In this document: positions 1 through 64,000 of the stretch, piece by piece
Position numbering within the stretch: position 1 is the first letter of the stretch
Layout: each line of letters opens with the position of its first letter
NCBI GenBank assembly: GCA_029945625.1
Contig: JAQSCW010000010.1
Span: 1-64,000, forward strand
Length of the DNA stretch: 64,000 nt
Source: a bacterium
Lineage (GTDB): Bacteria > Bacteroidota > Bacteroidia > B-17B0 > Aurantibacillaceae
Reading direction: 5' to 3'
Notes under the pieces: generated by a model
The model's database searches: none
The model's input: the letters and a program-made list of their open reading frames with translations, nothing else
Told to the model about the DNA's origin: nothing
Position numbers and translations under genes: made by a program

Positions 1-117
1 TATTTCGCTCGAACGACCGAACAAAAAATTACTCTCTCGTTCGGTCGGGCGGGCATTCAACTACGGTGCCTAGGATAATAAAAAATCAGATTGCGAAAAT
101 ACGAAATTTCTAAGAAT

Positions 118-2145
118 TTATTCCCTTATTATTTTCTGGCTACATCGCTCCTTGTCGGCAGAATCCAGGATTCGCAAGAGATAGAAGCCGGATACAAGTT
201 CTTTTAGATTAAGATAATTTTCGGAACAGAGCGCCTTCTCTTCCAGTAATTTGCCTGTGACGTCAAATAATTGCAGTTTTCCGGAGGCGTGGAGTGGATT
301 AGTGATGTATAACGCCTCTTTCGTTGGATTTGGCCCAATACGAATGGCCTCGTAATTTTGATTCGTTTCCTCTATGCCGGCAGTATTTGGAGGAGCCGTT
401 GGCGTGGGCAATACCCCCAGCGTAAAATCGCGACTTGGCCCCACCGCCTTATTGATAATCCAGTTATTTGGGTCGCAAACAATTTGTGTGATGGTGCCGG
501 TTAATGGAAATTTATAGCTGTCGAGTGCCGTGTTTTGGTTGAGCCTCACCGTTGTATCAGCCTTACTTATTCTGCTAATCTTGTATTGCATTGGTGTAAT
601 AAAAAGTGGCGTTACACTCGGCAGACTCACCGTCTCGGTGCTTTTCATGAAACAAGTATCCCGCAAAAAATTATACTTCACCGAAAAAGTAGGATACCCC
701 TCGCCGTAATACCATTGACTAAAAAACTGCGTGGCATTGATACCGGTTTGTGCCTGATAATAATTTTTAAAGTCTTGCGCCGATGCCGTGCTATTCTTAT
801 ACATACTTTGAAATCCACGAAGGGTATTGAACCAAAGCGAATCATTATTCGTTAAAAAACGAAGCGAATGAATAATGGCCCCGCCCTTGTCATACGTGAG
901 ACGAGAACTGAAAATTCTTGCCGTATTAAGGGTGTCGGAATTGGTGAAATAAATACTTCCTCCGGGCTGAGACATCACATTTTGATGGGCCGCATCTAAA
1001 TTGGTTGCAAAATTGGGATTGTCGAGATACTGCGCTACCAGATGCTCGGTATAAGAAGCAAAACCTTCGTTGATCCAAATATCACCCCAGGTTTTGCAGG
1101 TTACTTGATCGCCCCACCATTGATGTCCCAGTTCGTGTGCATCTACATAATAATCGAAGAAGCCGAGTGTGGTCATGGTTTGGTGCTCCATGCCTCCGCC
1201 TAATGGCGCCATACAGTGTCCGTACTTTTCCTTCCTGAAGGGATACATGCCATACATGTTGGATAAAAATTCCAACACCTTCGGTAGTTTATTCAGAGTT
1301 TGTTTCTGACCATTGATCCAGTTGGTATTATTGATCGCGCCATCGTAAATATAATTTTGAATCAAAATAGAGTCGTTCACTAAATACTGTGGTTTGGCAT
1401 ATAAATTATACTCCTTGTATTTGGCAACAGCAACCGAAATCAGGTAATAATCAATAGGCGTTTTTGATTTCCACTCATACCGTTTTTTGTTTCCAACAAT
1501 CACCACATTTTTAAGCAAACCGTTTGAGCCCACTTTGTTGGTAGAATCTGTGGTAACAAATACCCAGCTCGAATCAATTTTATCGGTTAAGGCCTGTTTG
1601 CAGGGCCACCAATGATAGGCCACAAAGCTCTCGCTTAAACTCCAGGTGGCCTGATTTCCCCATGAAGGTGAACTCGCATTGCTGTATCCGCTTCCTATTG
1701 CAGAACCTCCGGTGGGAGCAATTCCGTTATAATACACTTGAGAAGTAAATGTGGAACCGCCCGGTAATGGAACAGGAATGCCAACTTTGATCATACTGTC
1801 CTGACGCAGAGAAGGTAAAATCACCCCATTAAATCGAACCGAATCAATGGTGTAATTTTGATGCAGCAAGGTCATAAACGTATCGAGCACTGCAGATGTT
1901 ACAGTGGCAATGGTTTTTACATTCCCGCTTACCGCCTTATTCGTGCGTTCACATTTTAAATCGAGGTGCACAAATTTTACATCGTATTTCATATCATGCG
2001 AAATTTGTGGCGAGGCAGCAGCTGGTTTGGCTTGTTGATTGAAATAATTTGCCATTGAGGCCTGCTTTACTTTTGCACAGGCATGTTCTTGCGCAGAAAG
2101 GGTCCATGTTAGGACGAACAAAGTAGTACTGAGAATAAATTTCAT
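118..2145 (-). CDS. M1 family metallopeptidase with T9SS type A sorting domain (copy 1)
   Basis: Secreted zinc aminopeptidase-like protein of 675 residues. An N-terminal signal peptide (about residues 1-18) ends in SAQ. The M1 hallmarks are visible: the substrate-binding GGGMEH at about 316-321, the zinc motif HELGH at 337-341 and the third zinc ligand in NEGFASY (E360), exactly 18 residues after the second histidine. The last 75 or so residues look like a T9SS type A sorting domain (PNPTKEALYI start, VSGFYLLRI near the end), so the protein is probably exported by type IX secretion and cell-attached or released. It lies 135 bp downstream of a second copy on the same strand that shares most of its sequence, so the pair arose by tandem duplication. 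The catalytic residues are intact. The actual substrate is unknown. Confidence 0.93.
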   Translation of the reverse strand: MKFILSTTLFVLTWTLSAQEHACAKVKQASMANYFNQQAKPAAASPQISHDMKYDVKFVHLDLKCERTNKAVSGNVKTIATVTSAVLDTFMTLLHQNYTIDSVRFNGVILPSLRQDSMIKVGIPVPLPGGSTFTSQVYYNGIAPTGGSAIGSGYSNASSPSWGNQATWSLSESFVAYHWWPCKQALTDKIDSSWVFVTTDSTNKVGSNGLLKNVVIVGNKKRYEWKSKTPIDYYLISVAVAKYKEYNLYAKPQYLVNDSILIQNYIYDGAINNTNWINGQKQTLNKLPKVLEFLSNMYGMYPFRKEKYGHCMAPLGGGMEHQTMTTLGFFDYYVDAHELGHQWWGDQVTCKTWGDIWINEGFASYTEHLVAQYLDNPNFATNLDAAHQNVMSQPGGSIYFTNSDTLNTARIFSSRLTYDKGGAIIHSLRFLTNNDSLWFNTLRGFQSMYKNSTASAQDFKNYYQAQTGINATQFFSQWYYGEGYPTFSVKYNFLRDTCFMKSTETVSLPSVTPLFITPMQYKISRISKADTTVRLNQNTALDSYKFPLTGTITQIVCDPNNWIINKAVGPSRDFTLGVLPTPTAPPNTAGIEETNQNYEAIRIGPNPTKEALYITNPLHASGKLQLFDVTGKLLEEKALCSENYLNLKELVSGFYLLRILDSADKERCSQKIIRE

Positions 2146-2280
2146 TTCTTTTAATGCAGCTAGTTGGCCCTTTCAGCAGCGAAGGAGCGAAATGCGTGAC
2201 GAACCTAAAGGTAAGGATTTTAAGCCGAAGCTAATTCTCCTGCCTAAAAAATGAGGAGAATGCGCTTCCACTAAGGGGTA

Positions 2281-4284
2281 TTATTGACAAATCAGTTTTT
2301 GTGACTCCATTTCAATTCCGTTTTCATCTACTACTTTTACTAAATACACTCCTGCCGCCAAAGAACGCAAGTCGAGTTGTGTTTCACTCAAAAGTTCCTT
2401 CTTAAACATAAGTTTACCGGCAAGATCGTATACACTTGCTAGGGCTTTACTGCTGCCGCTGCATGTAATGGTCACAAAATCGTGGCTGGGATTAGGACTT
2501 ATCGTAATAATCGGTTCGTTTTTCTGATCTACAGCAATGCCCAGTATGTTGACACCAAGTGTTTGATCTCTCACCGAATTGGTGGCCTTGTTTATAATCC
2601 AGTTATTGGGGTCACAGGTAAGGCTGGTAACAGCGCCTTTTAAGGGGAACTTATATATCTCAGTGGGAATGCTGTGCATCACCCTTATGGTGGTATCAGG
2701 TTTGCCGGTCCTTCCGATCTTGTATTCAATTGGTGTGATAAAGAGGGGTGTCTTTGAAGGCATGCTCACCGTTTGCACCACCTTAATGATGCAGGTATCG
2801 CCCGTGTAATTATATTTTGGTGTGAAGATCGGATACCCTTCCCCATAATACCACTGATTAAAAAAGATGCCGGGATTGATGCCCGTTTGCGCCTGGTAAT
2901 AATTTTGGAAGTCAAGTGCAGAAGCTGTGCTGTGCTTATACGCAGTTTGAAATCCACGAAGTGTATTAAACCACACCGAATCGTTGTTGGTGAGAAAACG
3001 CAAAGAGTGAATAATGGCCCCTCCCTTATCGTAAGTCAAGCGCGAATCAAAAATCCTGTTCGAATTTAGTGTGTCGTTTCCTGTAAAATAAATACTGCCC
3101 CCCGCACCTGCAATCACGTTTTGATGTGCCGCATTTAAATTCGCGGCAAAATTAGCGGGATCCAAATATTCAGCTACTAAATGTTCGGTATAAGAGGCAA
3201 AGCCTTCGTTGATCCAAATATCGCCCCAGGTCTTACACGTTACCTGGTCGCCCCACCATTGATGTCCCAATTCATGTGCGTCTATGTAATAATCAAAAAA
3301 TCCGATGGTGGTCATGGTATTGTGCTCCATGCCTCCTCCCAGTGGTACCATGCAATGGCCGTACTTCTCTTTGTAAAAAGGATACATGCCGTACATATTG
3401 GATAAGAAATTAAGAACCGATGGCATTTTGTCTAATTCAACTTTGTCATTTGCGATCCAAAATGGGTCTACATAGGCACTGGCATCAATATAGTTCTGAA
3501 TAAGGATGGAGTCGCCCCCTAAATACTGTGGTTTTGCATACAAATTATATTCTTTAAAGCGACTCACTGCAACAGAAATGAGATAATAATCAATCGGTTT
3601 GTGTGACTTCCATTCGTAACGTTTTTTAATCCCCAGGTTTACTACATTTTTTAAGACCCCGTTTGACCCGGCTTTGTTAGTAGAATCGGTGGTAATAAAT
3701 ACCCAACTTGAATCAATTTTATCGGTTAATGCCTGTTTGCAGGGCCACCAATGATACGCCACAAAACTCTCACTTAAACTCCAGGTGGCATTATTACCCC
3801 CATACCAACTGGCCTGTGTGCTAAAGCCACTGCCAATAGCAGAACCCCCCGCGGGAGGCATTCCTTTGTAATACACCATGGCGGTAAAAGTTGCGCCACC
3901 AGGCAAAGGACTAGGGATCCCTGCTTTAATCATACTGTCCTGCCTAAAATACGTCAATAGGGCGCCATTGAAACGGATGGAGTCAACAGTATGATTTTGA
4001 TGCAACAAGGTCATGAACGTATCTAAAACCGCCGATGTAACCGTGGCCACCGTTTTTACATAGCCGCTGATGTATTTTGTGTTACGTTCCACATTCAGAT
4101 TTAAATGCACAAATTTTACATCGTATTTCATTTCATGGGTAATTTGTACTGAGCTCGAACTTGATTTGGCCAGCACATTAAATTGAACGGCAGAGCTGTT
4201 CTGCTTAATTTTAGAGCAAACATGTTGCTGAGCTGCCGAAATTAGGACACAAAACGAGACGATAAGAGTAAAAAAATGCTTCAT
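2281..4284 (-). CDS. M1 family metallopeptidase with T9SS type A sorting domain (copy 2)
   Basis: Paralogue (667 residues) of the neighbouring gene, with the same architecture: signal peptide ending near SAAQ, M1 catalytic domain with GGGMEH, HELGHQWWG and the NEGFASY glutamate, and a C-terminal T9SS type A domain (ISPNPSHDFVTI, then GVYLVKVVD). The catalytic core is nearly identical between the copies. Differences concentrate in the loop before GNNATWSL, in the 270-300 region and in the sorting tail. It is transcribed away from hemE and is the promoter-proximal copy of the pair. Both copies keep all zinc ligands, so neither looks like a pseudogene. Subfunctionalisation in substrate choice is a guess. 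Confidence 0.93.
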   Translation of the reverse strand: MKHFFTLIVSFCVLISAAQQHVCSKIKQNSSAVQFNVLAKSSSSSVQITHEMKYDVKFVHLNLNVERNTKYISGYVKTVATVTSAVLDTFMTLLHQNHTVDSIRFNGALLTYFRQDSMIKAGIPSPLPGGATFTAMVYYKGMPPAGGSAIGSGFSTQASWYGGNNATWSLSESFVAYHWWPCKQALTDKIDSSWVFITTDSTNKAGSNGVLKNVVNLGIKKRYEWKSHKPIDYYLISVAVSRFKEYNLYAKPQYLGGDSILIQNYIDASAYVDPFWIANDKVELDKMPSVLNFLSNMYGMYPFYKEKYGHCMVPLGGGMEHNTMTTIGFFDYYIDAHELGHQWWGDQVTCKTWGDIWINEGFASYTEHLVAEYLDPANFAANLNAAHQNVIAGAGGSIYFTGNDTLNSNRIFDSRLTYDKGGAIIHSLRFLTNNDSVWFNTLRGFQTAYKHSTASALDFQNYYQAQTGINPGIFFNQWYYGEGYPIFTPKYNYTGDTCIIKVVQTVSMPSKTPLFITPIEYKIGRTGKPDTTIRVMHSIPTEIYKFPLKGAVTSLTCDPNNWIINKATNSVRDQTLGVNILGIAVDQKNEPIITISPNPSHDFVTITCSGSSKALASVYDLAGKLMFKKELLSETQLDLRSLAAGVYLVKVVDENGIEMESQKLICQ

Positions 4285-4411
4285 TGGTTTATGTTTAGGT
4301 GATGTGGAAATAATACAGTAAGGAAATCCCCGGAGATCTACGAATAAATATAGCCAAATAATTTAACCGCAACAAACCTCAAAACATGTTATGAAATATA
4401 GATTTTGAGCG

Positions 4412-4426
4412 TAACTTTGCCGAATG
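4412..4426 (+). promoter_or_regulatory. hemE promoter -7 box, likely leaderless start
   Basis: TAACTTTG at 4412-4419 matches the Bacteroidota -7 consensus TAnnTTTG. The hemE ATG begins at 4424, only five bases later, which is about where transcription should start. The mRNA may therefore begin at or within a base or two of the start codon. The -33 element is weak: no TTTG stands 19 bases upstream. Confidence 0.55.
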
Positions 4427-5449
4427 TTAAAAAATGACCTGCTGCTTAGAGCGGCAAGAGGAGAAAATGTTGAACGTGCGCCCGTTTGGCTCATGCGTCA
4501 GGCCGGGAGGGTATTGCCGGAGTACAAGGCCACCCGCGCACGCGCCAAAAATTTTGTGGAGTTTGTGAAAAATCCCGAACTGGCCTGCGAGGTAAGCATT
4601 CAGCCGGTTGATATTTTAGGAGTGGATGCCGCCATTATTTTCAGCGACATTTTAGTGATTCCCGAAGCCATGGGTTTGCCTTATCAAATGATAGAGGCAA
4701 AAGGGCCCTGGTTCGAAAAAACCATAAAGAATCTTGCCGATGTGGAGCAATTAAAAATTGCGCAGGCCGATGATCTCGACTATGTGATGAAAGCTTTGCA
4801 GCTTACCAAAAAAGAACTGAACGGACGAGTGCCCTTGATTGGCTTTGCCGGTGCACCATGGACTCTTTTCGCTTACATGATTGAAGGCAGCGGCAGTAAA
4901 ACATTTAGCAAGGCCAAACAATTTTTATATGCTCAACCCCAGGTGGCACATGCTCTCTTAGAAAAAATCACACAAAGTACTATCAACTATTTAAAAGGTC
5001 AGGTTAATTCAGGTGCCGACCTTTTGCAAATTTTCGATTCCTGGGCAGGTGTGCTCAGCGAACCCATGTATTACGAATTTTCTTTACACTACATTTCAAA
5101 GATCTGTGATGCCCTATCGCCATTGGTGCCCGTAACCGTTTTTGCGAAGGATGCACATTTTGCAATTCAAAAAATTTCGGAAACCAACTGCAGTGCCATT
5201 GGTTTAGATTGGACCTTGGATCCCCTAAAATCGCGTGGGCAGGCCGGTAATAAAACCTTACAGGGCAATGCTGACCCTTGCTTGCTGTATGCCGATGAAA
5301 AAAAAATAATTTCCGACACACAACACATGCTTCGGGCTTTTGGCAAACAGCGCTACATATGCAATCTGGGGCACGGTTTGTATCCCGACCTCGATAAAGA
5401 GAAAGTGAAACTGTTTGTAAATGTGGTGAAGGAATATAAGTGGGAGTAA
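4424..5449 (+). CDS. hemE: Uroporphyrinogen decarboxylase
   Basis: Cytoplasmic enzyme of heme biosynthesis that removes four carboxyl groups from uroporphyrinogen III to give coproporphyrinogen III. The 341-residue length is normal for the family. The signature [10 protein letters not shown] is at residues 20-29, with the two arginines that bind substrate carboxylates. A second family motif, [13 protein letters not shown], lies near residue 145, and a conserved GHG (NLGHGL) near the C-terminus. The gene stands alone, divergent from the M1 peptidase pair, and no other heme gene is in the window. The promoter box sits directly before the ATG. Confidence 0.97.
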
Positions 5450-5857
5450 TCGAATTACAAGATCTTCACAATTTTTTTCGTTAACCCCTAAAAGCAAAAT
5501 AACTCAGAGCACGAGTCAAGCGGAAATTTGGAGAGAAATTATTTGGGCGTGCCCCCTGAAGCGAAAAACGTTTCAAAAAATATTCCTGGTTTTTCGCTTC
5601 AGGGGTCAGGCTTTCGCCACTCGCTCTTTTTGCCAGAGTTAATTTTGGAGCAAAAAGGAGCTCAAACAATGGCTCTATCCTTCACGCAATATCAAACATC
5701 TTCTCAAAATCACATTCCCTTTTTTCATTCCATCTCCCAAAAAAAACAACTTGATCCTAGAATATATTGACAAGTAAGGAATGTGCTAATCAATAAAAAT
5801 TTATTTCTGCACCCCGATTGTCATTTGGCTTGAAACTTGATATTCTCTTCCTAAAAT
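5450..5857. other. Intergenic region without a credible gene
   Basis: 408 bases between hemE and the amidase. Two open frames (5481-5669 minus, 5528-5770 plus) are present but resemble no protein, and they lie across the hairpin arms of a repeat element at about 5541-5690, so I do not call them genes. The remainder is AT-rich with no recognised signal. Confidence 0.6.
5541..5690 (+). repeat. Bacteroidota-type intergenic repeat with two hairpins
   Basis: A composite element. It begins GGGCGTGCC, followed by a perfect 17-bp inverted repeat (CCCCTGAAGCGAAAAAC at 5553-5569 with its complement at 5589-5605). Next comes TCAGGCTTTCGCCACTCG, then a second hairpin (CTTTTTGC at 5626-5633 with GCAAAAAG at 5650-5657), and finally GAGCTCAAACAATGGCTC and TATCCTTCACGC. 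From memory, this order (GGGCGTGCCCC, variable hairpin, GGGGTCGGGCTTTC, variable hairpin, GGAGCTCAAACAATGGCTC..CACGC) recurs in intergenic regions of many Bacteroidota genomes, where it is often mis-annotated as small hypothetical proteins. I know of no assigned function. Only one copy is in this window. Confidence 0.7.
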
Positions 5858-7441
5858 TTACTTCGGGTTCTCTTCCAGCATTTTCCGAGCTTGGGCCATA
5901 TCAATACGCAGTCCGTTTTTAAATGCTACCACAAAACAATCTTTAAATCCTTTCTCGCGAAGCGCCGCCTGATGTGCAGAGGCATCTTTCACGTTAACAA
6001 ATTTTCCCGAAGTATATTTAAGAACAGGTCCGACTTTGTAAAAATCCACGTCGCTGAGCGCTTCAAATTTTTCTTGTTTCAAATCTAAACTAATATCACT
6101 GCTTGCAAATTGTACTTTAAAAAACAGTTCTTCCTTTTTCAATGGCACTTTTGCGCTTGTTGCCTTTGCCACCTCTTCGGTCCGATTATCTTTTATAAAT
6201 TTTGCCGCAATTTCTTTCGCCGAAACAGCACTGTCTGTTTTAGGCTTCATAGTATTCTTATAGTCCGGTCCTTTGGGATCAACCAAAATAACTTTGTTTT
6301 CCTGAACATTTTCTTTTGGCGGCAAAATTTTGTTCTCCCTCGTTTGAATTTCAAGTGTTTTACTTCCAATTGCAGGAAGTTCTTTTTTGAAAGCAGCAGC
6401 TCCGCTGTCTTTTGGCAAGTCAGGCTCAGCGGGACTTTCAATCAACTTTAACGTGTCTTCTTCGTCCTCTTCCGTTTTTTTAGTCACCGGACTATTTCCT
6501 GCTTTAATATTTTCATTTTCGATGGGTGCCTGATTTTCAAATTCGTCGTTGTACTCTTTCTTTCGGCCTTCCACCTCATCTTTATACTTTCGAAGTCCTC
6601 TAAATAATGCTTTGGCCAGGTAGTCCTGACCGGCAGTACTCGAAAGAAAATCTTCTTCAAGCGGGTTCGTTAAGTACCCAATCTCAGTAAGAATGCTTGG
6701 CATGGAGGTGCGCCATAGCACCCAGATGCTCTGACGATGAACCCCTTTATCCACGCGGCCTGCTTTGTTACTGTATTCTTCCTGAATTTTCATGGCCAAA
6801 CTGGCACTCTGAATCACATAAGCGCTGGTATAATTGCTCATGATGATGTAACTCTCTTCGCTTTCAGGATCAAACCCCCCATATTTGCTTTCGTAATCAT
6901 CTTCGTAAAAAATAGCCGAATTTTCACGTTGGGCCACTTTCATTTTTCCTTCTTCATTTTTTAATCCCATCACATAGGTTTCTGTTCCAAACGGTATGGG
7001 ATTGCCGGTTTCCACCACCACGAGTTTCCCCTTTTTGTTACGGTATACTTTTGCTCTTTTTTTCCCTGTTTTCGGGTCTTTAATCATTACGGGCTTTCCT
7101 GCCGCATTGCAATGTATCGAAATAAAAAGATCGGCCTTTGCTTTGTTGGCAAGGAGTGCGCGATCTTCCAATTCCACAAACACATCGGTTGTACGTGTGT
7201 AGATTACCTTTACATCTTTAAAATTATCCTCCAAATATTTTCCAAGTTTTAACGCTACCGCCAAGGCCACGTCCTTCTCTTTACTTTTACTTCCCAAGCA
7301 GCCCGGGTCTTTGCCGCCATGCCCGGCATCAATTACAATTGTTTTTACCAGTTTTGCGGGAGGGAACGCAACAGTAGTAAAGGCCATTAGCAATAGCGCA
7401 AAGGGGAATAGGACAATAAAATATTGTAAATTTTTAACCAT
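5858..7441 (-). CDS. N-acetylmuramoyl-L-alanine amidase (Amidase_3) with C-terminal SPOR-like domain
   Basis: Peptidoglycan hydrolase that cleaves the MurNAc-L-Ala amide bond in the periplasm. I choose the ATG at 7441 (527 residues, beginning MVKNLQYF with a hydrophobic segment) over an upstream TTG at 7465. The zinc ligands of the AmiC-type fold are visible: H41 in DAGHGG, E55 in SKEKDV and H110 in FISIHCNA. The catalytic glutamate is E253 in LTEIGYLTNP. As in many Bacteroidota amidases, a long insert sits between the third ligand and the core. A low-complexity E/K/P-rich linker (about 300-430) leads to a C-terminal domain of about 75 residues that looks SPOR-like (FFKVQFASS start), which would target denuded septal glycan. 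It is divergent from the LptD-like gene. Confidence 0.92.
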   Translation of the reverse strand: MVKNLQYFIVLFPFALLLMAFTTVAFPPAKLVKTIVIDAGHGGKDPGCLGSKSKEKDVALAVALKLGKYLEDNFKDVKVIYTRTTDVFVELEDRALLANKAKADLFISIHCNAAGKPVMIKDPKTGKKRAKVYRNKKGKLVVVETGNPIPFGTETYVMGLKNEEGKMKVAQRENSAIFYEDDYESKYGGFDPESEESYIIMSNYTSAYVIQSASLAMKIQEEYSNKAGRVDKGVHRQSIWVLWRTSMPSILTEIGYLTNPLEEDFLSSTAGQDYLAKALFRGLRKYKDEVEGRKKEYNDEFENQAPIENENIKAGNSPVTKKTEEDEEDTLKLIESPAEPDLPKDSGAAAFKKELPAIGSKTLEIQTRENKILPPKENVQENKVILVDPKGPDYKNTMKPKTDSAVSAKEIAAKFIKDNRTEEVAKATSAKVPLKKEELFFKVQFASSDISLDLKQEKFEALSDVDFYKVGPVLKYTSGKFVNVKDASAHQAALREKGFKDCFVVAFKNGLRIDMAQARKMLEENPK

Positions 7442-7462
7442 GCGCGCTAATAAATTGGCCAA

Positions 7463-7488
7463 CAATACGTTAAAGTATTGTAGCTTTG
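7463..7488. promoter_or_regulatory. Promoter of the LptD-like gene with adjacent dyad
   Basis: TAGCTTTG at 7481-7488 (plus strand) fits the -7 consensus and would start transcription near 7493, 34 bases before the TTG start of the LptD-like gene. Directly upstream, CAATAC (7463-7468) and GTATTG (7475-7480) form a 6-bp dyad with a 6-base spacer, inside the zone shared with the divergent amidase promoter. On the minus strand TACTTTAA (7477-7470) could serve as the amidase -7 box. Confidence 0.45.
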
Positions 7489-7526
7489 TGTGCCACCGTA
7501 AACTGAATAAAATTATCTAATTCGGC

Positions 7527-10100
7527 TTGACATTCCCTCAACATACTAAAGTAGTTTTCTTCGCTATTGTGTTAATATCTTTAAGTTTCAATCACTTAAA
7601 CGCACAAACACAAGGTAACGATACGTTAAAAAAGGTTAGCGCCGATACGCTTGTGCAGGAGGAAGAGTCAAAAGAACTGGAGGAACAGATCGTTTATACG
7701 GCCGAAGACAGTGTGGTGGCCCTTCCCGGCAAAGGAAAAGTATTGCTGTATGGAAAATCCAAAGTCACCTACGGAACCATGGACATGCAGGCGGAATACA
7801 TTGAGATCAATTATACGCGCAACATTATTTCAGCGTACGGGAAAAAAGACAGTTTGGGTAAGAATGTGGGAACGCCTGTTTTTAAAGACGGATCAGACAC
7901 TCCCATGGAGGCCGAAAAAATAATGTACAATTTAAGGACCAAAAAGGGTAAGATCTACAATGCCCTCACGCACCAGGGCGAATTGCTGGTGATTGGAAAT
8001 GAAATAAAAAAAGATAGTACCAATGTGATTTACATGAAAGACATGCGTTGCATCCCGTGTGGAGAAGAAGACGCGCGCACGGTGTTTAGAGCAAGCAAGG
8101 CCAAAATAATTCCCAACGATAAAATTGTGACAGGCCCCATGTACCTCGAAATTGGTGGCGTGCCAACACCTTTGGGACTTCCTTTCGGCTATTTCCCCAA
8201 TACTAAAAAACAACATAACGGAATCTTGCTCCCTACATTCGGTGCCTCTGCCAATCAGGGTTACTTTTTGAAACAGGGAGGTTATTACTGGGGCATAAAT
8301 GATAAAACCGAGATGTTCATCCGCGGCGATATTTATACCAACGGTAGCTACCGCATCAATACCGAGAACAATTATAATGTTCTGTATAAAGCCAGAGGCG
8401 CCCTCTTGTTATCGTTTACAAAATTTAATTCGGGTGATAAGGATATTCCTACTCAGTATTTCACCCAAAAATCATACGACGTGCAGTGGCGTCACAGTCA
8501 GGATAATAAAAGCAACCCCAGTGTGCGATTCAGTGCCGATGTAAACTATCACTCCAACCAATCGCTCAACCGTTTGAACGGACAAAACTCGCAGCAATTT
8601 TTGCAGAACCAATTCCAGTCGAACGTGAGTTTCTCCAAGACATTCAAATTAAGTTCGCTGAGTATTAATGCGCTCCAGAATCAAAATTCACAAACGCGTC
8701 AAATGAGTATCGTTTTTCCTTCACTCACCTTCAACGTAAACAGCTTTTTTCCTTTCAAAAATGAAACACGCGCAAAACAAAATGTGATTGATAAAATTCG
8801 TGTGTATTATTTGTTGGAGGCCAGTAACAAACTCAATGGTGCCGATACCAGTATCTTTAAAGGCAATTTTTTGGATAGCTTAAACTACGGAGTCAGTCAG
8901 AAGCTTCCCATTTCCACCTGTTTTAATATTTTAAAGTACATCACCGCAACACCTGCACTCAACTTATCTTCGGTAATGTACACAAAGAGCATTGAAAAGG
9001 AATTCTACCTCGATAACATAGGAAGTAAGGATAAAGAAAGAGACAGTTCGATTGGAAAGGTGAGAACCAATACGGTGAAAGGATTTGAAGCCGCTTACGA
9101 AGCCTCGTTCAGTACCGCCTTAAAGACGCAGGTTTATTTTGATTACATGTTCAGGAAGGGAAAAATAAAACAGATCCGGCATTTGTTGATCCCTAGTTTA
9201 AACTACCTCTACCGTCCCGATTTTGGTGAACCAAAATATGGCTATTGGAAGAAGGTGCAAACAGATACCGCGCATCATATGGCCAACTATTCCATATTTG
9301 AAAAAAGCATTTACGGTGGTCCCGGCATTGGAAAACAGAATTCACTTGGCATAGACTTAAACAATAACCTCGAGGCTAAAATAAAACACACTTCCGATAC
9401 CGGAACTACGTATAAAAAGGTCGTGTTGCTGCAAAATCTGGGTCTGTCGGGCAATTACAACTTCGCTGCCGATAGTTTTAAAACAAGCCAAATTAGTTTA
9501 ACGGCGAGAACAAAGGTGCTCAAGTATTTTGACATTGTGGCGGGCTCCAGCTTCGATCCATATCACTATAACAAAGAATTGGGAAGAAGAGTGAGTGTTT
9601 ACGCCGTGAGCGAAGGTGGACCGGTTGCAAGGATGGTGAATGCAAACTTTTCGATAAACACCACCATAGGAAGTAATATGCTGAAAGCGCTCAGCAAAAC
9701 ACGGGAAGCGCCAAAAATGTCGAGCGGGGCCGAACGGGGCATTGAAAGCGATTTGGAGAGTAAAGAGAAATTGCCCTGGAACCTAAGTATATATTATACG
9801 CTCGGCCTTACCAATCCCGATGCCTCTAAATTCAGGACTAACAATAACCTGCGTTTTAGCGGGGATATTAAGCCCACCAAATATTGGAAAGTGGGTGTGA
9901 GCAGCGGTTTCGATTTCCTCACACAGCGCCTGAGTTACACGCGCTTTTCCGTTTACCGCGATCTGAAGTGCTGGCAGGCCCAGATTGACTGGGTACCCTT
10001 TGGCGTAAGTAAAATGTACATGATCACCCTTAACATGAAAACCTCTATGTTGAGCGAGTTCAAAATTCCCCGCACACGCCAGTGGTACGACACGTTTTAA
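7527..10100 (+). CDS. LPS-assembly protein LptD-like (OstA) outer membrane protein
   Basis: 857-residue predicted outer membrane translocon that inserts lipopolysaccharide into the outer leaflet. There is an N-terminal signal segment (VVFFAIVLISLSFNHLNAQ). An OstA-like beta-jellyroll region (about 55-210) contains the repeated organisation SKVTYGTMDMQAEYIEI and an MRCIPCGEED segment. A long tyrosine- and asparagine-rich barrel region then runs to the C-terminus, ending ARQWYDTF-like as DTF. The start is a TTG at 7527: an in-frame TAA lies three codons upstream and no ATG is available before the signal peptide. The divergent amidase and nearby rfaE2 support an envelope role. LptD is assigned from architecture and would need a profile search for confirmation. 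Confidence 0.85.
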   Translation: MTFPQHTKVVFFAIVLISLSFNHLNAQTQGNDTLKKVSADTLVQEEESKELEEQIVYTAEDSVVALPGKGKVLLYGKSKVTYGTMDMQAEYIEINYTRNIISAYGKKDSLGKNVGTPVFKDGSDTPMEAEKIMYNLRTKKGKIYNALTHQGELLVIGNEIKKDSTNVIYMKDMRCIPCGEEDARTVFRASKAKIIPNDKIVTGPMYLEIGGVPTPLGLPFGYFPNTKKQHNGILLPTFGASANQGYFLKQGGYYWGINDKTEMFIRGDIYTNGSYRINTENNYNVLYKARGALLLSFTKFNSGDKDIPTQYFTQKSYDVQWRHSQDNKSNPSVRFSADVNYHSNQSLNRLNGQNSQQFLQNQFQSNVSFSKTFKLSSLSINALQNQNSQTRQMSIVFPSLTFNVNSFFPFKNETRAKQNVIDKIRVYYLLEASNKLNGADTSIFKGNFLDSLNYGVSQKLPISTCFNILKYITATPALNLSSVMYTKSIEKEFYLDNIGSKDKERDSSIGKVRTNTVKGFEAAYEASFSTALKTQVYFDYMFRKGKIKQIRHLLIPSLNYLYRPDFGEPKYGYWKKVQTDTAHHMANYSIFEKSIYGGPGIGKQNSLGIDLNNNLEAKIKHTSDTGTTYKKVVLLQNLGLSGNYNFAADSFKTSQISLTARTKVLKYFDIVAGSSFDPYHYNKELGRRVSVYAVSEGGPVARMVNANFSINTTIGSNMLKALSKTREAPKMSSGAERGIESDLESKEKLPWNLSIYYTLGLTNPDASKFRTNNNLRFSGDIKPTKYWKVGVSSGFDFLTQRLSYTRFSVYRDLKCWQAQIDWVPFGVSKMYMITLNMKTSMLSEFKIPRTRQWYDTF

Positions 10101-10129
10101 TGCGGTAAGGTTGGATAGACAAATGAGAT

Positions 10130-10621
10130 TTATCCGTTTATTTTTTTGATCAGGGCCGTGGTGGAGTATCCGTCTAACATTGGAATTGTAATTACGGCTC
10201 CTCCGCGGGCTTTAACCACATCATAGCCTACAATGGTTTCAACAGCATAATCATTGCCTTTCACCAATACGTCCGGTTGCAGATACTTAATGAGTTCATA
10301 GGGCGTTACTTCATCAAACCACACAATGGCATCAACACAGGCCAATCCTGCCAGCACCAAGGCTCTCGTTTGTTCGCTGTTAATTGGGCGATTGGGGGCT
10401 TTTTCCAGTTTCTTTACAGAACGGTCGGTGTTTAAACCAAGCACCAAAAAATCGCCCAGGTCGCGGGCCTGACTCAGATAATCTACGTGGCCGGGATGCA
10501 AAATATCAAAACATCCGTTGGTGAACACAATTTTTTTTCCGGCCTTTCGTAAGGCATTCAGGCGCTTTGCAGCTACTTCTTTGGTGATGATCTTATCACG
10601 AAGCTGTTTGTGAAACGACAT
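10130..10621 (-). CDS. rfaE2: D-glycero-beta-D-manno-heptose 1-phosphate adenylyltransferase
   Basis: 163-residue nucleotidyltransferase matching the stand-alone C-terminal half of HldE/RfaE. It adenylates heptose 1-phosphate to form ADP-heptose for LPS cores. The cytidylyltransferase-like signature TNGCFDILHPGH is at residues 34-45, and YSTTALIKKI at the C-terminus corresponds to the usual second nucleotide-binding motif. The kinase half is absent, as is normal for a separate RfaE2. Its start overlaps the end of the upstream flippase-like gene by 26 bases, so the two are co-transcribed and probably translationally coupled. Confidence 0.93.
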   Translation of the reverse strand: MSFHKQLRDKIITKEVAAKRLNALRKAGKKIVFTNGCFDILHPGHVDYLSQARDLGDFLVLGLNTDRSVKKLEKAPNRPINSEQTRALVLAGLACVDAIVWFDEVTPYELIKYLQPDVLVKGNDYAVETIVGYDVVKARGGAVITIPMLDGYSTTALIKKING

Positions 10622-11624
10622 GTCGGTTACGATTATAAACGGGTAAGAATATAAGAGAGATAATTCCGAGTACTACAATCAACACGAACTGGCTGGTCCA
10701 CGATAACCAAGGAAGCGCAAATGACGATGCGGTATCGATGTGAAAAGTATACAACAGAATTCCTCCCACAATTGCCGGGTAAGCCCCCAGTCCGCCGGGC
10801 GAAAAAATAACGCCAAAGGTGCCAAACAGTAACAATGTCAGGCATTCTTTCTGTCCAAGATGAGAAGTGCCATCCAACGCAAAGAAACACACGTAGAGCG
10901 AATAAAAATAGCAGGCCCATATCAGTAAACTTAGAAGAATGAATTGCAAGGGTTTTTCCATTTTTCGGATAGAGCCAATGCCTTCGGCCATGCCTTTTAA
11001 GATTCCACCAAGCTTTCCTTTCAACAAGGCGCTGAATTTCTTTCTAAGAAGAAAAAACACAGCTATAAGTGCAAAAGCACCTCCAACTAGCAACAACATT
11101 TTTACCGGGCTCTTTCCAAGGCCCGCAACTAATGCCCCTACTTTGTCGAAGATGAGTTCATTAGCAAGCCCTATTAATTCGCTAAATTGAAAGGCAAGGG
11201 TGAGCACAAAGATCAACAGGAAAAGAAAAAAATCGACGATCCGTTCGGTGATCACCGTTCCAAAGCCGGCTTCAAATGGCACCTTGTCGTAACGCGCTGC
11301 CAGCGTGCACCGTGTCACCTCGCCCATTCTGGGAATGCCGTAGTTGGCGAAATAACCCACCAAAACATAACAGGTGGCATTTGCCAGATTCACTTTGTAA
11401 CCCAAGGGTTTCAATAAGTGATTCCAACGGTAAGCTCTCAAAAAATGACTCATAAATGAGATGGCCATGCCGGCAAAGATCCAGAAATAATTAGCGTTCT
11501 TAAAGGCCTCGTAAATATTGTCCTTCTGAGGAGCTACCTGCTTAACAGAAAGCCAGATGAGTAAAATACCAATACCTAATAAAACAACAAATTGTATAAT
11601 GGATCTGGCATTTTTACCGGCCAT
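10596..11624 (-). CDS. Flippase-like integral membrane protein (LPG synthase TM / AglD2 family)
   Basis: Polytopic membrane protein of 342 residues with about eight hydrophobic segments. The motif SHFLRAYRWNHLLKPLGY near residue 60 and the FSPGGLGAYPAIVGGIL segment near residue 275 are typical of the lysylphosphatidylglycerol synthase transmembrane family, whose members outside the MprF group are thought to move lipids or lipid-linked sugars. I use the ATG at 11624 (MAGKNARS), two bases after the panD stop, rather than an upstream start inside panD. It is the middle gene of panD-flippase-rfaE2. The exact substrate is not predictable, but the rfaE2 linkage suggests an envelope lipid. Confidence 0.88.
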   Translation of the reverse strand: MAGKNARSIIQFVVLLGIGILLIWLSVKQVAPQKDNIYEAFKNANYFWIFAGMAISFMSHFLRAYRWNHLLKPLGYKVNLANATCYVLVGYFANYGIPRMGEVTRCTLAARYDKVPFEAGFGTVITERIVDFFLFLLIFVLTLAFQFSELIGLANELIFDKVGALVAGLGKSPVKMLLLVGGAFALIAVFFLLRKKFSALLKGKLGGILKGMAEGIGSIRKMEKPLQFILLSLLIWACYFYSLYVCFFALDGTSHLGQKECLTLLLFGTFGVIFSPGGLGAYPAIVGGILLYTFHIDTASSFALPWLSWTSQFVLIVVLGIISLIFLPVYNRNRHVVSQTAS

Positions 11625-11626
11625 GT

Positions 11627-11980
11627 TTATTTTTTTAAGGTATTGGTGGCTGTGTCGGGAAATACCACCCAAGGTCTGAATTTTTTGGCAGCCTCAAATT
11701 CCATCGTTGCAAATGACATGATGATCACAACATCTCCCAAATTAACAAGTAAAGCGGCAGGTCCATTCAAACAAATTACGCCCGATCCCCTTTCTCCTCG
11801 TAACACATATGTAACAAAGCGCTGGCCGTTATTCTTATTCAAAATATGAACCTGCTCGTTTTCTATAAGGTTAGCGGCATCCATCAAATCTTCATCGATG
11901 GTAACGCTTCCAATGTAATCCAATTCAGCCTGCGTAACAGTTACATAGTGCAGTTTGGACTTCAAAACCTGAATTTCCAT
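11627..11980 (-). CDS. panD: Aspartate 1-decarboxylase
   Basis: Pyruvoyl-dependent enzyme that converts L-aspartate to beta-alanine for pantothenate and coenzyme A. The 117-residue precursor has the self-cleavage site G24-S25 in YIGSVTID, with the catalytic lysine (K8-K9 region of [11 protein letters not shown]) and Y22 nearby. Length and motif are canonical. It is the first gene of an operon with the flippase-like gene and rfaE2. A minus-strand -7 box TAAATTTG (11995-11988) ends seven bases before the ATG, so the leader is very short. Confidence 0.97.
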
Positions 11981-11987
11981 AAGGGCA

Positions 11988-11995
11988 CAAATTTA
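11988..11995 (-). promoter_or_regulatory. panD operon -7 box
   Basis: TAAATTTG on the minus strand fits TAnnTTTG. The panD ATG (11980) follows within eight bases, implying a leaderless or near-leaderless message. No convincing -33 element was found at the expected distance. Confidence 0.45.
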
Positions 11996-12041
11996 GGGTT
12001 TTTTATTAGTTTTTAAAGCCTATTAAGCCCAACAAAATCAA

Positions 12042-12049
12042 TAACTTTG
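12042..12049 (+). promoter_or_regulatory. porT -7 box
   Basis: TAACTTTG matches the Bacteroidota -7 consensus. Predicted transcription start is near 12055, about 30 bases before the likely CTG start of the PorT-like gene. This argues against using any start further upstream, although the frame stays open there. Confidence 0.5.
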
Positions 12050-12084
12050 CACAATTTAACCGTGTTAAAAACGTTATTTACATT

Positions 12085-12843
12085 CTGAAAAGAATAGTTG
12101 TAATACTAACTGTTGTATTGTTCTCAGGGCTTGGTTTTTCTCAGGAAAGTGACGGGTACGGGGTACATCTTCCTCGTTTTTACAAACAGAAAATCCATTT
12201 TGGTTTTACCATCGCCGGAAACAACAGTGACTTTAGATTGAATCTGGTCCCAAATTCCGCCTTCCCCGACACCGTTATTGGCGTTTCGCGCTACCGTGTA
12301 AATACCGTGTATTCTCAAGCTGCTAAAGGATTTGCCATTGGTTTGGTGGCAGACACCCGACTGGCACAATACATCCGCTTGCGCTTTACGCCCAACATTA
12401 GTTTCGGTACACGAAAAATAGAATACACGCTGGCCACGGCCGATCGCGATAGTTTTAAAGTATTTCAAAAAACAGTGGAATCGGTCTTCCTCATCTTCCC
12501 ACTCGAAATGAAGATCCAAAGCAAACGGCAAGGAAATTTCAGCGCCTACGTGATTGGTGGAGGGGGTTATTCGCTCGACCTTTCGGCCAGAAAAAAGGCC
12601 GGCTCCGCCATTACTCCGGGCCCTAATCAGCTGGATGATAATGTGAAATTAATGCGCGACGATTTTTATTACAGTGCCGGCCTCGGTACCGATTTTTACC
12701 TGCAATATTTTAAACTGGGATTTGAATTGAAATTGCAAGTTGGCACTAAGAACCTCCTCAAAAAAGAAAATAGCGTATTCACGAATAGCATCGACCAGAT
12801 CCGTTCACGCATGGTCGTCTTTAGTATTACCTTTGAAGGATAG
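12085..12843 (+). CDS. porT: PorT-like outer membrane protein (type IX secretion)
   Basis: Beta-barrel-type outer membrane protein of about 250 residues resembling PorT/SprT, a protein required for type IX secretion. The LPRFYKQKIHFGFTI segment just after the signal peptide is the feature I recognise, followed by alternating barrel strands and a terminal aromatic-rich strand (MVVFSITFEG). The start is unusual: no ATG precedes the signal peptide. The sequence reads CTG AAA AGA ATA at 12085, which as MKRIVVILTVVLFSG gives a perfect signal peptide. ATT (12082) or an internal TTG (12118) are alternatives, but the TTG would remove most of the signal peptide. The -7 box at 12042 supports a start downstream of about 12055. 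Confidence 0.75.
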   Translation: MKRIVVILTVVLFSGLGFSQESDGYGVHLPRFYKQKIHFGFTIAGNNSDFRLNLVPNSAFPDTVIGVSRYRVNTVYSQAAKGFAIGLVADTRLAQYIRLRFTPNISFGTRKIEYTLATADRDSFKVFQKTVESVFLIFPLEMKIQSKRQGNFSAYVIGGGGYSLDLSARKKAGSAITPGPNQLDDNVKLMRDDFYYSAGLGTDFYLQYFKLGFELKLQVGTKNLLKKENSVFTNSIDQIRSRMVVFSITFEG

Positions 12844-12927
12844 TGCCGGATTCACTCTCGGGATTATGTTTCTGCAAAAATATTCGAGACCTTCGCCATT
12901 AATCTGAAGAATAAACATCTTCCACAC

Positions 12928-14502
12928 ATGCAAACAAAACTACAATTTCAAACCTCCCCACAAATTGCTGCAAATGATGCATTACTTAAAGAGGAGGTCC
13001 GCGAACAACTTTTACTCAAAGAAGATTCCACCCTTCAATTTAAAATCTTAAAGCGCAGTATCGACGCGCGTGGCCGTGCCATCCGAATTAATCTGAGTAT
13101 TCTGGCTGCCGTAAACGAAGAACTCCCCATCGAAAAAATAGTTTTTGAGTATCTCCACGTGTCTGCCTCAACAAGAACATGTCACATCATTGGTGGTGGT
13201 CCTGCCGGGCTCTTCGCCGCTTTGCGTTGTTTAGAAACCGGTATTAAACCCATTGTGATTGAAAGGGGAAAAGATGTAAAAGCACGCCGACGAGACTTGG
13301 CGGCTATTAATAAAGATCAGATCGTGAATCCCGAAAGTAATTATTGTTTTGGGGAAGGCGGGGCAGGTACATACAGCGATGGCAAACTCTACACCCGATC
13401 GAACAAACGTGGCGATGTGGAGAAAGTTCTGAAAACATTGGTATTTCACGGTGCCAGCCGCGACATAATGATAGACGCCCATCCGCATATTGGCACCAAT
13501 AAATTGCCCCAACTCATTCAACAAATCCGCGAAACTATTTTATCACACGGCGGCGAAGTGTGGTTCAATACTAAAATGATCGACTTCACGATTAAAGAAG
13601 AAAAGATCGTTTCTCTTCTTCTCGAAAACGAGTCAAACACCAAAGAAGTTCCAATTTCTAATCTCATTCTTGCAACCGGTCATTCGGCACGCGATATTTA
13701 TGAATTGCTGCATACAAAACAACTTATTTTGGAAGCCAAGCCCTTCGCCATTGGGGTAAGGGCCGAGCACCCTCAGGAACTCATCGACAGTATTCAATAC
13801 CATTGCAGCACCGGGGCCGAGGTGCATGACAAGCGTCAATATCTTCCGGCAGCAAGTTATAGTCTCGTGCAACAAATTGGCGGAAGAGGGGTGTATTCAT
13901 TTTGTATGTGTCCGGGCGGCATCATTGCCCCATGTGCCACTGCTCAGGAGGAAATCGTCACTAACGGCTGGAGTCCCAGTAAACGTAATAACCCATACGC
14001 CAACAGCGGCATCGTGGTAGGATTAGAGCTTAAGGACTTTGAGCCCTATAAAGAATTTGGTCCCTTGGCAGGATTAGAACTTCAAAAGAAACTTGAAAAA
14101 CTGGCCTGGCATCATGGCGGTAAAACACAAACTGCACCCGCACAACGATTGGCTGATTTTACAAACGGAAAAATAAGCAGTTCACTTCCGGCATGCAGTT
14201 ATCAACCCGGATTACGATCGGTTGACCTGCGGCATGTATTGGGTCCCATGATTGGTGAGGCACTCAAGGCGGGATTAAAATCCTTTGGCGGCAAAATGCG
14301 TGGTTACCTCACGAATGAAGCGGTAGTTGTGGGAGTTGAATCACGTACCTCAACACCGGTGCGCATCCCGCGTGATAAAGATCTACTTCATCATCCTCAA
14401 TTAACCAACCTTTTTCCTTGCGGAGAAGGCGCCGGTTACGCAGGTGGCATCATGAGCGCGGCCATGGATGGAGAAAGATGCGCAAACAGCATTAAGTTTT
14501 AA
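12928..14502 (+). CDS. FAD-dependent oxidoreductase (COG2509-type dehydrogenase)
   Basis: 524-residue flavoprotein of unknown substrate. An N-terminal region of about 85 residues, characteristic of this family, precedes a Rossmann FAD-binding motif GGGPAG at 89-94. It is followed by the family motif FGEGGAGTYSDGKLYTR near 145-160, an internal YSFCMCPGGIIAP segment with two cysteines near 325, and a C-terminal FPCGEGAGYAGGI FAD-contact motif. No partner gene is apparent. It lies 26 bases upstream of trpS on the same strand and could be co-transcribed with it. The function of this family is not established, to my knowledge. Confidence 0.88.
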   Translation: MQTKLQFQTSPQIAANDALLKEEVREQLLLKEDSTLQFKILKRSIDARGRAIRINLSILAAVNEELPIEKIVFEYLHVSASTRTCHIIGGGPAGLFAALRCLETGIKPIVIERGKDVKARRRDLAAINKDQIVNPESNYCFGEGGAGTYSDGKLYTRSNKRGDVEKVLKTLVFHGASRDIMIDAHPHIGTNKLPQLIQQIRETILSHGGEVWFNTKMIDFTIKEEKIVSLLLENESNTKEVPISNLILATGHSARDIYELLHTKQLILEAKPFAIGVRAEHPQELIDSIQYHCSTGAEVHDKRQYLPAASYSLVQQIGGRGVYSFCMCPGGIIAPCATAQEEIVTNGWSPSKRNNPYANSGIVVGLELKDFEPYKEFGPLAGLELQKKLEKLAWHHGGKTQTAPAQRLADFTNGKISSSLPACSYQPGLRSVDLRHVLGPMIGEALKAGLKSFGGKMRGYLTNEAVVVGVESRTSTPVRIPRDKDLLHHPQLTNLFPCGEGAGYAGGIMSAAMDGERCANSIKF

Positions 14503-14528
14503 AAGTATTACATTTGTTTTTTTTATTT

Positions 14529-15503
14529 ATGTCACGAATTTTAACCGGAATACAAAGTACCAATGTGCCTCACCTGGGTAATATTTTAGGTGCCATCCTT
14601 CCCGCCATTGAACTGAGTAAAAAACCTGAAAACGACAGCCTGTTTTTTATTGCTGATTTGCACACTTTAACAAGTATCAAAGATGCTGCATTTATAAGGC
14701 ACAGCACAAACGCTGCTGCATCTGCCTGGCTGGCATTCGGACTTGATCCGCAGCGAACTATTTTTTACCGTCAGAGCCGCGTGCCCCAGGTTACTGAATT
14801 GACATGGTATTTAAATTGTTTTACACCTTTTCCCATGTTGGCCAACGCGCATTCATTTAAAGACAAAAGCGAACGCCTAAGCGATGTGAATGCCGGCTTA
14901 TTTACTTATCCTGTTTTAATGGCGGCAGATATTTTATTGTACGACGCTCATTTTGTTCCGGTAGGTAAAGATCAGATGCAACATTTGGAAATGGCCGCAG
15001 ATATTGCAAAGAGTTTTAATCATAAAGTGGGACAAGAACTTTTTGTAGTGCCGGAAGTATTGGTTGATGAACGTGTGATGATTGTGCCCGGAATCGATGG
15101 ACAAAAAATGAGTAAATCCTACAATAATTTCATCAATATATTCCTTCCTGAAAAAGAACTCAAGAAAGTAGTGATGAGCATTGTGAGTGATAGTAAAACG
15201 CTGGAAGAACCAAAAGATCCTGCAACAGACAATACGTTTAAGCTATATGCACTTTTGGGAAACCCTGTTCAGGTGGAAACCATGCACCTAAATTATGTAA
15301 AGGGAGGATTTGGTTATGGCCATGCTAAAACAGCTTTGTTTGAATTAATTCTGGATAAATTTAAGGAGCCCCGTCGCAGCTTTGATCACCTCATGAACAA
15401 CACGGCTCTGCTTGAAAAAGAACTGGCCATAGGGGAAGCAAAAGCTGCGAAACTCGCAAATCAAAAATTGCAGCAGGTCCGCGAAACATTGGGTTATTTA
15501 TAA
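14529..15503 (+). CDS. trpS: Tryptophan--tRNA ligase
   Basis: Class I aminoacyl-tRNA synthetase of 324 residues that charges tRNA-Trp. I use the ATG at 14529 (MSRILTGIQST), the standard N-terminus of the family, instead of a TTG at 14514. The ATP-binding signatures are present: HLGN at residues 15-18 (HIGH equivalent) and KMSKS near residue 195. The C-terminal helical domain is complete. It is a single-copy housekeeping gene, convergent with hmgA. The stop codon overlaps the first base of a long nested inverted repeat. Confidence 0.97.
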   Translation: MSRILTGIQSTNVPHLGNILGAILPAIELSKKPENDSLFFIADLHTLTSIKDAAFIRHSTNAAASAWLAFGLDPQRTIFYRQSRVPQVTELTWYLNCFTPFPMLANAHSFKDKSERLSDVNAGLFTYPVLMAADILLYDAHFVPVGKDQMQHLEMAADIAKSFNHKVGQELFVVPEVLVDERVMIVPGIDGQKMSKSYNNFINIFLPEKELKKVVMSIVSDSKTLEEPKDPATDNTFKLYALLGNPVQVETMHLNYVKGGFGYGHAKTALFELILDKFKEPRRSFDHLMNNTALLEKELAIGEAKAAKLANQKLQQVRETLGYL

Positions 15504-15642
15504 TGCCGTACTGTCTTAGTGCTGTTAATCCCGATTCAGTGTTTGTTAGGGTTTCGAATCTTGTAATTTCAATGAAACTCTTACAAACACTTACATCGCA
15601 GACAGTTGCTTATTCAATGCATGTTTAGGGTTAATACGGCAT
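15503..15642. repeat. Nested long inverted repeat between trpS and hmgA
   Basis: Three sets of arms nest symmetrically. The outer pair is ATGCCGTA (15503-15510) with TACGGCAT (15635-15642). The middle pair is ACTGTCT (15510-15516) with AGACAGT (15600-15606). The inner pair of 18-base arms (15538-15555 and 15574-15591) matches at 16 of 18 positions around an 18-base loop. No U-run follows on either strand, so it is not a standard terminator, and no ORF lies inside. It could be a miniature inverted-repeat element or a structured RNA at the end of two convergent genes. Confidence 0.65.
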
Positions 15643-15698
15643 CAACTATTCAAATAAGTATTTCCGACCATTTTCTAATTCCTGAAATAAAGATGTAA

Positions 15699-16856
15699 CT
15701 ACTCCACCCAACTTTTATAATACTTGCCATCATCAATGCCCATGGCCTCTTCAGTTACCATCAATGGTTTGAAGGTATCGATCATCACGGCCAATTCTTG
15801 TGTTTCTTTCTGACCAATACTGCGCTCCATGGCCCCGGGTGCCGGCCCGTGTGGAATACCTTTCGGGTGTAAAGTAATGTGACCTTGCTCAATATTATTA
15901 CGACTCATAAAATCACCGGCCACATAATACAGCATTTCGTCGCTGTCAATATTGCTATGATTATAGGGAGCAGGAATTGCCAGCGGATGGTAGTCGTATA
16001 AACGCGGACAAAAACTACATACCACAAACGTGGCGGTTTCAAACATCTGATGCACCGGCGGCGGCTGATGCACTCTGCCGGTTAGGGGTTCAAAATTATG
16101 AATGGAAATGCCCCATGGGAAATTGTACCCATCCCAACCTACTACCCCAAAAGGATGTGCAGCAAACACCAATTCATGCATCATTCCTTCCTTTTTCACC
16201 TTCATTAAAAAATCTCCTTTTTCGTCGTGCGTTTCCAATACAGTTGGCAATTTATAATCGCGCTCACAAAACGGAGAGTGTTCTAATAATTGTCCTTGTG
16301 AATTTTTATACCGTTTCGGTGTATAATAAGGCGAGTGACTTTCACAATACAACAAACGATTATCGGCCGCGTCAAAATGCATTTGATAAATCATCCCCCG
16401 CGGAATAATCAAATAATCACCGGGCTCAAAAGCTATATTGCCCATAAAAGTTTTTAGAGTGCCTGTACCTCTATGTATAAAGAGCATTTCGTCAGCATCG
16501 GCATTTTTGTAAAAATAGTCGGTCTGACTTTTTGTGGGAGCCGCCAATCCAATGGCGCAATCGCTGTTTACCAAAAGAGTTTTTCGGCTTTCTAAATAAT
16601 CGGCAGCCGGTTTTATATCAAATCCCTTTAGTAAAAGTGCTTTGATGTTTTTGTCGATCGCAATTTTAGGAGCCACCGAATAACTCTTAAGAATTTCTTT
16701 CACTTGGGTAGGACGGTGTACATGATACAAGAGCGAATCCATGCCGCTGAAACCTTCGGTGCCATAAAGCTCCTCGTAATAGTGGTTTCCTTTTTTGTCT
16801 TTAAAAACGGTATGTCTCTTTTGCGGGATCTGCCCCAGCTTATGGTAAATTGGCAT
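15699..16856 (-). CDS. hmgA: Homogentisate 1,2-dioxygenase
   Basis: Fe(II)-dependent ring-cleaving enzyme of tyrosine and phenylalanine breakdown, which turns homogentisate into maleylacetoacetate. The 385-residue protein starts MPIYHKLGQIPQKRHT, a family-typical N-terminus. The iron-binding region HPKGIPHGPAPGAMERS is near residue 330, with the conserved downstream ETQELAVMIDTFKPL. Bacteroidota homologues are shorter than the human enzyme, and this length fits them. Neither HPPD nor fumarylacetoacetase lies in the window, so the pathway context is missing here. It is convergent with trpS, and the next upstream gene (a lipoprotein) is 15 bases away on the same strand. Confidence 0.93.
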   Translation of the reverse strand: MPIYHKLGQIPQKRHTVFKDKKGNHYYEELYGTEGFSGMDSLLYHVHRPTQVKEILKSYSVAPKIAIDKNIKALLLKGFDIKPAADYLESRKTLLVNSDCAIGLAAPTKSQTDYFYKNADADEMLFIHRGTGTLKTFMGNIAFEPGDYLIIPRGMIYQMHFDAADNRLLYCESHSPYYTPKRYKNSQGQLLEHSPFCERDYKLPTVLETHDEKGDFLMKVKKEGMMHELVFAAHPFGVVGWDGYNFPWGISIHNFEPLTGRVHQPPPVHQMFETATFVVCSFCPRLYDYHPLAIPAPYNHSNIDSDEMLYYVAGDFMSRNNIEQGHITLHPKGIPHGPAPGAMERSIGQKETQELAVMIDTFKPLMVTEEAMGIDDGKYYKSWVE

Positions 16857-16871
16857 TTTTTTCTGGTTTAA

Positions 16872-17411
16872 CTATTTTATTTTCTTTCCCTTTACGGTAA
16901 CTGTTTGGTCGATCTTTAACGATTGATCTGCCGTTAGGCCGGTGGTAATGGTCACTGTAACCCTGAACTGAATATTATCTTTAAAAATATAATCTTTGAT
17001 ATTAGCCCCGCTAAGGTCGGCAGCAACTGACGTAGCGCCTTGAGGAATATTAGTTTTAGTGGCTACCTGCACGTCAGGAAGTCCTGCTGTTTTAATAAAA
17101 ATAGTAATCGATTTGAGAAAATTTAAATTCCCGTTTGGATTTGACAGGTTAAAGGTGGTCATCTTAATTTCGTCAATCAATTCTTGCGTTGTTTTTTCAG
17201 CCGCAAACCGACTCGATGAGGTGGTGGGAATTTGAGGCGAAGTAAAGTCTGCAGGAGCCGTTACCGAAATGCTGCTCGAAGGAATTGCAACAGTGGTGGT
17301 GTAATTGATCGTAAACTCAGTGGCCTCGTTGATGCTGTTTTTGGTCTTTTGGCACGAAGAGATTCCCATCCAAATAACAGCGGATACTATTATTATCAAT
17401 TTATGCTTCAT
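16872..17411 (-). CDS. Hypothetical lipoprotein
   Basis: 179-residue protein of unknown function. It has a lipoprotein signal peptide with a lipobox ending GISSC near residue 20, so it is probably anchored to a membrane facing the periplasm or surface. The mature part is rich in Thr, Ser and Ile and appears to be a beta-sandwich (TINYTTTVAIP, then IKDYIFKDNIQFRVTVTI). No catalytic motif is visible. Its start overlaps the 3' end of the trhO gene by 11 bases, which implies co-transcription, though a shared role is not evident. Confidence 0.8.
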   Translation of the reverse strand: MKHKLIIIVSAVIWMGISSCQKTKNSINEATEFTINYTTTVAIPSSSISVTAPADFTSPQIPTTSSSRFAAEKTTQELIDEIKMTTFNLSNPNGNLNFLKSITIFIKTAGLPDVQVATKTNIPQGATSVAADLSGANIKDYIFKDNIQFRVTVTITTGLTADQSLKIDQTVTVKGKKIK

Positions 17412-18480
17412 CTTTTTTATTTAAAGATACTTTATTTTTCAGTATTTCTTTCAAATTGGGGCGTAGGCGACTTTTATATACCGATAAACATTCGGGCCCG
17501 TTCTTCATCCGTCCTTTTCGTAATTCTCGTTGTTCCTCAATGGGTAAGGCGGCAATGCGCATACATTCGGGGGTACAGCACCCCTTCATGTTTTCGGCAC
17601 AGGATGGACATTGTATAAAAAGGAGATGACAGTCGTCGTTTTTGCAGTTCACATGTACGTCGCAGGGAGCACCGCATTGGTGACATTCAGATAATATGTC
17701 CTTAGTAATTCGTTCCCCAATCCGCTCATCAAATACAAAATTAACCCCCCTGAATTTACTTTCGAGCTCTTGTTCCTTTATTTCTTTGGCATACTGAATA
17801 ATTCCTCCACGTAGGTGGTGTACATCCTTAAACCCTTTGTGTTTAAAATAGGCGCTGGCTTTCTCGCAGCGAATTCCTCCCGTGCAATACATCACCACTT
17901 TTTTATCTTCCTGCCCCTTTAAATGATCGATCACTAGGGGTAGTTCTTCACGAAAGGTATCGGCATCGGGACAAAACGCGCGATCAAATCTGCCCACTTC
18001 GCTTTCGTAGTGATTGCGCATATCAATTACAATGGTATTCTCGTCTTCTATTGCTTCGTTAAATTCCTTTGCGCTCAAATAGGTGCCTGTGTCGGAAGGA
18101 TCAAACGCGAGTTCCTTGATGCCATCGGCCACTATTTTTTCACGAACTCTAACTATGAGTTTGTAAAATGATTTACTGTTGTTTTCAACGGCATGTTTAA
18201 TAGGCACCCCGGCGAAATAAGAAATGGTATTGAGATGCTCCTCGAATTTCTCCCAGGACTCTTCTGGCACATTCATTTGTGCATTGATTCCTTCATGCGC
18301 CAGGTAAATTCTACCAAAACAGTTTAGTTCAGTCCAAACACTGTACAGGGTGTCCCGAAGTTCTTTTGGGTCTTCAATGTTAACGTAACGGTAAAACGAA
18401 ATGGTTTTTCGAACAATGTTTTCTTCCTTCAGCCGTTGCTTCAGAATATTTTTGTCTGTTCTGTTTGATAATAGTGCCAT
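17401..18480 (-). CDS. trhO: tRNA U34 hydroxylase / rhodanese-related protein
   Basis: 359-residue member of the TrhO (YceA) family, which catalyses oxygen-dependent hydroxylation of tRNA uridine 34 on the way to 5-methoxyuridine-type modifications. Three parts are visible: an N-terminal acylphosphatase-like UPF0176 domain (about 20-115), a rhodanese domain (about 130-235) with the active-site loop YCTGGIRC (C199, C205), and a cysteine-rich C-terminal tail (CHQCGAPCDVHVNC, then CPSCAENMKGCC) that probably binds zinc. All are standard for the family. It is followed by an overlapping lipoprotein gene. Confidence 0.92.
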   Translation of the reverse strand: MALLSNRTDKNILKQRLKEENIVRKTISFYRYVNIEDPKELRDTLYSVWTELNCFGRIYLAHEGINAQMNVPEESWEKFEEHLNTISYFAGVPIKHAVENNSKSFYKLIVRVREKIVADGIKELAFDPSDTGTYLSAKEFNEAIEDENTIVIDMRNHYESEVGRFDRAFCPDADTFREELPLVIDHLKGQEDKKVVMYCTGGIRCEKASAYFKHKGFKDVHHLRGGIIQYAKEIKEQELESKFRGVNFVFDERIGERITKDILSECHQCGAPCDVHVNCKNDDCHLLFIQCPSCAENMKGCCTPECMRIAALPIEEQRELRKGRMKNGPECLSVYKSRLRPNLKEILKNKVSLNKKDEA

Positions 18481-18520
18481 GCGGGAGGTATAATTGCAGG
18501 TTATACTTTAGTATTGCTCG

Positions 18521-18973
18521 TTAAGGAAGATTTTCAAGATCATTTAGATCTTTATGTCTTCCACTTTGTTGTTTGTTTTGCTTTAGGTGCTCAAGATTAA
18601 TTATTTTCACCGAAACGCCTTCCAGTTCTGCACTCACAGCCGCAGTATACACTTCACCAAAGCTTAATCCTGTAATTTCTTTCAAAATCTCAATTGAGAC
18701 CGGGGGACGGCCAAATGAAAATACATTTAAGTTGCTATTTTCTAAAAAATTGTTTTTGGTCATGTCAAAAACGGGCATTCCAAAGGCCAGAAACGCCTCA
18801 GTGATGTGCTCGTAATTTTGTTCACTCACTTCTACAAAAAGATCAAGGTCACCGGTAGTCCGGGGGAAGCCATGGTAAATAACACTATATCCTCCAACCA
18901 ACACATATTTTACCTGCGCTTTATTAAAGGCCAGTAAAAAATCTTGAAAGTCTTCATTAAGAATGTTGGCCAT
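18521..18973 (-). CDS. Nucleotidyltransferase (AbiEii/DUF6036-like), possible toxin component
   Basis: 150-residue protein with the minimal nucleotidyltransferase signature GG(Y)-x-DLDLF (GGYSVIYHGFPRTTGDLDLF, residues about 24-43) and a C-terminal LEHLKQNKQQSGRHKDLNDLE segment typical of the AbiEii/DUF6036-like group. I use the ATG at 18973 (MANILNEDF), which overlaps the 3' end of the small upstream gene by 17 bases. The overlap, and the resemblance to paired small-protein/nucleotidyltransferase modules I know from Bacteroidota, suggest a toxin-antitoxin-like or MNT-like module. Toxicity is an inference. Confidence 0.82.
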   Translation of the reverse strand: MANILNEDFQDFLLAFNKAQVKYVLVGGYSVIYHGFPRTTGDLDLFVEVSEQNYEHITEAFLAFGMPVFDMTKNNFLENSNLNVFSFGRPPVSIEILKEITGLSFGEVYTAAVSAELEGVSVKIINLEHLKQNKQQSGRHKDLNDLENLP

Positions 18974-19160
18974 TTTTTCTGCTCGAATGTAGGGTTTTAT
19001 CCATTTTTGGATAGTTCCCAAATTTAAGACCATATGCTACTTGCTGCAAATAATGAAAAACTTTCCATAATTCTAAATTTGGGTGCTTCGCATAATATTC
19101 CCTTTCAGAAACCTGATCTTTAAAATGATACGCTCTATATGCTGTTCTGTCTAATTTCAA
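18957..19160 (-). CDS. Small partner protein of the nucleotidyltransferase
   Basis: 67-residue protein beginning MKLDRTAY from a TTG start. It contains SEREYYAKHPNLELWKVFHYL followed by a QQVAYGL segment, a pattern I recognise in small proteins encoded directly upstream of AbiEii/DUF6036-like nucleotidyltransferases (typically an EYW...RLxAxxYL motif). Its 3' end overlaps the downstream ATG by 17 bases, so translation is probably coupled. It would be the antitoxin or partner by position. No DNA-binding motif is visible. Confidence 0.7.
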   Translation of the reverse strand: MKLDRTAYRAYHFKDQVSEREYYAKHPNLELWKVFHYLQQVAYGLKFGNYPKMDKTLHSSRKNGQHS

Positions 19161-19183
19161 TTCTCGACGATTTATTCCGTGAT

Positions 19184-19223
19184 TTTCAAATCAGCGCATT
19201 TTTAAGTACGTTTGCAAAGGTAC
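19184..19223. promoter_or_regulatory. Symmetric divergent promoter core (TDH gene / nucleotidyltransferase module)
   Basis: GTACGTTTGCAAAGGTAC at 19206-19223 is a palindrome with only one mismatched pair. It holds two back-to-back -7 boxes: TACGTTTG (19207-19214, plus strand, with TTTC at 19184-19187 exactly 19 bases upstream) for the dehydrogenase, and TACCTTTG (minus strand, 19222-19215) for the small-protein/nucleotidyltransferase pair. The two polymerase sites overlap, so firing should be mutually exclusive. Confidence 0.6.
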
Positions 19224-19252
19224 AAATTGTTACCGCATTTAGCGAAAAGGCC

Positions 19253-20212
19253 ATGATCAAGACACAGGAAAAAGTACTCATAATTGGCGCCGGAGGGCAG
19301 ATAGGACTTGAATTAACACAAAACTTATCGACCATTTACGGAAACGAGAACATAGTTCCCTCCGATCTAAAAGACGGCGGCCTGTTTCCTGAAAACCCAT
19401 TTGAAATCCTCGATGCCCTCGACAAAAATGCATTGCTGACTATTGTAAAGAAGCATGGCATTACTCAAATCTATCATTTGGCCGCTATGCTCTCGGCCAC
19501 CGGCGAACTTAACCCCATGTTTGCCTGGAAACTCAACATGGAAAGTTTGTTTCACGTATTGGATCTGGCAAAAGAAAAACACATTCAAAAAGTTTACTGG
19601 CCAAGTTCCATTGCGGTTTTTGGTCCTACTACCCCCCGCCAAAACACGCCCCAGTACACGGTGATGGAGCCTTCCACCATCTATGGTATCAGCAAACAAG
19701 CGGGAGAACGCTGGTGTGAATGGTACCATAAAAAACATGGTGTGGATGTGAGAAGTTTGAGGTACCCGGGACTCATAGGCTGGAAAAGCGCACCCGGCGG
19801 CGGCACCACCGATTACGCCGTGCACATTTTTCATGAAGCCTTGAAAAAAGGAAGCTACGAATGTTTCTTAGCCGAGAACACAGCCTTGCCCATGATGCAC
19901 ATGGAGGACGCGATTCGTGCTACCCTTGAGATTATGCATGCCCCGGCAGATCACATCAAGATTAGAGGAAGTTATAATTTATCGGGCATTAGTTTTAGTC
20001 CGAAAGACATTGCTGCGGAAATCAAAAAACATATTCCCGATTTCGCTATTTCTTACAAACCCGATTTCCGTCAAGCCATCGCCGAAAGCTGGCCACAAAG
20101 CATCAACGATGCCGAAGCCCGAAAAGACTGGGGCTGGAAGGAGAAATACGATCTGCCTAAATTGGTAGAGAACATGCTGGTAAATTTAAAGAAACACGAC
20201 CTCGTGAAGTAG
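19253..20212 (+). CDS. L-threonine 3-dehydrogenase, short-chain (SDR) type
   Basis: 319-residue NAD-dependent extended SDR enzyme that oxidises L-threonine to 2-amino-3-ketobutyrate. I choose the ATG at 19253 (MIKTQEKVL), since the upstream in-frame stretch overlaps the divergent gene and its promoter. The nucleotide-binding GAGGQIG is at 12-18 and the catalytic YGISK at Y144/K148. The C-terminal SWPQSINDAEARKDWGW block is diagnostic of the TDH subgroup related to UDP-glucose 4-epimerase. The partner 2-amino-3-ketobutyrate CoA ligase (kbl) is not adjacent. Confidence 0.9.
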   Translation: MIKTQEKVLIIGAGGQIGLELTQNLSTIYGNENIVPSDLKDGGLFPENPFEILDALDKNALLTIVKKHGITQIYHLAAMLSATGELNPMFAWKLNMESLFHVLDLAKEKHIQKVYWPSSIAVFGPTTPRQNTPQYTVMEPSTIYGISKQAGERWCEWYHKKHGVDVRSLRYPGLIGWKSAPGGGTTDYAVHIFHEALKKGSYECFLAENTALPMMHMEDAIRATLEIMHAPADHIKIRGSYNLSGISFSPKDIAAEIKKHIPDFAISYKPDFRQAIAESWPQSINDAEARKDWGWKEKYDLPKLVENMLVNLKKHDLVK

Positions 20213-20317
20213 TCAAGATCTTCGTGGAATCAAAATTAAAACTGAGCGGAGTATAAACAGATTTGTCCTGCCTCCCTTTGGTCTTGTCTCTTGCGTCTTT
20301 TCCCGAATAAACCGGAT

Positions 20318-21400
20318 CTACACCTCCGCAGGCTGCTCCACATTCTTAATCGAAACTTGCTGCGCCACCGTTTGACACATTTCCATAAAAGCAAGGGCTT
20401 GCGGGGTATTTTCCTGCATCACCGCCGGTCTCCCGGCATCAGATGATTCACGAATACTTTGTACCAAGGGGATTTGCGCCAGCAAGGGCACGTTTAATTC
20501 TTCGGCCAAATGTTTCACGCCGTCTTTTCCGAAAATATAATATTTGTTTTCAGGTAACTCTGCAGGAGTGAACCACGACATGTTTTCGATCAGACCAAGA
20601 ATGGGCACTTTGACTTGTTCCAATTGAAACAAGGCGATTCCTTTTCGCGCGTCTGAAATGGCAACGTCTTGCGGGGTACACACCACTAAAGCCCCCGTGA
20701 GCTTCACAGTGCTGCATAAACCAATTTGAATATCCCCCGTTCCGGGAGGAAGGTCAACAATAAGATAATCTAATTCGCCCCAAACAGTTTCATAAAATAA
20801 TTGCGTAAGTGCTTTGGATGCCATGGGTCCTCGCAGTGCAATTACTTGATTGGGCCCCGATAAAAATCCAATAGACATTATTTTTACACCATAACTTTCA
20901 ACGGGTGACATTTTCTTTTCCCCGTTAAAATCGGCCGAACCGGGACCTTCTCCAATAGCGCCAAACATAATGTGTTGTGAAGGACCGTATATATCCGCGT
21001 CAATAAGTCCCACTTTTGCCCCAAGTTTTGTAAGTCCCAGTGCAAGATTAGCAGCTATCGTACTTTTCCCGACCCCTCCTTTTCCGCTGGCCACGGCAAT
21101 GATGTTTTTCACATCGCGCAAGGTTGTTTCATCCTTAGTTTTTTTGGTGGTCACGTTCGACGACATATTGATTTTCACCTTCGCCTCCTTATCCACATAA
21201 TGCAAAATCGCATTCATGCAGGCATTGTGAATCATGTCCTTCATAGGACAGGCCGGGGTGGTGAGCATCACCGTAAAGGAGATGTTCTTTCCATCAACCT
21301 TTACATCGTGAATCATATTGAGGGTTACCAGATCTTTTTTTAGATCGGGATCATCCACGTATTTTAATGCGTCAAGAACGCTTTGAACGGTAATTTCCAT
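20318..21400 (-). CDS. Mrp/NBP35 family iron-sulfur cluster carrier ATPase
   Basis: 360-residue P-loop ATPase (ApbC/Mrp) implicated in Fe-S cluster delivery. An N-terminal MIP18/DUF59 domain (about 1-80, with CPMKDMIHNAC) is fused to the ParA-like ATPase. The deviant Walker A GKGGVGKS is at 106-113 and DLPPGTGD near residue 216. The usual C-terminal CxxC after ENMS is missing; the segment reads MSWFTPAELPENKYYIFG. I recall the same replacement in other Bacteroidota Mrp proteins, so this is probably a lineage trait rather than damage. It is monocistronic by spacing, with a lipoprotein gene downstream. Confidence 0.93.
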   Translation of the reverse strand: MEITVQSVLDALKYVDDPDLKKDLVTLNMIHDVKVDGKNISFTVMLTTPACPMKDMIHNACMNAILHYVDKEAKVKINMSSNVTTKKTKDETTLRDVKNIIAVASGKGGVGKSTIAANLALGLTKLGAKVGLIDADIYGPSQHIMFGAIGEGPGSADFNGEKKMSPVESYGVKIMSIGFLSGPNQVIALRGPMASKALTQLFYETVWGELDYLIVDLPPGTGDIQIGLCSTVKLTGALVVCTPQDVAISDARKGIALFQLEQVKVPILGLIENMSWFTPAELPENKYYIFGKDGVKHLAEELNVPLLAQIPLVQSIRESSDAGRPAVMQENTPQALAFMEMCQTVAQQVSIKNVEQPAEV

Positions 21401-21437
21401 ACTATTACTAAAGATAAATTAAGATGATAAATAACTG

Positions 21438-21686
21438 CTATTTCACGGTGGTGTTCGCAGCGGCAGCAGCCCTGGCATTAATTCCTGCCAAGGTAGTGTC
21501 CAACACCTGAACGGGGGCTGTGTTTGGCATTTCTGCTTCTGCCATCGATGTTCTAATGGCGTTTGCAATAGAATCCTGAAATACTTTTGCGCGGGCATGC
21601 ATTTTTTCACGATCCTCTGCTGCAGGTCCACATGCAGCGAGCATGCCAACAACAGCGAGAGTAAGAAGGACGATACTTTTTTTCAT
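21438..21686 (-). CDS. Small lipoprotein (paralogue 2)
   Basis: 82-residue lipoprotein from the ATG at 21686 (MKKSIVLLTL). The lipobox is MLAACGP, with the lipidated cysteine near residue 19, followed by an acidic/basic helical stretch (AAEDREKMHARAKVFQDSIANAI) and a low-complexity alanine-rich tail. It shares the CGPxAE..KM..RAK..QDSIA pattern with the gene just upstream and lies past that gene's terminator, so it probably has its own weak promoter or depends on readthrough. Function unknown. Confidence 0.75.
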   Translation of the reverse strand: MKKSIVLLTLAVVGMLAACGPAAEDREKMHARAKVFQDSIANAIRTSMAEAEMPNTAPVQVLDTTLAGINARAAAAANTTVK

Positions 21687-21735
21687 AATTACCAAATGAG
21701 ACTATTTTAGTGGGTAACAAAGCTAATGAAAAAAC

Positions 21736-21770
21736 GGAAAAGCCCCAAAGCAATGCTTTGAGGCTTTTCC
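21736..21770 (-). terminator. Strong intrinsic terminator after the small lipoprotein gene
   Basis: 16-bp stem with one mismatch (21736-21751 against 21755-21770) around a 3-base loop. On the minus strand the stem is followed by GTTTTTTC, giving a U-run. It ends the transcript of the gene at 21789-22022. Confidence 0.85.
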
Positions 21771-21788
21771 AGAATAAACGTTAAGTTC

Positions 21789-22022
21789 TTAGTGAGCTTT
21801 AGGAGCTTCTGCAGCTGGAGCTTCTGCCGGAGCAGCAGCTGGAGCAGTTGAATCAGCAGTAGCTTCTGGAGTAGCCATTGACTCACTGATTGAAGCAGCG
21901 ATAGAATCCTGAATTTGTTTTGCTCTTTCTTCCATTTTAGCTTTTTCTTCAGCTGAAGGACCACAAGCAACGAATGCAGTAGCTAATAACGCTACAACGG
22001 CAATTGATAATACTTTTTTCAT
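21789..22022 (-). CDS. Small Ala/Pro-rich lipoprotein (paralogue 1), likely highly expressed
   Basis: 77-residue lipoprotein with a clean signal peptide (MKKVLSIAVVALLA) and lipobox VACGPS. A short amphipathic helical region follows (EEKAKMEERAKQIQDSIAAS), then a tail of Ala/Pro/Glu repeats ending APKAH. The codons favour A/T-ending Ala, Pro and Gln choices much more uniformly than the neighbours, and a strong terminator follows, both suggesting abundant expression. The general shape (tiny, lipidated, helical, abundant) recalls Lpp-like envelope lipoproteins, but no homology is claimed. Confidence 0.78.
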   Translation of the reverse strand: MKKVLSIAVVALLATAFVACGPSAEEKAKMEERAKQIQDSIAASISESMATPEATADSTAPAAAPAEAPAAEAPKAH

Positions 22023-22274
22023 GTTTTGATTTTAAATTGTTGTTTAATTTTACATTTATACCCAAACTTGAGAATGGTAACCCCCTTTTTTAGAAAATAA
22101 TTTGATTTACTTGTAACCAATTGTTTATCAGCACAATAAAAATATGTCGGCTGCAATTTTCCATCACCCATCCGGTAACAAATCTCTATTATTACCCTTC
22201 AACGTGTCATCCTATTTACTCCTTGCCCCTTTTCCAACATTCTAAAGAAGATTAAATCTTTCTCAAAAACAGGT

Positions 22275-22282
22275 TACCTTTG
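22275..22282 (+). promoter_or_regulatory. Sigma factor operon -7 box
   Basis: TACCTTTG fits TAnnTTTG and is 33 bases upstream of the sigma gene ATG. No clear TTTG is visible at -33, so its strength is uncertain. The rest of the 292-base gap back to 22023 shows no other signal I can name. Confidence 0.4.
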
Positions 22283-22314
22283 AAAAAATAGCGTATTAAC
22301 TAAAGCCGACGCAT

Positions 22315-22905
22315 ATGTCAAGAACCAACGTGCAATTTACCGACAATGAATTTATTGAAGGCTTGCGCAGCGGCGATAACATTGTGTTGAGCGCTTTGTA
22401 TAAGAAGTATTATAACATCGTTCTTAAATTTATTGTAAACAACAGCGGTACTGAAGAAGCTGCCAGGGATATTTATCAGGAAGCAGTGATTGTGCTGTAT
22501 GAAAAGGCACAGCAACCCGATTTCAACTTGACCTGTCAATTGCAAACCTATATCTATTCAGTAGTAAAAAGATTATGGTTAAAGCAGTTGAAGAATAATG
22601 GCAAAACCTTTTTATTCAAAGATGATGATGAAAATGAAGTGGTAGATGTGACCGCCGATTTTTCGGAGTATCAAGAGAAAGAAAAGGAGATAGAAAAAAT
22701 GAATAAAAGTCTGATGCAGCTGGGAGAACCCTGCAGCTCGCTGATTAAGGACTTTTATGTTTTAAAACTGAACATGGAAGAACTGGCCGAGAAATACGGC
22801 TATACAAATGCAGATAATGCAAAGAACCAGAAGTACAAATGTTTACAGCGCCTGAAAAGGCATTTTTTTGAAAAAAGTAGTATTGAGCAAGATCTAAAAT
22901 TATGA
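22315..22905 (+). CDS. RNA polymerase ECF-type sigma factor
   Basis: 196-residue sigma-70 family protein with only regions 2 and 4. The region 2 helix contains ALYKKYYNIVLKFIVNN and EEAARDIYQEAVIVLYEK (DxYQEA pattern). Region 4 reads EPCSSLIKDFYVLKLNMEELAEKYGYTN and ends in a KYKCLQRLKRHF recognition-type helix. It acts in the cytoplasm, directing polymerase to a dedicated regulon. The stop overlaps the ATG of the downstream protease gene (ATGA), the usual arrangement of a sigma factor with its anti-sigma factor. A TACCTTTG box lies at 22275-22282. Confidence 0.92.
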   Translation: MSRTNVQFTDNEFIEGLRSGDNIVLSALYKKYYNIVLKFIVNNSGTEEAARDIYQEAVIVLYEKAQQPDFNLTCQLQTYIYSVVKRLWLKQLKNNGKTFLFKDDDENEVVDVTADFSEYQEKEKEIEKMNKSLMQLGEPCSSLIKDFYVLKLNMEELAEKYGYTNADNAKNQKYKCLQRLKRHFFEKSSIEQDLKL

Positions 22906-23999
22906 GAGTAACTGACCTATTTGACGATTATTTGAATAACCAGCTGAGCGCGGCTGATAAGAAGGGCTTTGAGGAGCAACTGCGCCACGATGAAATTCTA
23001 GCGCAGGCGTTTGCGGAACATAAATCCCTTCTCAACACCTTGAGTCTGCAAGCTGGCAAAACAAATCTGAAGAAAAAGCTTAATGAAATTCACGACCGAG
23101 AATTTGGAGTAAACTCAAGAATAATTTCATTGTATAAGGAAAAAACCTTTGCCAGCAAACATGGCCGTACCATTGCTTTTGCGGCCAGTACCGCCTTCGT
23201 GGCAGTGCTTACCACTGTGTCTGTTTTAAGCATGGGAGGATATTTATTTAAGCAACAAAGTAACCAAATTACCGATCTCAACAGAGTGGTGATGGAATTA
23301 CGCGCCTCCAGTGACGGCATTGTTGAGGGAATCACAAAAACCAGCAAAAAAGCAGTGTATGCCCCGGCCAATCTTGAGGGAAGTGCATTTGCAATTAATA
23401 ACAAAGGGTATATCCTCACCAGCTTTCACATGGTGCAAGGTGCCGATAGCATCTTTGTAATGAACACCAGTACCGAACGAACCCTAGCCCGGTTAATCCT
23501 TAGCGATCCTAAAATTGACCTTGCTATTTTGAAGATTGATGATGCCGCAGTAGTAAAAAGTTGGCAGGTTCCATTCTCCTTAAAAGAGAAAGACACCGAT
23601 GTGGGGGAGAAGGTCTTTACCCTTGGTTATCCACGTAAGGATGTGGTGTATGGTGAGGGCTCCCTCAGCTCTTTAAGCGGGTACTCAAACGATACCAGCA
23701 TGTATCAGATTTCTATTCCCGTTAACCCGGGCAATAGCGGCGGACCATTACTGGATGAAAATGGCAACGTGATTGGTGTGATTAGAGGAAAAATAACTGG
23801 CGCAGAAGCTACCGGTTTTGCTATTAAGGCCCATGAGATCTTGAACTCCATTGAACTTACTGCCCCCGATACCACCCGCAAAGAACTCCTCTCTTCCGGC
23901 AGTAAGAAATCAAGTTTGAAGAGCTTAAAACGCTCAGAACAGATTAAACGCATAAACCCCTATGTTTTTAACATATTGGTTTATAAAAGGGATCTCTAA
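22902..23999 (+). CDS. Membrane-anchored fusion of anti-sigma-like domain and trypsin-like serine protease
   Basis: 365-residue protein in three parts. Residues 1-85 resemble Bacteroidota anti-sigma N-termini (DDYLNNQLSAADKKGFEEQL and DEILAQAFAEHKSLL), though no zinc-finger cysteines are present. A transmembrane helix spans about 90-114. The periplasmic part is a trypsin/HtrA-like (S1C) protease with an intact triad: H176 in TSFHMVQGAD, D206 in KIDLAIL and S279 in NPGNSGGPLL. No PDZ domain follows; the tail is basic and Ser/Lys-rich. Its start overlaps the ECF sigma stop by 4 bases. I infer an envelope-sensing system in which the cytoplasmic part holds the sigma factor and the periplasmic part acts as sensor or effector protease. 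Confidence 0.85.
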   Translation: MRVTDLFDDYLNNQLSAADKKGFEEQLRHDEILAQAFAEHKSLLNTLSLQAGKTNLKKKLNEIHDREFGVNSRIISLYKEKTFASKHGRTIAFAASTAFVAVLTTVSVLSMGGYLFKQQSNQITDLNRVVMELRASSDGIVEGITKTSKKAVYAPANLEGSAFAINNKGYILTSFHMVQGADSIFVMNTSTERTLARLILSDPKIDLAILKIDDAAVVKSWQVPFSLKEKDTDVGEKVFTLGYPRKDVVYGEGSLSSLSGYSNDTSMYQISIPVNPGNSGGPLLDENGNVIGVIRGKITGAEATGFAIKAHEILNSIELTAPDTTRKELLSSGSKKSSLKSLKRSEQIKRINPYVFNILVYKRDL

Positions 24000-24204
24000 A
24001 CCCCTTTCTCCAACCCGCATCTTAAAAATAGTTTTACACTTTCATAATCATCTGATTAAGAGCGTATTAACTTCTTACAAACGTGATATGAACCGCTTAC
24101 AAACAAGAAATAAAACCCGCTTAAATATTATTAACTTTTTCAATTTCGACTTATCTAAGTTATTAACAATATAATAGTTAACTTCGTCTTCTATACCATC
24201 ACAC

Positions 24205-24642
24205 ATGTTCGAAATTTTAAAACACTTTGAGTCAAAATACGGAACTTTGAAAAAGAAAGGTTTGCGTATTGAGGGTTTGTCGATGATCGACCCCAAGAGG
24301 AAGAAGCATGTGATCATGGTTTCTAAACCTTTTATGTTTGATAATAGGCAACTGCCCAAAACGTATGAGGGTTTAGACATTAAATCTAAAATTGAAGGCA
24401 TTCTTCCAAAAGAATTTGCTTTTAAAAAAGATGCTGTAAAAAAGGAATACGTGTGGGCCCCCATGAAATTTGAAAAGTATGTAGACCGCTGCTCGGAAGA
24501 GATTCGTAAACAGTTTAATAATCCGGATATGAGCCGCCAGGAAATGCTGGATGCCTTGGCCTTCGGAAATTTTGAAGAACATAAAAGAAAAAGTTTGCAG
24601 TTAATGAAAGACGGTAAAATCCCACCGTTCAAAATGAATTAG
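24205..24642 (+). CDS. Conserved hypothetical protein
   Basis: 145-residue soluble, basic, lysine-rich protein with no signal peptide or transmembrane segment. The N-terminal half is probably beta-rich (KHFESKYGTLKKKGLRIEGLSM, then KKHVIMVSKPF) and the C-terminal third helical (CSEEIRKQFNNPDMSRQEMLDAL). No known motif is recognised. It is monogenic, with its own strong terminator at 24721-24745. Base use is in line with the neighbours, and the length and start look genuine. Confidence 0.75.
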   Translation: MFEILKHFESKYGTLKKKGLRIEGLSMIDPKRKKHVIMVSKPFMFDNRQLPKTYEGLDIKSKIEGILPKEFAFKKDAVKKEYVWAPMKFEKYVDRCSEEIRKQFNNPDMSRQEMLDALAFGNFEEHKRKSLQLMKDGKIPPFKMN

Positions 24643-24720
24643 TTGTTTCTTTGTTTTAGAGAGAGTAAGTAACAAAATTGTCATAATTAAGGGTTAAACA
24701 ATTAGTTGCTTTATTTCAGA

Positions 24721-24745
24721 AAAGTCGGTTGGTTACCGACTTTTT
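24721..24745 (+). terminator. Intrinsic terminator downstream of the 24205-24642 gene
   Basis: Perfect 10-bp stem AAAAGTCGGT/ACCGACTTTT around a 5-base loop, running into a T-rich tract (TTTTTTGTTTTT). Confidence 0.85.
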
Positions 24746-24784
24746 TGTTTTTGGTCCCTCCAAAATCTATTTTCGTCGACAATT

Positions 24785-24814
24785 TTTGATCATTCGTCTA
24801 AAATGCTAAATTTG
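24785..24814 (+). promoter_or_regulatory. Promoter with leaderless geometry
   Basis: TTTG at 24785-24788, an 18-base spacer and TAAATTTG at 24807-24814 make a near-consensus Bacteroidota promoter. The ATG of the downstream gene starts at 24819, four bases after the box, so the message should begin at or next to the start codon. Confidence 0.65.
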
Positions 24815-24818
24815 ACTT

Positions 24819-25199
24819 ATGGGAAAGACAAGTCTCACCTTCGATTTCGGAAGTATGGTCTTTGAGGATCGAATCTTAATCGTGACCCTAAACGAAGATC
24901 TGGAAATTACGGAATCCATTCTGGAAAAAATATTTACAGAGGGCGCCGCTCTTTCCCGTGGCGTACCCTACAGTATTTTGGCCGACGTCCGAAAGAATGT
25001 TTCTTCCACTTCATCTGCCAGAAAATATGGGGCGCATCACCCCTTCATGAAACAACTGGTTGCGCAAGCTTTAATTGCTGACACCTCTGCGGTGATTATT
25101 CTGGCAAATTTTTTTATTAAGGTTAATAAACCGGAAATCCCTACCAGACTATTTAAAAAAAAGGAAGATGCTATTGCTTGGCTGCGAAGCACTCTGTAA
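24819..25199 (+). CDS. STAS/SEC14-like (DUF7793-type) small protein, copy A
   Basis: 126-residue cytoplasmic protein. Alternating beta-alpha pattern (RILIVTLNEDLEIT, GVPYSILADVRK, TSAVIILANFFIKVNKPEIPTRLF, KKEDAIAWLRS) is consistent with the SpoIIAA/STAS-like fold, in which the strand ending in ILADVRK corresponds to the usual central strand. A second gene at 47317-47706 shares the C-terminal block (N-FL/FIK-NKP-PTR-F...AI-WL). These proteins are common single-gene units in Bacteroidota and I know of no proven function. It is convergent with the DUF4286 gene: its stop is directly followed by that gene's stop. Confidence 0.78.
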   Translation: MGKTSLTFDFGSMVFEDRILIVTLNEDLEITESILEKIFTEGAALSRGVPYSILADVRKNVSSTSSARKYGAHHPFMKQLVAQALIADTSAVIILANFFIKVNKPEIPTRLFKKKEDAIAWLRSTL

Positions 25200-25502
25200 T
25201 TATTCCACATGTTGGAGAATGGTACGAAATGCGGTATACCGGTCACCGAATTTCGCCTTGTGTTCTGCCTGCAATTTGGCAGCATACTGCTTTTGGTAAG
25301 TTTCAATATCGGCCATTTCTAAGAACTTGTATTGCACGGAGTAAGTATGCCCTTCGTCTTCCACATACAATACTTTTAATAGCTGACTGTCAATAAAACA
25401 CCCGGTCTTCATTACATCCGGCACATGCGTCTCTTTCATCCAACTGAGCCATTCCTGATGAACAGCCTCCTCAATATTTACTGTCACATTGTATACAAAC
25501 AT
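25200..25502 (-). CDS. DUF4286 family protein
   Basis: 100-residue protein from the ATG at 25502 ([12 protein letters not shown]). The pattern [18 protein letters not shown], then SQLLKVL and [19 protein letters not shown] matches the DUF4286 (dimeric alpha-beta barrel-like, ABM-type) family. No signal peptide is present and catalytic residues are not obvious. It is divergent from tyrS with 84 bases between starts, and convergent with the STAS-like gene. Confidence 0.85.
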
Positions 25503-25586
25503 GAAGGCGAAGATAAAAATAATATCTCTGAACCTCGACTTCAATTGGGCACGAAGCTTAGCATAATATTTGTAATTTTACCCTAT

Positions 25587-26867
25587 ATGAAATCTGATTT
25601 TGTTGAAGAATTACGTTGGCGCGGCCTGTTGCAGGACATTATGCCCGGCACCGAAGAGTTGCTGAAAAAAGAAATCGTGACAGGCTATATTGGATTTGAC
25701 CCTACTGCCGATTCGTTGCACATAGGCCATCTCACGCAAATATTTACCCTGCTTCGTTTTCAAAAAGCAGGCCATAAGCCCATTGCCCTAGTGGGCGGAG
25801 CAACGGGTATGGTGGGCGATCCCAGCGGCAAATCGGCTGAGCGCAACCTACTTAATGAAGAGGTGTTGACTACCAACATACAAGGCATTAAAACACAACT
25901 GGAAAAATTTCTGGATTTTGGGGCCGGGGTTACCGGTGCCGAAATGGTGAATAATTACGATTGGATGAAGGATCAATCTTTTTTGAACTTTATCCGTGAT
26001 GTGGGCAAACACATCACCATTAGTTATATGTTGGCCAAAGACTCGGTGAAGAATCGTCTCGAAACCGGCATGAGTTTTACCGAATTCAGTTACCAATTAT
26101 TACAAGCCAACGATTTTTATACCCTATACAAAGAAAAAAACTGCAAACTTCAAATGGGGGGCTCCGACCAATGGGGCAATATTACCAGTGGCACCGAATT
26201 GATTCGCAGGAAAGCCGGCGGAGAAGCTTTTGCGCTCACTACGCAGTTAATAAAAAAAGCAGATGGCACTAAGTTTGGAAAAACAGAAGGCGGAAGTATC
26301 TGGCTGGATAAGAACAAAACTTCTCCCTACCGGTTTTACCAATTTTGGATCAACACTTCCGATGCCGATGCAAAAAACTGGATTAAGATTTTTACTTTTT
26401 TTAGCCGATCTGAAACCGAGAACATGATCCAGGAACATGAAAAGAACCCGGGAACACGGATCCTTCAAAAAACACTGGCCAAAGAATTAACCTGCCTGGT
26501 GCACAGCGATACAGATTATCAATTGGCAGTGGAAGCCAGTGCGGTGTTGTTTAGCGGAGGCATTAAGGAACTCTCGGCGCTCGATGAAAATACCTTTATG
26601 GAAGTGTTTGAAGGCGTTCCGCAATTTTCAATATCACAATCCGATCTCTTAAGCGGTACGGGCTTGCTCGAACTGCTTACTGAAAAAACCACCGTGTTTC
26701 CGAGCAAAAGCGAAGCTCGAAAAATGATCCTCGGGGGAGGCGTGAGCATCAATAAAGAAAAAGTGGAGGCTCCTGATTTGATTATCAATGCCAGTCATCT
26801 GATCAGAGATAAATACCTCATCCTTCAAAAAGGAAAAAAAAATTATTACTTGTGTAGAATCAACTAA
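25587..26867 (+). CDS. tyrS: Tyrosine--tRNA ligase
   Basis: Class I synthetase of 426 residues that charges tRNA-Tyr. I choose the ATG at 25587 ([15 protein letters not shown]), the family-standard start; the open frame extends upstream into the divergent gene. HIGH is at 45-48, and the KMSKS equivalent is KFGKT near residue 232, as in the bacterial TyrRS group with KFGKS. The C-terminal S4 RNA-binding domain ([19 protein letters not shown]) is intact. The stop is two bases before rpoN, so the two are probably co-transcribed. Confidence 0.97.
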
Positions 26868-26869
26868 TT

Positions 26870-28366
26870 ATGGCGCTCAAACACACCCAAAATCTGAAGC
26901 TCGCACAAAAATTATTGCCTCAGCAAATCTTGCTGATGAAACTCCTTCAATTACCTACCCTGGCACTGGAGGAACGGATCAAAGAAGAGTTGGAAGTGAA
27001 TCCTGCGCTGGAAGAAGACCCAGAACAAACTGCAACAGAAGAGGACCTATACAGTAACGAAGAGGATGCGGATTCACAAACCGAAGATGAAATAGAAGAT
27101 CTTGGGGAGTACAAAGAGGAAGAAATGAAAACCTCAGCAAGCGATGTGGAATTAGAAGATTATATGGATGCCGAAGAATTAGATTCCTATAAATACGAAG
27201 TGGTGAATAAGGGGCCCGATGAAGAGTCGCGTGATTTTGTCGTAGTAGAAGGAATCGGCTTTCAGGAATTGTTGGAACAGCAACTGGGTTTAAAAGACAT
27301 CTCTGAAAGAGAATATACAATCGGTATTTACTTAATCGGTTGCATCGACGAAGATGGTTACGTAAGAAGAGAGTTGGATCTAATCGTGGATGATCTGGCC
27401 TTCAACTATAATTTGACCACCGATGCCGTGGAGGTCGAAAACGTGTTAAAATTGATTCAGGGCTTTGATCCTCCGGGAGTGGGCGCCCGAAATCTTCAGG
27501 AGTGTTTACTCATTCAACTCGAACGCAAATTGGATAAAACCAAAGAGGTAGTATTGGCCATGGACGTGATCAAAAATCACATGGAAGAGTTTTCTAAAAA
27601 ACACTATGATAAGATTGAAAAACGTTTGGAAATAGACAGTGAAGAACTAAAGGACATTATTATTGAGATCACGCATCTTAATCCCAGACCGGGCAACAGC
27701 GACTCCAAAGAAAGTAATTTCAGTGCAGTGGTGCCCGATTTTATTATTGCGGTAAATGACGGTGTTCCCGAATTGAGCATCAACGGGCGTAACCTGCCGG
27801 ACCTGAAGATCAGCAAAGATTACCAGGAAATGTTGAAGGAATACAACCGTAGTAAAGATAAAAGCAGCAAAGAAGCCTCGGGCTTCATAAAAAATAAAAT
27901 AGAAAGCGCGGGCTGGTTCATTGAAGCGCTACAACAACGTTATGCTACCATGTCGCTTGTCATGAAATGCTTGCTCGAATACCAGGAAGAGTATTTTGCC
28001 ACCGGCGACGAAAGTAAAATAAGACCCATGATATTGAAAGACATTGCCAACCGCGTTGGGCTTGACTTGTCGACTATTTCAAGAACGGCAAACAGTAAAT
28101 ATGTGCAAACCCCTTACGGCACCTTTTTATTAAAAACATTTTTTAGTGAAAGTATGAGCACCGATAGCGGTGAAGATGTGAGCAGTCGCGAAATAAAAAA
28201 CATATTAAAAGGACATATCGATCAGGAAGATAAAAAACACCCACTTACCGACGATGAACTTTGCACCAAACTCAACGAAAAGGGCTATAACATTGCCCGA
28301 AGAACGGTGGCTAAGTACCGCGAGCAGTTGGATATTCCGGTTGGCAGAATGCGAAAAGAACTGTAG
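26870..28366 (+). CDS. rpoN: RNA polymerase sigma-54 factor
   Basis: 498-residue alternative sigma factor. Region I is glutamine/leucine-rich (NLKLAQKLLPQQILLMKLLQL) and binds activators. An acidic region II (about 50-105) follows, then the core-binding domain, and the C-terminal DNA-binding part with the RpoN box ARRTVAKYRE near residue 482, which recognises the -24 element. Sigma-54 promoters are only opened by AAA+ activators, none of which is encoded in this window. It follows tyrS by two bases. Confidence 0.97.
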   Translation: MALKHTQNLKLAQKLLPQQILLMKLLQLPTLALEERIKEELEVNPALEEDPEQTATEEDLYSNEEDADSQTEDEIEDLGEYKEEEMKTSASDVELEDYMDAEELDSYKYEVVNKGPDEESRDFVVVEGIGFQELLEQQLGLKDISEREYTIGIYLIGCIDEDGYVRRELDLIVDDLAFNYNLTTDAVEVENVLKLIQGFDPPGVGARNLQECLLIQLERKLDKTKEVVLAMDVIKNHMEEFSKKHYDKIEKRLEIDSEELKDIIIEITHLNPRPGNSDSKESNFSAVVPDFIIAVNDGVPELSINGRNLPDLKISKDYQEMLKEYNRSKDKSSKEASGFIKNKIESAGWFIEALQQRYATMSLVMKCLLEYQEEYFATGDESKIRPMILKDIANRVGLDLSTISRTANSKYVQTPYGTFLLKTFFSESMSTDSGEDVSSREIKNILKGHIDQEDKKHPLTDDELCTKLNEKGYNIARRTVAKYREQLDIPVGRMRKEL

Positions 28367-28533
28367 CGGCGTCTTTATATCAAGCCACACGAGTTACCGT
28401 TATTTTGAGGGTTACCAAACTTCTTGTCGTCTTGTAATAACTCACTCAAAAAAGGCCTAAGCTTCCATCTTTAATTCGGCTAACAAAGAATTTACGAAAA
28501 TGGCATGACTTACTAAATTCATGGCAATACCAT

Positions 28534-30720
28534 TTATTCCAGAATTAATTTTTTGGTGATCTCCCCGTCTCCCGTTTTGATTCTGGCAAAATAGATCCCC
28601 TTCTTTAAATGTTTAAGATCAATTTCTGAGCCGCTTTTTAAGTTTTCTTCATAAATTACTTCTTTACCCTCGGAACTGACAATGCTTAGATTTATCTCTG
28701 CAGAAGAAGGGGCGGTGAGTTTGATCATACCATGCGAAGGGTTAGGAAATAATTCAATGTTACTTTCATTACTAAAAGAAGCAATACCAACCTGCAGTAT
28801 GTTTACTGTTTGATAAACTGTGTCGCTGTAACAGGTGTTGTTGGCAACCAGCATCACCGTATAGCTGCCGTTGGCTGTATACGTTGTTTGTGCAGTGAGA
28901 GAAGTACTCGTAACTCCGTTTCCAAAATTCCACCAGTAGCTTTGCGCATTTGTTGAGGTGTTTATGACATTGAGTGTTGCCCCCACAATATTGCTGCTAA
29001 AGGAGGCAATTGAACGCATGTCATTTGAATTAAAAGCTGTATCGGCAATGCCCTCACTCATATTATAATACGTACCGCTGGGTGTGTTTTCTAGTTTTAG
29101 AGTTCGCACCATATAGGTGTAAATGCCCTTATAGAGCAAACAATTATCGGTATAGGTAGTTCCTGTTATGGGAAGTAAATTAAGTTTTACATAGGAGCGA
29201 TTGGTATCATTCTTCATGTAAATATTATATCCTACTAGAGTTGTTTCAGTAGAAGCAGTCCAAGAGATAGTGCAGTTAACCCCATTTTTAGTGGCCACAA
29301 TATTAGAGATCGGTGCCACTACATCATTTCGCAATGTGGGGTCTCCCATTAAGGCATTGTGAATCCATTTACCGGTAATGCCGGTGGGACTGGCAAAATA
29401 TAAATTGCCGGGATTATTTTGAGTGATCAATAACCCGTACCCAATATTCTCCCCCAAGCCCATGTGATGAAATTGATAATGGGGCCTTCCGGACCAAACA
29501 TTTGTTAACACGCGCCCTTGAGCAAGCGCGGCGCGCAAAAAATTATTGGGCGCATCCCAGTCCCCAAAATAGGAACCAAAGAGCATGGTAAATACTCCTT
29601 GCAAATTGGAAGCTGCGAAATTTGCCGTGCTTCCAATGCCACTGGCACCGGTATAGTTGCCACCACCGCAACCGTATGACCAAGAATAACTATTTCCAGT
29701 CATGCTCGTGAAATAATCGGCTGCAGTAATATTTGCAGGATCCACCAAAGGCCCAAGATTCTTGTATCCGCTCGCGGCAAAGGCCTCTCCCGAAAAATAT
29801 CCAAAGTTGTCGTCAATGACGCCGCGTTTTTGCGGAGAGAATATTTTTTTGCGATACTCGTGATCTTTATCCAAATAATTTTTTAAAAGTTGTTGCTCGG
29901 TGAGCGTAAATGTAGACATGGCACTAAAATCAACTCGGCCTACTTGTAATTCCAAATTCCCTGGCACTAAGCTCTGATCAAACTTGCCGTCGCCGGGAAC
30001 ATTTTGTGTGCGAGCGGGAGAAGCCATGGTACTGGTCACCGTATTATCCGTCCAAACTCCATCAATATCGCCATAATAACAATCAGCCGGCCAGGCCCCT
30101 AAATGATCGGGGTGACCGTCGGGATTAATGTTTCCACTATAAGGAACGGGCACATGCCCAACACTAAAAACAGCTTTGATCTCCGTGCTGTCAATCAAAT
30201 AATCGGCCAGAATCAAATCCTTAATATGATAGACTGTTCCAGTTCGTAATACGTCGTGACGAATCACTTCCCAACCATCGCCTTCAATATCTTTCACCAA
30301 ACGATTTACCTCGAGAGCGAGCGTGGAAATAAAGGAACTATCCACCAGCAAAATTAGTTTTCCGCGGTAGTCCGTCTCCGGCACTTCAATGCCTGAGTTA
30401 ATATATCCATAACCCGTGTAACCGCTGCCCACGCGAACCACGCGGTATTCGTAATTTACCCCGGGTGCAGGTGTCACATCTATAAATAAATTGGTTGTTC
30501 CGCCGGCAACACCCATGATGGCGCCCCACTGGGTATCCGCTTTTAATTTTCTGTAGATCTGATATTGGGTGGTGGTGGCATTACCGGGCCAACTCAAGGT
30601 TATTTGCGCCGGACTGTTTTGCGCAACCGCTTTAAGTTGCACGGCAGGGTCGGAAACAGACTGACTGAAAAGAGAACCGCTAATTAGTACCCAAATAAAA
30701 ATTGGTAGAAAATGTTTCAT
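28534..30720 (-). CDS. T9SS type A cargo protein with fibronectin III and PKD domains
   Basis: 728-residue secreted protein from the ATG at 30720 (MKHFLPIFIW), preferred over an upstream TTG at 30726. A signal peptide is followed by an FN3-like domain (about 25-110). A central region of about 350 residues contains KLILLVDSSFISTLALEV, KAVFSVGHVPVPYSG and AWPADCYYGDIDG, and its order of strands loosely recalls the gingipain C25 caspase-like fold. I cannot identify catalytic His/Cys with confidence. Then come a second FN3-like domain (about 470-560), a PKD-like domain (about 575-645) and a type A sorting domain (ELFPNPSHGMIKL to the end). The cell surface or medium is the expected location. Confidence 0.85.
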   Translation of the reverse strand: MKHFLPIFIWVLISGSLFSQSVSDPAVQLKAVAQNSPAQITLSWPGNATTTQYQIYRKLKADTQWGAIMGVAGGTTNLFIDVTPAPGVNYEYRVVRVGSGYTGYGYINSGIEVPETDYRGKLILLVDSSFISTLALEVNRLVKDIEGDGWEVIRHDVLRTGTVYHIKDLILADYLIDSTEIKAVFSVGHVPVPYSGNINPDGHPDHLGAWPADCYYGDIDGVWTDNTVTSTMASPARTQNVPGDGKFDQSLVPGNLELQVGRVDFSAMSTFTLTEQQLLKNYLDKDHEYRKKIFSPQKRGVIDDNFGYFSGEAFAASGYKNLGPLVDPANITAADYFTSMTGNSYSWSYGCGGGNYTGASGIGSTANFAASNLQGVFTMLFGSYFGDWDAPNNFLRAALAQGRVLTNVWSGRPHYQFHHMGLGENIGYGLLITQNNPGNLYFASPTGITGKWIHNALMGDPTLRNDVVAPISNIVATKNGVNCTISWTASTETTLVGYNIYMKNDTNRSYVKLNLLPITGTTYTDNCLLYKGIYTYMVRTLKLENTPSGTYYNMSEGIADTAFNSNDMRSIASFSSNIVGATLNVINTSTNAQSYWWNFGNGVTSTSLTAQTTYTANGSYTVMLVANNTCYSDTVYQTVNILQVGIASFSNESNIELFPNPSHGMIKLTAPSSAEINLSIVSSEGKEVIYEENLKSGSEIDLKHLKKGIYFARIKTGDGEITKKLILE

Positions 30721-30739
30721 CTGCAAAAAGTTTATAGTA

Positions 30740-30769
30740 TAAAAGTAATCACAATTGTGATTGTATCAA
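30740..30769 (-). promoter_or_regulatory. Promoter with perfect 16-bp palindrome in the spacer
   Basis: AATCACAATTGTGATT at 30747-30762 is a perfect palindrome. On the minus strand it fills the gap between a TTGA-type -33 (30769-30766) and TACTTTTA (30747-30740), the likely -7 box for the T9SS cargo gene. A repressor bound here would block the promoter. The half-site TCACA/TGTGA resembles CRP/FNR-type half-sites, but in inverted orientation and with tight spacing. Confidence 0.5.
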
Positions 30770-30834
30770 CCTTTTTAACACTCGAGGAATATTGAAAGGA
30801 GCCGCCATTCATGCAGGGGCTTGGGAAATGAATA

Positions 30835-31080
30835 TTAAGATCGCCAATTCACCCGCAGACCCAACTCTGCACTGAGCCCATATTTAAAGGACGTACCCAG
30901 ATAACGATCAGAAGAATAGGAGACGAGTGGGTTGATTGTGGCGCTGAAATTGAGATTCTTTAAGATGGCTACTCGTTTGGCAAAACGTGCATTCAGCGAA
31001 AATGGTAAGGAAGAATACATAGCAAAACCGATTCCCGGATGTTTCTCCTCACCGTAATTCCTTCGTGAAAACAAAAGCAA
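30835..31080 (-). pseudogene. C-terminal fragment of an outer membrane protein downstream of polA
   Basis: 81 codons with no ATG; the frame runs directly on from the polA stop (TAG at 31086-31084). The predicted peptide has barrel-like alternation (IGFAMYSSLPFSLNARFA, FSATINPLVSYSSDRYLG, TSFKYGLSAELGLRVNW) and ends as many Bacteroidota outer membrane barrels do. I read it as the remaining 3' end of a deleted barrel gene. Translation by TTG start (31080) or polA readthrough is possible but unlikely. Confidence 0.5.
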
Positions 31081-31083
31081 AAT

Positions 31084-33912
31084 CTAATGCGCTTCCAGCC
31101 AATTTTCTCCGGAGCCCATTCCTACCTCCACTGGCACATTAAGAGGAAGTGCCTCGCACATCAATTTTTCGATAATGGGTTTTACCATTTCCAATTCGGG
31201 TTTATACACATCAAAAACCAGTTCATCATGAACCTGAAGTAGCATTTTGGTTTTAAATTTATTTCGTTCAAGTTCCTTGTAAATATTGATCATGGCCACT
31301 TTGATCATATCTGCCGCGCTGCCCTGAATGGGAGCATTGATTGCATTGCGTTCAGCAAAACTCCGCACGGTACCATTCGCCGAATTAATGTCGCGTAACC
31401 AGCGTTTGCGGCCCATTAATGTTTGCACATATCCTTTCTCTCGTGCAAAAGCAATTTGATCATCCATGTATTTACGAATAGCGGTGTATTCCTTAAAATA
31501 ATTATCAATCAGTTCTTTTGCCTCAGCTCTTGGAATATTCAAATTGTCGGCCAAGCCAAAAGCTCCTTGTCCATAAATCAAACCAAAGTTCACACTCTTG
31601 CTTTTATAGCGCATTTCTTTGGTCACGTCGCTTTCGGCCACAGCAAAAACTTTGGCAGCCGTGGCGGTATGAATGTCTTTTCCTAGTTGAAATGCTTCAC
31701 ACATGTTTTTGTCGCCACTCATGCTGGCAACAATTCGTAACTCAATTTGAGAATAATCAGCGCTAAGTAAGACGTGGTCTTTATCTCTCGGAATAAAGGC
31801 TTTTCGGATTTGTCGTCCGCGTTCTGTTCGAATAGGGATATTTTGAAGATTGGGATTGTCACTGCTCAACCTTCCGGTTACTGCCACCACCTGATTATAC
31901 GAAGTATGAATGCGGTGTGAATGGGGATTCACCAAAAGCGGCAAGGTATCTACATAAGTATTTTTGAGTTTAACCAATTCACGGTAATCGAGAATCTTCG
32001 ACACAATGGGATGCGCATTTTCGAGTTTACTCAACACCTCTTCACCTGTAGCATATTGACCGGTTTTGGTCTTCTTAGGTTTGTCAACTATTTTTAAATA
32101 CTCAAATAGGATCTCTCCCACTTGTTTGGGAGAAGATACATTAAATTTAGTTCCACCGAGTTCCTGAATTTCAGTATCAACGGCGGTGATGTCGGACTGT
32201 AATTGCGCTGAAAAATCTTTCAGGGTATTCACATCCAGATTTATTCCTTCACGTTCAATCTCCGCTAATACCTTAATAAGCGGCACTTCAACCTCATGGA
32301 ATAATTTCTCGAGTCCGTTCGTTTTGAGCTCAGGGGCAAATTTCTCTTTTAGCTGCAAGGTTACATCGGCATCTTCTGCGGCATAGTCGGTGATTTTTTC
32401 CGGCTCCACATCACGCATACTGAGCTGTTCTTTTCCTTTTTTACCAATAAGGGTGCTGATGCTCACCGGCGTATAATTCAAATACGTTTCGGCCAATGTG
32501 TCCATATTATGTCGCATATCGGGCATGATAAGGAAATGCGCCACCATGGTATCAAATAATTTATTTTTTATGTCGATGCCGTAATTTTTAAGCACCTGAT
32601 AGTCGTATTTAATGTTTTGCCCGATAAGTATTTTGTTCTCATCTGAAAACAAGGGAACGAACAAATTCAACATGCGTTGGGCTTCAACTCTATCGGCCGA
32701 AATTGGCACATAGTAGGCCTCATGGGCTTTCACTGCAAACGACAGACCCACCACCTCCGCTTCCATCGTGTTTAAAGAAGTGGTTTCACTGTCGAAACAA
32801 AACTCTGAGTGCTTGCCAAGCAAAGAGAGCAATGCACTCACCTTTTCAGATGTATCAACAGCACTATAGCTGTGTGGTACCTCATTTATGGTGGTGAAAT
32901 TTTTTACAACCTCCGGTCTTTCTGTTTGAGTTTCGTATAGGCTCACTTCTTCTGAACTAAAGAGATCCTGCTGTGTTGAATCGGACTTCGCCGCGGGCGT
33001 CGCAATTTTTTCTGATCCGCCAATATCTTCGCCCACTACAATTTGCGCAATTCTCCTAAACTCGAGCTCTCTAAATATTTCAACTAGGGCCGGTTTGTTT
33101 ACCTCTTTGATGGTGAGCAATTCTTCGTCCAGTTCAATGGGACAATCGAGAATGATAGTCGCCAATCGTTTAGATTGAATGGCCATTTCTCGGTTGTTCT
33201 CAACCTTTTCTTTAAGCTTACCTTTTAGTTTGTCGGTATTCTCTAAGAGGTTTTCAATACTTCCAAAGTCTTTGATCAATTGAATAGCCGTCTTTTCACC
33301 TACTCCGGGAATCCCCGGAATATTATCCACCTTATCCCCCATCAACCCTAATATGTCGATCAATTCAGATACATTTCGGATCTCCCACTTTTTGCAGATC
33401 TCGGCCGGCCCTAATATTTCTGCCCCATTTCCTAAACGTGCCGGCTTATAAATAAAGGTGTTTTCGTCCACCAATTGTCCGTAGTCTTTGTCGGGCGTCA
33501 TCATATAGGTGGTAAAGCCCGCTTTCTCGGCCTTTATGGCTAGAGTTCCGATGAGATCATCTGCTTCGTAACCTTCAATGCCCATCACAGGAATATTAAA
33601 CCCTTTTATCAAGTTGATGATGATGGGGATTGATTTGCGAAGATCTTCCGGCATTTCTTCCCGGTTAGCTTTGTAAGTTTCAAACTCTATGTGCCGGGTG
33701 GTTGGCCCCTCCATGTCAAACACAACAGCAATGTGACTTGGTTTTTCCTTGTTCAGGATTTCAAGAAGCGTATTGGTAAAGCCAAATATTGCGGAGGTAT
33801 TAAATCCTTTCGAGTTAATTCGCGGATTGTTGCTGAATGCAAAATAAGCACGGTAAATAAGCGCAAAGGCGTCCAGTAAAAATAATTTTTTTTCGGTTTT
33901 TTTAGTAATCAT
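31084..33912 (-). CDS. polA: DNA polymerase I
   Basis: 942-residue repair and Okazaki-fragment polymerase. The N-terminal 5'-3' exonuclease domain (about 1-290) has LFLLDAFALIYRA and GYEADDLIGTLA. The 3'-5' exonuclease domain (about 340-500) retains its acidic residues (FDSETTSL and YAAEDADVTLQL), so proofreading is probably active. The polymerase domain carries SADYSQIELRI (motif A), KSVNFGLIYGQGAFGLA (motif B) and VHDELVFD (motif C). It ends NWLEAH, typical for Bacteroidota. It lies between two damaged genes: an interrupted secreted protein gene upstream and a barrel fragment downstream. Confidence 0.97.
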   Translation of the reverse strand: MITKKTEKKLFLLDAFALIYRAYFAFSNNPRINSKGFNTSAIFGFTNTLLEILNKEKPSHIAVVFDMEGPTTRHIEFETYKANREEMPEDLRKSIPIIINLIKGFNIPVMGIEGYEADDLIGTLAIKAEKAGFTTYMMTPDKDYGQLVDENTFIYKPARLGNGAEILGPAEICKKWEIRNVSELIDILGLMGDKVDNIPGIPGVGEKTAIQLIKDFGSIENLLENTDKLKGKLKEKVENNREMAIQSKRLATIILDCPIELDEELLTIKEVNKPALVEIFRELEFRRIAQIVVGEDIGGSEKIATPAAKSDSTQQDLFSSEEVSLYETQTERPEVVKNFTTINEVPHSYSAVDTSEKVSALLSLLGKHSEFCFDSETTSLNTMEAEVVGLSFAVKAHEAYYVPISADRVEAQRMLNLFVPLFSDENKILIGQNIKYDYQVLKNYGIDIKNKLFDTMVAHFLIMPDMRHNMDTLAETYLNYTPVSISTLIGKKGKEQLSMRDVEPEKITDYAAEDADVTLQLKEKFAPELKTNGLEKLFHEVEVPLIKVLAEIEREGINLDVNTLKDFSAQLQSDITAVDTEIQELGGTKFNVSSPKQVGEILFEYLKIVDKPKKTKTGQYATGEEVLSKLENAHPIVSKILDYRELVKLKNTYVDTLPLLVNPHSHRIHTSYNQVVAVTGRLSSDNPNLQNIPIRTERGRQIRKAFIPRDKDHVLLSADYSQIELRIVASMSGDKNMCEAFQLGKDIHTATAAKVFAVAESDVTKEMRYKSKSVNFGLIYGQGAFGLADNLNIPRAEAKELIDNYFKEYTAIRKYMDDQIAFAREKGYVQTLMGRKRWLRDINSANGTVRSFAERNAINAPIQGSAADMIKVAMINIYKELERNKFKTKMLLQVHDELVFDVYKPELEMVKPIIEKLMCEALPLNVPVEVGMGSGENWLEAH

Positions 33913-33920
33913 CTGCGTTT

Positions 33921-34472
33921 CTATTTCCCTGCTTTCCAGAGATTATAATTGTTTATCATTTGGGTGGCTTTTTCAGCATCAAATTTTTTTGTGTCCTCAT
34001 AATCTCTCATAAATTCCATATTATCTTTCATCCAATAACTCAATTGTTTTTTGAATTTATTCTGCTATACTGTTTCCATTTCTTTGTTTCCGGGCTCTGC
34101 CAAATAATACTCCGGTTCAAACGAAATCTCATTCATGCGCACCGTTTCAAATAATACAACGTAGAAATTTATGGCTCCTTGTGCCAGCACCTTATAAAAA
34201 CGGGGTTCCCCATCAGTGTCCAAAGAAATAAATCGATCACCGCCAATTCCGTATTCCAGCAATTTAGCCGCTTTATATGTTTTCTGCCCTCCATTCTGGT
34301 CCTTAAAATAGATCTTCTCATAGGCCTCACTTTCTTTTTTTGGATTCAGTTTCACTTCGCCCTTGATGGTGTCCTTTTTCGAGGTTACAATGTATCCTTT
34401 CACAAATGTTCCTTGTGCACTCGCGCAAATAGCCAGTGTTGTCACGAATAGGGCAGTTAAAAAATACTTCAT
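33921..34472 (-). pseudogene. Secreted hypothetical protein interrupted by an in-frame TAG
   Basis: The first 135 codons (34472-34068) encode a signal peptide (ending ASAQ) and a domain starting GTFVKGYIVTSKKDTIKGEV, a pattern common in Bacteroidota secreted proteins of unknown function. After METV comes TAG (34067-34065). The same frame then continues for 47 codons (QNKFKKQLSYWMKDN..., ending NNYNLWKAGK) to a second TAG at 33923-33921, eight bases before polA. The continuation looks like the normal C-terminus of this protein type. One nonsense substitution (for example from CAG, AAG or TGG) explains it. TAG is used as an ordinary stop elsewhere, so recoding is unlikely. Confidence 0.7.
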
Positions 34473-34558
34473 TACAGATCTACTTTAAAGAAAATAAAGT
34501 TAACGATTTCATCAAGAATTACAGGCCAATTCGATAAAATGACTGCTTTTTTTTCCGC

Positions 34559-35398
34559 TCAATGCGGAAAGCTGATCTCATATAGGTCGGGCCACATTTT
34601 TCCGGTGATGAGAATCCTATCCTTGATGGAATCATAGGCGATCCCATTCAGTTCATTCAGGTCCCGGTGACGTGTTTTCGATTCTTCCTGAAGGGCGCTG
34701 AGATCAAGGCTCCCCACCACTTGCCCGGTATTCGGGTCGATCTTCACAATCCGATTCGTCATCCACACATTAGCATAGATGTATCCCTTTATATATTCCA
34801 ACTCATTTATAGCAGGGAGTTCGTAGCCATTCTCAATCACCGGCAGGGTGCGAACTACTCTAAAATCAGTTGGATCAAGATATGTGAGATTACAGGTGCC
34901 ATCGCTAAAAATGAGGTGTTTACCTTCAGTAGTCATGCCCCATCCTTCTTTATTTTGATAGCCAAATTGCCCTAATCTGTTAAACGTTTTTAAATCGTAA
35001 ATAAACCCTGTTTGATTTTGGTAGGTGAGTTGATACACTTTATTATTGAGAATAAGGAGTCCTTCACCAAAATAAATCTTTTTGTCGAGCTCCGTTTTCT
35101 TTTCAAATTTTCCGGTTTTTAAATCAGCAATGCCAATGGCAGAGCGCGTTTGAGGCAAGTAATTTGGAGCGCCGGTACTTTCGTATAAGGTGTTGTTGTG
35201 AAACAATAAGCCTTCGGTAAATGAGGTGGTATCGTGTGGATGTCTTGCCACCACCGTATAATGGATCAGGGGTGTGGTTGAAGGAGGCGTTACTTTAGCG
35301 AGCGGCGGTGCCGGATCATTTCGTTCGGTACCACAAGAAAACAGAACCAATAAAATGAGCGTCTTATAAAAATATATCAGTTGCTTTCTATCGATCAT
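34559..35398 (-). CDS. Glutaminyl-peptide cyclotransferase (plant/bacterial QC type), lipoprotein
   Basis: 279-residue beta-propeller-type enzyme that cyclises N-terminal glutamine to pyroglutamate. The lipoprotein signal ends LLVLFSCG, so the enzyme is membrane-anchored outside the cytoplasm. Family motifs visible are HDTTSFTEGLLF near residue 55, YFGEGLLILNNKVYQLTYQ near 110, GWGMTTEGKHLIFSDGT near 155, and ELNGIAYD near 258. Many T9SS cargo proteins of Bacteroidota carry N-terminal pyroglutamate after signal cleavage, so this enzyme may act on the cargo encoded nearby. The stop of cysS is five bases downstream of its start region, suggesting a shared transcript. Confidence 0.92.
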   Translation of the reverse strand: MIDRKQLIYFYKTLILLVLFSCGTERNDPAPPLAKVTPPSTTPLIHYTVVARHPHDTTSFTEGLLFHNNTLYESTGAPNYLPQTRSAIGIADLKTGKFEKKTELDKKIYFGEGLLILNNKVYQLTYQNQTGFIYDLKTFNRLGQFGYQNKEGWGMTTEGKHLIFSDGTCNLTYLDPTDFRVVRTLPVIENGYELPAINELEYIKGYIYANVWMTNRIVKIDPNTGQVVGSLDLSALQEESKTRHRDLNELNGIAYDSIKDRILITGKMWPDLYEISFPH

Positions 35399-35403
35399 TG
35401 CGA

Positions 35404-36867
35404 TTAAATCTTCCAGGAGCTCCCCTCCTTCGTGTCTTTTACCTGTATCCCCGCATGATTTAGTTTATCTCTGATCTCGTCGCTCAGCTTAAAATCTTTG
35501 CCTGTTTTTGCTTTAGACCTGATATCCAACACCAATTCCATTACAGTGGCAAGGGCTGAGTCAAGTTTCTCACTTTCCTGTTCTACCATCAATCCCAATA
35601 TGTCAACTACAAAATCATGAAATAATTTCTGTAATAAAGTAATGTCTTCTTTGGTAAGTTTTGTCTTTTTATCATTTGCCGAATTAATAATGCGTGAAGC
35701 GTCAAACAATTGAGCAATCAACACCGAGGTATTAAAGTCATCGTTCATCGCCTCGTAACACCGGTCTTGAATACCCTTAACATCCTCGTCGGAACTTGAG
35801 TCGGGTTGTAGGGTTTGCAGTGTTTTAAAGCTATCCATCAAACGCTCAAATCCTTTTTCGCTGGCTTGCAATGCTTCATTGCTAAAGTCCAATGTACTAC
35901 GGTAATGTGTTTGAAGCATAAAAAAACGCACGGCCATTGGTTTGTAACCCTTCTCCAGCAATGGATGGTTGCCACTAAACAATTCACCGGGCAAAAAACC
36001 ATTTCCTGCGCTTTTGCTCATGCGCACACCATTCACTGTAAGCATATTGGTATGCATCCAGTAATTTACAGGTGTTTTATGATAACAGGCTTGCGACTGC
36101 GCAATTTCGTTGGTATGGTGCGTGGCCTGAAGGTCCATTCCACCGCCGTGTATGTCAAATGTTTCACCCAGATATTTTCTGCTCATGGCCGAACATTCGA
36201 TGTGCCACCCGGGAAAGCCCCATCCCCAGGGCGAAGGCCAGCGCATGATCGTCTCCGGTTTTGCTTTGATCCAAAGTGCAAAATCGAGCCTTCCTTTTTT
36301 TTCTTCTTGCCCGCTTAATTCACGGGTGCCTTCCAGCAACTCTTCTAATTTGCGATTGGTTAACTGTCCGTAATTAAATTCCTTACTGTATTTTTCTACA
36401 TCAAAGTATACAGTGCCTTCTTTTTCGTATGCCAAGCCATTTTCAAGAATCTCTTTGATCATTTCAATCTGCTCGCAAATATGCCCGGTGGCAGTAGGCT
36501 CTATGCTTGGAGGAAGAGTATTGAATTCGCGCATCACATCACGAAACCCAACCGTATACTTCTGCACAATCTCCATTGGCTCAAGTTGTTCCAGTCTGGC
36601 TTTTTTAGCAAATTTATCGTCCCCTTCATCACGGTCTCCTTCAAGGTGACCGGCATCTGTAATGTTGCGTACATAACGCACTTTATATCCCACATGCGAG
36701 AGATAACGGTAAATAAGATCAAAGGAAATAAACGTGCGGCAATTCCCCAGATGCACATCGCTGTATACTGTTGGTCCGCATACATACAATCCTACGAAGG
36801 GAGCGTTTATGGGCTTAAACTCTTCTTTTTTACGGGATAATGTGTTGTATAAAGAAATTGTATGCAT
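35404..36867 (-). CDS. cysS: Cysteine--tRNA ligase
   Basis: 487-residue class I synthetase. The N-terminal YVCGPTVYSDVHLGN contains the first zinc cysteine and the HIGH-equivalent HLGN. The remaining zinc ligands lie in WHIECSAM and GGGMDLQATHHTNEIAQ. KMSKS is represented by MSKSAG near residue 300, and the C-terminal DALR anticodon-binding helix region is complete. It is a housekeeping gene and is followed five bases later by the glutaminyl cyclase gene on the same strand. Confidence 0.97.
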   Translation of the reverse strand: MHTISLYNTLSRKKEEFKPINAPFVGLYVCGPTVYSDVHLGNCRTFISFDLIYRYLSHVGYKVRYVRNITDAGHLEGDRDEGDDKFAKKARLEQLEPMEIVQKYTVGFRDVMREFNTLPPSIEPTATGHICEQIEMIKEILENGLAYEKEGTVYFDVEKYSKEFNYGQLTNRKLEELLEGTRELSGQEEKKGRLDFALWIKAKPETIMRWPSPWGWGFPGWHIECSAMSRKYLGETFDIHGGGMDLQATHHTNEIAQSQACYHKTPVNYWMHTNMLTVNGVRMSKSAGNGFLPGELFSGNHPLLEKGYKPMAVRFFMLQTHYRSTLDFSNEALQASEKGFERLMDSFKTLQTLQPDSSSDEDVKGIQDRCYEAMNDDFNTSVLIAQLFDASRIINSANDKKTKLTKEDITLLQKLFHDFVVDILGLMVEQESEKLDSALATVMELVLDIRSKAKTGKDFKLSDEIRDKLNHAGIQVKDTKEGSSWKI

Positions 36868-37060
36868 AGAGATGTAAATTACGGCAAAAAAAAGGACTGA
36901 AAAAAATTCTGAGTTAAACCTCGTTCATAAAATTCAAATTCCCAACAGCAGTGCAGATCGGTGAACGAGATTTTATGTGTTTGTAATTTACCCGGCCTTA
37001 CGTCTGACTGACTCCTAATAACTCAAAACTCTCAGTCATTGAAGTTTCCTTTGAATTGAA
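36868..37060. other. Intergenic region with a weak inverted repeat
   Basis: Between cysS and the last ompH gene. CTCGTTCA (36920-36927) and TGAACGAG (36962-36969) form an 8-bp inverted repeat with a 34-base loop. No ORF and no recognised promoter box of good quality. Its role, if any, is unknown. Confidence 0.3.
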
Positions 37061-37064
37061 GCAC

Positions 37065-37089
37065 AAAAAACACCCGCGTAACAGCGGGG
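37065..37089 (-). terminator. Intrinsic terminator of the uppS-bamA-ompH operon
   Basis: On the minus strand CCCGC (37088-37084) pairs with GCGGG (37077-37073), with TGTTAC in the loop, followed by TGTTTTTTG. It lies just after the stop of the third ompH gene and closes the operon. Confidence 0.7.
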
Positions 37090-37100
37090 AGATTTAGAGA

Positions 37101-37688
37101 TTATTTTCCTTTTGGGGCAGGAACCGGTGTTTTTGTAGGGGTCGGCGAAGGACTGGCGGGAGCCCCCGGCACTATCGCTGCAGGCATGCTGTCCAACTTC
37201 TTCTTCACGGTTAAAATAACATCGTCAGATGCTTCACTAAACAAGACAGAGGTTCTCCCCGGACTTGTATCCAATACGTATTTGTAACTTCCTTCTTTCG
37301 CTACCAGGTCGATCCCCTTTTTGGCTTTCTCCATAATAGGTGCGGTTAATTCAGTTTGTTTCTGCCTAAAGTCTATTTCTGCCTTGCGTTGAAAGTCCTG
37401 GATTCTGGTTTGCAACTGCTGTAGGTCTTCTTGTTTGTTTTTTTTCAGCAAGTCATTCATTCCAGCTTCATTTTTTTGATACTCTTTGTATTTGGCTTCA
37501 AACTCAGAGTTCATGGCAACCAATTCTTGTTCGAGACCTTTCAGGTAATTATTAGCAACTTCTGTGGCGACCTTTGTTTCGGGCATCAACGAAATAAGTG
37601 AATCGAGGTTCAGGTGTGCAATCTTTTGTGCCTGAACGAAAGTAAAACAGCAAAAAAGAGCTGCTGTAACTATTGTTTGTTTGATCAT
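37101..37688 (-). CDS. OmpH/Skp family periplasmic chaperone (third copy)
   Basis: 195-residue secreted protein: signal peptide ending FVQAQ, then KIAHLNLDSLISLMPETK, a long charged coiled-coil (about 50-115) and the return segment YKYVLDTSPGRTSVLFSE typical of Skp/OmpH, which hold unfolded outer membrane proteins. The C-terminal 30 residues are Pro/Ala/Ser/Thr-rich (PSPTPTKTPVPAPKGK), an extension the first copy lacks. Strongly similar to the next upstream gene. It is the last gene of uppS-bamA-ompH-ompH-ompH. Confidence 0.92.
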   Translation of the reverse strand: MIKQTIVTAALFCCFTFVQAQKIAHLNLDSLISLMPETKVATEVANNYLKGLEQELVAMNSEFEAKYKEYQKNEAGMNDLLKKNKQEDLQQLQTRIQDFQRKAEIDFRQKQTELTAPIMEKAKKGIDLVAKEGSYKYVLDTSPGRTSVLFSEASDDVILTVKKKLDSMPAAIVPGAPASPSPTPTKTPVPAPKGK

Positions 37689-37781
37689 CTGGTGACTGGA
37701 TTTTTTTATTGGGCCTAAAGATAGTCTTTAAATCCCTTCTAAACTAAGCCTACTTTTAAATTTGAAACAAAACCAAAAAAA

Positions 37782-37808
37782 GACCCTCGTTTAAGAGGGT
37801 CTCAAGTC
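37782..37808 (-). terminator. Intrinsic terminator between the second and third ompH genes
   Basis: GACCCTC (37782-37788) pairs with GAGGGTC (37795-37801). On the minus strand the stem is followed by TTTTTTTGG. It would reduce, but may not abolish, expression of the third copy. Confidence 0.75.
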
Positions 37809-37810
37809 GG

Positions 37811-38428
37811 TTATTTACCGGGTTTTTGCATTGGTGGCTTTGCTCCGCCCGGACTTGGAGGAGATTTTATGCCGCCTGTTCCCTGAGGCGAAGTTCCGGG
37901 AACTTCAGCCAATGGCATGGCGTCTAATTTCTTTTTCACCAGAAGCAGAACATCATCTGAGGACTCGCTGTAAAGAACGGAAGTGCTTTGAACGCTCGTG
38001 TCAAGAATGTATTTATAGCCCCCTTCTTTTGCCACTGCCTCTATTCCCTTCTTAGCTTTTTGGTAAATAGGGGCGGTTAATTCGGCTTGTTTCTTACGAT
38101 ATTCTTGCTCTGCTTGGCGTTGAAAATCCTGGATGCGGGTTTGTAACTGTTGAAGATCTTCCTGCTTATTCTTCTTTAACAGCTCACTCATTCCTGCTTC
38201 TTTTTCCATATAGTCCTTATACTTGCTTTCAAACTCGGTTTGCATCGCAATGCTCTCCTGTTCCAGGCCTTTAAAATAAATTTGAGCTGCCTCAGTGGCA
38301 GTTTTAGTTTCAGGCATTAGTGTAATTAATGAGTCCAAACTCAAATGCGCTATCTTCTGCGCGTTTACAAATCCGAAACAGGTTACCGCAGCAATCAACA
38401 AAGCCGCTTTTTTAGTGTTGATGTTCAT
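37811..38428 (-). CDS. OmpH/Skp family periplasmic chaperone (second copy)
   Basis: 205-residue protein from the ATG at 38428 (MNINTKKAALLI), chosen because the upstream frame runs into the first ompH copy. Signal peptide ending FVNAQ, followed by the KIAHLSLDSLITLMPETK start, the coiled-coil core (LKKNKQEDLQQLQTRIQDFQ is identical to copy three) and a Gly/Pro-rich tail ending KPPMQKPGK. Copies two and three clearly arose by a recent duplication. The gap to the first copy is 25 bases. Confidence 0.92.
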   Translation of the reverse strand: MNINTKKAALLIAAVTCFGFVNAQKIAHLSLDSLITLMPETKTATEAAQIYFKGLEQESIAMQTEFESKYKDYMEKEAGMSELLKKNKQEDLQQLQTRIQDFQRQAEQEYRKKQAELTAPIYQKAKKGIEAVAKEGGYKYILDTSVQSTSVLYSESSDDVLLLVKKKLDAMPLAEVPGTSPQGTGGIKSPPSPGGAKPPMQKPGK

Positions 38429-38453
38429 TTCTCTTTTTGTTAATTTATATATT

Positions 38454-38975
38454 CTATTTTTTATATCCCAAATAAACCAATACATCGTCGCTTCGGTCGT
38501 ACTTGCTATTTGCGTAGAGCAAAGATACCTGACCGCTTTTGTCCATAACGAAGCCCAAACCATTTTTTTCAGCTACTGCCTTAATGGCGTTGTAAACTTT
38601 GTCCTGAAGCGGCTTCACAAGTTCCTGTCGTTTTTTAAATAGCTCTCCATCTACTCCGAAACGCTGTTTTTGGAGTTCCTTCACTTCCTTTTCCCTATTC
38701 ACAATTTCATTTTCGCGTTTCTTCTTCATGTCATCCGTCAAGAGTATGGCGTCCGCCTGATATGCTTTGTACAATTTATCAACCTCTGCATATTTGGTGT
38801 CAATTTCTTTTTGCCATTGCACGCTCGTTTTGTCCAGTTCACTTTGAGCGGCTTTGTATTCCGGAATCTGGCTCATAATGTAATCGGTATCTACATAGCC
38901 GAATTTTGCACCACCCGACTGTGAAAATGAAAAAAAGGAAGCGAAAAAAAATAAGAGTAATGCTCGTTGTTTCAT
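38454..38975 (-). CDS. OmpH/Skp family periplasmic chaperone (first copy)
   Basis: 173-residue protein from the ATG at 38975 (MKQRALLLF). Signal peptide, then KFGYVDTDYIMSQIPEYK, the usual OmpH opening, a long coiled-coil and the closing GLGFVMDKSGQVSLLYANS. No proline-rich tail. It is more distant from copies two and three than they are from each other and most resembles a standard single-copy OmpH. It sits 70 bases downstream of bamA, its probable client pathway. Confidence 0.93.
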   Translation of the reverse strand: MKQRALLLFFFASFFSFSQSGGAKFGYVDTDYIMSQIPEYKAAQSELDKTSVQWQKEIDTKYAEVDKLYKAYQADAILLTDDMKKKRENEIVNREKEVKELQKQRFGVDGELFKKRQELVKPLQDKVYNAIKAVAEKNGLGFVMDKSGQVSLLYANSKYDRSDDVLVYLGYKK

Positions 38976-39045
38976 GTTTTTTGCGTTTCTAAAATTAATC
39001 ATAAAACGTGCCATTCTGTAATTTATGACTTAATTAACATTTTTT

Positions 39046-41643
39046 TTAAAGCTCCCCAAGGGTTCCACCAATGGTAAAGTGAAATTGTCCTTTTCCATTT
39101 CCGTTTCCTGTATTTGGGCCATTGATGTTATCAAAGCCCCAGCCGTAATCAATTCCCAATAATCCAAACATAGGCAAGAAAACACGGAGACCCACACCTG
39201 CGCTGCGTTTAACCTGGAATGGATTGTAGGTTTTAAAACTGGCCCAGGTATTTCCTGCTTCCGCAAACCCCAAAATAAAAATAGTGGCTTGAGGATTAAG
39301 TGTAACCGGATAACGTAATTCCATGGTGTACCTCGAAACAATGGGGTCGCCCACAGGAGAAGAAACCGAATTGTCCTGATAGCCACGCAAACCAATAATC
39401 TCTCTGGCTACAAAATTTTGAAATCCACTGATGCCGCTTCCTCCCATGTAAAACCTCTCAAAAGGAGAATAGCCCACATCTTTATTATAATAGGCCAAAT
39501 ACCCAAATCCAACTTTTGTGCGAAGCACCAAGTTTCTCGCCTCAGCTCCTTCTGCTTTCTTTTTATTGGTGAGTTGCGTGAACCACTCGGCGGTGATCTT
39601 GTATTTTTGATACTCAATGTATTTGTATTTTTCTGTGGGTGGAAGGTACTTGTAATCTTTCCCGTTCATGAGGGAATACGGCGGGGTAAATTGGCCGCTA
39701 AAAACAAAGTTAGATCCTTGTTTAGGATAGATCGGTGCATCTACCGAGTTTCGCGAAAGGTTCAAATGAAGATTGAGGTCATTTGCATATCCGGTACTGA
39801 AAATAAAGGCTCCGTAATTAATCAGTTCATAATACTGATAATTTAAGCTGGTAAACATGCTAAAATAATTGTCGGGCCATTTAAGCCTTCTTCCAAGACC
39901 AAGAGATCCTCCAAGGATACTCATGCTGGAGCGTGCCGGGTTACTTACTTTAACCCCATTTTCATCTACAATGTATTTTGATTGCGCAGTATTGTTGAAA
40001 AGGGTATGAAACGCCGATACTGATAAGGAATTCGGTTTCTTCCCTCCCAACCAAGGTTCTGTGAAAGAGCAATTATACGATTGGTAATACACTCCATTGG
40101 TTTGAGCGCGAATACTCAGGCGCTGCCCGTCACCGGTTGGTAGAGGTCTCCAGGCCTCCTTCTTAAACATGTTTTTGGTAGAAAAATTATTGAACGTGAC
40201 CCCTAACGTAAAAATAATTCCCAAGCCCCTTTGTGTTCCGGGCGTGCTGTTGTAAACTGATCTTCCGCCCCAACCACCGCTTAATTCGATCTGATCACTC
40301 GGCTTCTCTTCTACAATGTACTCAATATCAACAGTACCATCAGCCGCATTAGGTGTAGGAATTACATTCATTTTCTCGGGGTCGAAATACCCCAACTGAG
40401 CTAATTCGCGATTAGTACGGATGATATCGGATCTCCTGAAAAGCTGACCGGGTTTAGTTCGGATCTCTCGGTAAATTACATGGTCGTTTGTTTTGTCATT
40501 TCCCTTGATGGTTATCTTATTAATGGTAGCCTGCTTTCCCTCATACATCATGATGTCGAAATCTATGGTGTCGTTGTGAATATTACTTTCCTGCTCGTGT
40601 GCCTGAAAAAACAAATACCCATCATCAAGATAAAGACTGGATATATCAAACCCATTTGGGTTCATATATAATTTTTGTTCGAGTTTACTTTGATCATAAA
40701 CTTCTCCTGCCTGGATGCCAAGAATCGTGTCGAGTTGGCCCCCTCTATATTTAGTATTGCCGAACCATTTAAAGTCGCCGAAAAAATATTTGTGCCCTTC
40801 TTCTATATAAATATCAACTGCTACTCTGTTAGGACTCACAAAATGAACTGAGTCTTTTACCACTCGTGCATCGCGATATCCCTTCGAACTATATTTGGTC
40901 GCTATGGCCGGTAAATCCTTTTGCAAATTTTCTTCAAGGTATTTGCCCGAATTAAAGGGGTTATACCAGCGTACTTGTTTGCTGTCTTCCAAACTGCGTC
41001 GCAATTTCCAGGAATCAATCACGGTATTGCCAATGAAATTAACGTCCGCAATCTTTACCTTTCTTCCTTTTGTAACTTTAATAACGAGAGAAATGTGAGG
41101 GCTTTTGGCGACCGTGTCTCTTACCTGAGTTATGTCCACCTTATTAAAATAGTACCCCTTGTCAATGTAAAAATCGCGCACTGTGTTTTTGATGGTTCCA
41201 ATCATGTAATCGGTTACCACGCGTTCTTTCAGCAAATGAATCTTTGTTCGAAGGTCATCCGCATCACTCTTTTTCACATCACCTTTAAATTTAAAATTGC
41301 TAAGGCGAGGGCGCTCTATCACTTTAATGGTTAAGTAAATATCAGAGCCCACCACTTTGTCCTGCAACACCTGAATGTCTTCAAACATGGCCTGCTTCCA
41401 AAGCTTCTTTATTACATCACTGATTTTGTCTCCGGGCACAGAAATCTCCTCTCCTTTCGTGAGGCCCGAAAGAAGACTGATCACGCCTTTGTCAGTATTA
41501 TTAGCTCCTTCTATTTTTATAGCCGCGATGCGGTACTTTTTTTTGTTTTTTAAAGCATCCACAAAGAGGCTATCACTATTCTGCGAGAAAAAAGGTGAGC
41601 ACAAGACTAGAAGAATAAAGATGGAATGCAGCCTCTTAGTCAT
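39046..41643 (-). CDS. bamA: Outer membrane protein assembly factor BamA
   Basis: 865-residue Omp85 protein that inserts beta-barrels into the outer membrane. A signal peptide is followed by POTRA repeats across about 35-430 (IAAIKIEGANNTDKGVI, VKIADVNFIGNTVI, YFFGDFKWFGNTKY, INKITIKGNDKTND). The C-terminal 16-strand barrel follows, with ELSGGWGG at its start and a terminal FHFTIGGTLGEL strand. Length and arrangement are normal for the phylum. It is encoded between uppS and three Skp-like chaperones, the common Bacteroidota gene order. Confidence 0.97.
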   Translation of the reverse strand: MTKRLHSIFILLVLCSPFFSQNSDSLFVDALKNKKKYRIAAIKIEGANNTDKGVISLLSGLTKGEEISVPGDKISDVIKKLWKQAMFEDIQVLQDKVVGSDIYLTIKVIERPRLSNFKFKGDVKKSDADDLRTKIHLLKERVVTDYMIGTIKNTVRDFYIDKGYYFNKVDITQVRDTVAKSPHISLVIKVTKGRKVKIADVNFIGNTVIDSWKLRRSLEDSKQVRWYNPFNSGKYLEENLQKDLPAIATKYSSKGYRDARVVKDSVHFVSPNRVAVDIYIEEGHKYFFGDFKWFGNTKYRGGQLDTILGIQAGEVYDQSKLEQKLYMNPNGFDISSLYLDDGYLFFQAHEQESNIHNDTIDFDIMMYEGKQATINKITIKGNDKTNDHVIYREIRTKPGQLFRRSDIIRTNRELAQLGYFDPEKMNVIPTPNAADGTVDIEYIVEEKPSDQIELSGGWGGRSVYNSTPGTQRGLGIIFTLGVTFNNFSTKNMFKKEAWRPLPTGDGQRLSIRAQTNGVYYQSYNCSFTEPWLGGKKPNSLSVSAFHTLFNNTAQSKYIVDENGVKVSNPARSSMSILGGSLGLGRRLKWPDNYFSMFTSLNYQYYELINYGAFIFSTGYANDLNLHLNLSRNSVDAPIYPKQGSNFVFSGQFTPPYSLMNGKDYKYLPPTEKYKYIEYQKYKITAEWFTQLTNKKKAEGAEARNLVLRTKVGFGYLAYYNKDVGYSPFERFYMGGSGISGFQNFVAREIIGLRGYQDNSVSSPVGDPIVSRYTMELRYPVTLNPQATIFILGFAEAGNTWASFKTYNPFQVKRSAGVGLRVFLPMFGLLGIDYGWGFDNINGPNTGNGNGKGQFHFTIGGTLGEL

Positions 41644-41645
41644 AA

Positions 41646-42392
41646 TTAGTTGCTTCTTAATTGCTCGCTGGTTTTTCCAAACCTGCGTTCGCGATTCTGA
41701 TAGGAGATGATGGCTTTAAAAAACTCGTCCTTCCTAAAATCGGGCCAAAGCACATCGGTGAAATAGAACTCCGCATAAGCCAACTGCCATAGCAGAAAAT
41801 TGCTGATCCGATGCTCTCCACTGGTACGGATCATCAATTCAGGATCCGGAAATTTCTTAGTGTTCAGGTTTTCTTGTATCAATCGGGAGTTGATGGCGCT
41901 TGATTTAATTTTACCTTCTTCAACGTCCCTACCAATCTTTTTCACGGCTTCGGTAATCTCCCATTTGCTCGAATAACTCAAGGCAAGTATAAGTGTAACT
42001 TTACTATTACCGGCTGTTAGGTCAATGGACTCCTGCAACTCCTTCTGACATGTTGGCGGCAAACTATGAATGTCGCCGATCACTGCCAGTTTCACCCCCT
42101 TTTTGTGGAGATTTGGTGTTTCCAGACTGATGGTGGACACGAGTAACTCCATCAGAGCGTCCACTTCATCTTTTGGTCTGTTCCAATTCTCAGTGCTAAA
42201 TGCATACAGGGTCAAATACTTCACTCCAATCTCCCCACAAGCCTCCACTATTTCTCTCACTGAGTTTACCCCCTCATGATGCCCAAAAATACGGTCCTCC
42301 CCATGTTGTTTCGCCCAACGGCCATTACCATCCATGATAATAGCCACATGAGCAGGGATGTTATTTACATTGATAGATTCTTTTAAATCCAT
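41646..42392 (-). CDS. uppS: Isoprenyl transferase (undecaprenyl diphosphate synthase)
   Basis: 248-residue cis-prenyltransferase that builds the C55 lipid carrier for peptidoglycan and O-antigen. The signature IIMDGNGRWAKQ has the catalytic aspartate D21. Other family elements are the GVNSVREIVE helix, LTLYAFSTENWNRPK near residue 70, and a C-terminal LMIRTSGEHRISNFLLWQ followed by DVLWPDF. First gene of the operon, with its stop two bases before bamA. The upstream region has no clear promoter box. Confidence 0.97.
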   Translation of the reverse strand: MDLKESINVNNIPAHVAIIMDGNGRWAKQHGEDRIFGHHEGVNSVREIVEACGEIGVKYLTLYAFSTENWNRPKDEVDALMELLVSTISLETPNLHKKGVKLAVIGDIHSLPPTCQKELQESIDLTAGNSKVTLILALSYSSKWEITEAVKKIGRDVEEGKIKSSAINSRLIQENLNTKKFPDPELMIRTSGEHRISNFLLWQLAYAEFYFTDVLWPDFRKDEFFKAIISYQNRERRFGKTSEQLRSN

Positions 42393-42761
42393 AGTTTAAA
42401 AACGGGGTGGGCAAAGATAGTAAAATAGTAAAAATCAGCTAATTAATTTGTCCTTTTTTAGTTTTTTAACAGGGCTGTGTTGCTTGAAAATACTGAATTC
42501 TCAAAGGTGTAAATCCACTTTTTTGAGCTCCCTACTCACTCTCCTAAAATTTTTTAATCGGCCCCAAATTGTAAAGACGCGTGAACCTGCCTTAAAGTTA
42601 CAAAAATAGACTGGCTTTTTTATCCCCGCGCGTAAAGAGGCGAAACACTTTAAAATTGCATAATTGGAAGGGTACGTTGATTTACGAATGATTCCCCGCC
42701 ATTCCGGCTCTTTTTGTGGGTATAGTCCTGTCCTCTTTTAAAGCTCATTTCTGCGTTTTTT
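42393..42761. other. Intergenic region, no gene recognised
   Basis: 369 bases between the start of uppS and the stop of the NTF2-like gene (both on the minus strand). No ORF of note, no strong hairpin with a T-run and no clear TAnnTTTG box oriented toward uppS. It must carry the uppS operon promoter, but I cannot place it. Confidence 0.5.
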
Positions 42762-43187
42762 TTAACTCGTATGATCAGTCACAATTCTCCAGTTTCCATT
42801 TTTCTTCTTCCACAGCAACGAAAAATGGCCTCCAGCAGGTTTGTCTTTAATCAATTCCCATTTGCCCACAATAAAAATGCTGTTAGTGCAAAGTTGCGAG
42901 GCCTCCATCACAGTAAATTTTAGTGTCCCCATGGCTTCTCGGTTGGGATAGTTTTTAAGATAATTTCCAAAGGTTGTTTGCCATCCATAATTAACCCCGG
43001 TTCTTCCAATAAATTTAAGACTGTCACTTTTCCAGTAATAGTCCATAAATCCCGGAATATCTCCCCGGTTCCAAAACGTTTCCTGAGATTTCATGTAACT
43101 CAAAACGGTGTCCAAGTCTGAATGCTGTGTTTGTGCAAAGAGTCGAATTGCACCAAACAATGCAAGAAATAATAATGCTTTTCTCAT
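42762..43187 (-). CDS. NTF2-like (SnoaL/DUF4440) secreted protein
   Basis: 141-residue protein with a signal peptide (MRKALLFLALFGAIRLFAQ) and an NTF2-like core: the helix SYMKSQETFWNRGDIPGFMDYYW is typical, followed by strands TLKFTVMEAS, SIFIVGKWELI and GHFSLLWKKKNGNWRIVTDHTS, the last being the usual family ending. Proteins with this ending bind small molecules or act as isomerase-like enzymes, and no specific function can be assigned. It is divergent from the metH riboswitch, whose -33 element overlaps its first codon. Confidence 0.88.
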   Translation of the reverse strand: MRKALLFLALFGAIRLFAQTQHSDLDTVLSYMKSQETFWNRGDIPGFMDYYWKSDSLKFIGRTGVNYGWQTTFGNYLKNYPNREAMGTLKFTVMEASQLCTNSIFIVGKWELIKDKPAGGHFSLLWKKKNGNWRIVTDHTS

Positions 43188-43218
43188 TTTGTGAAATTAA
43201 TAAAATGTAATACCTTTA
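43188..43218 (+). promoter_or_regulatory. metH promoter
   Basis: TTTG at 43188-43191, a 19-base spacer and TACCTTTA at 43211-43218. Spacing is ideal and the -7 box has one mismatch to TAnnTTTG. Transcription would start near 43223, just before the SAM riboswitch. Confidence 0.65.
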
Positions 43219-43237
43219 CGACTCGTTCTTTTAAAAC

Positions 43238-43411
43238 ACTTATTAAGAAAAGCAGAGGGAAACGCCCTGTGAAGCTTTACCAACCCTTATTGAAATGTTA
43301 ACTAATGAATTATAAATGTTAAATGAACTCATTTAAAATTTATCATTCCCAATTTATCATCTCTAAAGAAGGTGGGAATTCGTTCCCGACAGATGTCGGG
43401 AAAAAATAAGT
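43238..43411 (+). ncRNA. SAM-I (S-box) riboswitch upstream of metH
   Basis: Conserved S-box core in order. P1 is ACTTATT (43238-43244) with AATAAGT (43405-43411). It is followed by AAGA, then GCAGAGGGA..GCCCT.TGAAGC (P2 with its kink-turn side, 43252-43274) and CCAACC (43280-43285). After an unusually long AT-rich P3 arm come AAGGTGGGAATTC (43369-43381) and a P4 hairpin TTCCCGAC/GTCGGGAA (43383-43402). It senses S-adenosylmethionine. Placement directly before methionine synthase is the expected logic: SAM present, gene off. Confidence 0.9.
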
Positions 43412-43490
43412 CGGAGACAATTAGTATAAATTTTAAGAATATAAACAATACACTAATCCCTTCCGATATAATACGGAAGGGATTTTTTTT
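43411..43490 (+). terminator. Riboswitch expression platform: terminator and competing antiterminator
   Basis: Terminator: AATCCCTTCCG (43455-43465) pairs perfectly over 11 bp with CGGAAGGGATT (43474-43484), followed by a run of eight T (43483-43490). Antiterminator: TCGGA (43411-43415) with TCCGA (43462-43466) and ATTAG (43420-43424) with CTAAT (43453-43457), which uses the terminator's left arm and touches the P1 3' strand. The T-run ends three bases before the metH ATG. Confidence 0.85.
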
Positions 43491-43493
43491 ATT

Positions 43494-46400
43494 ATGAGCA
43501 ACATCTACAAAGAACTTGAAAAACGCGTATTAGTGATTGATGGGGCCATGGGCACCATGATTCAGCAATATAAACTGGATGAAAAAGATTACCGGGGCAA
43601 ACGCTTTGCCGATTGGCCTAAAGACCTCAAGGGCAACAACGACCTTTTGTCAATCACACAGCCTCACATCATTAAAGCCATTCATAAAGAATATCTGAAG
43701 GCCGGCGCCGACATCATCGAAACTAATACATTCAGCGGCACCACCATTGCCATGGCCGATTATGAGATGGAAGGCCTTGTATATGAATTGAATTTTGAAT
43801 CGGCAAAAATTGCAAGAGAAGCAATAGCAGAATTTAGAACTGAAAACCCCGAATTTGCAGACGTCGCCAAATTTGTGGCCGGTTCCATGGGGCCCACTAC
43901 CAAACTGGCTTCAATGTCGCCCAACGTGAACGATCCCGGATACAGAGCAGTTACATTCAACGACTTGGTCACTGCCTATTCTGAACAAATTCGCGGGCTA
44001 ATAGATGGGGGTGCGGATGTGCTGTTGTTTGAAACTATTACCGACACGCTGAATGTAAAGGCTGCGCTTTTTGCCGCGCAAAACTATTGCCAAAAGATCA
44101 ACAAAAAAATACCGCTGATGGTATCGGGCACTATAACCGATGCCAGCGGAAGAACTTTGTCGGGACAAACCACCGAAGCATTCCTCAATTCGGTATCGCA
44201 CGTCGATCTGCTTAGTATTGGTTTAAATTGTGCTATGGGTGCAAAAGACCTTCGTCCCTATCTGGAAGAACTCTCTGACAAGGCCCCCTTTTATGTGAGT
44301 GCTTATCCAAACGCGGGTTTGCCAAATCAATTCGGGGAATACGATCAAGATGCTCACGAGATGGGACATCAAATCGAGGAATTCCTGAAAGCAGGATTTA
44401 TCAATATTGTAGGAGGATGTTGTGGTACTACCCCCGCTCACATTAAGCGAATCGCCGAATTGGCAAAACTGGCAAAACCGCGCAAAAAACCTGAGGCCGA
44501 TACGCTCATGCATTTGAGCGGACTTGAACCCCTCACGCTCAGGCCCGAAAGTAATTTTCTGAATGTGGGAGAACGTACAAACGTTACCGGTTCCAAAAAA
44601 TTTCTTCGTTTAATCAAAGAAGGACAGTACGAAGAGGCCTTAACTGTTGCCAAAGACCAAGTGGATGGCGGCGCGCAGGTAATTGATGTGAATATGGACG
44701 AGGGGATGCTCGATAGTGAATCTGCCATGACCACTTTCCTCAACCTCATCGCATCAGAGCCTGATATTTCGAGAGTTCCCATTATGATCGACTCCTCAAA
44801 ATGGAGCGTGATAGAAGCAGGTTTAAAATGTGTACAAGGCAAAGCCATCGTAAATTCAATTTCCTTAAAAGAAGGAGAGGAAAAATTTATTGAACAGGCG
44901 CACAAAGTAAAACTATACGGCGCGGCTGTTATTATTATGGCCTTTGATGAAACCGGGCAAGCTGATACCTATCAGAGAAGAATCGACATTTGTAAACGCG
45001 CTTACGACCTTTTGGTGAATACCGTGGACTTCCCCCCACAAGATATTATTTTTGACCCTAACATTTTTCCGGTGGCCACGGGCATGGAAGAACACCGCTT
45101 AAATGCCCTAGACTTTTTTAATGCTACCAAATGGATCAAACATAATTTGCCCCATGCAAAAGTGAGCGGCGGTGTAAGCAATGTGTCATTTTCATTTAGA
45201 GGAAACGATCATGTACGCGAGGCCATTCACTCGGCATTTTTGTTTCATGCAATTAAACACGGCATGGATATGGGCATTGTAAATCCAGCCCAATTAGTTG
45301 TATACGACACCATTGAAAAAGAACTTCTGCAATTGGTAGAAGATGTTTTGCTTAATCGACGTGATGACGCCACAGAAAGACTGGTGAACCATGCCGAAAC
45401 GTTAAAAGGGGTATCACTCGACAAGGCCGAAAAAGATGAAGCCTGGCGAAAAGGAACCGTAGAGGAACGATTGAGTTACGCGCTGGTAAAAGGTCTGGTG
45501 GAGTATATTGATGCGGACACGGAAGAAGCTCGCCTAAAACTGGGCAGGCCCTTGCATGTAATTGAAGGGCCACTTATGGATGGAATGAATGTGGTGGGAG
45601 ATCTGTTTGGTAGCGGCAAGATGTTTTTGCCGCAAGTAGTAAAAAGTGCCAGGGTAATGAAAAAAGCAGTAGCCTATTTAGAACCATATCTTCAGGCCGA
45701 AAAAGAGGCCAATAAGCTGGCAGGCATTGTGGGCGATGGCCGACAGAATGCAGGAAAAATATTAATGGCCACGGTAAAAGGAGATGTTCATGATATTGGA
45801 AAAAATATTGTGGGGGTGGTGTTGGCCTGCAATAACTACGAGATCATCGATTTGGGCGTAATGGTTTCGTGCGATAGAATTTTGGAGGAAGCCAAAAAAC
45901 ACGGCGTCGATGTGATTGGGTTGAGTGGACTCATTACTCCTTCGCTCGACGAAATGGTACATGTGGCCAAAGAAATGGAACGACTCAACTTTAAACTCCC
46001 CTTACTAATTGGTGGTGCTACCACTTCAAAAGTTCATACTGCCGTTAAAATTGCCCCGCATTATTCGGGACCTGTTGTGCACGTGAACGACGCCAGTAAA
46101 TCGGTACCGGTGGCCAGTAGTTTAATCTCAAATGAACTCCGCCCTGCTTTTATGGATGAGGTGAACAAAGATTATGTGCGGGTACGCGAACAGAATAAAA
46201 ACGCACAACAACAAAATAAATTCATCAGTCTGGAAGAAGCCAGAAAAAATAAATACCCCATCGATTGGAACAAAACGGAAATTACAAAACCTTCCTTTTT
46301 GGGAAATAGAATATTTACAAATTACGATCTCAAAGAAATTTCTGAATACATCGACTGGACTCCCTTTTTTCACAGTTGGGAAATGAAAGGCTCTTACCCC

Positions 46401-47216
46401 AAAATATTCAATGATGCTGCACGTGGAGAGGAAGCTAAGAAATTATTTGACGATGCTCATAAAATGCTCAACAAGATCATCTCAGAAAAATGGCTGAGTG
46501 CCAATGCGGTGATTGGCATTTATCCGGCTCATGTTGTGAATGACGATGATATAGAAGTGATGGCAGAACCCGGCAAGCCCGCCACGCATCTGTTTCACTC
46601 CATCCGGCAGCAAACAAAAAAACCGGCAGGACAGTATAATGTAGCCCTTTCCGATTTTATTAAGCCTAAAAATAATTCGGGGAATGCTTCTGTTGGGGAT
46701 CCTCTGGATTACATTGGGGCATTCGCTCTTACAACAGGCATTGGGATTGATGAACATGTTGCGCGCTTTGAGAAAGATCATGATGATTACAGCGCTATTA
46801 TGTTGAAGGCTGTCGCCGATCGCTTAGCGGAAGCCTTTGCCGAATTGATGCACAAAAAAGTACGCCGCGAATTTTGGGGCTATGCTAAAAACGAAAATTT
46901 CACAAATGCTGAATTAATTAAGGAAGAATATGCCGGTATCCGACCCGCGCCTGGTTATCCCGCGCAGCCCGACCATACTGAGAAATTAACAATTTGGAAT
47001 TTGCTGGATGTTGAAAAAAGTACCGGAATTATTCTTACCGAAAGTCTGGCCATGGTGCCTACGGCAGCCGTTAGCGGTTTGTATTTTGGTCACCCCGACT
47101 CACATTATTTTGGTATAGGAAAGATTACCAAAGAACAAGTGGCAGATTACGCAAAACGTAAACGCATGGAGTTTTCGGATGCTGAAAGATGGCTTGGTCC
47201 TGCTTTAGGATACTAA
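43494..47216 (+). CDS. metH: Cobalamin-dependent methionine synthase, full length
   Basis: 1240-residue four-module enzyme that transfers a methyl group from methyltetrahydrofolate to homocysteine through cobalamin. The homocysteine domain (about 1-325) has zinc cysteines in GGCCGT (C309, C310). The pterin domain (about 345-620) includes [11 protein letters not shown]. The cap and B12-binding domains (about 650-890) have DVHDIGKN with axial H766. The C-terminal SAM-binding reactivation domain (about 900-1235) has [12 protein letters not shown]. All four are present in one chain. Controlled by the S-box riboswitch upstream. Confidence 0.97.
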
Positions 47217-47316
47217 TCTCTTTTGAACACAAAGCTTAGCCTTCATTATTGGCCTGCTCGTCGAAATTTGTTTTTTTATCAGATTCTTGAATTACCTTTG
47301 AAAGGCGAAAAGCAAT

Positions 47317-47706
47317 ATGAAAGAATTTGACACTCCTGCCTTTAGAATGATCGTTCATGATAATTTACTAAAAGAAGTAAAGGTAAAGCGCGGCGTGACA
47401 TACTCTGAAAAGGATGTGTGGGAATCAAGAGATCTTTCTTTGGCGTATATACCCGGGGCTAAATTTTTTGTATTATTTGAGGGTGAAGAAAACAGCTCCG
47501 TGTCTGCCGCCGCCAGAAGTGCCGCTGCTACTGAAGAATACTACCAATACGTGGCGGCTCTGGCCCTTTTTGGCAACCGAATGCTAGAGTCCATTATGGG
47601 CAATCTATTCTTGAAAATTAACAAGCCCAAGGTTCCCACGCGTTTTTTTGATAACCGGGAGCAGGCCATCGAATGGCTAAAACAGAAAATGATCTCCTTG
47701 AAATAA
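47317..47706 (+). CDS. STAS/SEC14-like (DUF7793-type) small protein, copy B
   Basis: 129-residue cytoplasmic protein related to the gene at 24819-25199 by its C-terminal block (GNLFLKINKPKVPTRFF, then EQAIEWLKQ). The N-terminal half differs but has the same beta-alpha order. Promoter box TACCTTTG at 47293-47300, with TTTG at 47267-47270, supports independent expression with a short leader. Function unknown; sits alone between metH and purH. Confidence 0.78.
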   Translation: MKEFDTPAFRMIVHDNLLKEVKVKRGVTYSEKDVWESRDLSLAYIPGAKFFVLFEGEENSSVSAAARSAAATEEYYQYVAALALFGNRMLESIMGNLFLKINKPKVPTRFFDNREQAIEWLKQKMISLK

Positions 47707-47760
47707 AAGGGCTACCGCTTCTCTCTACCTCCTAAATTTCCACCTTTTTTAAACAATTTA

Positions 47761-47789
47761 GTTGAATTTAAGTTCTTAAGGTATCTTTG
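47761..47789 (+). promoter_or_regulatory. purH promoter
   Basis: GTTG at 47761-47764, a 17-base spacer and TATCTTTG at 47782-47789 fit the Bacteroidota promoter pattern with slightly short spacing. The predicted start near 47795 leaves a leader of about nine bases before the purH ATG. Confidence 0.55.
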
Positions 47790-47803
47790 CGTTTTACATA
47801 AAA

Positions 47804-49330
47804 ATGCAAAATTCAAAATCCATCAATAGCGCGCTCATCTCTGTTTACTACAAAGATCATTTAGAGCCCATCATTCAAAAATTACACTCCCTAGGCGTAA
47901 AATTGTACAGCACCGGGGGCACTTTTTCGTTTATTGAGAAATTAAACATTCCGGTTACCAGTGTTGATTCAGTAACCAAGTACCCCGAAATTTTTGGTGG
48001 AAGAGTGAAGACCCTGCATCCTGCCATATTTGGGGGGATTCTGAACAGAAGGGACAATCCTTCGGACAAAAAAGAAAAAGAGCAACACCGTATTCCTGAC
48101 ATCGATTTGGTGATTGTGGATCTCTACCCCTTTGAAGAAACCGTTGCGGCCAAAGCATCTGAAGAAAACACCATCGAAAAAATAGACATTGGGGGAATTT
48201 CTCTGATACGTGCGGCCGCAAAAAACTTTAATGACGTAGTAATTGTTTCCTCACGCGACCATTATTCAGAATTACTTCATTTGTTGGAATCTAAAAACGG
48301 TAAGTCAGACTTAGCCGATCGCAAACACTTTGCTGCCAAGGCTTTTGCTACCTCATCGCATTATGACGCTGCCATTTTTAATTATTTTAATCAAACCGAA
48401 AATATTGCAGAATTTAAGCAGAGCGTTCAAAAAAGTCAGACGCTTCGCTACGGAGAAAATCCTCATCAAAAAGGGATCTTTTACGGAGACCTGGATAAAA
48501 TGTTCACAAAACTCAATGGCAAAGAACTTTCTTATAATAATTTGCTGGATGTGGACGCCGCGGTAGCGTTGATGTCGGATTTCACTGAGCCCACTTTTGC
48601 GATCTTAAAACACAATAATGCGTGTGGTGTGGCTTCAAGAGCCACTATTCATAAGGCTTATGTGGACGCATTGGCGGCAGATCCCGTTTCTGCTTTCGGA
48701 GGAATTTTAATTGCCAACCGTGAAATTGATCTGGCAACAGCGGGTGAAGTGAACAAATTGTTTTGCGAAGTAGTCATTGCTCCTTCCTTCTCTGCCGATG
48801 CCTTGAATCTGCTGAAATCAAAACCAAACCGTATTCTTTTAATCCAAAACAAAGTTGAACTAAGCAAGACCTCTTTCAGAACGCTCCTCAATGGTGTGAT
48901 TGAACAAGACAAAGATCTTAAAACAGAATCGGCCTTAGACATAAAACCAGCCACAACTTTAACGCCTAGCGACTCTGAAATCAAAGATCTTTTGTTTGCA
49001 AACAAATTAGTAAAGCATACAAAATCGAACACCATTGTGTTCGCCAAAAACGGTCAATTATTGGCAAGTGGAACGGGACAAACTTCCCGTGTTGACGCAT
49101 TAAAACAAGCCATCACCAAAGCACAAAGTTTTGGGTTCGATCTTAAAGGTGCGGTAATGGCCAGTGATGCATTTTTTCCTTTTCCCGATTGTGTAGAGAT
49201 AGCGCACGGGGTGGGAATTACAGCGGTTATCCAGCCCGGGGGTTCAATAAAAGACAAAGAAAGTATTGAATACTGCAATGCTCACAACATGAGTATGGTG
49301 ATGACGGGGGTTAGACATTTTAAGCACTAG
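47804..49330 (+). CDS. purH: Bifunctional AICAR transformylase / IMP cyclohydrolase
   Basis: 508-residue enzyme for the last two steps of IMP synthesis. The N-terminal IMP cyclohydrolase domain (about 1-145) has STGGTFSFIEK, VKTLHPAIFGGIL and the DLVIVDLYPFE stretch. The transformylase domain follows, with RYGENPHQKG, LKHNNACGVA (catalytic Lys-His) and ASDAFFPFPDCVE. It ends MVMTGVRHFKH, the normal C-terminus. The following secreted protein gene begins five bases after the stop. Confidence 0.97.
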   Translation: MQNSKSINSALISVYYKDHLEPIIQKLHSLGVKLYSTGGTFSFIEKLNIPVTSVDSVTKYPEIFGGRVKTLHPAIFGGILNRRDNPSDKKEKEQHRIPDIDLVIVDLYPFEETVAAKASEENTIEKIDIGGISLIRAAAKNFNDVVIVSSRDHYSELLHLLESKNGKSDLADRKHFAAKAFATSSHYDAAIFNYFNQTENIAEFKQSVQKSQTLRYGENPHQKGIFYGDLDKMFTKLNGKELSYNNLLDVDAAVALMSDFTEPTFAILKHNNACGVASRATIHKAYVDALAADPVSAFGGILIANREIDLATAGEVNKLFCEVVIAPSFSADALNLLKSKPNRILLIQNKVELSKTSFRTLLNGVIEQDKDLKTESALDIKPATTLTPSDSEIKDLLFANKLVKHTKSNTIVFAKNGQLLASGTGQTSRVDALKQAITKAQSFGFDLKGAVMASDAFFPFPDCVEIAHGVGITAVIQPGGSIKDKESIEYCNAHNMSMVMTGVRHFKH

Positions 49331-49335
49331 CGCTT

Positions 49336-50085
49336 TTGAAAAAGACAACAAGCGTTTTATTACTTCTGTTTAAAACAAGTTTGTTTTTTTCTCAAACTAC
49401 TCAACTTATTAACGAATCTGGTTTTAAACACAACTATGTTGTTGGACCACTTCAATTCATAGAAGATGCAAAAGATACTGCCAGACTCAAATACATTGCC
49501 ACACTGAAGGTAAGTGACAAACAATCAAATTTGCAAAGTCCGGCTGCCTGGTTCGATCTCATTAAAGGGAAGGCCAAGGAAAGTGGCGCCAATAGTTATT
49601 TGGTTTCTGAATTTCTGGAAGATGATAATTCTATGTCTGTTATACTCAAATTCTATTTTGCAGGGCAAAAATTTTTAGAGCAAAATAAACAGAGGGCAAA
49701 GTTTGATTCTGTAATTCTTTTTAACCAAACACGGCATCTAAAAGATACCGCCAGCTTTTATTTAAATGATAAACAAATACTTTTTGATCCTTTGACCTAC
49801 TTTGTTTTTGAAACAAAACCTTATGTGCCATATTATGTGGCTACGAGTGTCAGCAACGTAACTGCTAAGAAGATTTTGATAAAAAAAGTCCAAAAAGCAC
49901 GCTTCTTCATAATCCCTTCTAACAAAAGTTCTTTTGTATTGAACCGAAGCTCACTCGAACCAAACAGTGTGGGTATAGGCATAGGCGGCATAATTGTAAC
50001 TTTTGGGAGAAACGCGGCTTACGAATTAGGGTATGATGTGGGGAGATTTTTGTTTGCGCTCTATTCCCTCAATAAAGTAGAATAA
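49336..50085 (+). CDS. Hypothetical secreted protein
   Basis: 249-residue protein starting at a TTG five bases after the purH stop (MKKTTSVLLLLFKTSLFFSQ, a clear signal peptide). The mature domain has alternating beta-strand patterns and contains KAKESGANSYLVSEFLED near residue 90 and a glycine-rich hydrophobic segment IGIGGIIVTFG near 225 that may be a membrane contact. No known family recognised. The spacing implies co-transcription with purH, without a functional reason that I can see. Confidence 0.75.
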   Translation: MKKTTSVLLLLFKTSLFFSQTTQLINESGFKHNYVVGPLQFIEDAKDTARLKYIATLKVSDKQSNLQSPAAWFDLIKGKAKESGANSYLVSEFLEDDNSMSVILKFYFAGQKFLEQNKQRAKFDSVILFNQTRHLKDTASFYLNDKQILFDPLTYFVFETKPYVPYYVATSVSNVTAKKILIKKVQKARFFIIPSNKSSFVLNRSSLEPNSVGIGIGGIIVTFGRNAAYELGYDVGRFLFALYSLNKVE

Positions 50086-50185
50086 TTGTTTTCTAACGGC
50101 TTTTTGTCTCATGATTCCTTCGTGTGTTCCACACCTTAGCAAATTGACCGCGGGCAAAATTAAATTGAAACGAAAAATTTTGTTC

Positions 50186-52138
50186 TTACGCTATCCGTTT
50201 TAAATTGATGGCCTTGGGAGGACTTATTACCATTGGAAATTTTTCTACTTTCACCGAACTGCTGTCCAATCCGAATGCTTTAGACTCGCTTAAACTAAGT
50301 TGTTTTAATAGGAAGTACACATTCAAAATCACTTTTTCGAAAAGTGGGAGGTCGTTTTCGTAGGACAGGAATTTTTCGAGCACCACAAATTTAAAGTCAC
50401 CAATCACATTGTTCTTATTTAAGGATTCGTAACGGCTCGTAATATCCACCTCTCCGTTCTTAACGAGGTCAGAAACCACTTTTCTAAACATAAGATTGAT
50501 ACGCGGAGGGATTCGGAAACCGATTTTAAAATCAACTCGAATAATATCGTCTTCGGCAATATGAGTTACTTTATAATCCATGCGATAGGGCTCATCCATC
50601 ACATCAACATGCACAAACCAATAAATATCGGCTTTTTTTGGTCGTTTTTGCAGGATCGAATATATTACCTTAGATTCTATTTCCAAAGGATTGTTAGCGC
50701 TGGTCATGTACACCAAATGTGTGGCATATTTCTGAATACTCGCGTCGCGACTCAAATCACAGAGCATGTCTTTATAGGTTTCAAGGGGCACCACATCGGT
50801 ATAGCGGCGTCTGATTAGTTTAGCCAAGTACCAGCATCCCATTATTCCCGCCAAAAACAGAGCAATACAAAATGTGATGTAGCCTCCCTTTGGAAATTTC
50901 TCCAAAAGGGCGATCAAAAAAGAACCTTCGATGATGATATACGAGAACGCAAAGATGCCAACAAACCAGGCAGGGTACTTTTTTAGCTGCATAAAGAATG
51001 CGAGCAATCGCGACGACATCAGCATCCCCAAAATGATGGTTAAACCATAGGCTGCCTCCATGTTTGATGATTCTTTGAAATACAGCACCACAAAAACACA
51101 GCCCGCATAAAGTAACCAATTAATGGATGAAATATACATCTGCCCTTTGAGCTCGGTGGGATATTTGATCTTTACTTTCGGCCAAAAATCAAGTCGGATG
51201 GCTTCATTGATGAGTGTAAAAGAACCGCTAATAAGAGCTTGTGAAGCCACAACGGTGGCCACGGTGGCGATCGCAATCCCAAACGGAAGGAACCATTGGG
51301 GCATAATGGCATAAAATGGATTCCCCCCATTCAAGGTCTTTCCATCCATAGACACTAACCAGGAAGTTTGACCCATATAGTTTAAAACCAACATCGACTT
51401 TACGAAAATCCAACTGATGCGAATGTTGTTTCTTCCACAGTGACCCATATCAGAGTATAGTGCTTCTGCTCCGGTGGTACAAAGGAAAACTGCTCCCAAA
51501 AGCCAAAATGCACCGGGGTGCGTGATCAGTAAGTTAATGCCGTAGTAGGGATTAAGGGCTTTTAGAACGTGATAATTTTGAGAGATCCCTACAACTCCCA
51601 CCGCGCCAAGTGTAATGAACCATACGAGCATAATGGGTCCAAAAAATCGACCAATAAACTTTGTGCCAAATTGCTGAATAAAAAATAAACCGGTAATGAT
51701 GGCGATCACAATGGGAATTGTATGCAGTTCACTAAACCGTGGAATTAATTTTAGACCTTCCACTGCCGACGCAACCGAAATGGGAGGAGTAATGATGCCC
51801 TCTCCAAGAATACAACATCCGCCAATAATTGCAGGAAAAATAAGCCATCTGCGCTTTGCCTTCTTAATAAGGGCATACAATGAAAAAATACCGCCTTCGC
51901 CATTGTTGTCGGCCCGCAACGTAAAAATCACATATTTGATGGTAGTTTGAAATGTGAGTGTCCAAAACACCAGCGACATGGCCCCAACAATGACGTCAGC
52001 ATGTATGGTACCTGTGCCAACAACCGACTTCATCACGTAAAGCGGTGATGTGCCAATATCACCATAGATGATTCCCAGTGTGACAATTAAACCTCCTAAA
52101 GTAATTTTGTGGAGGTGACCGGTATGATGATTGCCCAT
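50186..52138 (-). CDS. kup: Kup-type potassium uptake transporter
   Basis: 650-residue KUP/HAK/KT permease for proton-coupled K+ uptake. Twelve hydrophobic segments lie in about 15-430, beginning with LGGLIVTLGIIYGDIGTSPLYV, the family signature. ADNNGEGGIFSLYALI and GTEALYSDMGHCGRNNIRISW-type loops are present, the latter split here by length only. A cytosolic C-terminal domain (about 455-650) completes the protein. It is monocistronic and convergent with the secreted protein gene. No potassium-responsive regulatory element was recognised upstream. Confidence 0.95.
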   Translation of the reverse strand: MGNHHTGHLHKITLGGLIVTLGIIYGDIGTSPLYVMKSVVGTGTIHADVIVGAMSLVFWTLTFQTTIKYVIFTLRADNNGEGGIFSLYALIKKAKRRWLIFPAIIGGCCILGEGIITPPISVASAVEGLKLIPRFSELHTIPIVIAIITGLFFIQQFGTKFIGRFFGPIMLVWFITLGAVGVVGISQNYHVLKALNPYYGINLLITHPGAFWLLGAVFLCTTGAEALYSDMGHCGRNNIRISWIFVKSMLVLNYMGQTSWLVSMDGKTLNGGNPFYAIMPQWFLPFGIAIATVATVVASQALISGSFTLINEAIRLDFWPKVKIKYPTELKGQMYISSINWLLYAGCVFVVLYFKESSNMEAAYGLTIILGMLMSSRLLAFFMQLKKYPAWFVGIFAFSYIIIEGSFLIALLEKFPKGGYITFCIALFLAGIMGCWYLAKLIRRRYTDVVPLETYKDMLCDLSRDASIQKYATHLVYMTSANNPLEIESKVIYSILQKRPKKADIYWFVHVDVMDEPYRMDYKVTHIAEDDIIRVDFKIGFRIPPRINLMFRKVVSDLVKNGEVDITSRYESLNKNNVIGDFKFVVLEKFLSYENDLPLFEKVILNVYFLLKQLSLSESKAFGLDSSSVKVEKFPMVISPPKAINLKRIA

Positions 52139-52327
52139 GTAAGGGATATTTTAAAAAACGTCAAAATTATGAGAAAATAGCACGTGAGGTCCATAATTTT
52201 GATAATTATTTAACGGGCCGCTCCCTTCCTCTCTCCGTTCCCTTTTTACTGAATCCGCGTTAAATAAGCTAAAAAACCCTGTTTTCCGCATTTTTTTTAA
52301 TACATTTATTTCTCTTAAATTCTGCCT

Positions 52328-54286
52328 ATGAGATTGTCTAACTGTTCCTTTCTTTTTTTTGTCTCCTTCGCCTTTCTTTTTGATTATTCGAATTATGCGC
52401 AAACAGTTTCTGGCAATTCGCCTGGGCAAAAGAAAAATAATTTGCTGTCCACAAAAGGATACCATTCGAACAACGATGCCCAAACGAGTCGTAAAACTAA
52501 TTTCACATTTTACAAACAAGGAACTTTTAATTTTGAAAACGCCCACGATGATTTTCAGGCCGCTCTAATGGTCCGGGAAATGCCAAAGCAAGGCAGCTCT
52601 AAGATGGAACCCTACAACTACCCGTCTGCCAAAGAAATACCTCAACCCGGGGCTTCTCAAAAACCTGCTACGCTGCCCGACCTCATAAAAGGGCAAAGTT
52701 TTGTTGGAAATCCTTTTGGTCTCAGCACTCCTTGCGATAATGATCTTGCAATTTCTGACTCGGGTTTTGTAGTGTCGGTGATGAACACTAATATTTTTGT
52801 GAAGAATATTGCCACCGGCACTAATTATCCCGTAAAAACTCTGGCAGCGTTTACGCTACCCATTAACAACAAACATCAGGAATTCGACCCTAAAGTGATG
52901 TATGATCCATTGTATGACCGATTTGTGCTTATGTGTATGGTAGGAAATGTAGACACCACCAGCAAAATGATCGTTGGGTTTTCGCAAACTAGTAATCCTA
53001 CCGGCAGCTGGAATTTATACACACTCCCCGGAAACGCTCTCAATAATGGCCTTTGGTCAGATTACCCAATGATTGCGATGACAGAAAAAGAATTATTTCT
53101 GAGTGTAAATCTGTTATACAATGATAGCTCATGGCAAACAGGTTTTGTTGAAACAATTGTTTGGCAAATGGATAAGAAGAAGGGTTACGCGGGCCAACCC
53201 CTATCTTCCACCCTACACTCTAACATTAAATTTAACGGTAAGGCTGTTCGCAATTTATGTCCTGCAAAAGGGGGAAGCAAATTGTATAAACCAAACATGT
53301 ATTTTGTTTCAAACAGAAATTTAGCGTCGCAAAATGACACTGTGTTTTTGGTGAACATAACCGACACCATTAATGCCCCAACAAATACTGTAACAGTAAA
53401 AGCGCTCACCACTAATCAATCTTATTTTTTTCCTCCAAATGGACGACAAACTACACCAACTCAATCTTTGGCCACAAACGACTGTCGCAATCTGGGCGCC
53501 TTTTATGAAAACAACAAAATACAATATGTTCACAATACGAAGAACCCGGCAAACAATCACGTGACCATCTACTACGGGGTCATTGATAACCCCCAATCAG
53601 TCGCCCCTTTGGTAAGCGGTTACTTACTTCCCAACGACACTATGGACTTTGCTTACCCTAATATTTCCTATGCCGGAAGATCCACCACAGACCAAACATC
53701 TATTATTACCTTCGACCACTCGTCTAATAAGATAAACCCCGGCGTTTCTGCCATGCAGGCCGACGGGGCAGGCAATTTTTCAAAAGTGCTGCGAATCCAA
53801 AATGGGTATACCTACGTTAACTTATTAACGAATAACCTTGAGCGATGGGGAGACTATTCGGGATCACAGCGGCGTTATAATAAGCCGGGTGAAGTATGGA
53901 TGAGTGGCTATTACGGATATTACTACAGTGGTAGTTTTCCATGGACGCATGCGGCCTGGATTGCTCAATTAACAACCTCCGTTACCATTGTCGATACCAC
54001 CGGTATTTCATCTGAAAAAGAAAAAGAGATCTCCCGCGTGAGTGTATATCCTAACCCGGCTTCCGACGTGTTTAGCGTTTCTTTTGCGATTCCAAAACCC
54101 GAGTACCTCAGTTTCGAACTTTTTAATTCGCAAGGTAGTTTAGTAGCAGTTCTCTTGCGCGATTGGGTAAAATTTAACGAGAACGTATTTAGTTTTAAAA
54201 CCGGTACATTGCCAAAAGGAGTGTATCTTTTAAAGATCTCCGGAAATTATGGCTCTATTATAACTAAGAATATAATTATTAATTAA
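52328..54286 (+). CDS. T9SS type A cargo protein
   Basis: 652-residue secreted protein. Signal peptide (ending YAQ) and a low-complexity N-terminal region of about 100 residues precede a large beta-rich domain whose repeated strands (VSVMNTNIFVKNIATG, MYDPLYDRFVLMCMVG, GSWNLYTLPG, WSDYPMIAMTEKELFLSVNL) look like a beta-propeller. A type A sorting domain (SVYPNPASDVFSVSF to the end, with LPKGVYLLKIS) directs export by T9SS and surface attachment. The exact function is unknown. Followed after 11 bases by a type B cargo gene on the same strand, probably co-transcribed. Confidence 0.87.
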   Translation: MRLSNCSFLFFVSFAFLFDYSNYAQTVSGNSPGQKKNNLLSTKGYHSNNDAQTSRKTNFTFYKQGTFNFENAHDDFQAALMVREMPKQGSSKMEPYNYPSAKEIPQPGASQKPATLPDLIKGQSFVGNPFGLSTPCDNDLAISDSGFVVSVMNTNIFVKNIATGTNYPVKTLAAFTLPINNKHQEFDPKVMYDPLYDRFVLMCMVGNVDTTSKMIVGFSQTSNPTGSWNLYTLPGNALNNGLWSDYPMIAMTEKELFLSVNLLYNDSSWQTGFVETIVWQMDKKKGYAGQPLSSTLHSNIKFNGKAVRNLCPAKGGSKLYKPNMYFVSNRNLASQNDTVFLVNITDTINAPTNTVTVKALTTNQSYFFPPNGRQTTPTQSLATNDCRNLGAFYENNKIQYVHNTKNPANNHVTIYYGVIDNPQSVAPLVSGYLLPNDTMDFAYPNISYAGRSTTDQTSIITFDHSSNKINPGVSAMQADGAGNFSKVLRIQNGYTYVNLLTNNLERWGDYSGSQRRYNKPGEVWMSGYYGYYYSGSFPWTHAAWIAQLTTSVTIVDTTGISSEKEKEISRVSVYPNPASDVFSVSFAIPKPEYLSFELFNSQGSLVAVLLRDWVKFNENVFSFKTGTLPKGVYLLKISGNYGSIITKNIIIN

Positions 54287-54297
54287 TCTCAACTCGC

Positions 54298-57048
54298 ATG
54301 TTTCGCCGCTGCGCCCGTTTTCTATTTTTGTTTTGTTTGACCTTTTTATTTTTGTTCAAGGCAAACGCTACGCATAACCGTGCAGGCGAGATCACCTACA
54401 AACGCATTGATCCATTTTTCGGAGTGGTGGGCGGTGTTACGGTTCCTGTATACAACTACCTCATCATTGTGACCAAGTACACCAACGATGGTTCTCAAAT
54501 TGCCGACCGCTGCGTAGATACCATCTATTTTGGTGATGGTCAGCGGGGAATTGCTGCACGAATTAACGGAAGCGCGTGCGGCAGCTGCCTCCCCATCGGG
54601 ACTCAAACAGTGGGGTGCGGAGTTTTGCTCAATACCGGCGACCCTAACTACAGAGTTAAATTAAATACCTATACCCTCACTCATACTTACCCCGGCGCAG
54701 GCACCTATATTATCAGAACCCTTGACCCCAACAGAAATGCTGATGTAGAGAACATTCCTAATTCTGTTAATTTGCCGTTTTATATAGAATCGCAACTTGT
54801 TATTGATAATTTTACAGGAGCAAATACGTCTCCGGTTTTTTCATTTCCCCCTATTGATAAAGCTTGTCTGGGAATCTGTTTCGAACACAATCCTGGAGCA
54901 TATGATCCCGACGGCGATAGTTTAAGTTTTGAAATTACCACCTCCAGAGGGGCAAACGGCCAAACCGTGCAGGGCTATTTTTACCCCGCCAGTCCACCTG
55001 ATTTCGGAATAAACTCACGCACAGGTTTGGTCACCTGGTGTAGCCCGGCAAAAACAGCAGAATACAACATTGCATTTATCGTGAGGGAATGGCGTAAGAA
55101 CACGAGCGGAACGTATAAACAAATTGGATATGTATTAAGAGACATGCAGGTTATTGTAAACCCTTGTCCGAATGCGCATCCGCCACAAATAGCGGCCATG
55201 GCGGCAATTTGCGTGGAAGCAGGTAAACAAGTAAACCAAACCCTTACCATCTCCGATCAAGATAATGGCTCGGTGACCGTGGCGGGTGGTGGAGGTGCTT
55301 TTTCCTGTATAAGTCCCATTGCCACAGTGAGCCCCACTATTGGTGTCACCTCCACAGCAAATGGGTTCACCTTTAACAGTTTTTTTAAGTGGCAAACCAC
55401 CTGTGACCATATCAGGAGTCAGGAATATCTTACCACGTTTAAGGCTCAGGATAATGGGTCTCCGGTAAAACTGGTGACTTTCCAGTCGTTAAGCATTAAA
55501 GTTGTTCCCCCTTCTGTAAAAAACGTAACTGCCACCCCACTCGGGAGCGCTATTAAAGTAACCTGGTCGCCCAGCACCTGCAATCCTACATCGAATAAAT
55601 TGTTGGCTTATAAAATCTATCGCAAAGAAGGTTGCGTTTTATATGTTGCGCCTCCATGCGTAACAGGCTTACCTGCCGGAAGTGGCTTTGAACTATTGGG
55701 TCAAACAACTTCTTCGCAATATTCGTTTATTGACGACAACAAAGGTGATGGTTTAATTGTGGGAAAAAACTACAGTTACGTGGTAGTGGCTGAATACGAA
55801 GATGGTATTCAAACATTCGGAAGTTCGCAAGTTTGCGCCGAATTAAAACGAGATGTTCCCATACTATTGAATGCAGACGTTTTGTCAACCTCAAGCAGTT
55901 CGGGTTCAGTTCAAATTAAGTGGGCTCTGCCTTTAACCACAGCGGGAAATCTTGATCTCACAAAGTTTAAAGGACCCTACCGCTTCGAACTAAAACACCG
56001 TACAAGTTCTGCAAGTTCTTATTCCATTGTGTTTTCAACAACAAAAACAATCTTTGCAGATCTGGACACGCAATATGTTCAAACGACACTTAATACTGTT
56101 GACAAAGGACACGAGTATATTATCGATTTTTATTCTGATACCACATTTATTGGTTCGTCACAAAGAGCAACCTGCATATTTTTGATCACAACTCCCTCCG
56201 ACCGCAGGGTAGATCTGCAATGGGCTTCCAGGACTCCATGGAATAACTATAAATATACGGTCTTAAGAAAATCCCCGGGCACCAATACTTTTGTAGCAAT
56301 TGGCACTACTTCTGCCACTGTTTTTAGTGACCGACAAAATGTACTCAATGGAGAATCCTATTGTTATTTTATACGTAGTGCGGGGGCCTATTCCGACTCA
56401 ACCATCTTTCACCCTCTGATCAATAATTCCCAGGAATCATGTGCAACCGCAAAAGATCTTACGCCTCCTGTTACCCCTACTCTTACAATGGACGCGAATT
56501 GCCCTTCGGGCCTCATAGAGCTCTCGTGGACCGACATATCCCCACTAAGTGATGACGTCGATTATTATCTGATATTTTTTAAACCTACTGTTAACGAGCC
56601 TTACGTACAAAAAGATAAAATTAAGGGGTCTCTTTCACTTATTATTAGTCCAACACCCGAAGGGCTTCGGCCTATCCCCGGCTGTTACGCAATCAAAGCG
56701 GTGGATATCAATAATAATATCGGTGAATTGGGTCCCGATTTTTGTGTTGATAATTGCCCTGAATTCGAATTGCCAAATATTTTCAGTCCTAATGGAGACA
56801 GCATCAACGATCACTTTAAGGCGGTAAAAGTTTTTCAAATAAAACTGATCGATCTCACCGTAACTGATCGCTGGGGGAATTTGGTTTACAAGACCGACGA
56901 TCCCTATTTTAAATGGAATGGAATTAGTCAAATCACAAAACAACCTGTGAGCGAAGGAACTTTCTTCTATGTGTGCGATGTGTATGAACCACGACTTAAA
57001 GGCACCGTGAAAAGGACGCTGCACGGGTATGTACAGGTAGTTAGGTAG
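54298..57048 (+). CDS. Gliding motility-associated C-terminal domain (T9SS type B) protein
   Basis: 916-residue secreted protein. An unusually hydrophobic signal peptide (about 1-24, ending ANA) is followed by a THNRAGEITYKRIDP segment seen at the N-terminus of many large gliding-type adhesins. PKD/cadherin-like and FN3-like modules fill the middle (about 190-790; for example APLGSAIKVTW-type strands and repeated WALPLTTAGN/WTDISPLSDDV starts). The last 85 residues (LPNIFSPNGDSINDHFK to HGYVQVVR) are a type B sorting domain. It probably acts as a surface or adhesive protein. Co-transcribed with the preceding type A cargo gene. Confidence 0.88.
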   Translation: MFRRCARFLFLFCLTFLFLFKANATHNRAGEITYKRIDPFFGVVGGVTVPVYNYLIIVTKYTNDGSQIADRCVDTIYFGDGQRGIAARINGSACGSCLPIGTQTVGCGVLLNTGDPNYRVKLNTYTLTHTYPGAGTYIIRTLDPNRNADVENIPNSVNLPFYIESQLVIDNFTGANTSPVFSFPPIDKACLGICFEHNPGAYDPDGDSLSFEITTSRGANGQTVQGYFYPASPPDFGINSRTGLVTWCSPAKTAEYNIAFIVREWRKNTSGTYKQIGYVLRDMQVIVNPCPNAHPPQIAAMAAICVEAGKQVNQTLTISDQDNGSVTVAGGGGAFSCISPIATVSPTIGVTSTANGFTFNSFFKWQTTCDHIRSQEYLTTFKAQDNGSPVKLVTFQSLSIKVVPPSVKNVTATPLGSAIKVTWSPSTCNPTSNKLLAYKIYRKEGCVLYVAPPCVTGLPAGSGFELLGQTTSSQYSFIDDNKGDGLIVGKNYSYVVVAEYEDGIQTFGSSQVCAELKRDVPILLNADVLSTSSSSGSVQIKWALPLTTAGNLDLTKFKGPYRFELKHRTSSASSYSIVFSTTKTIFADLDTQYVQTTLNTVDKGHEYIIDFYSDTTFIGSSQRATCIFLITTPSDRRVDLQWASRTPWNNYKYTVLRKSPGTNTFVAIGTTSATVFSDRQNVLNGESYCYFIRSAGAYSDSTIFHPLINNSQESCATAKDLTPPVTPTLTMDANCPSGLIELSWTDISPLSDDVDYYLIFFKPTVNEPYVQKDKIKGSLSLIISPTPEGLRPIPGCYAIKAVDINNNIGELGPDFCVDNCPEFELPNIFSPNGDSINDHFKAVKVFQIKLIDLTVTDRWGNLVYKTDDPYFKWNGISQITKQPVSEGTFFYVCDVYEPRLKGTVKRTLHGYVQVVR

Positions 57049-57072
57049 TGCATTTTATATTTCAACAATTTT

Positions 57073-58263
57073 ATGAAACTTTACAAAAACCTGGTTAATT
57101 CAATTGCATTAACCCTTCAGGAGATTTTTACCAAAAACCGGTATGCAGACAAAGCACTCGAAAAGCTATTTAAACAAAACCCTCAGTGGGGCAGTAGAGA
57201 TCGACGATTTGTGGCCGAAGGCGTTTACGATGTGGTACGCAATTTCCGACTCTACAGCACGCTCGCGGAGTCAAAAAATAATTTCTGGTTCATAACGGCT
57301 GTGTGGTTGGTTGTTAAAGAAATTCCACTTCCCGAATGGCCTGAATTCAAACATGTGAATCCCGATTTTATTCGTGGTTCCGCGGAAAAATTGAAGGACT
57401 CGCTCCCCACCTATCAATCATACCCCGACTGGCTTTGGGAATACGGAGTTGCAGAATTAGGCCGCGAAATCTGGGAGCGCGAAGCCCTGGCACTAAATGA
57501 GCAAGCCCCAGTCTTTTTGCGCGCCAATACATTAAAAACAAGTCGTGAGAAACTCGCTGAAAGTTTCAAAAACGATAAGATCGAAACTAGTGCGATACCG
57601 GGGGTTCTAGATGGGCTGCAACTCAGCAAGCGAGAGAACGTTTTCCGAAGTAAATTATTCAAAGAAGGTGGGTTTGAAGTACAAGACGCGGGATCACAGC
57701 TCATCAGTGTTTTTCTTGCGCCTAACCCTAACGACGTGGTGATTGACGCCTGCGCCGGTGCCGGCGGTAAAAGCCTTCATCTTGCGGCGCTTATGAAGAA
57801 TAAGGGGAAGATCATCAGTTTGGATGTGGAGGCTTGGAAGCTTGAAGAACTTAAGAAAAGGGCTAAACGAGCCGGCGCTTTCAATATCGAAACGCGGTTA
57901 ATTGAAGGCAAACAAACCATTAACTCATTGGCGGGTAAGGCCGATAAACTGCTCCTCGATGTGCCCTGCAGTGGTATGGGAGTATTGAAGCGAAATCCGG
58001 ATGCCAAATGGAAATTGAGTGCCGAAGTAATGGAAAGAACAAAACAACTGCAAAAAGAAATTATTTCCGACTATTCCAACATGGTAAAAATAAATGGAAA
58101 AATGATGTACAGCACCTGCAGTATTTTTCCCGGTGAAAACCAATTGCAAGTCCGTAATTTTCTATCAACAAATCACAACTTTCAACTTCTGGAAGACAAA
58201 ACCCTTTTTCCGAGTGAGGGTTTCGATGGTTTTTACATGGCCTTGTTGCAAAGAACAAGCTAA
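57073..58263 (+). CDS. RsmB/NOP-type RNA m5C methyltransferase
   Basis: 396-residue SAM-dependent enzyme. The C-terminal catalytic domain has the SAM-binding DACAGAGGKSLHLA near residue 225, and the two catalytic cysteines: C299 in DVPCSGMG and C349 in YSTCSI. An N-terminal helical domain (about 1-140; SRDRRFVAEGVYDVVR) corresponds to the NusB-like half of RsmB-type proteins, which modify 16S rRNA. Exact target cytosine is not predictable. It follows the type B cargo gene by 24 bases and could be on the same transcript. Confidence 0.9.
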   Translation: MKLYKNLVNSIALTLQEIFTKNRYADKALEKLFKQNPQWGSRDRRFVAEGVYDVVRNFRLYSTLAESKNNFWFITAVWLVVKEIPLPEWPEFKHVNPDFIRGSAEKLKDSLPTYQSYPDWLWEYGVAELGREIWEREALALNEQAPVFLRANTLKTSREKLAESFKNDKIETSAIPGVLDGLQLSKRENVFRSKLFKEGGFEVQDAGSQLISVFLAPNPNDVVIDACAGAGGKSLHLAALMKNKGKIISLDVEAWKLEELKKRAKRAGAFNIETRLIEGKQTINSLAGKADKLLLDVPCSGMGVLKRNPDAKWKLSAEVMERTKQLQKEIISDYSNMVKINGKMMYSTCSIFPGENQLQVRNFLSTNHNFQLLEDKTLFPSEGFDGFYMALLQRTS

Positions 58264-58348
58264 ACTTTGGTGTGGCACGCAGAACAAAGTCATACACCAA
58301 CGCGCTTCTGCTTTTGCAACCAATCCGGTTCATAACCTCTCATTTTTT

Positions 58349-58380
58349 TTTCGATAGTGTCATCAATAGAATTAAATTTG
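58349..58380 (+). promoter_or_regulatory. Promoter of the secreted rhodanese gene
   Basis: TTTC at 58349-58352, a 20-base spacer and TAAATTTG at 58373-58380. Start of transcription near 58386 leaves about 12 bases before the ATG at 58398. Confidence 0.55.
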
Positions 58381-58397
58381 TGTAAATATTAGAACCA

Positions 58398-58781
58398 ATG
58401 AAACGATTTCTGACATTACTATTTTTCACCTCCTGTTTTATTGCCCCGGCCCAAACCGCATTAAGGAACGTTGACGCGCTTACATTCAAAAAGTACATTG
58501 ACGAACAGAAATCCATTTTAATAGATTTGAGAACAGATGATGAACTCTCTAAAAAGGGAATGATAAAGGGCGCGAAACAAATTGACTTTTTCGCCAAAGA
58601 TGCAGAATCGCAAATTGCAAAATTAGACAAGAAGAAAACATATCTGATTTATTGTGCTGGCGGTGGTCGTAGTGGTGATTGCGCTGAGCTTATGCAAAAA
58701 CTGGGATTTAAAGAGGTTGTCAATCTCGAAAAAGGATTTGATGACTGGAAGCGCAAGGGATTGGAGGTAGTTGCAAAATAA
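58398..58781 (+). CDS. Secreted rhodanese-like protein
   Basis: 127-residue single-domain rhodanese with a signal peptide (MKRFLTLLFFTSCFIAPAQ), so it works in the periplasm. The active-site loop is YCAGGGRSG with C86, a CxxxxR-type loop compatible with persulfide transfer. The closing KEVVNLEKGFDDWKRKG is typical of the family. There is no adjacent sulfur-metabolism gene except cysQ downstream at 152 bases, a link that may be coincidental. Confidence 0.9.
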   Translation: MKRFLTLLFFTSCFIAPAQTALRNVDALTFKKYIDEQKSILIDLRTDDELSKKGMIKGAKQIDFFAKDAESQIAKLDKKKTYLIYCAGGGRSGDCAELMQKLGFKEVVNLEKGFDDWKRKGLEVVAK

Positions 58782-58933
58782 GTTGATCTTTTTTGGGTCG
58801 GCATTTATAGAATTTGGAACTGTTCTCGTACCTCCTTTTTATTTCGCCTTGTTTTCCGCATCTAAAGGGGTCTGACGCCAAAATTACTTAAAATAGACCA
58901 TTGAAAGTTAAGCACTGTTAGACGCTCGTATTA

Positions 58934-59758
58934 ATGAACAATAAACAACTTCTAGAACTCGCAGTGCATGCCGCATTTAAGGCCGGTGAAGAAATATTAA
59001 AAATTTATGCTACCGATTTTTATGTGGAAACAAAATCAGATAACACACCTGTTACGCTTGCTGACCGAACTTCGGGGCGCACCATTGCAAAAATACTTGC
59101 CGAATCAACTATTCCAATCATCAGTGAAGAGGAGGAAGTAATGGCTTTTCACATACGAAAAGATTGGCCGAGAGTTTGGATCGTGGACCCGCTCGACGGA
59201 ACCAAAGAATATGTGAAAAGAAACGGTGAATTTGCAGTGAACATTGCACTTGTTGAACACGGCAAACCCATAATTGGCGTTATATATGCTCCCGTACTAC
59301 AGGATCTGTATTTTGGCTGCCATCACCTGGGGAGTTATAGAATCAATCGCAGTGAAATTGCGGGCGATGCAAATCCAACGGCAGATGCTCTCTTTGACTT
59401 GGCAGTTAGATTGCCTTCACAAAAAGTGCCCGCCACTTATACAATGATAGCCAGCCGCTCTCACATTAGCCGCGAAATTTACGTGCACATTGAAGATCTA
59501 AAGAAAATTTATGATGTAGTGAATGTGATTAGTGTGGGAAGCAGTATTAAACAATGCTGGGTGGCGGAAGGTAGGGCGCACGAATACCCGAGGTATGGGC
59601 CTACCATGGAATGGGATACTGCGGCAGGCCAATGTATTTTGGAGGAATCAGGAAACCAACTTATTGATTTGAATACCGAATTGCCAATGGTGTATAATCG
59701 TGAAAACATGCGAAATTCGTATTTCATTGCCAAAAATAGTTTTCGAAATACCCTTTGA
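58934..59758 (+). CDS. cysQ: 3'(2'),5'-bisphosphate nucleotidase
   Basis: 274-residue magnesium-dependent, lithium-sensitive phosphatase of the inositol monophosphatase superfamily, which hydrolyses PAP to AMP during sulfate assimilation. The metal-binding motifs are EEEEV near residue 66 (in ISEEEEVM), DPLDGTKEY near 91 and WDTAAGQCILEESG near 225. Cytoplasmic, no signal peptide. Convergent with the following hypothetical gene (seven bases between stops). Confidence 0.95.
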   Translation: MNNKQLLELAVHAAFKAGEEILKIYATDFYVETKSDNTPVTLADRTSGRTIAKILAESTIPIISEEEEVMAFHIRKDWPRVWIVDPLDGTKEYVKRNGEFAVNIALVEHGKPIIGVIYAPVLQDLYFGCHHLGSYRINRSEIAGDANPTADALFDLAVRLPSQKVPATYTMIASRSHISREIYVHIEDLKKIYDVVNVISVGSSIKQCWVAEGRAHEYPRYGPTMEWDTAAGQCILEESGNQLIDLNTELPMVYNRENMRNSYFIAKNSFRNTL

Positions 59759-59765
59759 ATGCCAT

Positions 59766-60317
59766 CTACATTGAAGTTCTTATCAATTTCGAAATCACAT
59801 ACTGCCCATCAATCACCAATTGTTTAAAGTTCTTTTTTCGTTTGATGATCAGTTGATTGGTGGTATACTTATTAATTTCAAAATCAAACTCAATAGCTTC
59901 TCTTCCTTTTTTTTCTAAAGCCAAAAAAACATTGAGCTCCCTCTCATTCGGTTGAAGGGAAGCAACTTGTTTAAACGCCCAATAAGCCTTTTCTCTGATT
60001 TTAAGTCCCGAGAACTTCCTGTTCGGAAATGCATTGAGCGAGGAGGTGTAATAATTCATCGCGATAAAATTTTCTCTTTTAATAAGAACATATTTTTCGG
60101 TGATGGAGTATTTTTGCGGCGTCCCGCTGAGTGTTTGACCCGAGGCGGTGTTCAGTTGCTGAATAGCCTCTTCCACGTGGCATTGATAAAACACCACCGA
60201 ATCGCCGATGGGCAGGTTGTACAATAAACTGGAAGGAGGGATGGTGCCGGCAGGGCTTTCCTGTGAATGGATTACAATACTAATTCCAAGAAAGAAGAAA
60301 AAAAATGTTTTGCTCAT
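59766..60317 (-). CDS. Hypothetical secreted protein
   Basis: 183-residue protein with a strongly hydrophobic, phenylalanine-rich signal peptide (MSKTFFFFFLGISIVIHS). The mature part has a strand-rich N-terminal half (SVVFYQCHVEEAIQQL), a helical middle (LKIREKAYWAFKQVASL) and a basic C-terminus (NQLIIKRKKNFKQLVIDGQ). No family recognised. It is on the same strand as the next hypothetical, 34 bases from its stop, and the two may form a pair. Confidence 0.72.
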   Translation of the reverse strand: MSKTFFFFFLGISIVIHSQESPAGTIPPSSLLYNLPIGDSVVFYQCHVEEAIQQLNTASGQTLSGTPQKYSITEKYVLIKRENFIAMNYYTSSLNAFPNRKFSGLKIREKAYWAFKQVASLQPNERELNVFLALEKKGREAIEFDFEINKYTTNQLIIKRKKNFKQLVIDGQYVISKLIRTSM

Positions 60318-60351
60318 GATGTATTTGTTTCTTATGAGTTCTCGGTTCCTA

Positions 60352-61005
60352 TTATTTACTCACACCAATATTTGCCGATTCGGGGTAATATTGATGAAAA
60401 ATGGCGTATAGGCCATAACCCGCAATTAGTCCAATTGTTCCCCCCAATAAGGATCTTGTTTTTAATTTCTGCCGCGCTACGCGTTCATATCCCAAAATAT
60501 AGACTTCGCTTTTCAAATAAGCCACATTGCTCACCGTACTATGTTTAATCTTAATCTTTGGGATTCCGCTCAATGCCATAAACCCATAAGGCGCAATAGG
60601 AGCCCAAAATGTGCCTGTCATTCCCCCTAACAGTCCCACAAGAGCAGCGCCATAAAGCGCACCCTTTGCTTTGAATCCCTTTCGCGCATCTCTTTCTCCT
60701 TTCATAAACATCCACATTTCATTTTGCGTAAACCAGTTATTGATGGTAGAATCTTGAAAATAATAGTAGCGTTTGAAACCGTTTGAAAATTTCACCATGT
60801 ACAATTGGTCCCATTCATACTGTAAGCGTTTGTCCGGCTTTTCAATGTCGGAGGCGTTTAGTATGCCGGGCAGTGTGTCAATTACCTTTGCTGCGATTTG
60901 ATGACCATTCATCAAGAAGATAGAGTCCTGAAATTTTGTTTGGGTATAGCCTAAATTTGAAGACACAAGTAATCCCGTTAGAATTATGAGTTTTAATGGC
61001 TTCAA
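60352..61005 (-). CDS. Hypothetical membrane-associated protein
   Basis: 217-residue protein starting at a TTG (61005; MKPLKLIILTGLLVSSNLGYTQ is a clean signal peptide). The exported domain (about 25-110; DSIFLMNGHQIAAKVIDTLPG and LYMVKFSNGFKRYYY) resembles the small beta-domains that open many uncharacterised Bacteroidota proteins. Two hydrophobic glycine-rich segments follow (about 112-145 and 188-205). No known function. Lies between mqnC (31 bases) and the other hypothetical on the same strand, so may be expressed with mqnC. Confidence 0.75.
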   Translation of the reverse strand: MKPLKLIILTGLLVSSNLGYTQTKFQDSIFLMNGHQIAAKVIDTLPGILNASDIEKPDKRLQYEWDQLYMVKFSNGFKRYYYFQDSTINNWFTQNEMWMFMKGERDARKGFKAKGALYGAALVGLLGGMTGTFWAPIAPYGFMALSGIPKIKIKHSTVSNVAYLKSEVYILGYERVARQKLKTRSLLGGTIGLIAGYGLYAIFHQYYPESANIGVSK

Positions 61006-61036
61006 AGGCTAAGATTGTTACTGTAAGATTGAATGT

Positions 61037-62164
61037 CTAATACACAATTACCTGTTCTTCAATGGTGGCTGGAATGTCTCTGTAGTCATATTGTTGGTTC
61101 CGAAGTTGCGGTTCAAATCCCGCATCTCTGATACTCTCCTGAATCTGTTTATAGGTAAAGCGGTGAGGGGCGCCTGCTGCACTTACCACATTCTCTTCTA
61201 TCATAATGCTTCCAAAGTCGTTTGCGCCGGCGTGCAGACAAATTTGCGCAGTTGCTTTGCCAACCGTAAGCCAGCTGGCCTGGATGTTCTCAATATTTGG
61301 AAGCATGATCCTGCAAAGAGCCAACATACGTATGTACTCATCGGAAGACACGTTATTTTTTATTCCCTTTAACCTGTTTAGTAAAGTCCCATCATCCTGA
61401 AACGGCCATGGAATAAATGCCAAGAAGCCTTTTGCATGGGCAGGTTTCTGAGCCTGCACTTCCCGCAACCACACCAAATGTTCAAAACGTTCATAAATGG
61501 TTTCAACATGCCCAAACATCATGGTGGCGCTGGTAGTGATGTTAAGTTGATGGGCCGCCTTCATCACTTCAAGCCACTCTCTGCCTGTACATTTGCCTTT
61601 GCTTATCAGGCGCCTAACCCGATCGTTCAAAATCTCGGCCCCTGCCCCGGGTAAACTATCTAAGCCGGCATCCACGAGGGCTTTTAGTACTTCCGTGTGT
61701 GTGCTTTTTTCCAGTTTGGTGATGTGCGCGATTTCGGGCGGACCCAGGGCATGCAGTTTCAGGTTGGGGTAAAGAGCTTTAAGTTCCTTAAATAAATTCA
61801 CATAATATGACAATCCCAAATCAGGATGATGTCCGCCTTGCAGAAGAAGTTGTTCTCCGCCATATTTAAACGTTTCCTCAATTTTTACTTTATAGGAATC
61901 GATGCTGGTTATGTATGCCTCGCTATGCCCGGGAATTCGATAGAAATTGCAGAACTTACAATTGGCGATGCACACATTGGTGGTGTTGAGATTTCGGTCA
62001 ATGATCCAAGTCACTTTATTGGAATTCTTTTTCTTGATCTTTCGCAATTCATTTGCTACAAAAATGAGCTCGGCACTAGGAGCATGTTCAAATAGAAAAA
62101 CACCCTCTTCAATGGTTAAGAAATCGAATTTTAGAGCGCGGCTTAATAAGGAGTCAATCGTCAT
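61037..62164 (-). CDS. mqnC: Cyclic dehypoxanthinyl futalosine synthase
   Basis: 375-residue radical SAM enzyme of the futalosine route to menaquinone. It cyclises dehypoxanthinyl futalosine. The cluster motif is C65-x3-C69-x2-C72 (NVCIANCKFC). Family blocks LLQGGHHPDLGL, SLPGAGAEILNDRVR, MFGHVETIYERFEH and AGANDFGSIMIEENVVSAAGA are all present; the last separates MqnC from MqnE. The other pathway genes are outside the window. A -7 box TAACTTTG lies on the minus strand at 62188-62181, 17 bases before the ATG. Confidence 0.95.
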   Translation of the reverse strand: MTIDSLLSRALKFDFLTIEEGVFLFEHAPSAELIFVANELRKIKKKNSNKVTWIIDRNLNTTNVCIANCKFCNFYRIPGHSEAYITSIDSYKVKIEETFKYGGEQLLLQGGHHPDLGLSYYVNLFKELKALYPNLKLHALGPPEIAHITKLEKSTHTEVLKALVDAGLDSLPGAGAEILNDRVRRLISKGKCTGREWLEVMKAAHQLNITTSATMMFGHVETIYERFEHLVWLREVQAQKPAHAKGFLAFIPWPFQDDGTLLNRLKGIKNNVSSDEYIRMLALCRIMLPNIENIQASWLTVGKATAQICLHAGANDFGSIMIEENVVSAAGAPHRFTYKQIQESIRDAGFEPQLRNQQYDYRDIPATIEEQVIVY

Positions 62165-62180
62165 GTGTAGGAATAAGCTA

Positions 62181-62188
62181 CAAAGTTA
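62181..62188 (-). promoter_or_regulatory. mqnC -7 box
   Basis: TAACTTTG on the minus strand fits TAnnTTTG, implying a leader of about a dozen bases before the mqnC ATG. No good -33 element at standard distance. Confidence 0.45.
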
Positions 62189-62373
62189 CCAAAATACTGT
62201 TTTAAAGGCATTAAAAAGCAAAAAAACCCGTGCTTGGGGTCCGGCTCGGTGTTAGGATGAATGGGAATGAGCCGCTATTTGGTCCTTTTGGGAACCTCAG
62301 CGAATGGCCCTCTTCATTGACTTTGTGTCGTGCTTCTGAACAAAAAGCCGGGGGAGTTACACCAAACGCCCAG

Positions 62374-62745
62374 TTAAATTGATTTCTGTTCCAGTTCTTC
62401 TATTCTTATTCGCTCCCTTCTGGGAAGCGAATTAACCACCAGCCTGTAAGAATCATCGATCCAAGATTGTAGTAATTTTCTAGAAACGGTACCATCGATT
62501 AGGATTGTATTCCAATGGTTCTTGTTCATGTGATAACCCGGAACTACCGAAGAATGGCTCTCTCGGAGCTGAAGGGCGCGGGATGGTTCGCACTTTGCGT
62601 TAAACTGCAAAGGGGCCGAATCCAAACTCACTAATAGAAATATTTTTCCACACACTTTAAAAACCAGCGTTGCCTCGTCAAATGGAAAACTCTCCTCCGT
62701 CATCGCCTTTTTAATACAATATTCTCTGATTTCCTCAGCATTCAT
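62374..62745 (-). CDS. MmcQ/YjbR family protein
   Basis: 123-residue protein from the ATG at 62745 (MNAEEIREYCIKK). The pattern TEESFPFDEATLVFKVCGKIFLL, then VVPGYHMNKNHWNTILIDG and the C-terminal SYRLVVNSLPRRER is the standard YjbR (double-wing) family layout. Members are proposed DNA-binding proteins, without clear demonstration. It is divergent from exbB, with 219 bases between the starts. Confidence 0.92.
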   Translation of the reverse strand: MNAEEIREYCIKKAMTEESFPFDEATLVFKVCGKIFLLVSLDSAPLQFNAKCEPSRALQLRESHSSVVPGYHMNKNHWNTILIDGTVSRKLLQSWIDDSYRLVVNSLPRRERIRIEELEQKSI

Positions 62746-62906
62746 CCGTAACAATTTCTTAATATTGCCCCAAATATCTTCAATTATTAGCCACTTGTAA
62801 AACTTCCCCCTTATTTATTCCAAATCTTTGAAATATTTGCCCACAATGCGACGTTAAAACAACTAAAATACTTTGAAAATTGATTTTTTTTCAAGACAAT
62901 TTTAGT

Positions 62907-62914
62907 TAAGTTTG
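62907..62914 (+). promoter_or_regulatory. exbB -7 box
   Basis: TAAGTTTG fits TAnnTTTG; transcription would start near 62920, leaving a leader of about 45 bases. A TTG at 62880-62882 is the closest -33 candidate but with a long spacer (24 bases). Confidence 0.4.
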
Positions 62915-62964
62915 GCGTTCTAAATTTTTACAACTATTTCTTAATTCACAAAATAAAAACAAAC

Positions 62965-63768
62965 ATGAGCACAAAAAAAACATCGGGAGGTTTCCCACTA
63001 ATTGTTTCAGCACTGGCCATCTTAATTTGTATTGGTATCGGCGTTTTCATTTACTTAGGTATTTTAGGGGCGGCATCCAATTTTGAAGGCGGAGATCCGG
63101 ATAAAGGGCATCCCCACAACATTTTAGGAACCATGTATAAAGGTGGTTTTATTGTGCCAATTCTCATAGGCTTTTTATTGACCGTGTTTACTTTTGCCAT
63201 TGAGCGCTTCATTACAATTATGAAAGCCAGCGGCAAAGGTCAAACCGATAAATTTGTGTCTCGTGTTAAAACACTTATCTCAACACATGACTTTGACGGC
63301 GCAATTACTGAGTGTGACAAACAAAAAGGTTCATTGGCAAATGTGGTGCATGAGGGGATTTTGAAATACCGTTTTGTTCAAGGTGATACCTCCATGGATA
63401 AAGAGGGAAAAGTTCATGCTATTCAAAAAGCACTGGAAGAAGCCACGGCGCTGGAGTTGCCCATGTTGTCTAAAAACATGGTGGTGATTTCAACTATGGC
63501 ATCAATTGGAACGTTGGCCGGTTTAATTGGAACGGTTGTGGGGATGATCCGTGCGTTTGCAGCATTATCTGCCGCTGGCGCCCCTGACACATCAGCTCTG
63601 GCAACAGGTATCTCCGAAGCACTTGTAAACACGTTAGTGGGAATTTTAACCTCAGCGTTTGCAATTATTTTCTACAATTATTTCAGCAACCGTATCGACC
63701 AGATCACCTACGCGATGGACGAAGCGGGATTCTCCATCATTCAGGAATTTCAGGCTACCGGAAAATAG
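62965..63768 (+). CDS. exbB: MotA/TolQ/ExbB proton channel family protein
   Basis: 267-residue inner membrane protein that uses the proton gradient to drive TonB-type transport. Three transmembrane segments are visible (about 9-32, 55-77 and a long one at 170-225 with IGTLAGLIGTVVGMIRAFAAL and LVNTLVGILTSAFAIIFYNYF). The GT-LAGLIGTVxGM motif is the family hallmark. The longer N-terminal region with an extra helix is usual in Bacteroidota. It is followed by an ExbD gene whose start is 58 bases downstream. Confidence 0.92.
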   Translation: MSTKKTSGGFPLIVSALAILICIGIGVFIYLGILGAASNFEGGDPDKGHPHNILGTMYKGGFIVPILIGFLLTVFTFAIERFITIMKASGKGQTDKFVSRVKTLISTHDFDGAITECDKQKGSLANVVHEGILKYRFVQGDTSMDKEGKVHAIQKALEEATALELPMLSKNMVVISTMASIGTLAGLIGTVVGMIRAFAALSAAGAPDTSALATGISEALVNTLVGILTSAFAIIFYNYFSNRIDQITYAMDEAGFSIIQEFQATGK

Positions 63769-63825
63769 CGGAATTCAAATTATGGAAATTCAACAAAGTA
63801 TTCATCTGAATTAAAAAGAACTGAA

Positions 63826-64000
63826 ATGTCGAAAAAACCATCAAAAGGCGGAGCGCCGGCACTAGACATGACACCCATGGTGGATCTGGCTTTTCTTCTG
63901 GTTACATTTTTTATGTTAACAGCTTCCTTTCGCATGGCTGAGCCTGTAACTGTTGATCCACCCTCTTCCATAGGGCAAGTGGATTTGCCTGACAATAACA
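63826..64000 (+). CDS. exbD: ExbD/TolR family biopolymer transport protein (5' part)
   Basis: Truncated by the window end; 58 complete codons are present. The sequence reads MSKKPSKGGAPALDMTPMVDLAFLLVTFFMLTASF in pieces: a short cytoplasmic tail with DMTPMVDLAF, then one transmembrane helix holding the proton-conducting aspartate (D20 in PMVDLAF), typical of ExbD. It pairs with the preceding exbB to energise TonB-dependent transport. No ATG other than 63826 fits the family start. Confidence 0.9.
   Translation, partial: MSKKPSKGGAPALDMTPMVDLAFLLVTFFMLTASFRMAEPVTVDPPSSIGQVDLPDNN

Follow-up and report, generated by a model that had tools for sequence, protein, structure and literature searches.

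The window, a stretch of 64,000 nucleotides of bacterial DNA, carries metH, the gene for cobalamin-dependent methionine synthase, preceded by a leader in which a SAM-I (S-box) aptamer is followed by an intrinsic terminator (Table 1). The gene is full length, as the original prediction had claimed: its product contains five Pfam domains and scores 1741 bits with TIGR02082 and 2067 bits with NF007024. The distance from the end of the aptamer to the metH start is 81 bases. A small ORF after metH (47317-47706) matches DUF7793 and a SpoIIAA-like family, the latter just over the cut-off, and the next gene, at 47804, encodes a purH-type bienzyme. Among the related loci, other genes may stand between the riboswitch and metH. 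For example, L034, L035, L037, L038, and L046 have a gene in this place that by eye resembles a SAM-dependent methyltransferase, and L048 and L054 have an AlbA_2-like gene, likewise named by eye.

Table 1. Features of the metH leader and its gene (positions in the window)
Feature	Position	Strand	Description or basis
Promoter candidate, Bacteroidota type	43189-43218	+	TTG 43189-43191, 19-base gap, TACCTTTA 43211-43218
Conserved heptamer GTTCTTT	43225-43231	+	Just upstream of P1, near expected transcription start
P1	43238-43244 / 43405-43411	+	7 pairs; covariance-model alignment and pair listing
P2	43249-43253 / 43274-43278	+	5 pairs; covariance-model alignment and pair listing
P2b	43257-43259 / 43265-43267	+	3 pairs
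Kink-turn internal loop	Between P2 and P2b, within 43249-43278	+	Aligned to Rfam consensus
Pseudoknot	L2 AACG 43261-43264 with J3/4 CGUU 43381-43384	+	Four Watson-Crick pairs
P3	43280-43375	+	Base 43280-43288 / 43366-43375, consensus-like
P3 distal arm	43287-43367 (81 bases)	+	AT-rich imperfect hairpin, weak period-7 character
P4 hairpin	43384-43401	+	7 pairs
Antiterminator	43410-43415 / 43462-43467 and 43420-43425 / 43452-43457	+	Compensatory change in 32 genus leaders; energies
Intrinsic terminator	43455-43465 / 43474-43484, T run 43483-43490	+	11 pairs, 6 G-C; plain terminator scan
metH, cobalamin-dependent methionine synthase	43494-47216	+	1240 aa, full length; Pfam and NCBIfam

The leader matches the Rfam SAM family (RF00162) on the plus strand at 43237-43412 with 61.0 bits against a curated cut-off of 44.4 bits, and all model positions from 1 to 108 are covered. 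An S-box core with its elements in order had been predicted here, and the full-model match bears this out; the covariance-model search proposed along with the prediction proved significant (E 1.1e-11). SAM is the sole family to reach its gathering score in the Rfam scan of the window, and this match is the single one for SAM in the 4.1-Mb genome. The stretch 43237-43493 folds with a z of -4.7, none of 200 shuffles being equally stable. All four helices of the four-way junction, P1 to P4, pair in the window sequence, and P3 starts as the consensus does, with CC:GG, two tertiary positions, a further CC:GG, a two-A bulge, and CUU:AAG. Both strands of the pseudoknot deviate from the consensus letters of Rfam and still pair at all four positions; AACG and CGUU stand at what we take to be the positions that pair in the T. 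tengcongensis crystal structure. Given the RF00162 match, the pairing pseudoknot, the conserved antiterminator described below, and the metH gene, the leader element is a genuine SAM-I riboswitch with a transcription terminator, of a known kind. The binding of SAM and the direction of the response are inferred.

SAM-I riboswitches are found in 56 of 60 genomes (the window's own and 59 relatives), all 56 over the cut-off; in a wider sample of 295 genomes from the class, 210 have one. Their upstream regions also share motifs. Promoters of the Bacteroidota type have the consensus TAnnTTTG, from which TACCTTTA departs at the last base. Of the 50 loci that are not classed as metX/metY-type, 42 have a TAnn(n)TTTG motif no more than 60 bases ahead of P1, and in 36 of those 42 the distance is 14-20 bases. 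The heptamer GTTCTTT, which lies outside the Rfam model and 8-16 bases upstream of P1, is present in 42 of the same 50 loci (for the loci from other families, in 9 of 15) and in 0 of the 18 metX/metY-type SAM-I loci.

The metX/metY-type loci represent a second type of SAM-I riboswitch, placed before metX/metY-like genes (neighbour names given by eye only) in the relatives' loci L016, L017, L019, L021, L023, L025, L027-L029, L061, L064-L068, L070, and L071. A short Cys-rich ORF of 33-46 codons, for which the scan required at least three Cys, lies at most 15 bases after the aptamer in 17 of the 18 loci of this type, and many of these ORFs end in a run like CCMCCCCCMC. The ORF has the look of a leader peptide for cysteine/methionine that is stacked on the SAM riboswitch; PMC8632094 already describes a uORF of cysteine codons ahead of cysS. 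Searched in whole genomes, the cysteine-run pattern matches at many places where the last triplets are at odds with the leader peptide, and nowhere in the window's genome. In 16 of the 18 loci a protein of 72-80 aa with a GG motif is encoded after the Cys-rich ORF, about 200-290 bases past the aptamer; two of its sequences, compared with Pfam and NCBIfam, hit no model at E 0.01. The window's genome contains no second SAM-I match of the metX/metY type, and a single search for a MetX homologue, run without a positive control, found none in it.

The P3 arm of the window comprises 83 bases between CAACC and AAGGTG, in keeping with the long AT-rich arm of about 85 bases originally predicted. Within the genus the arm is 63-86 bases long in 28 members and 11-39 bases in five others; the P3 statistics refer to the 28 genus arms of at least 60 bases, the shorter arms (5 of 33) being left out, and L034, from another family, is excluded from the genus sets for both P3 and the terminator platform. 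When one arm from another family is counted with the 28, the highest self-match among lags 2-12 falls at lag 7 in 25 of these 29 long forms and elsewhere in four. The genus arms have a mean lag-7 match of 0.53 with a joint z of 20 against dinucleotide shuffles, a value that overstates their independence because the arms partly share ancestry; lags other than 7 reach a z of 3.3 at most. Likewise, a strict tract test was passed by 16 of the 28 arms at lag 7, by one at lag 8, and by none at lags 4, 5, 10, and 11. The arms also fold back on themselves, with a mean z of -3.4 against dinucleotide shuffles (below -1 in 27/28 and below -2 in 23/28). The window's own arm, which has a period-14 array at 43329-43360, is among the weaker periodic cases: its lag-7 z is only 2.0 and it fails the strict test, like 11 others of the 28. 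Its fold has a z of -3.0.

The repeats of these arms are of several types, given roughly and by eye as AATGTTA, AATTAAA, GAAGTAA, GTTTCTT, and one more. Similar periodicity appears outside the genus, where lag 7 was best in all four of the arms of at least 60 bases that were examined, and another lag in four shorter arms (50-54 bases). Among the class matches listed, which are those with the best scores and may under-represent long arms, three forms outside the genus span 172-194 bases, and lag 7 is best in each. The lag-7 z is 5.8 for the G-rich arm of G112 (family f38) and 3.3 for that of G099 (f21); the arm of G301, which nearly duplicates G099 and belongs to the same genus, does not go beyond its shuffles, and for G041 31 of 500 shuffles are as good at some lag. 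The unrelated repeat types and the G-rich f38 case argue against one inherited sequence. A second conserved RNA inside the long P3 was considered and rejected, as the sequence is unconserved in close relatives and no Rfam model but SAM attained its gathering score over the window.

The manner in which the arm changes is best seen between close relatives. For example, L047 and L052 share 98% identity in the flanks of P3 but 56% within the arm (the all-pairs median P3 identity is 52%), and their arms belong to different repeat types. L047 and L049 are likewise 98% identical outside P3, with 95% inside. Over 2000 bases of metH DNA the identity is 86.8% for L047/L052 and 90.8% for L047/L049. Nine pairs have flanks that are at least 85% identical; P3 identity is 42-58% in seven of them, one of which (L041/L055) shows no clear repeat type, and 91-95% in two. 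Repeat types were also placed on a metH tree, a quick one of 33 rows in which 9 of the 30 inner branches are left open, using labels set by eye; four long arms whose type was not clear received no label. The five hand labels, on 24 genomes, require 13 changes on this tree, and label shuffles a mean of 13.75, with as few in 113 of 300. For k-mer clusters of the 28 arms, cut at three levels, the number of changes is 16 with 7 clusters, 11 with 6, and 9 with 3. As the label changes are about as numerous as in the shuffles, inheritance of repeat type is not detectable on this metH tree. We infer that the P3 arm has repeatedly been replaced as a block in this lineage, its ability to fold back being kept. 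On balance we lean slightly towards the broader reading that P3 in the metH SAM-I riboswitches of Bacteroidia is a landing or exchange site, at which unrelated seven-base-repeat hairpins are swapped whole and the aptamer and switch stay intact.

Seven-base repeats are also dispersed in the window's genome. In 464 kb of it there are 11 mostly non-coding lag-7 tracts at 8 sites; other lags gave 2-3 tracts each (4, 5, 8, 10, 11, and 13) or, at the double period of 14, 13 tracts. As an example of these repeats, L162 (contig C10, 5456-5685) holds two adjacent arrays of direct GCCAACT-like units. A search of the whole genome with the window's P3 stretch gives 16 further matches with E no higher than 1, the best with 51.8 (38 bases), 46.4, and 39.2 bits. 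A composition artefact behind these matches was rejected, since the controls reach just 35.6 bits (five shuffles) and 30.1 bits (a neighbouring intergenic stretch); in the 464-kb sample the arm matches no better than its own shuffles, 65 of 300 being as good. The L052 arm matches another place in G018 with 76% identity over about 70 bases (E 2e-6), and hence related tracts exist outside the riboswitch. The idea that seven-base tracts are general in the structured RNAs of the genus was discarded, strict lag-7 tracts being found in 0/38 RNase P RNAs and 0/61 cobalamin-riboswitch RNAs.

The P3 repeats may alternatively arise in place, as the polymerase slips and switches template on the hairpin, rather than by import of dispersed repeats, with the genome-wide repeats as parallel products of the same slippage, and we give this explanation nearly an even chance. 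A survey cited in PMC4679880, as far as it is summarised there, ranks seven-base repeats as the most abundant class in most genomes treated and proposes polymerase slippage. Ten dispersed tracts folded with their flanks had z values from -3.5 to +6.8; only two were below -1 and folded clearly better than shuffles, versus 27 of 28 P3 arms. Thus a ready-made hairpin donor was not found among them, and their poor folding implies either selection for hairpins in the P3 setting or formation of the hairpin on the spot. In favour of slippage, a search for a near-identical donor of an exchanged arm found none. Against slippage speak L047 and L052, whose nearly identical flanks enclose arms of different repeat type, and the L052-like tract elsewhere in G018.

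The arm could also be a functional module, such as a landing site for a protein or RNase or a folding timer, whose repeat type is irrelevant. Its fairly constant length in the 28 genus members and the hairpin folding kept in them are in line with such a role, but the five genus members with arms of 11-39 bases are not, and most of the matches listed in other families are short overall. These short arms imply that the long arm is not needed for the switch, and we regard the module as unlikely. P3 would rather be an outward-pointing, structurally tolerated arm that took up a seven-base-repeat hairpin.

The switch itself is conserved among the relatives. An 11-bp terminator with eight T had been predicted and was recovered as such by the plain scan, the first two T lying inside the stem. 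Over a 1.1-kb region, the scan gave four terminator-like sites versus a mean of 1.2 in shuffles; among the other three sites, one is the same hairpin on the minus strand. Terminator and antiterminator have the left arm of the former in common, and the competing antiterminator that the original prediction placed on this arm fits by its coordinates and is kept with compensatory change in 32 leaders. This set consists of the genus metH leaders, the window included; L015, which is without such a platform, was left out of the count. Position 4 of the antiterminator is paired with the terminator left arm in 32/32 leaders and never mismatched, as G-C in 18, A-U in 12, and G-U in 2. The inner helix has a longest complementary run of 4-7 bases in 32/32 leaders, in several different sequences; the runs of only 4 bases in two leaders could be produced by chance. 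Control might instead be mainly translational, the terminator hairpin blocking the ribosome: the stem ends at 43484, 9 bases before the ATG at 43494, and PMC2258182, where it treats the matter, names translational control as the commoner mode outside Firmicutes. This is improbable, as hairpin and T run recur together across the 32 aligned leaders, several of which have the metH start farther away or another gene first.

Folding energies bear on how the transcriptional switch would choose between its states. The OFF state, with P1 and terminator forced, has -60.1 kcal/mol, the antiterminator fold (ON) -51.5 kcal/mol, and a hybrid of P1 with a shortened antiterminator -50.8 kcal/mol. In the folding proposed with the original prediction, P1 forms if forced but is missing from the unconstrained minimum-energy fold (-62.4). 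Before the right arm of the terminator exists, the P1 state (including the shortened antiterminator) and the full antiterminator differ by less than 1 kcal/mol. P1 and antiterminator overlap only in G43410 and U43411 in the window, and by 0-4 bases across the 32 leaders. With a two-base overlap and a hybrid so near the ON state, the energies do not make P1 and antiterminator exclusive; as P1 can coexist with most of the antiterminator in the energy model, the choice between states is presumably kinetic. That SAM control has been lost and termination depends chiefly on other factors, for instance coupling to the ribosome or NusG, might be read from the small overlap and the near-equal energies but is very improbable, since the aptamer retains its full-model score and pseudoknot and the antiterminator pairing is kept by compensatory change in the 32 leaders, neither of which would be expected after such a loss.

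The switch most likely shuts metH off when SAM is plentiful. Bound SAM would keep P1 closed and leave the left arm of the terminator free, and RNA polymerase would halt within the T run, just short of the start codon of metH. At low SAM, the terminator left arm would be captured by the 3' end of P1 together with the adjoining bases (GUCGGA...AUUAGU), and metH would be transcribed. Taken together, the metH leader is very probably a SAM-I riboswitch that acts by transcription attenuation, with a structurally tolerated P3 arm that is replaced as a block in this lineage. The P3 arms form a series in which the same riboswitch, before the same gene, carries unrelated hairpins in one arm in sister species. 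Such a series could reveal which parts of a riboswitch are freely changeable and how short repeats make their way into functional RNAs; if the exchange-site reading is true, it would be a natural record of repeats colonising a working RNA.

Short repeats have been met in other structured or intergenic settings. The STRR units of cyanobacteria are reportedly seven bases long. They occur inside cyanobacterial RNase P RNA (Vioque 1997, cited in PMC2858038) and are alike in being short tandem repeats within a structured RNA; in contrast, the host here is a riboswitch of Bacteroidota, the repeats form a hairpin arm, and the RNase P RNAs of the genus have none. Direct repeats of the heptamer TAACTGA are described, in the part of PMC4679880 that concerns them, from Beggiatoaceae, Cyanobacteria, and five Bacteroidetes. 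These are similarly dispersed intergenic seven-base repeats, some of them in Bacteroidetes, but the account gives one fixed heptamer that in the main species usually stands immediately ahead of a start codon; riboswitches are not mentioned by that word in the text of PMC4679880. A literature search over titles and the starts of abstracts, with thin coverage of subscription papers, did not find seven-base repeats in a riboswitch.

The riboswitch agrees with SAM-I (RF00162) in its aptamer core, four helices, pseudoknot, terminator platform, and methionine gene, and differs by the 83-base P3 arm, replaceable among relatives, and by the minimal overlap of P1 and antiterminator. SAM-I in Bacteroidetes is already published, as the relevant part of PMC2258182 records. 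The same paper (Barrick and Breaker, 2007), in what it says of insertions, reports long, variable, non-conserved stem-loops at fixed sites of riboswitches. The P3 arm resembles them as a long non-conserved stem-loop outside the core at a fixed site; compared with the insertions as described there, it consists of seven-base repeats of several unrelated types, and switches that are otherwise nearly identical differ by exchange of the whole block. The novelty, modest but real, lies in the block exchange of the P3 arm and not in the riboswitch, which is of an ordinary kind.
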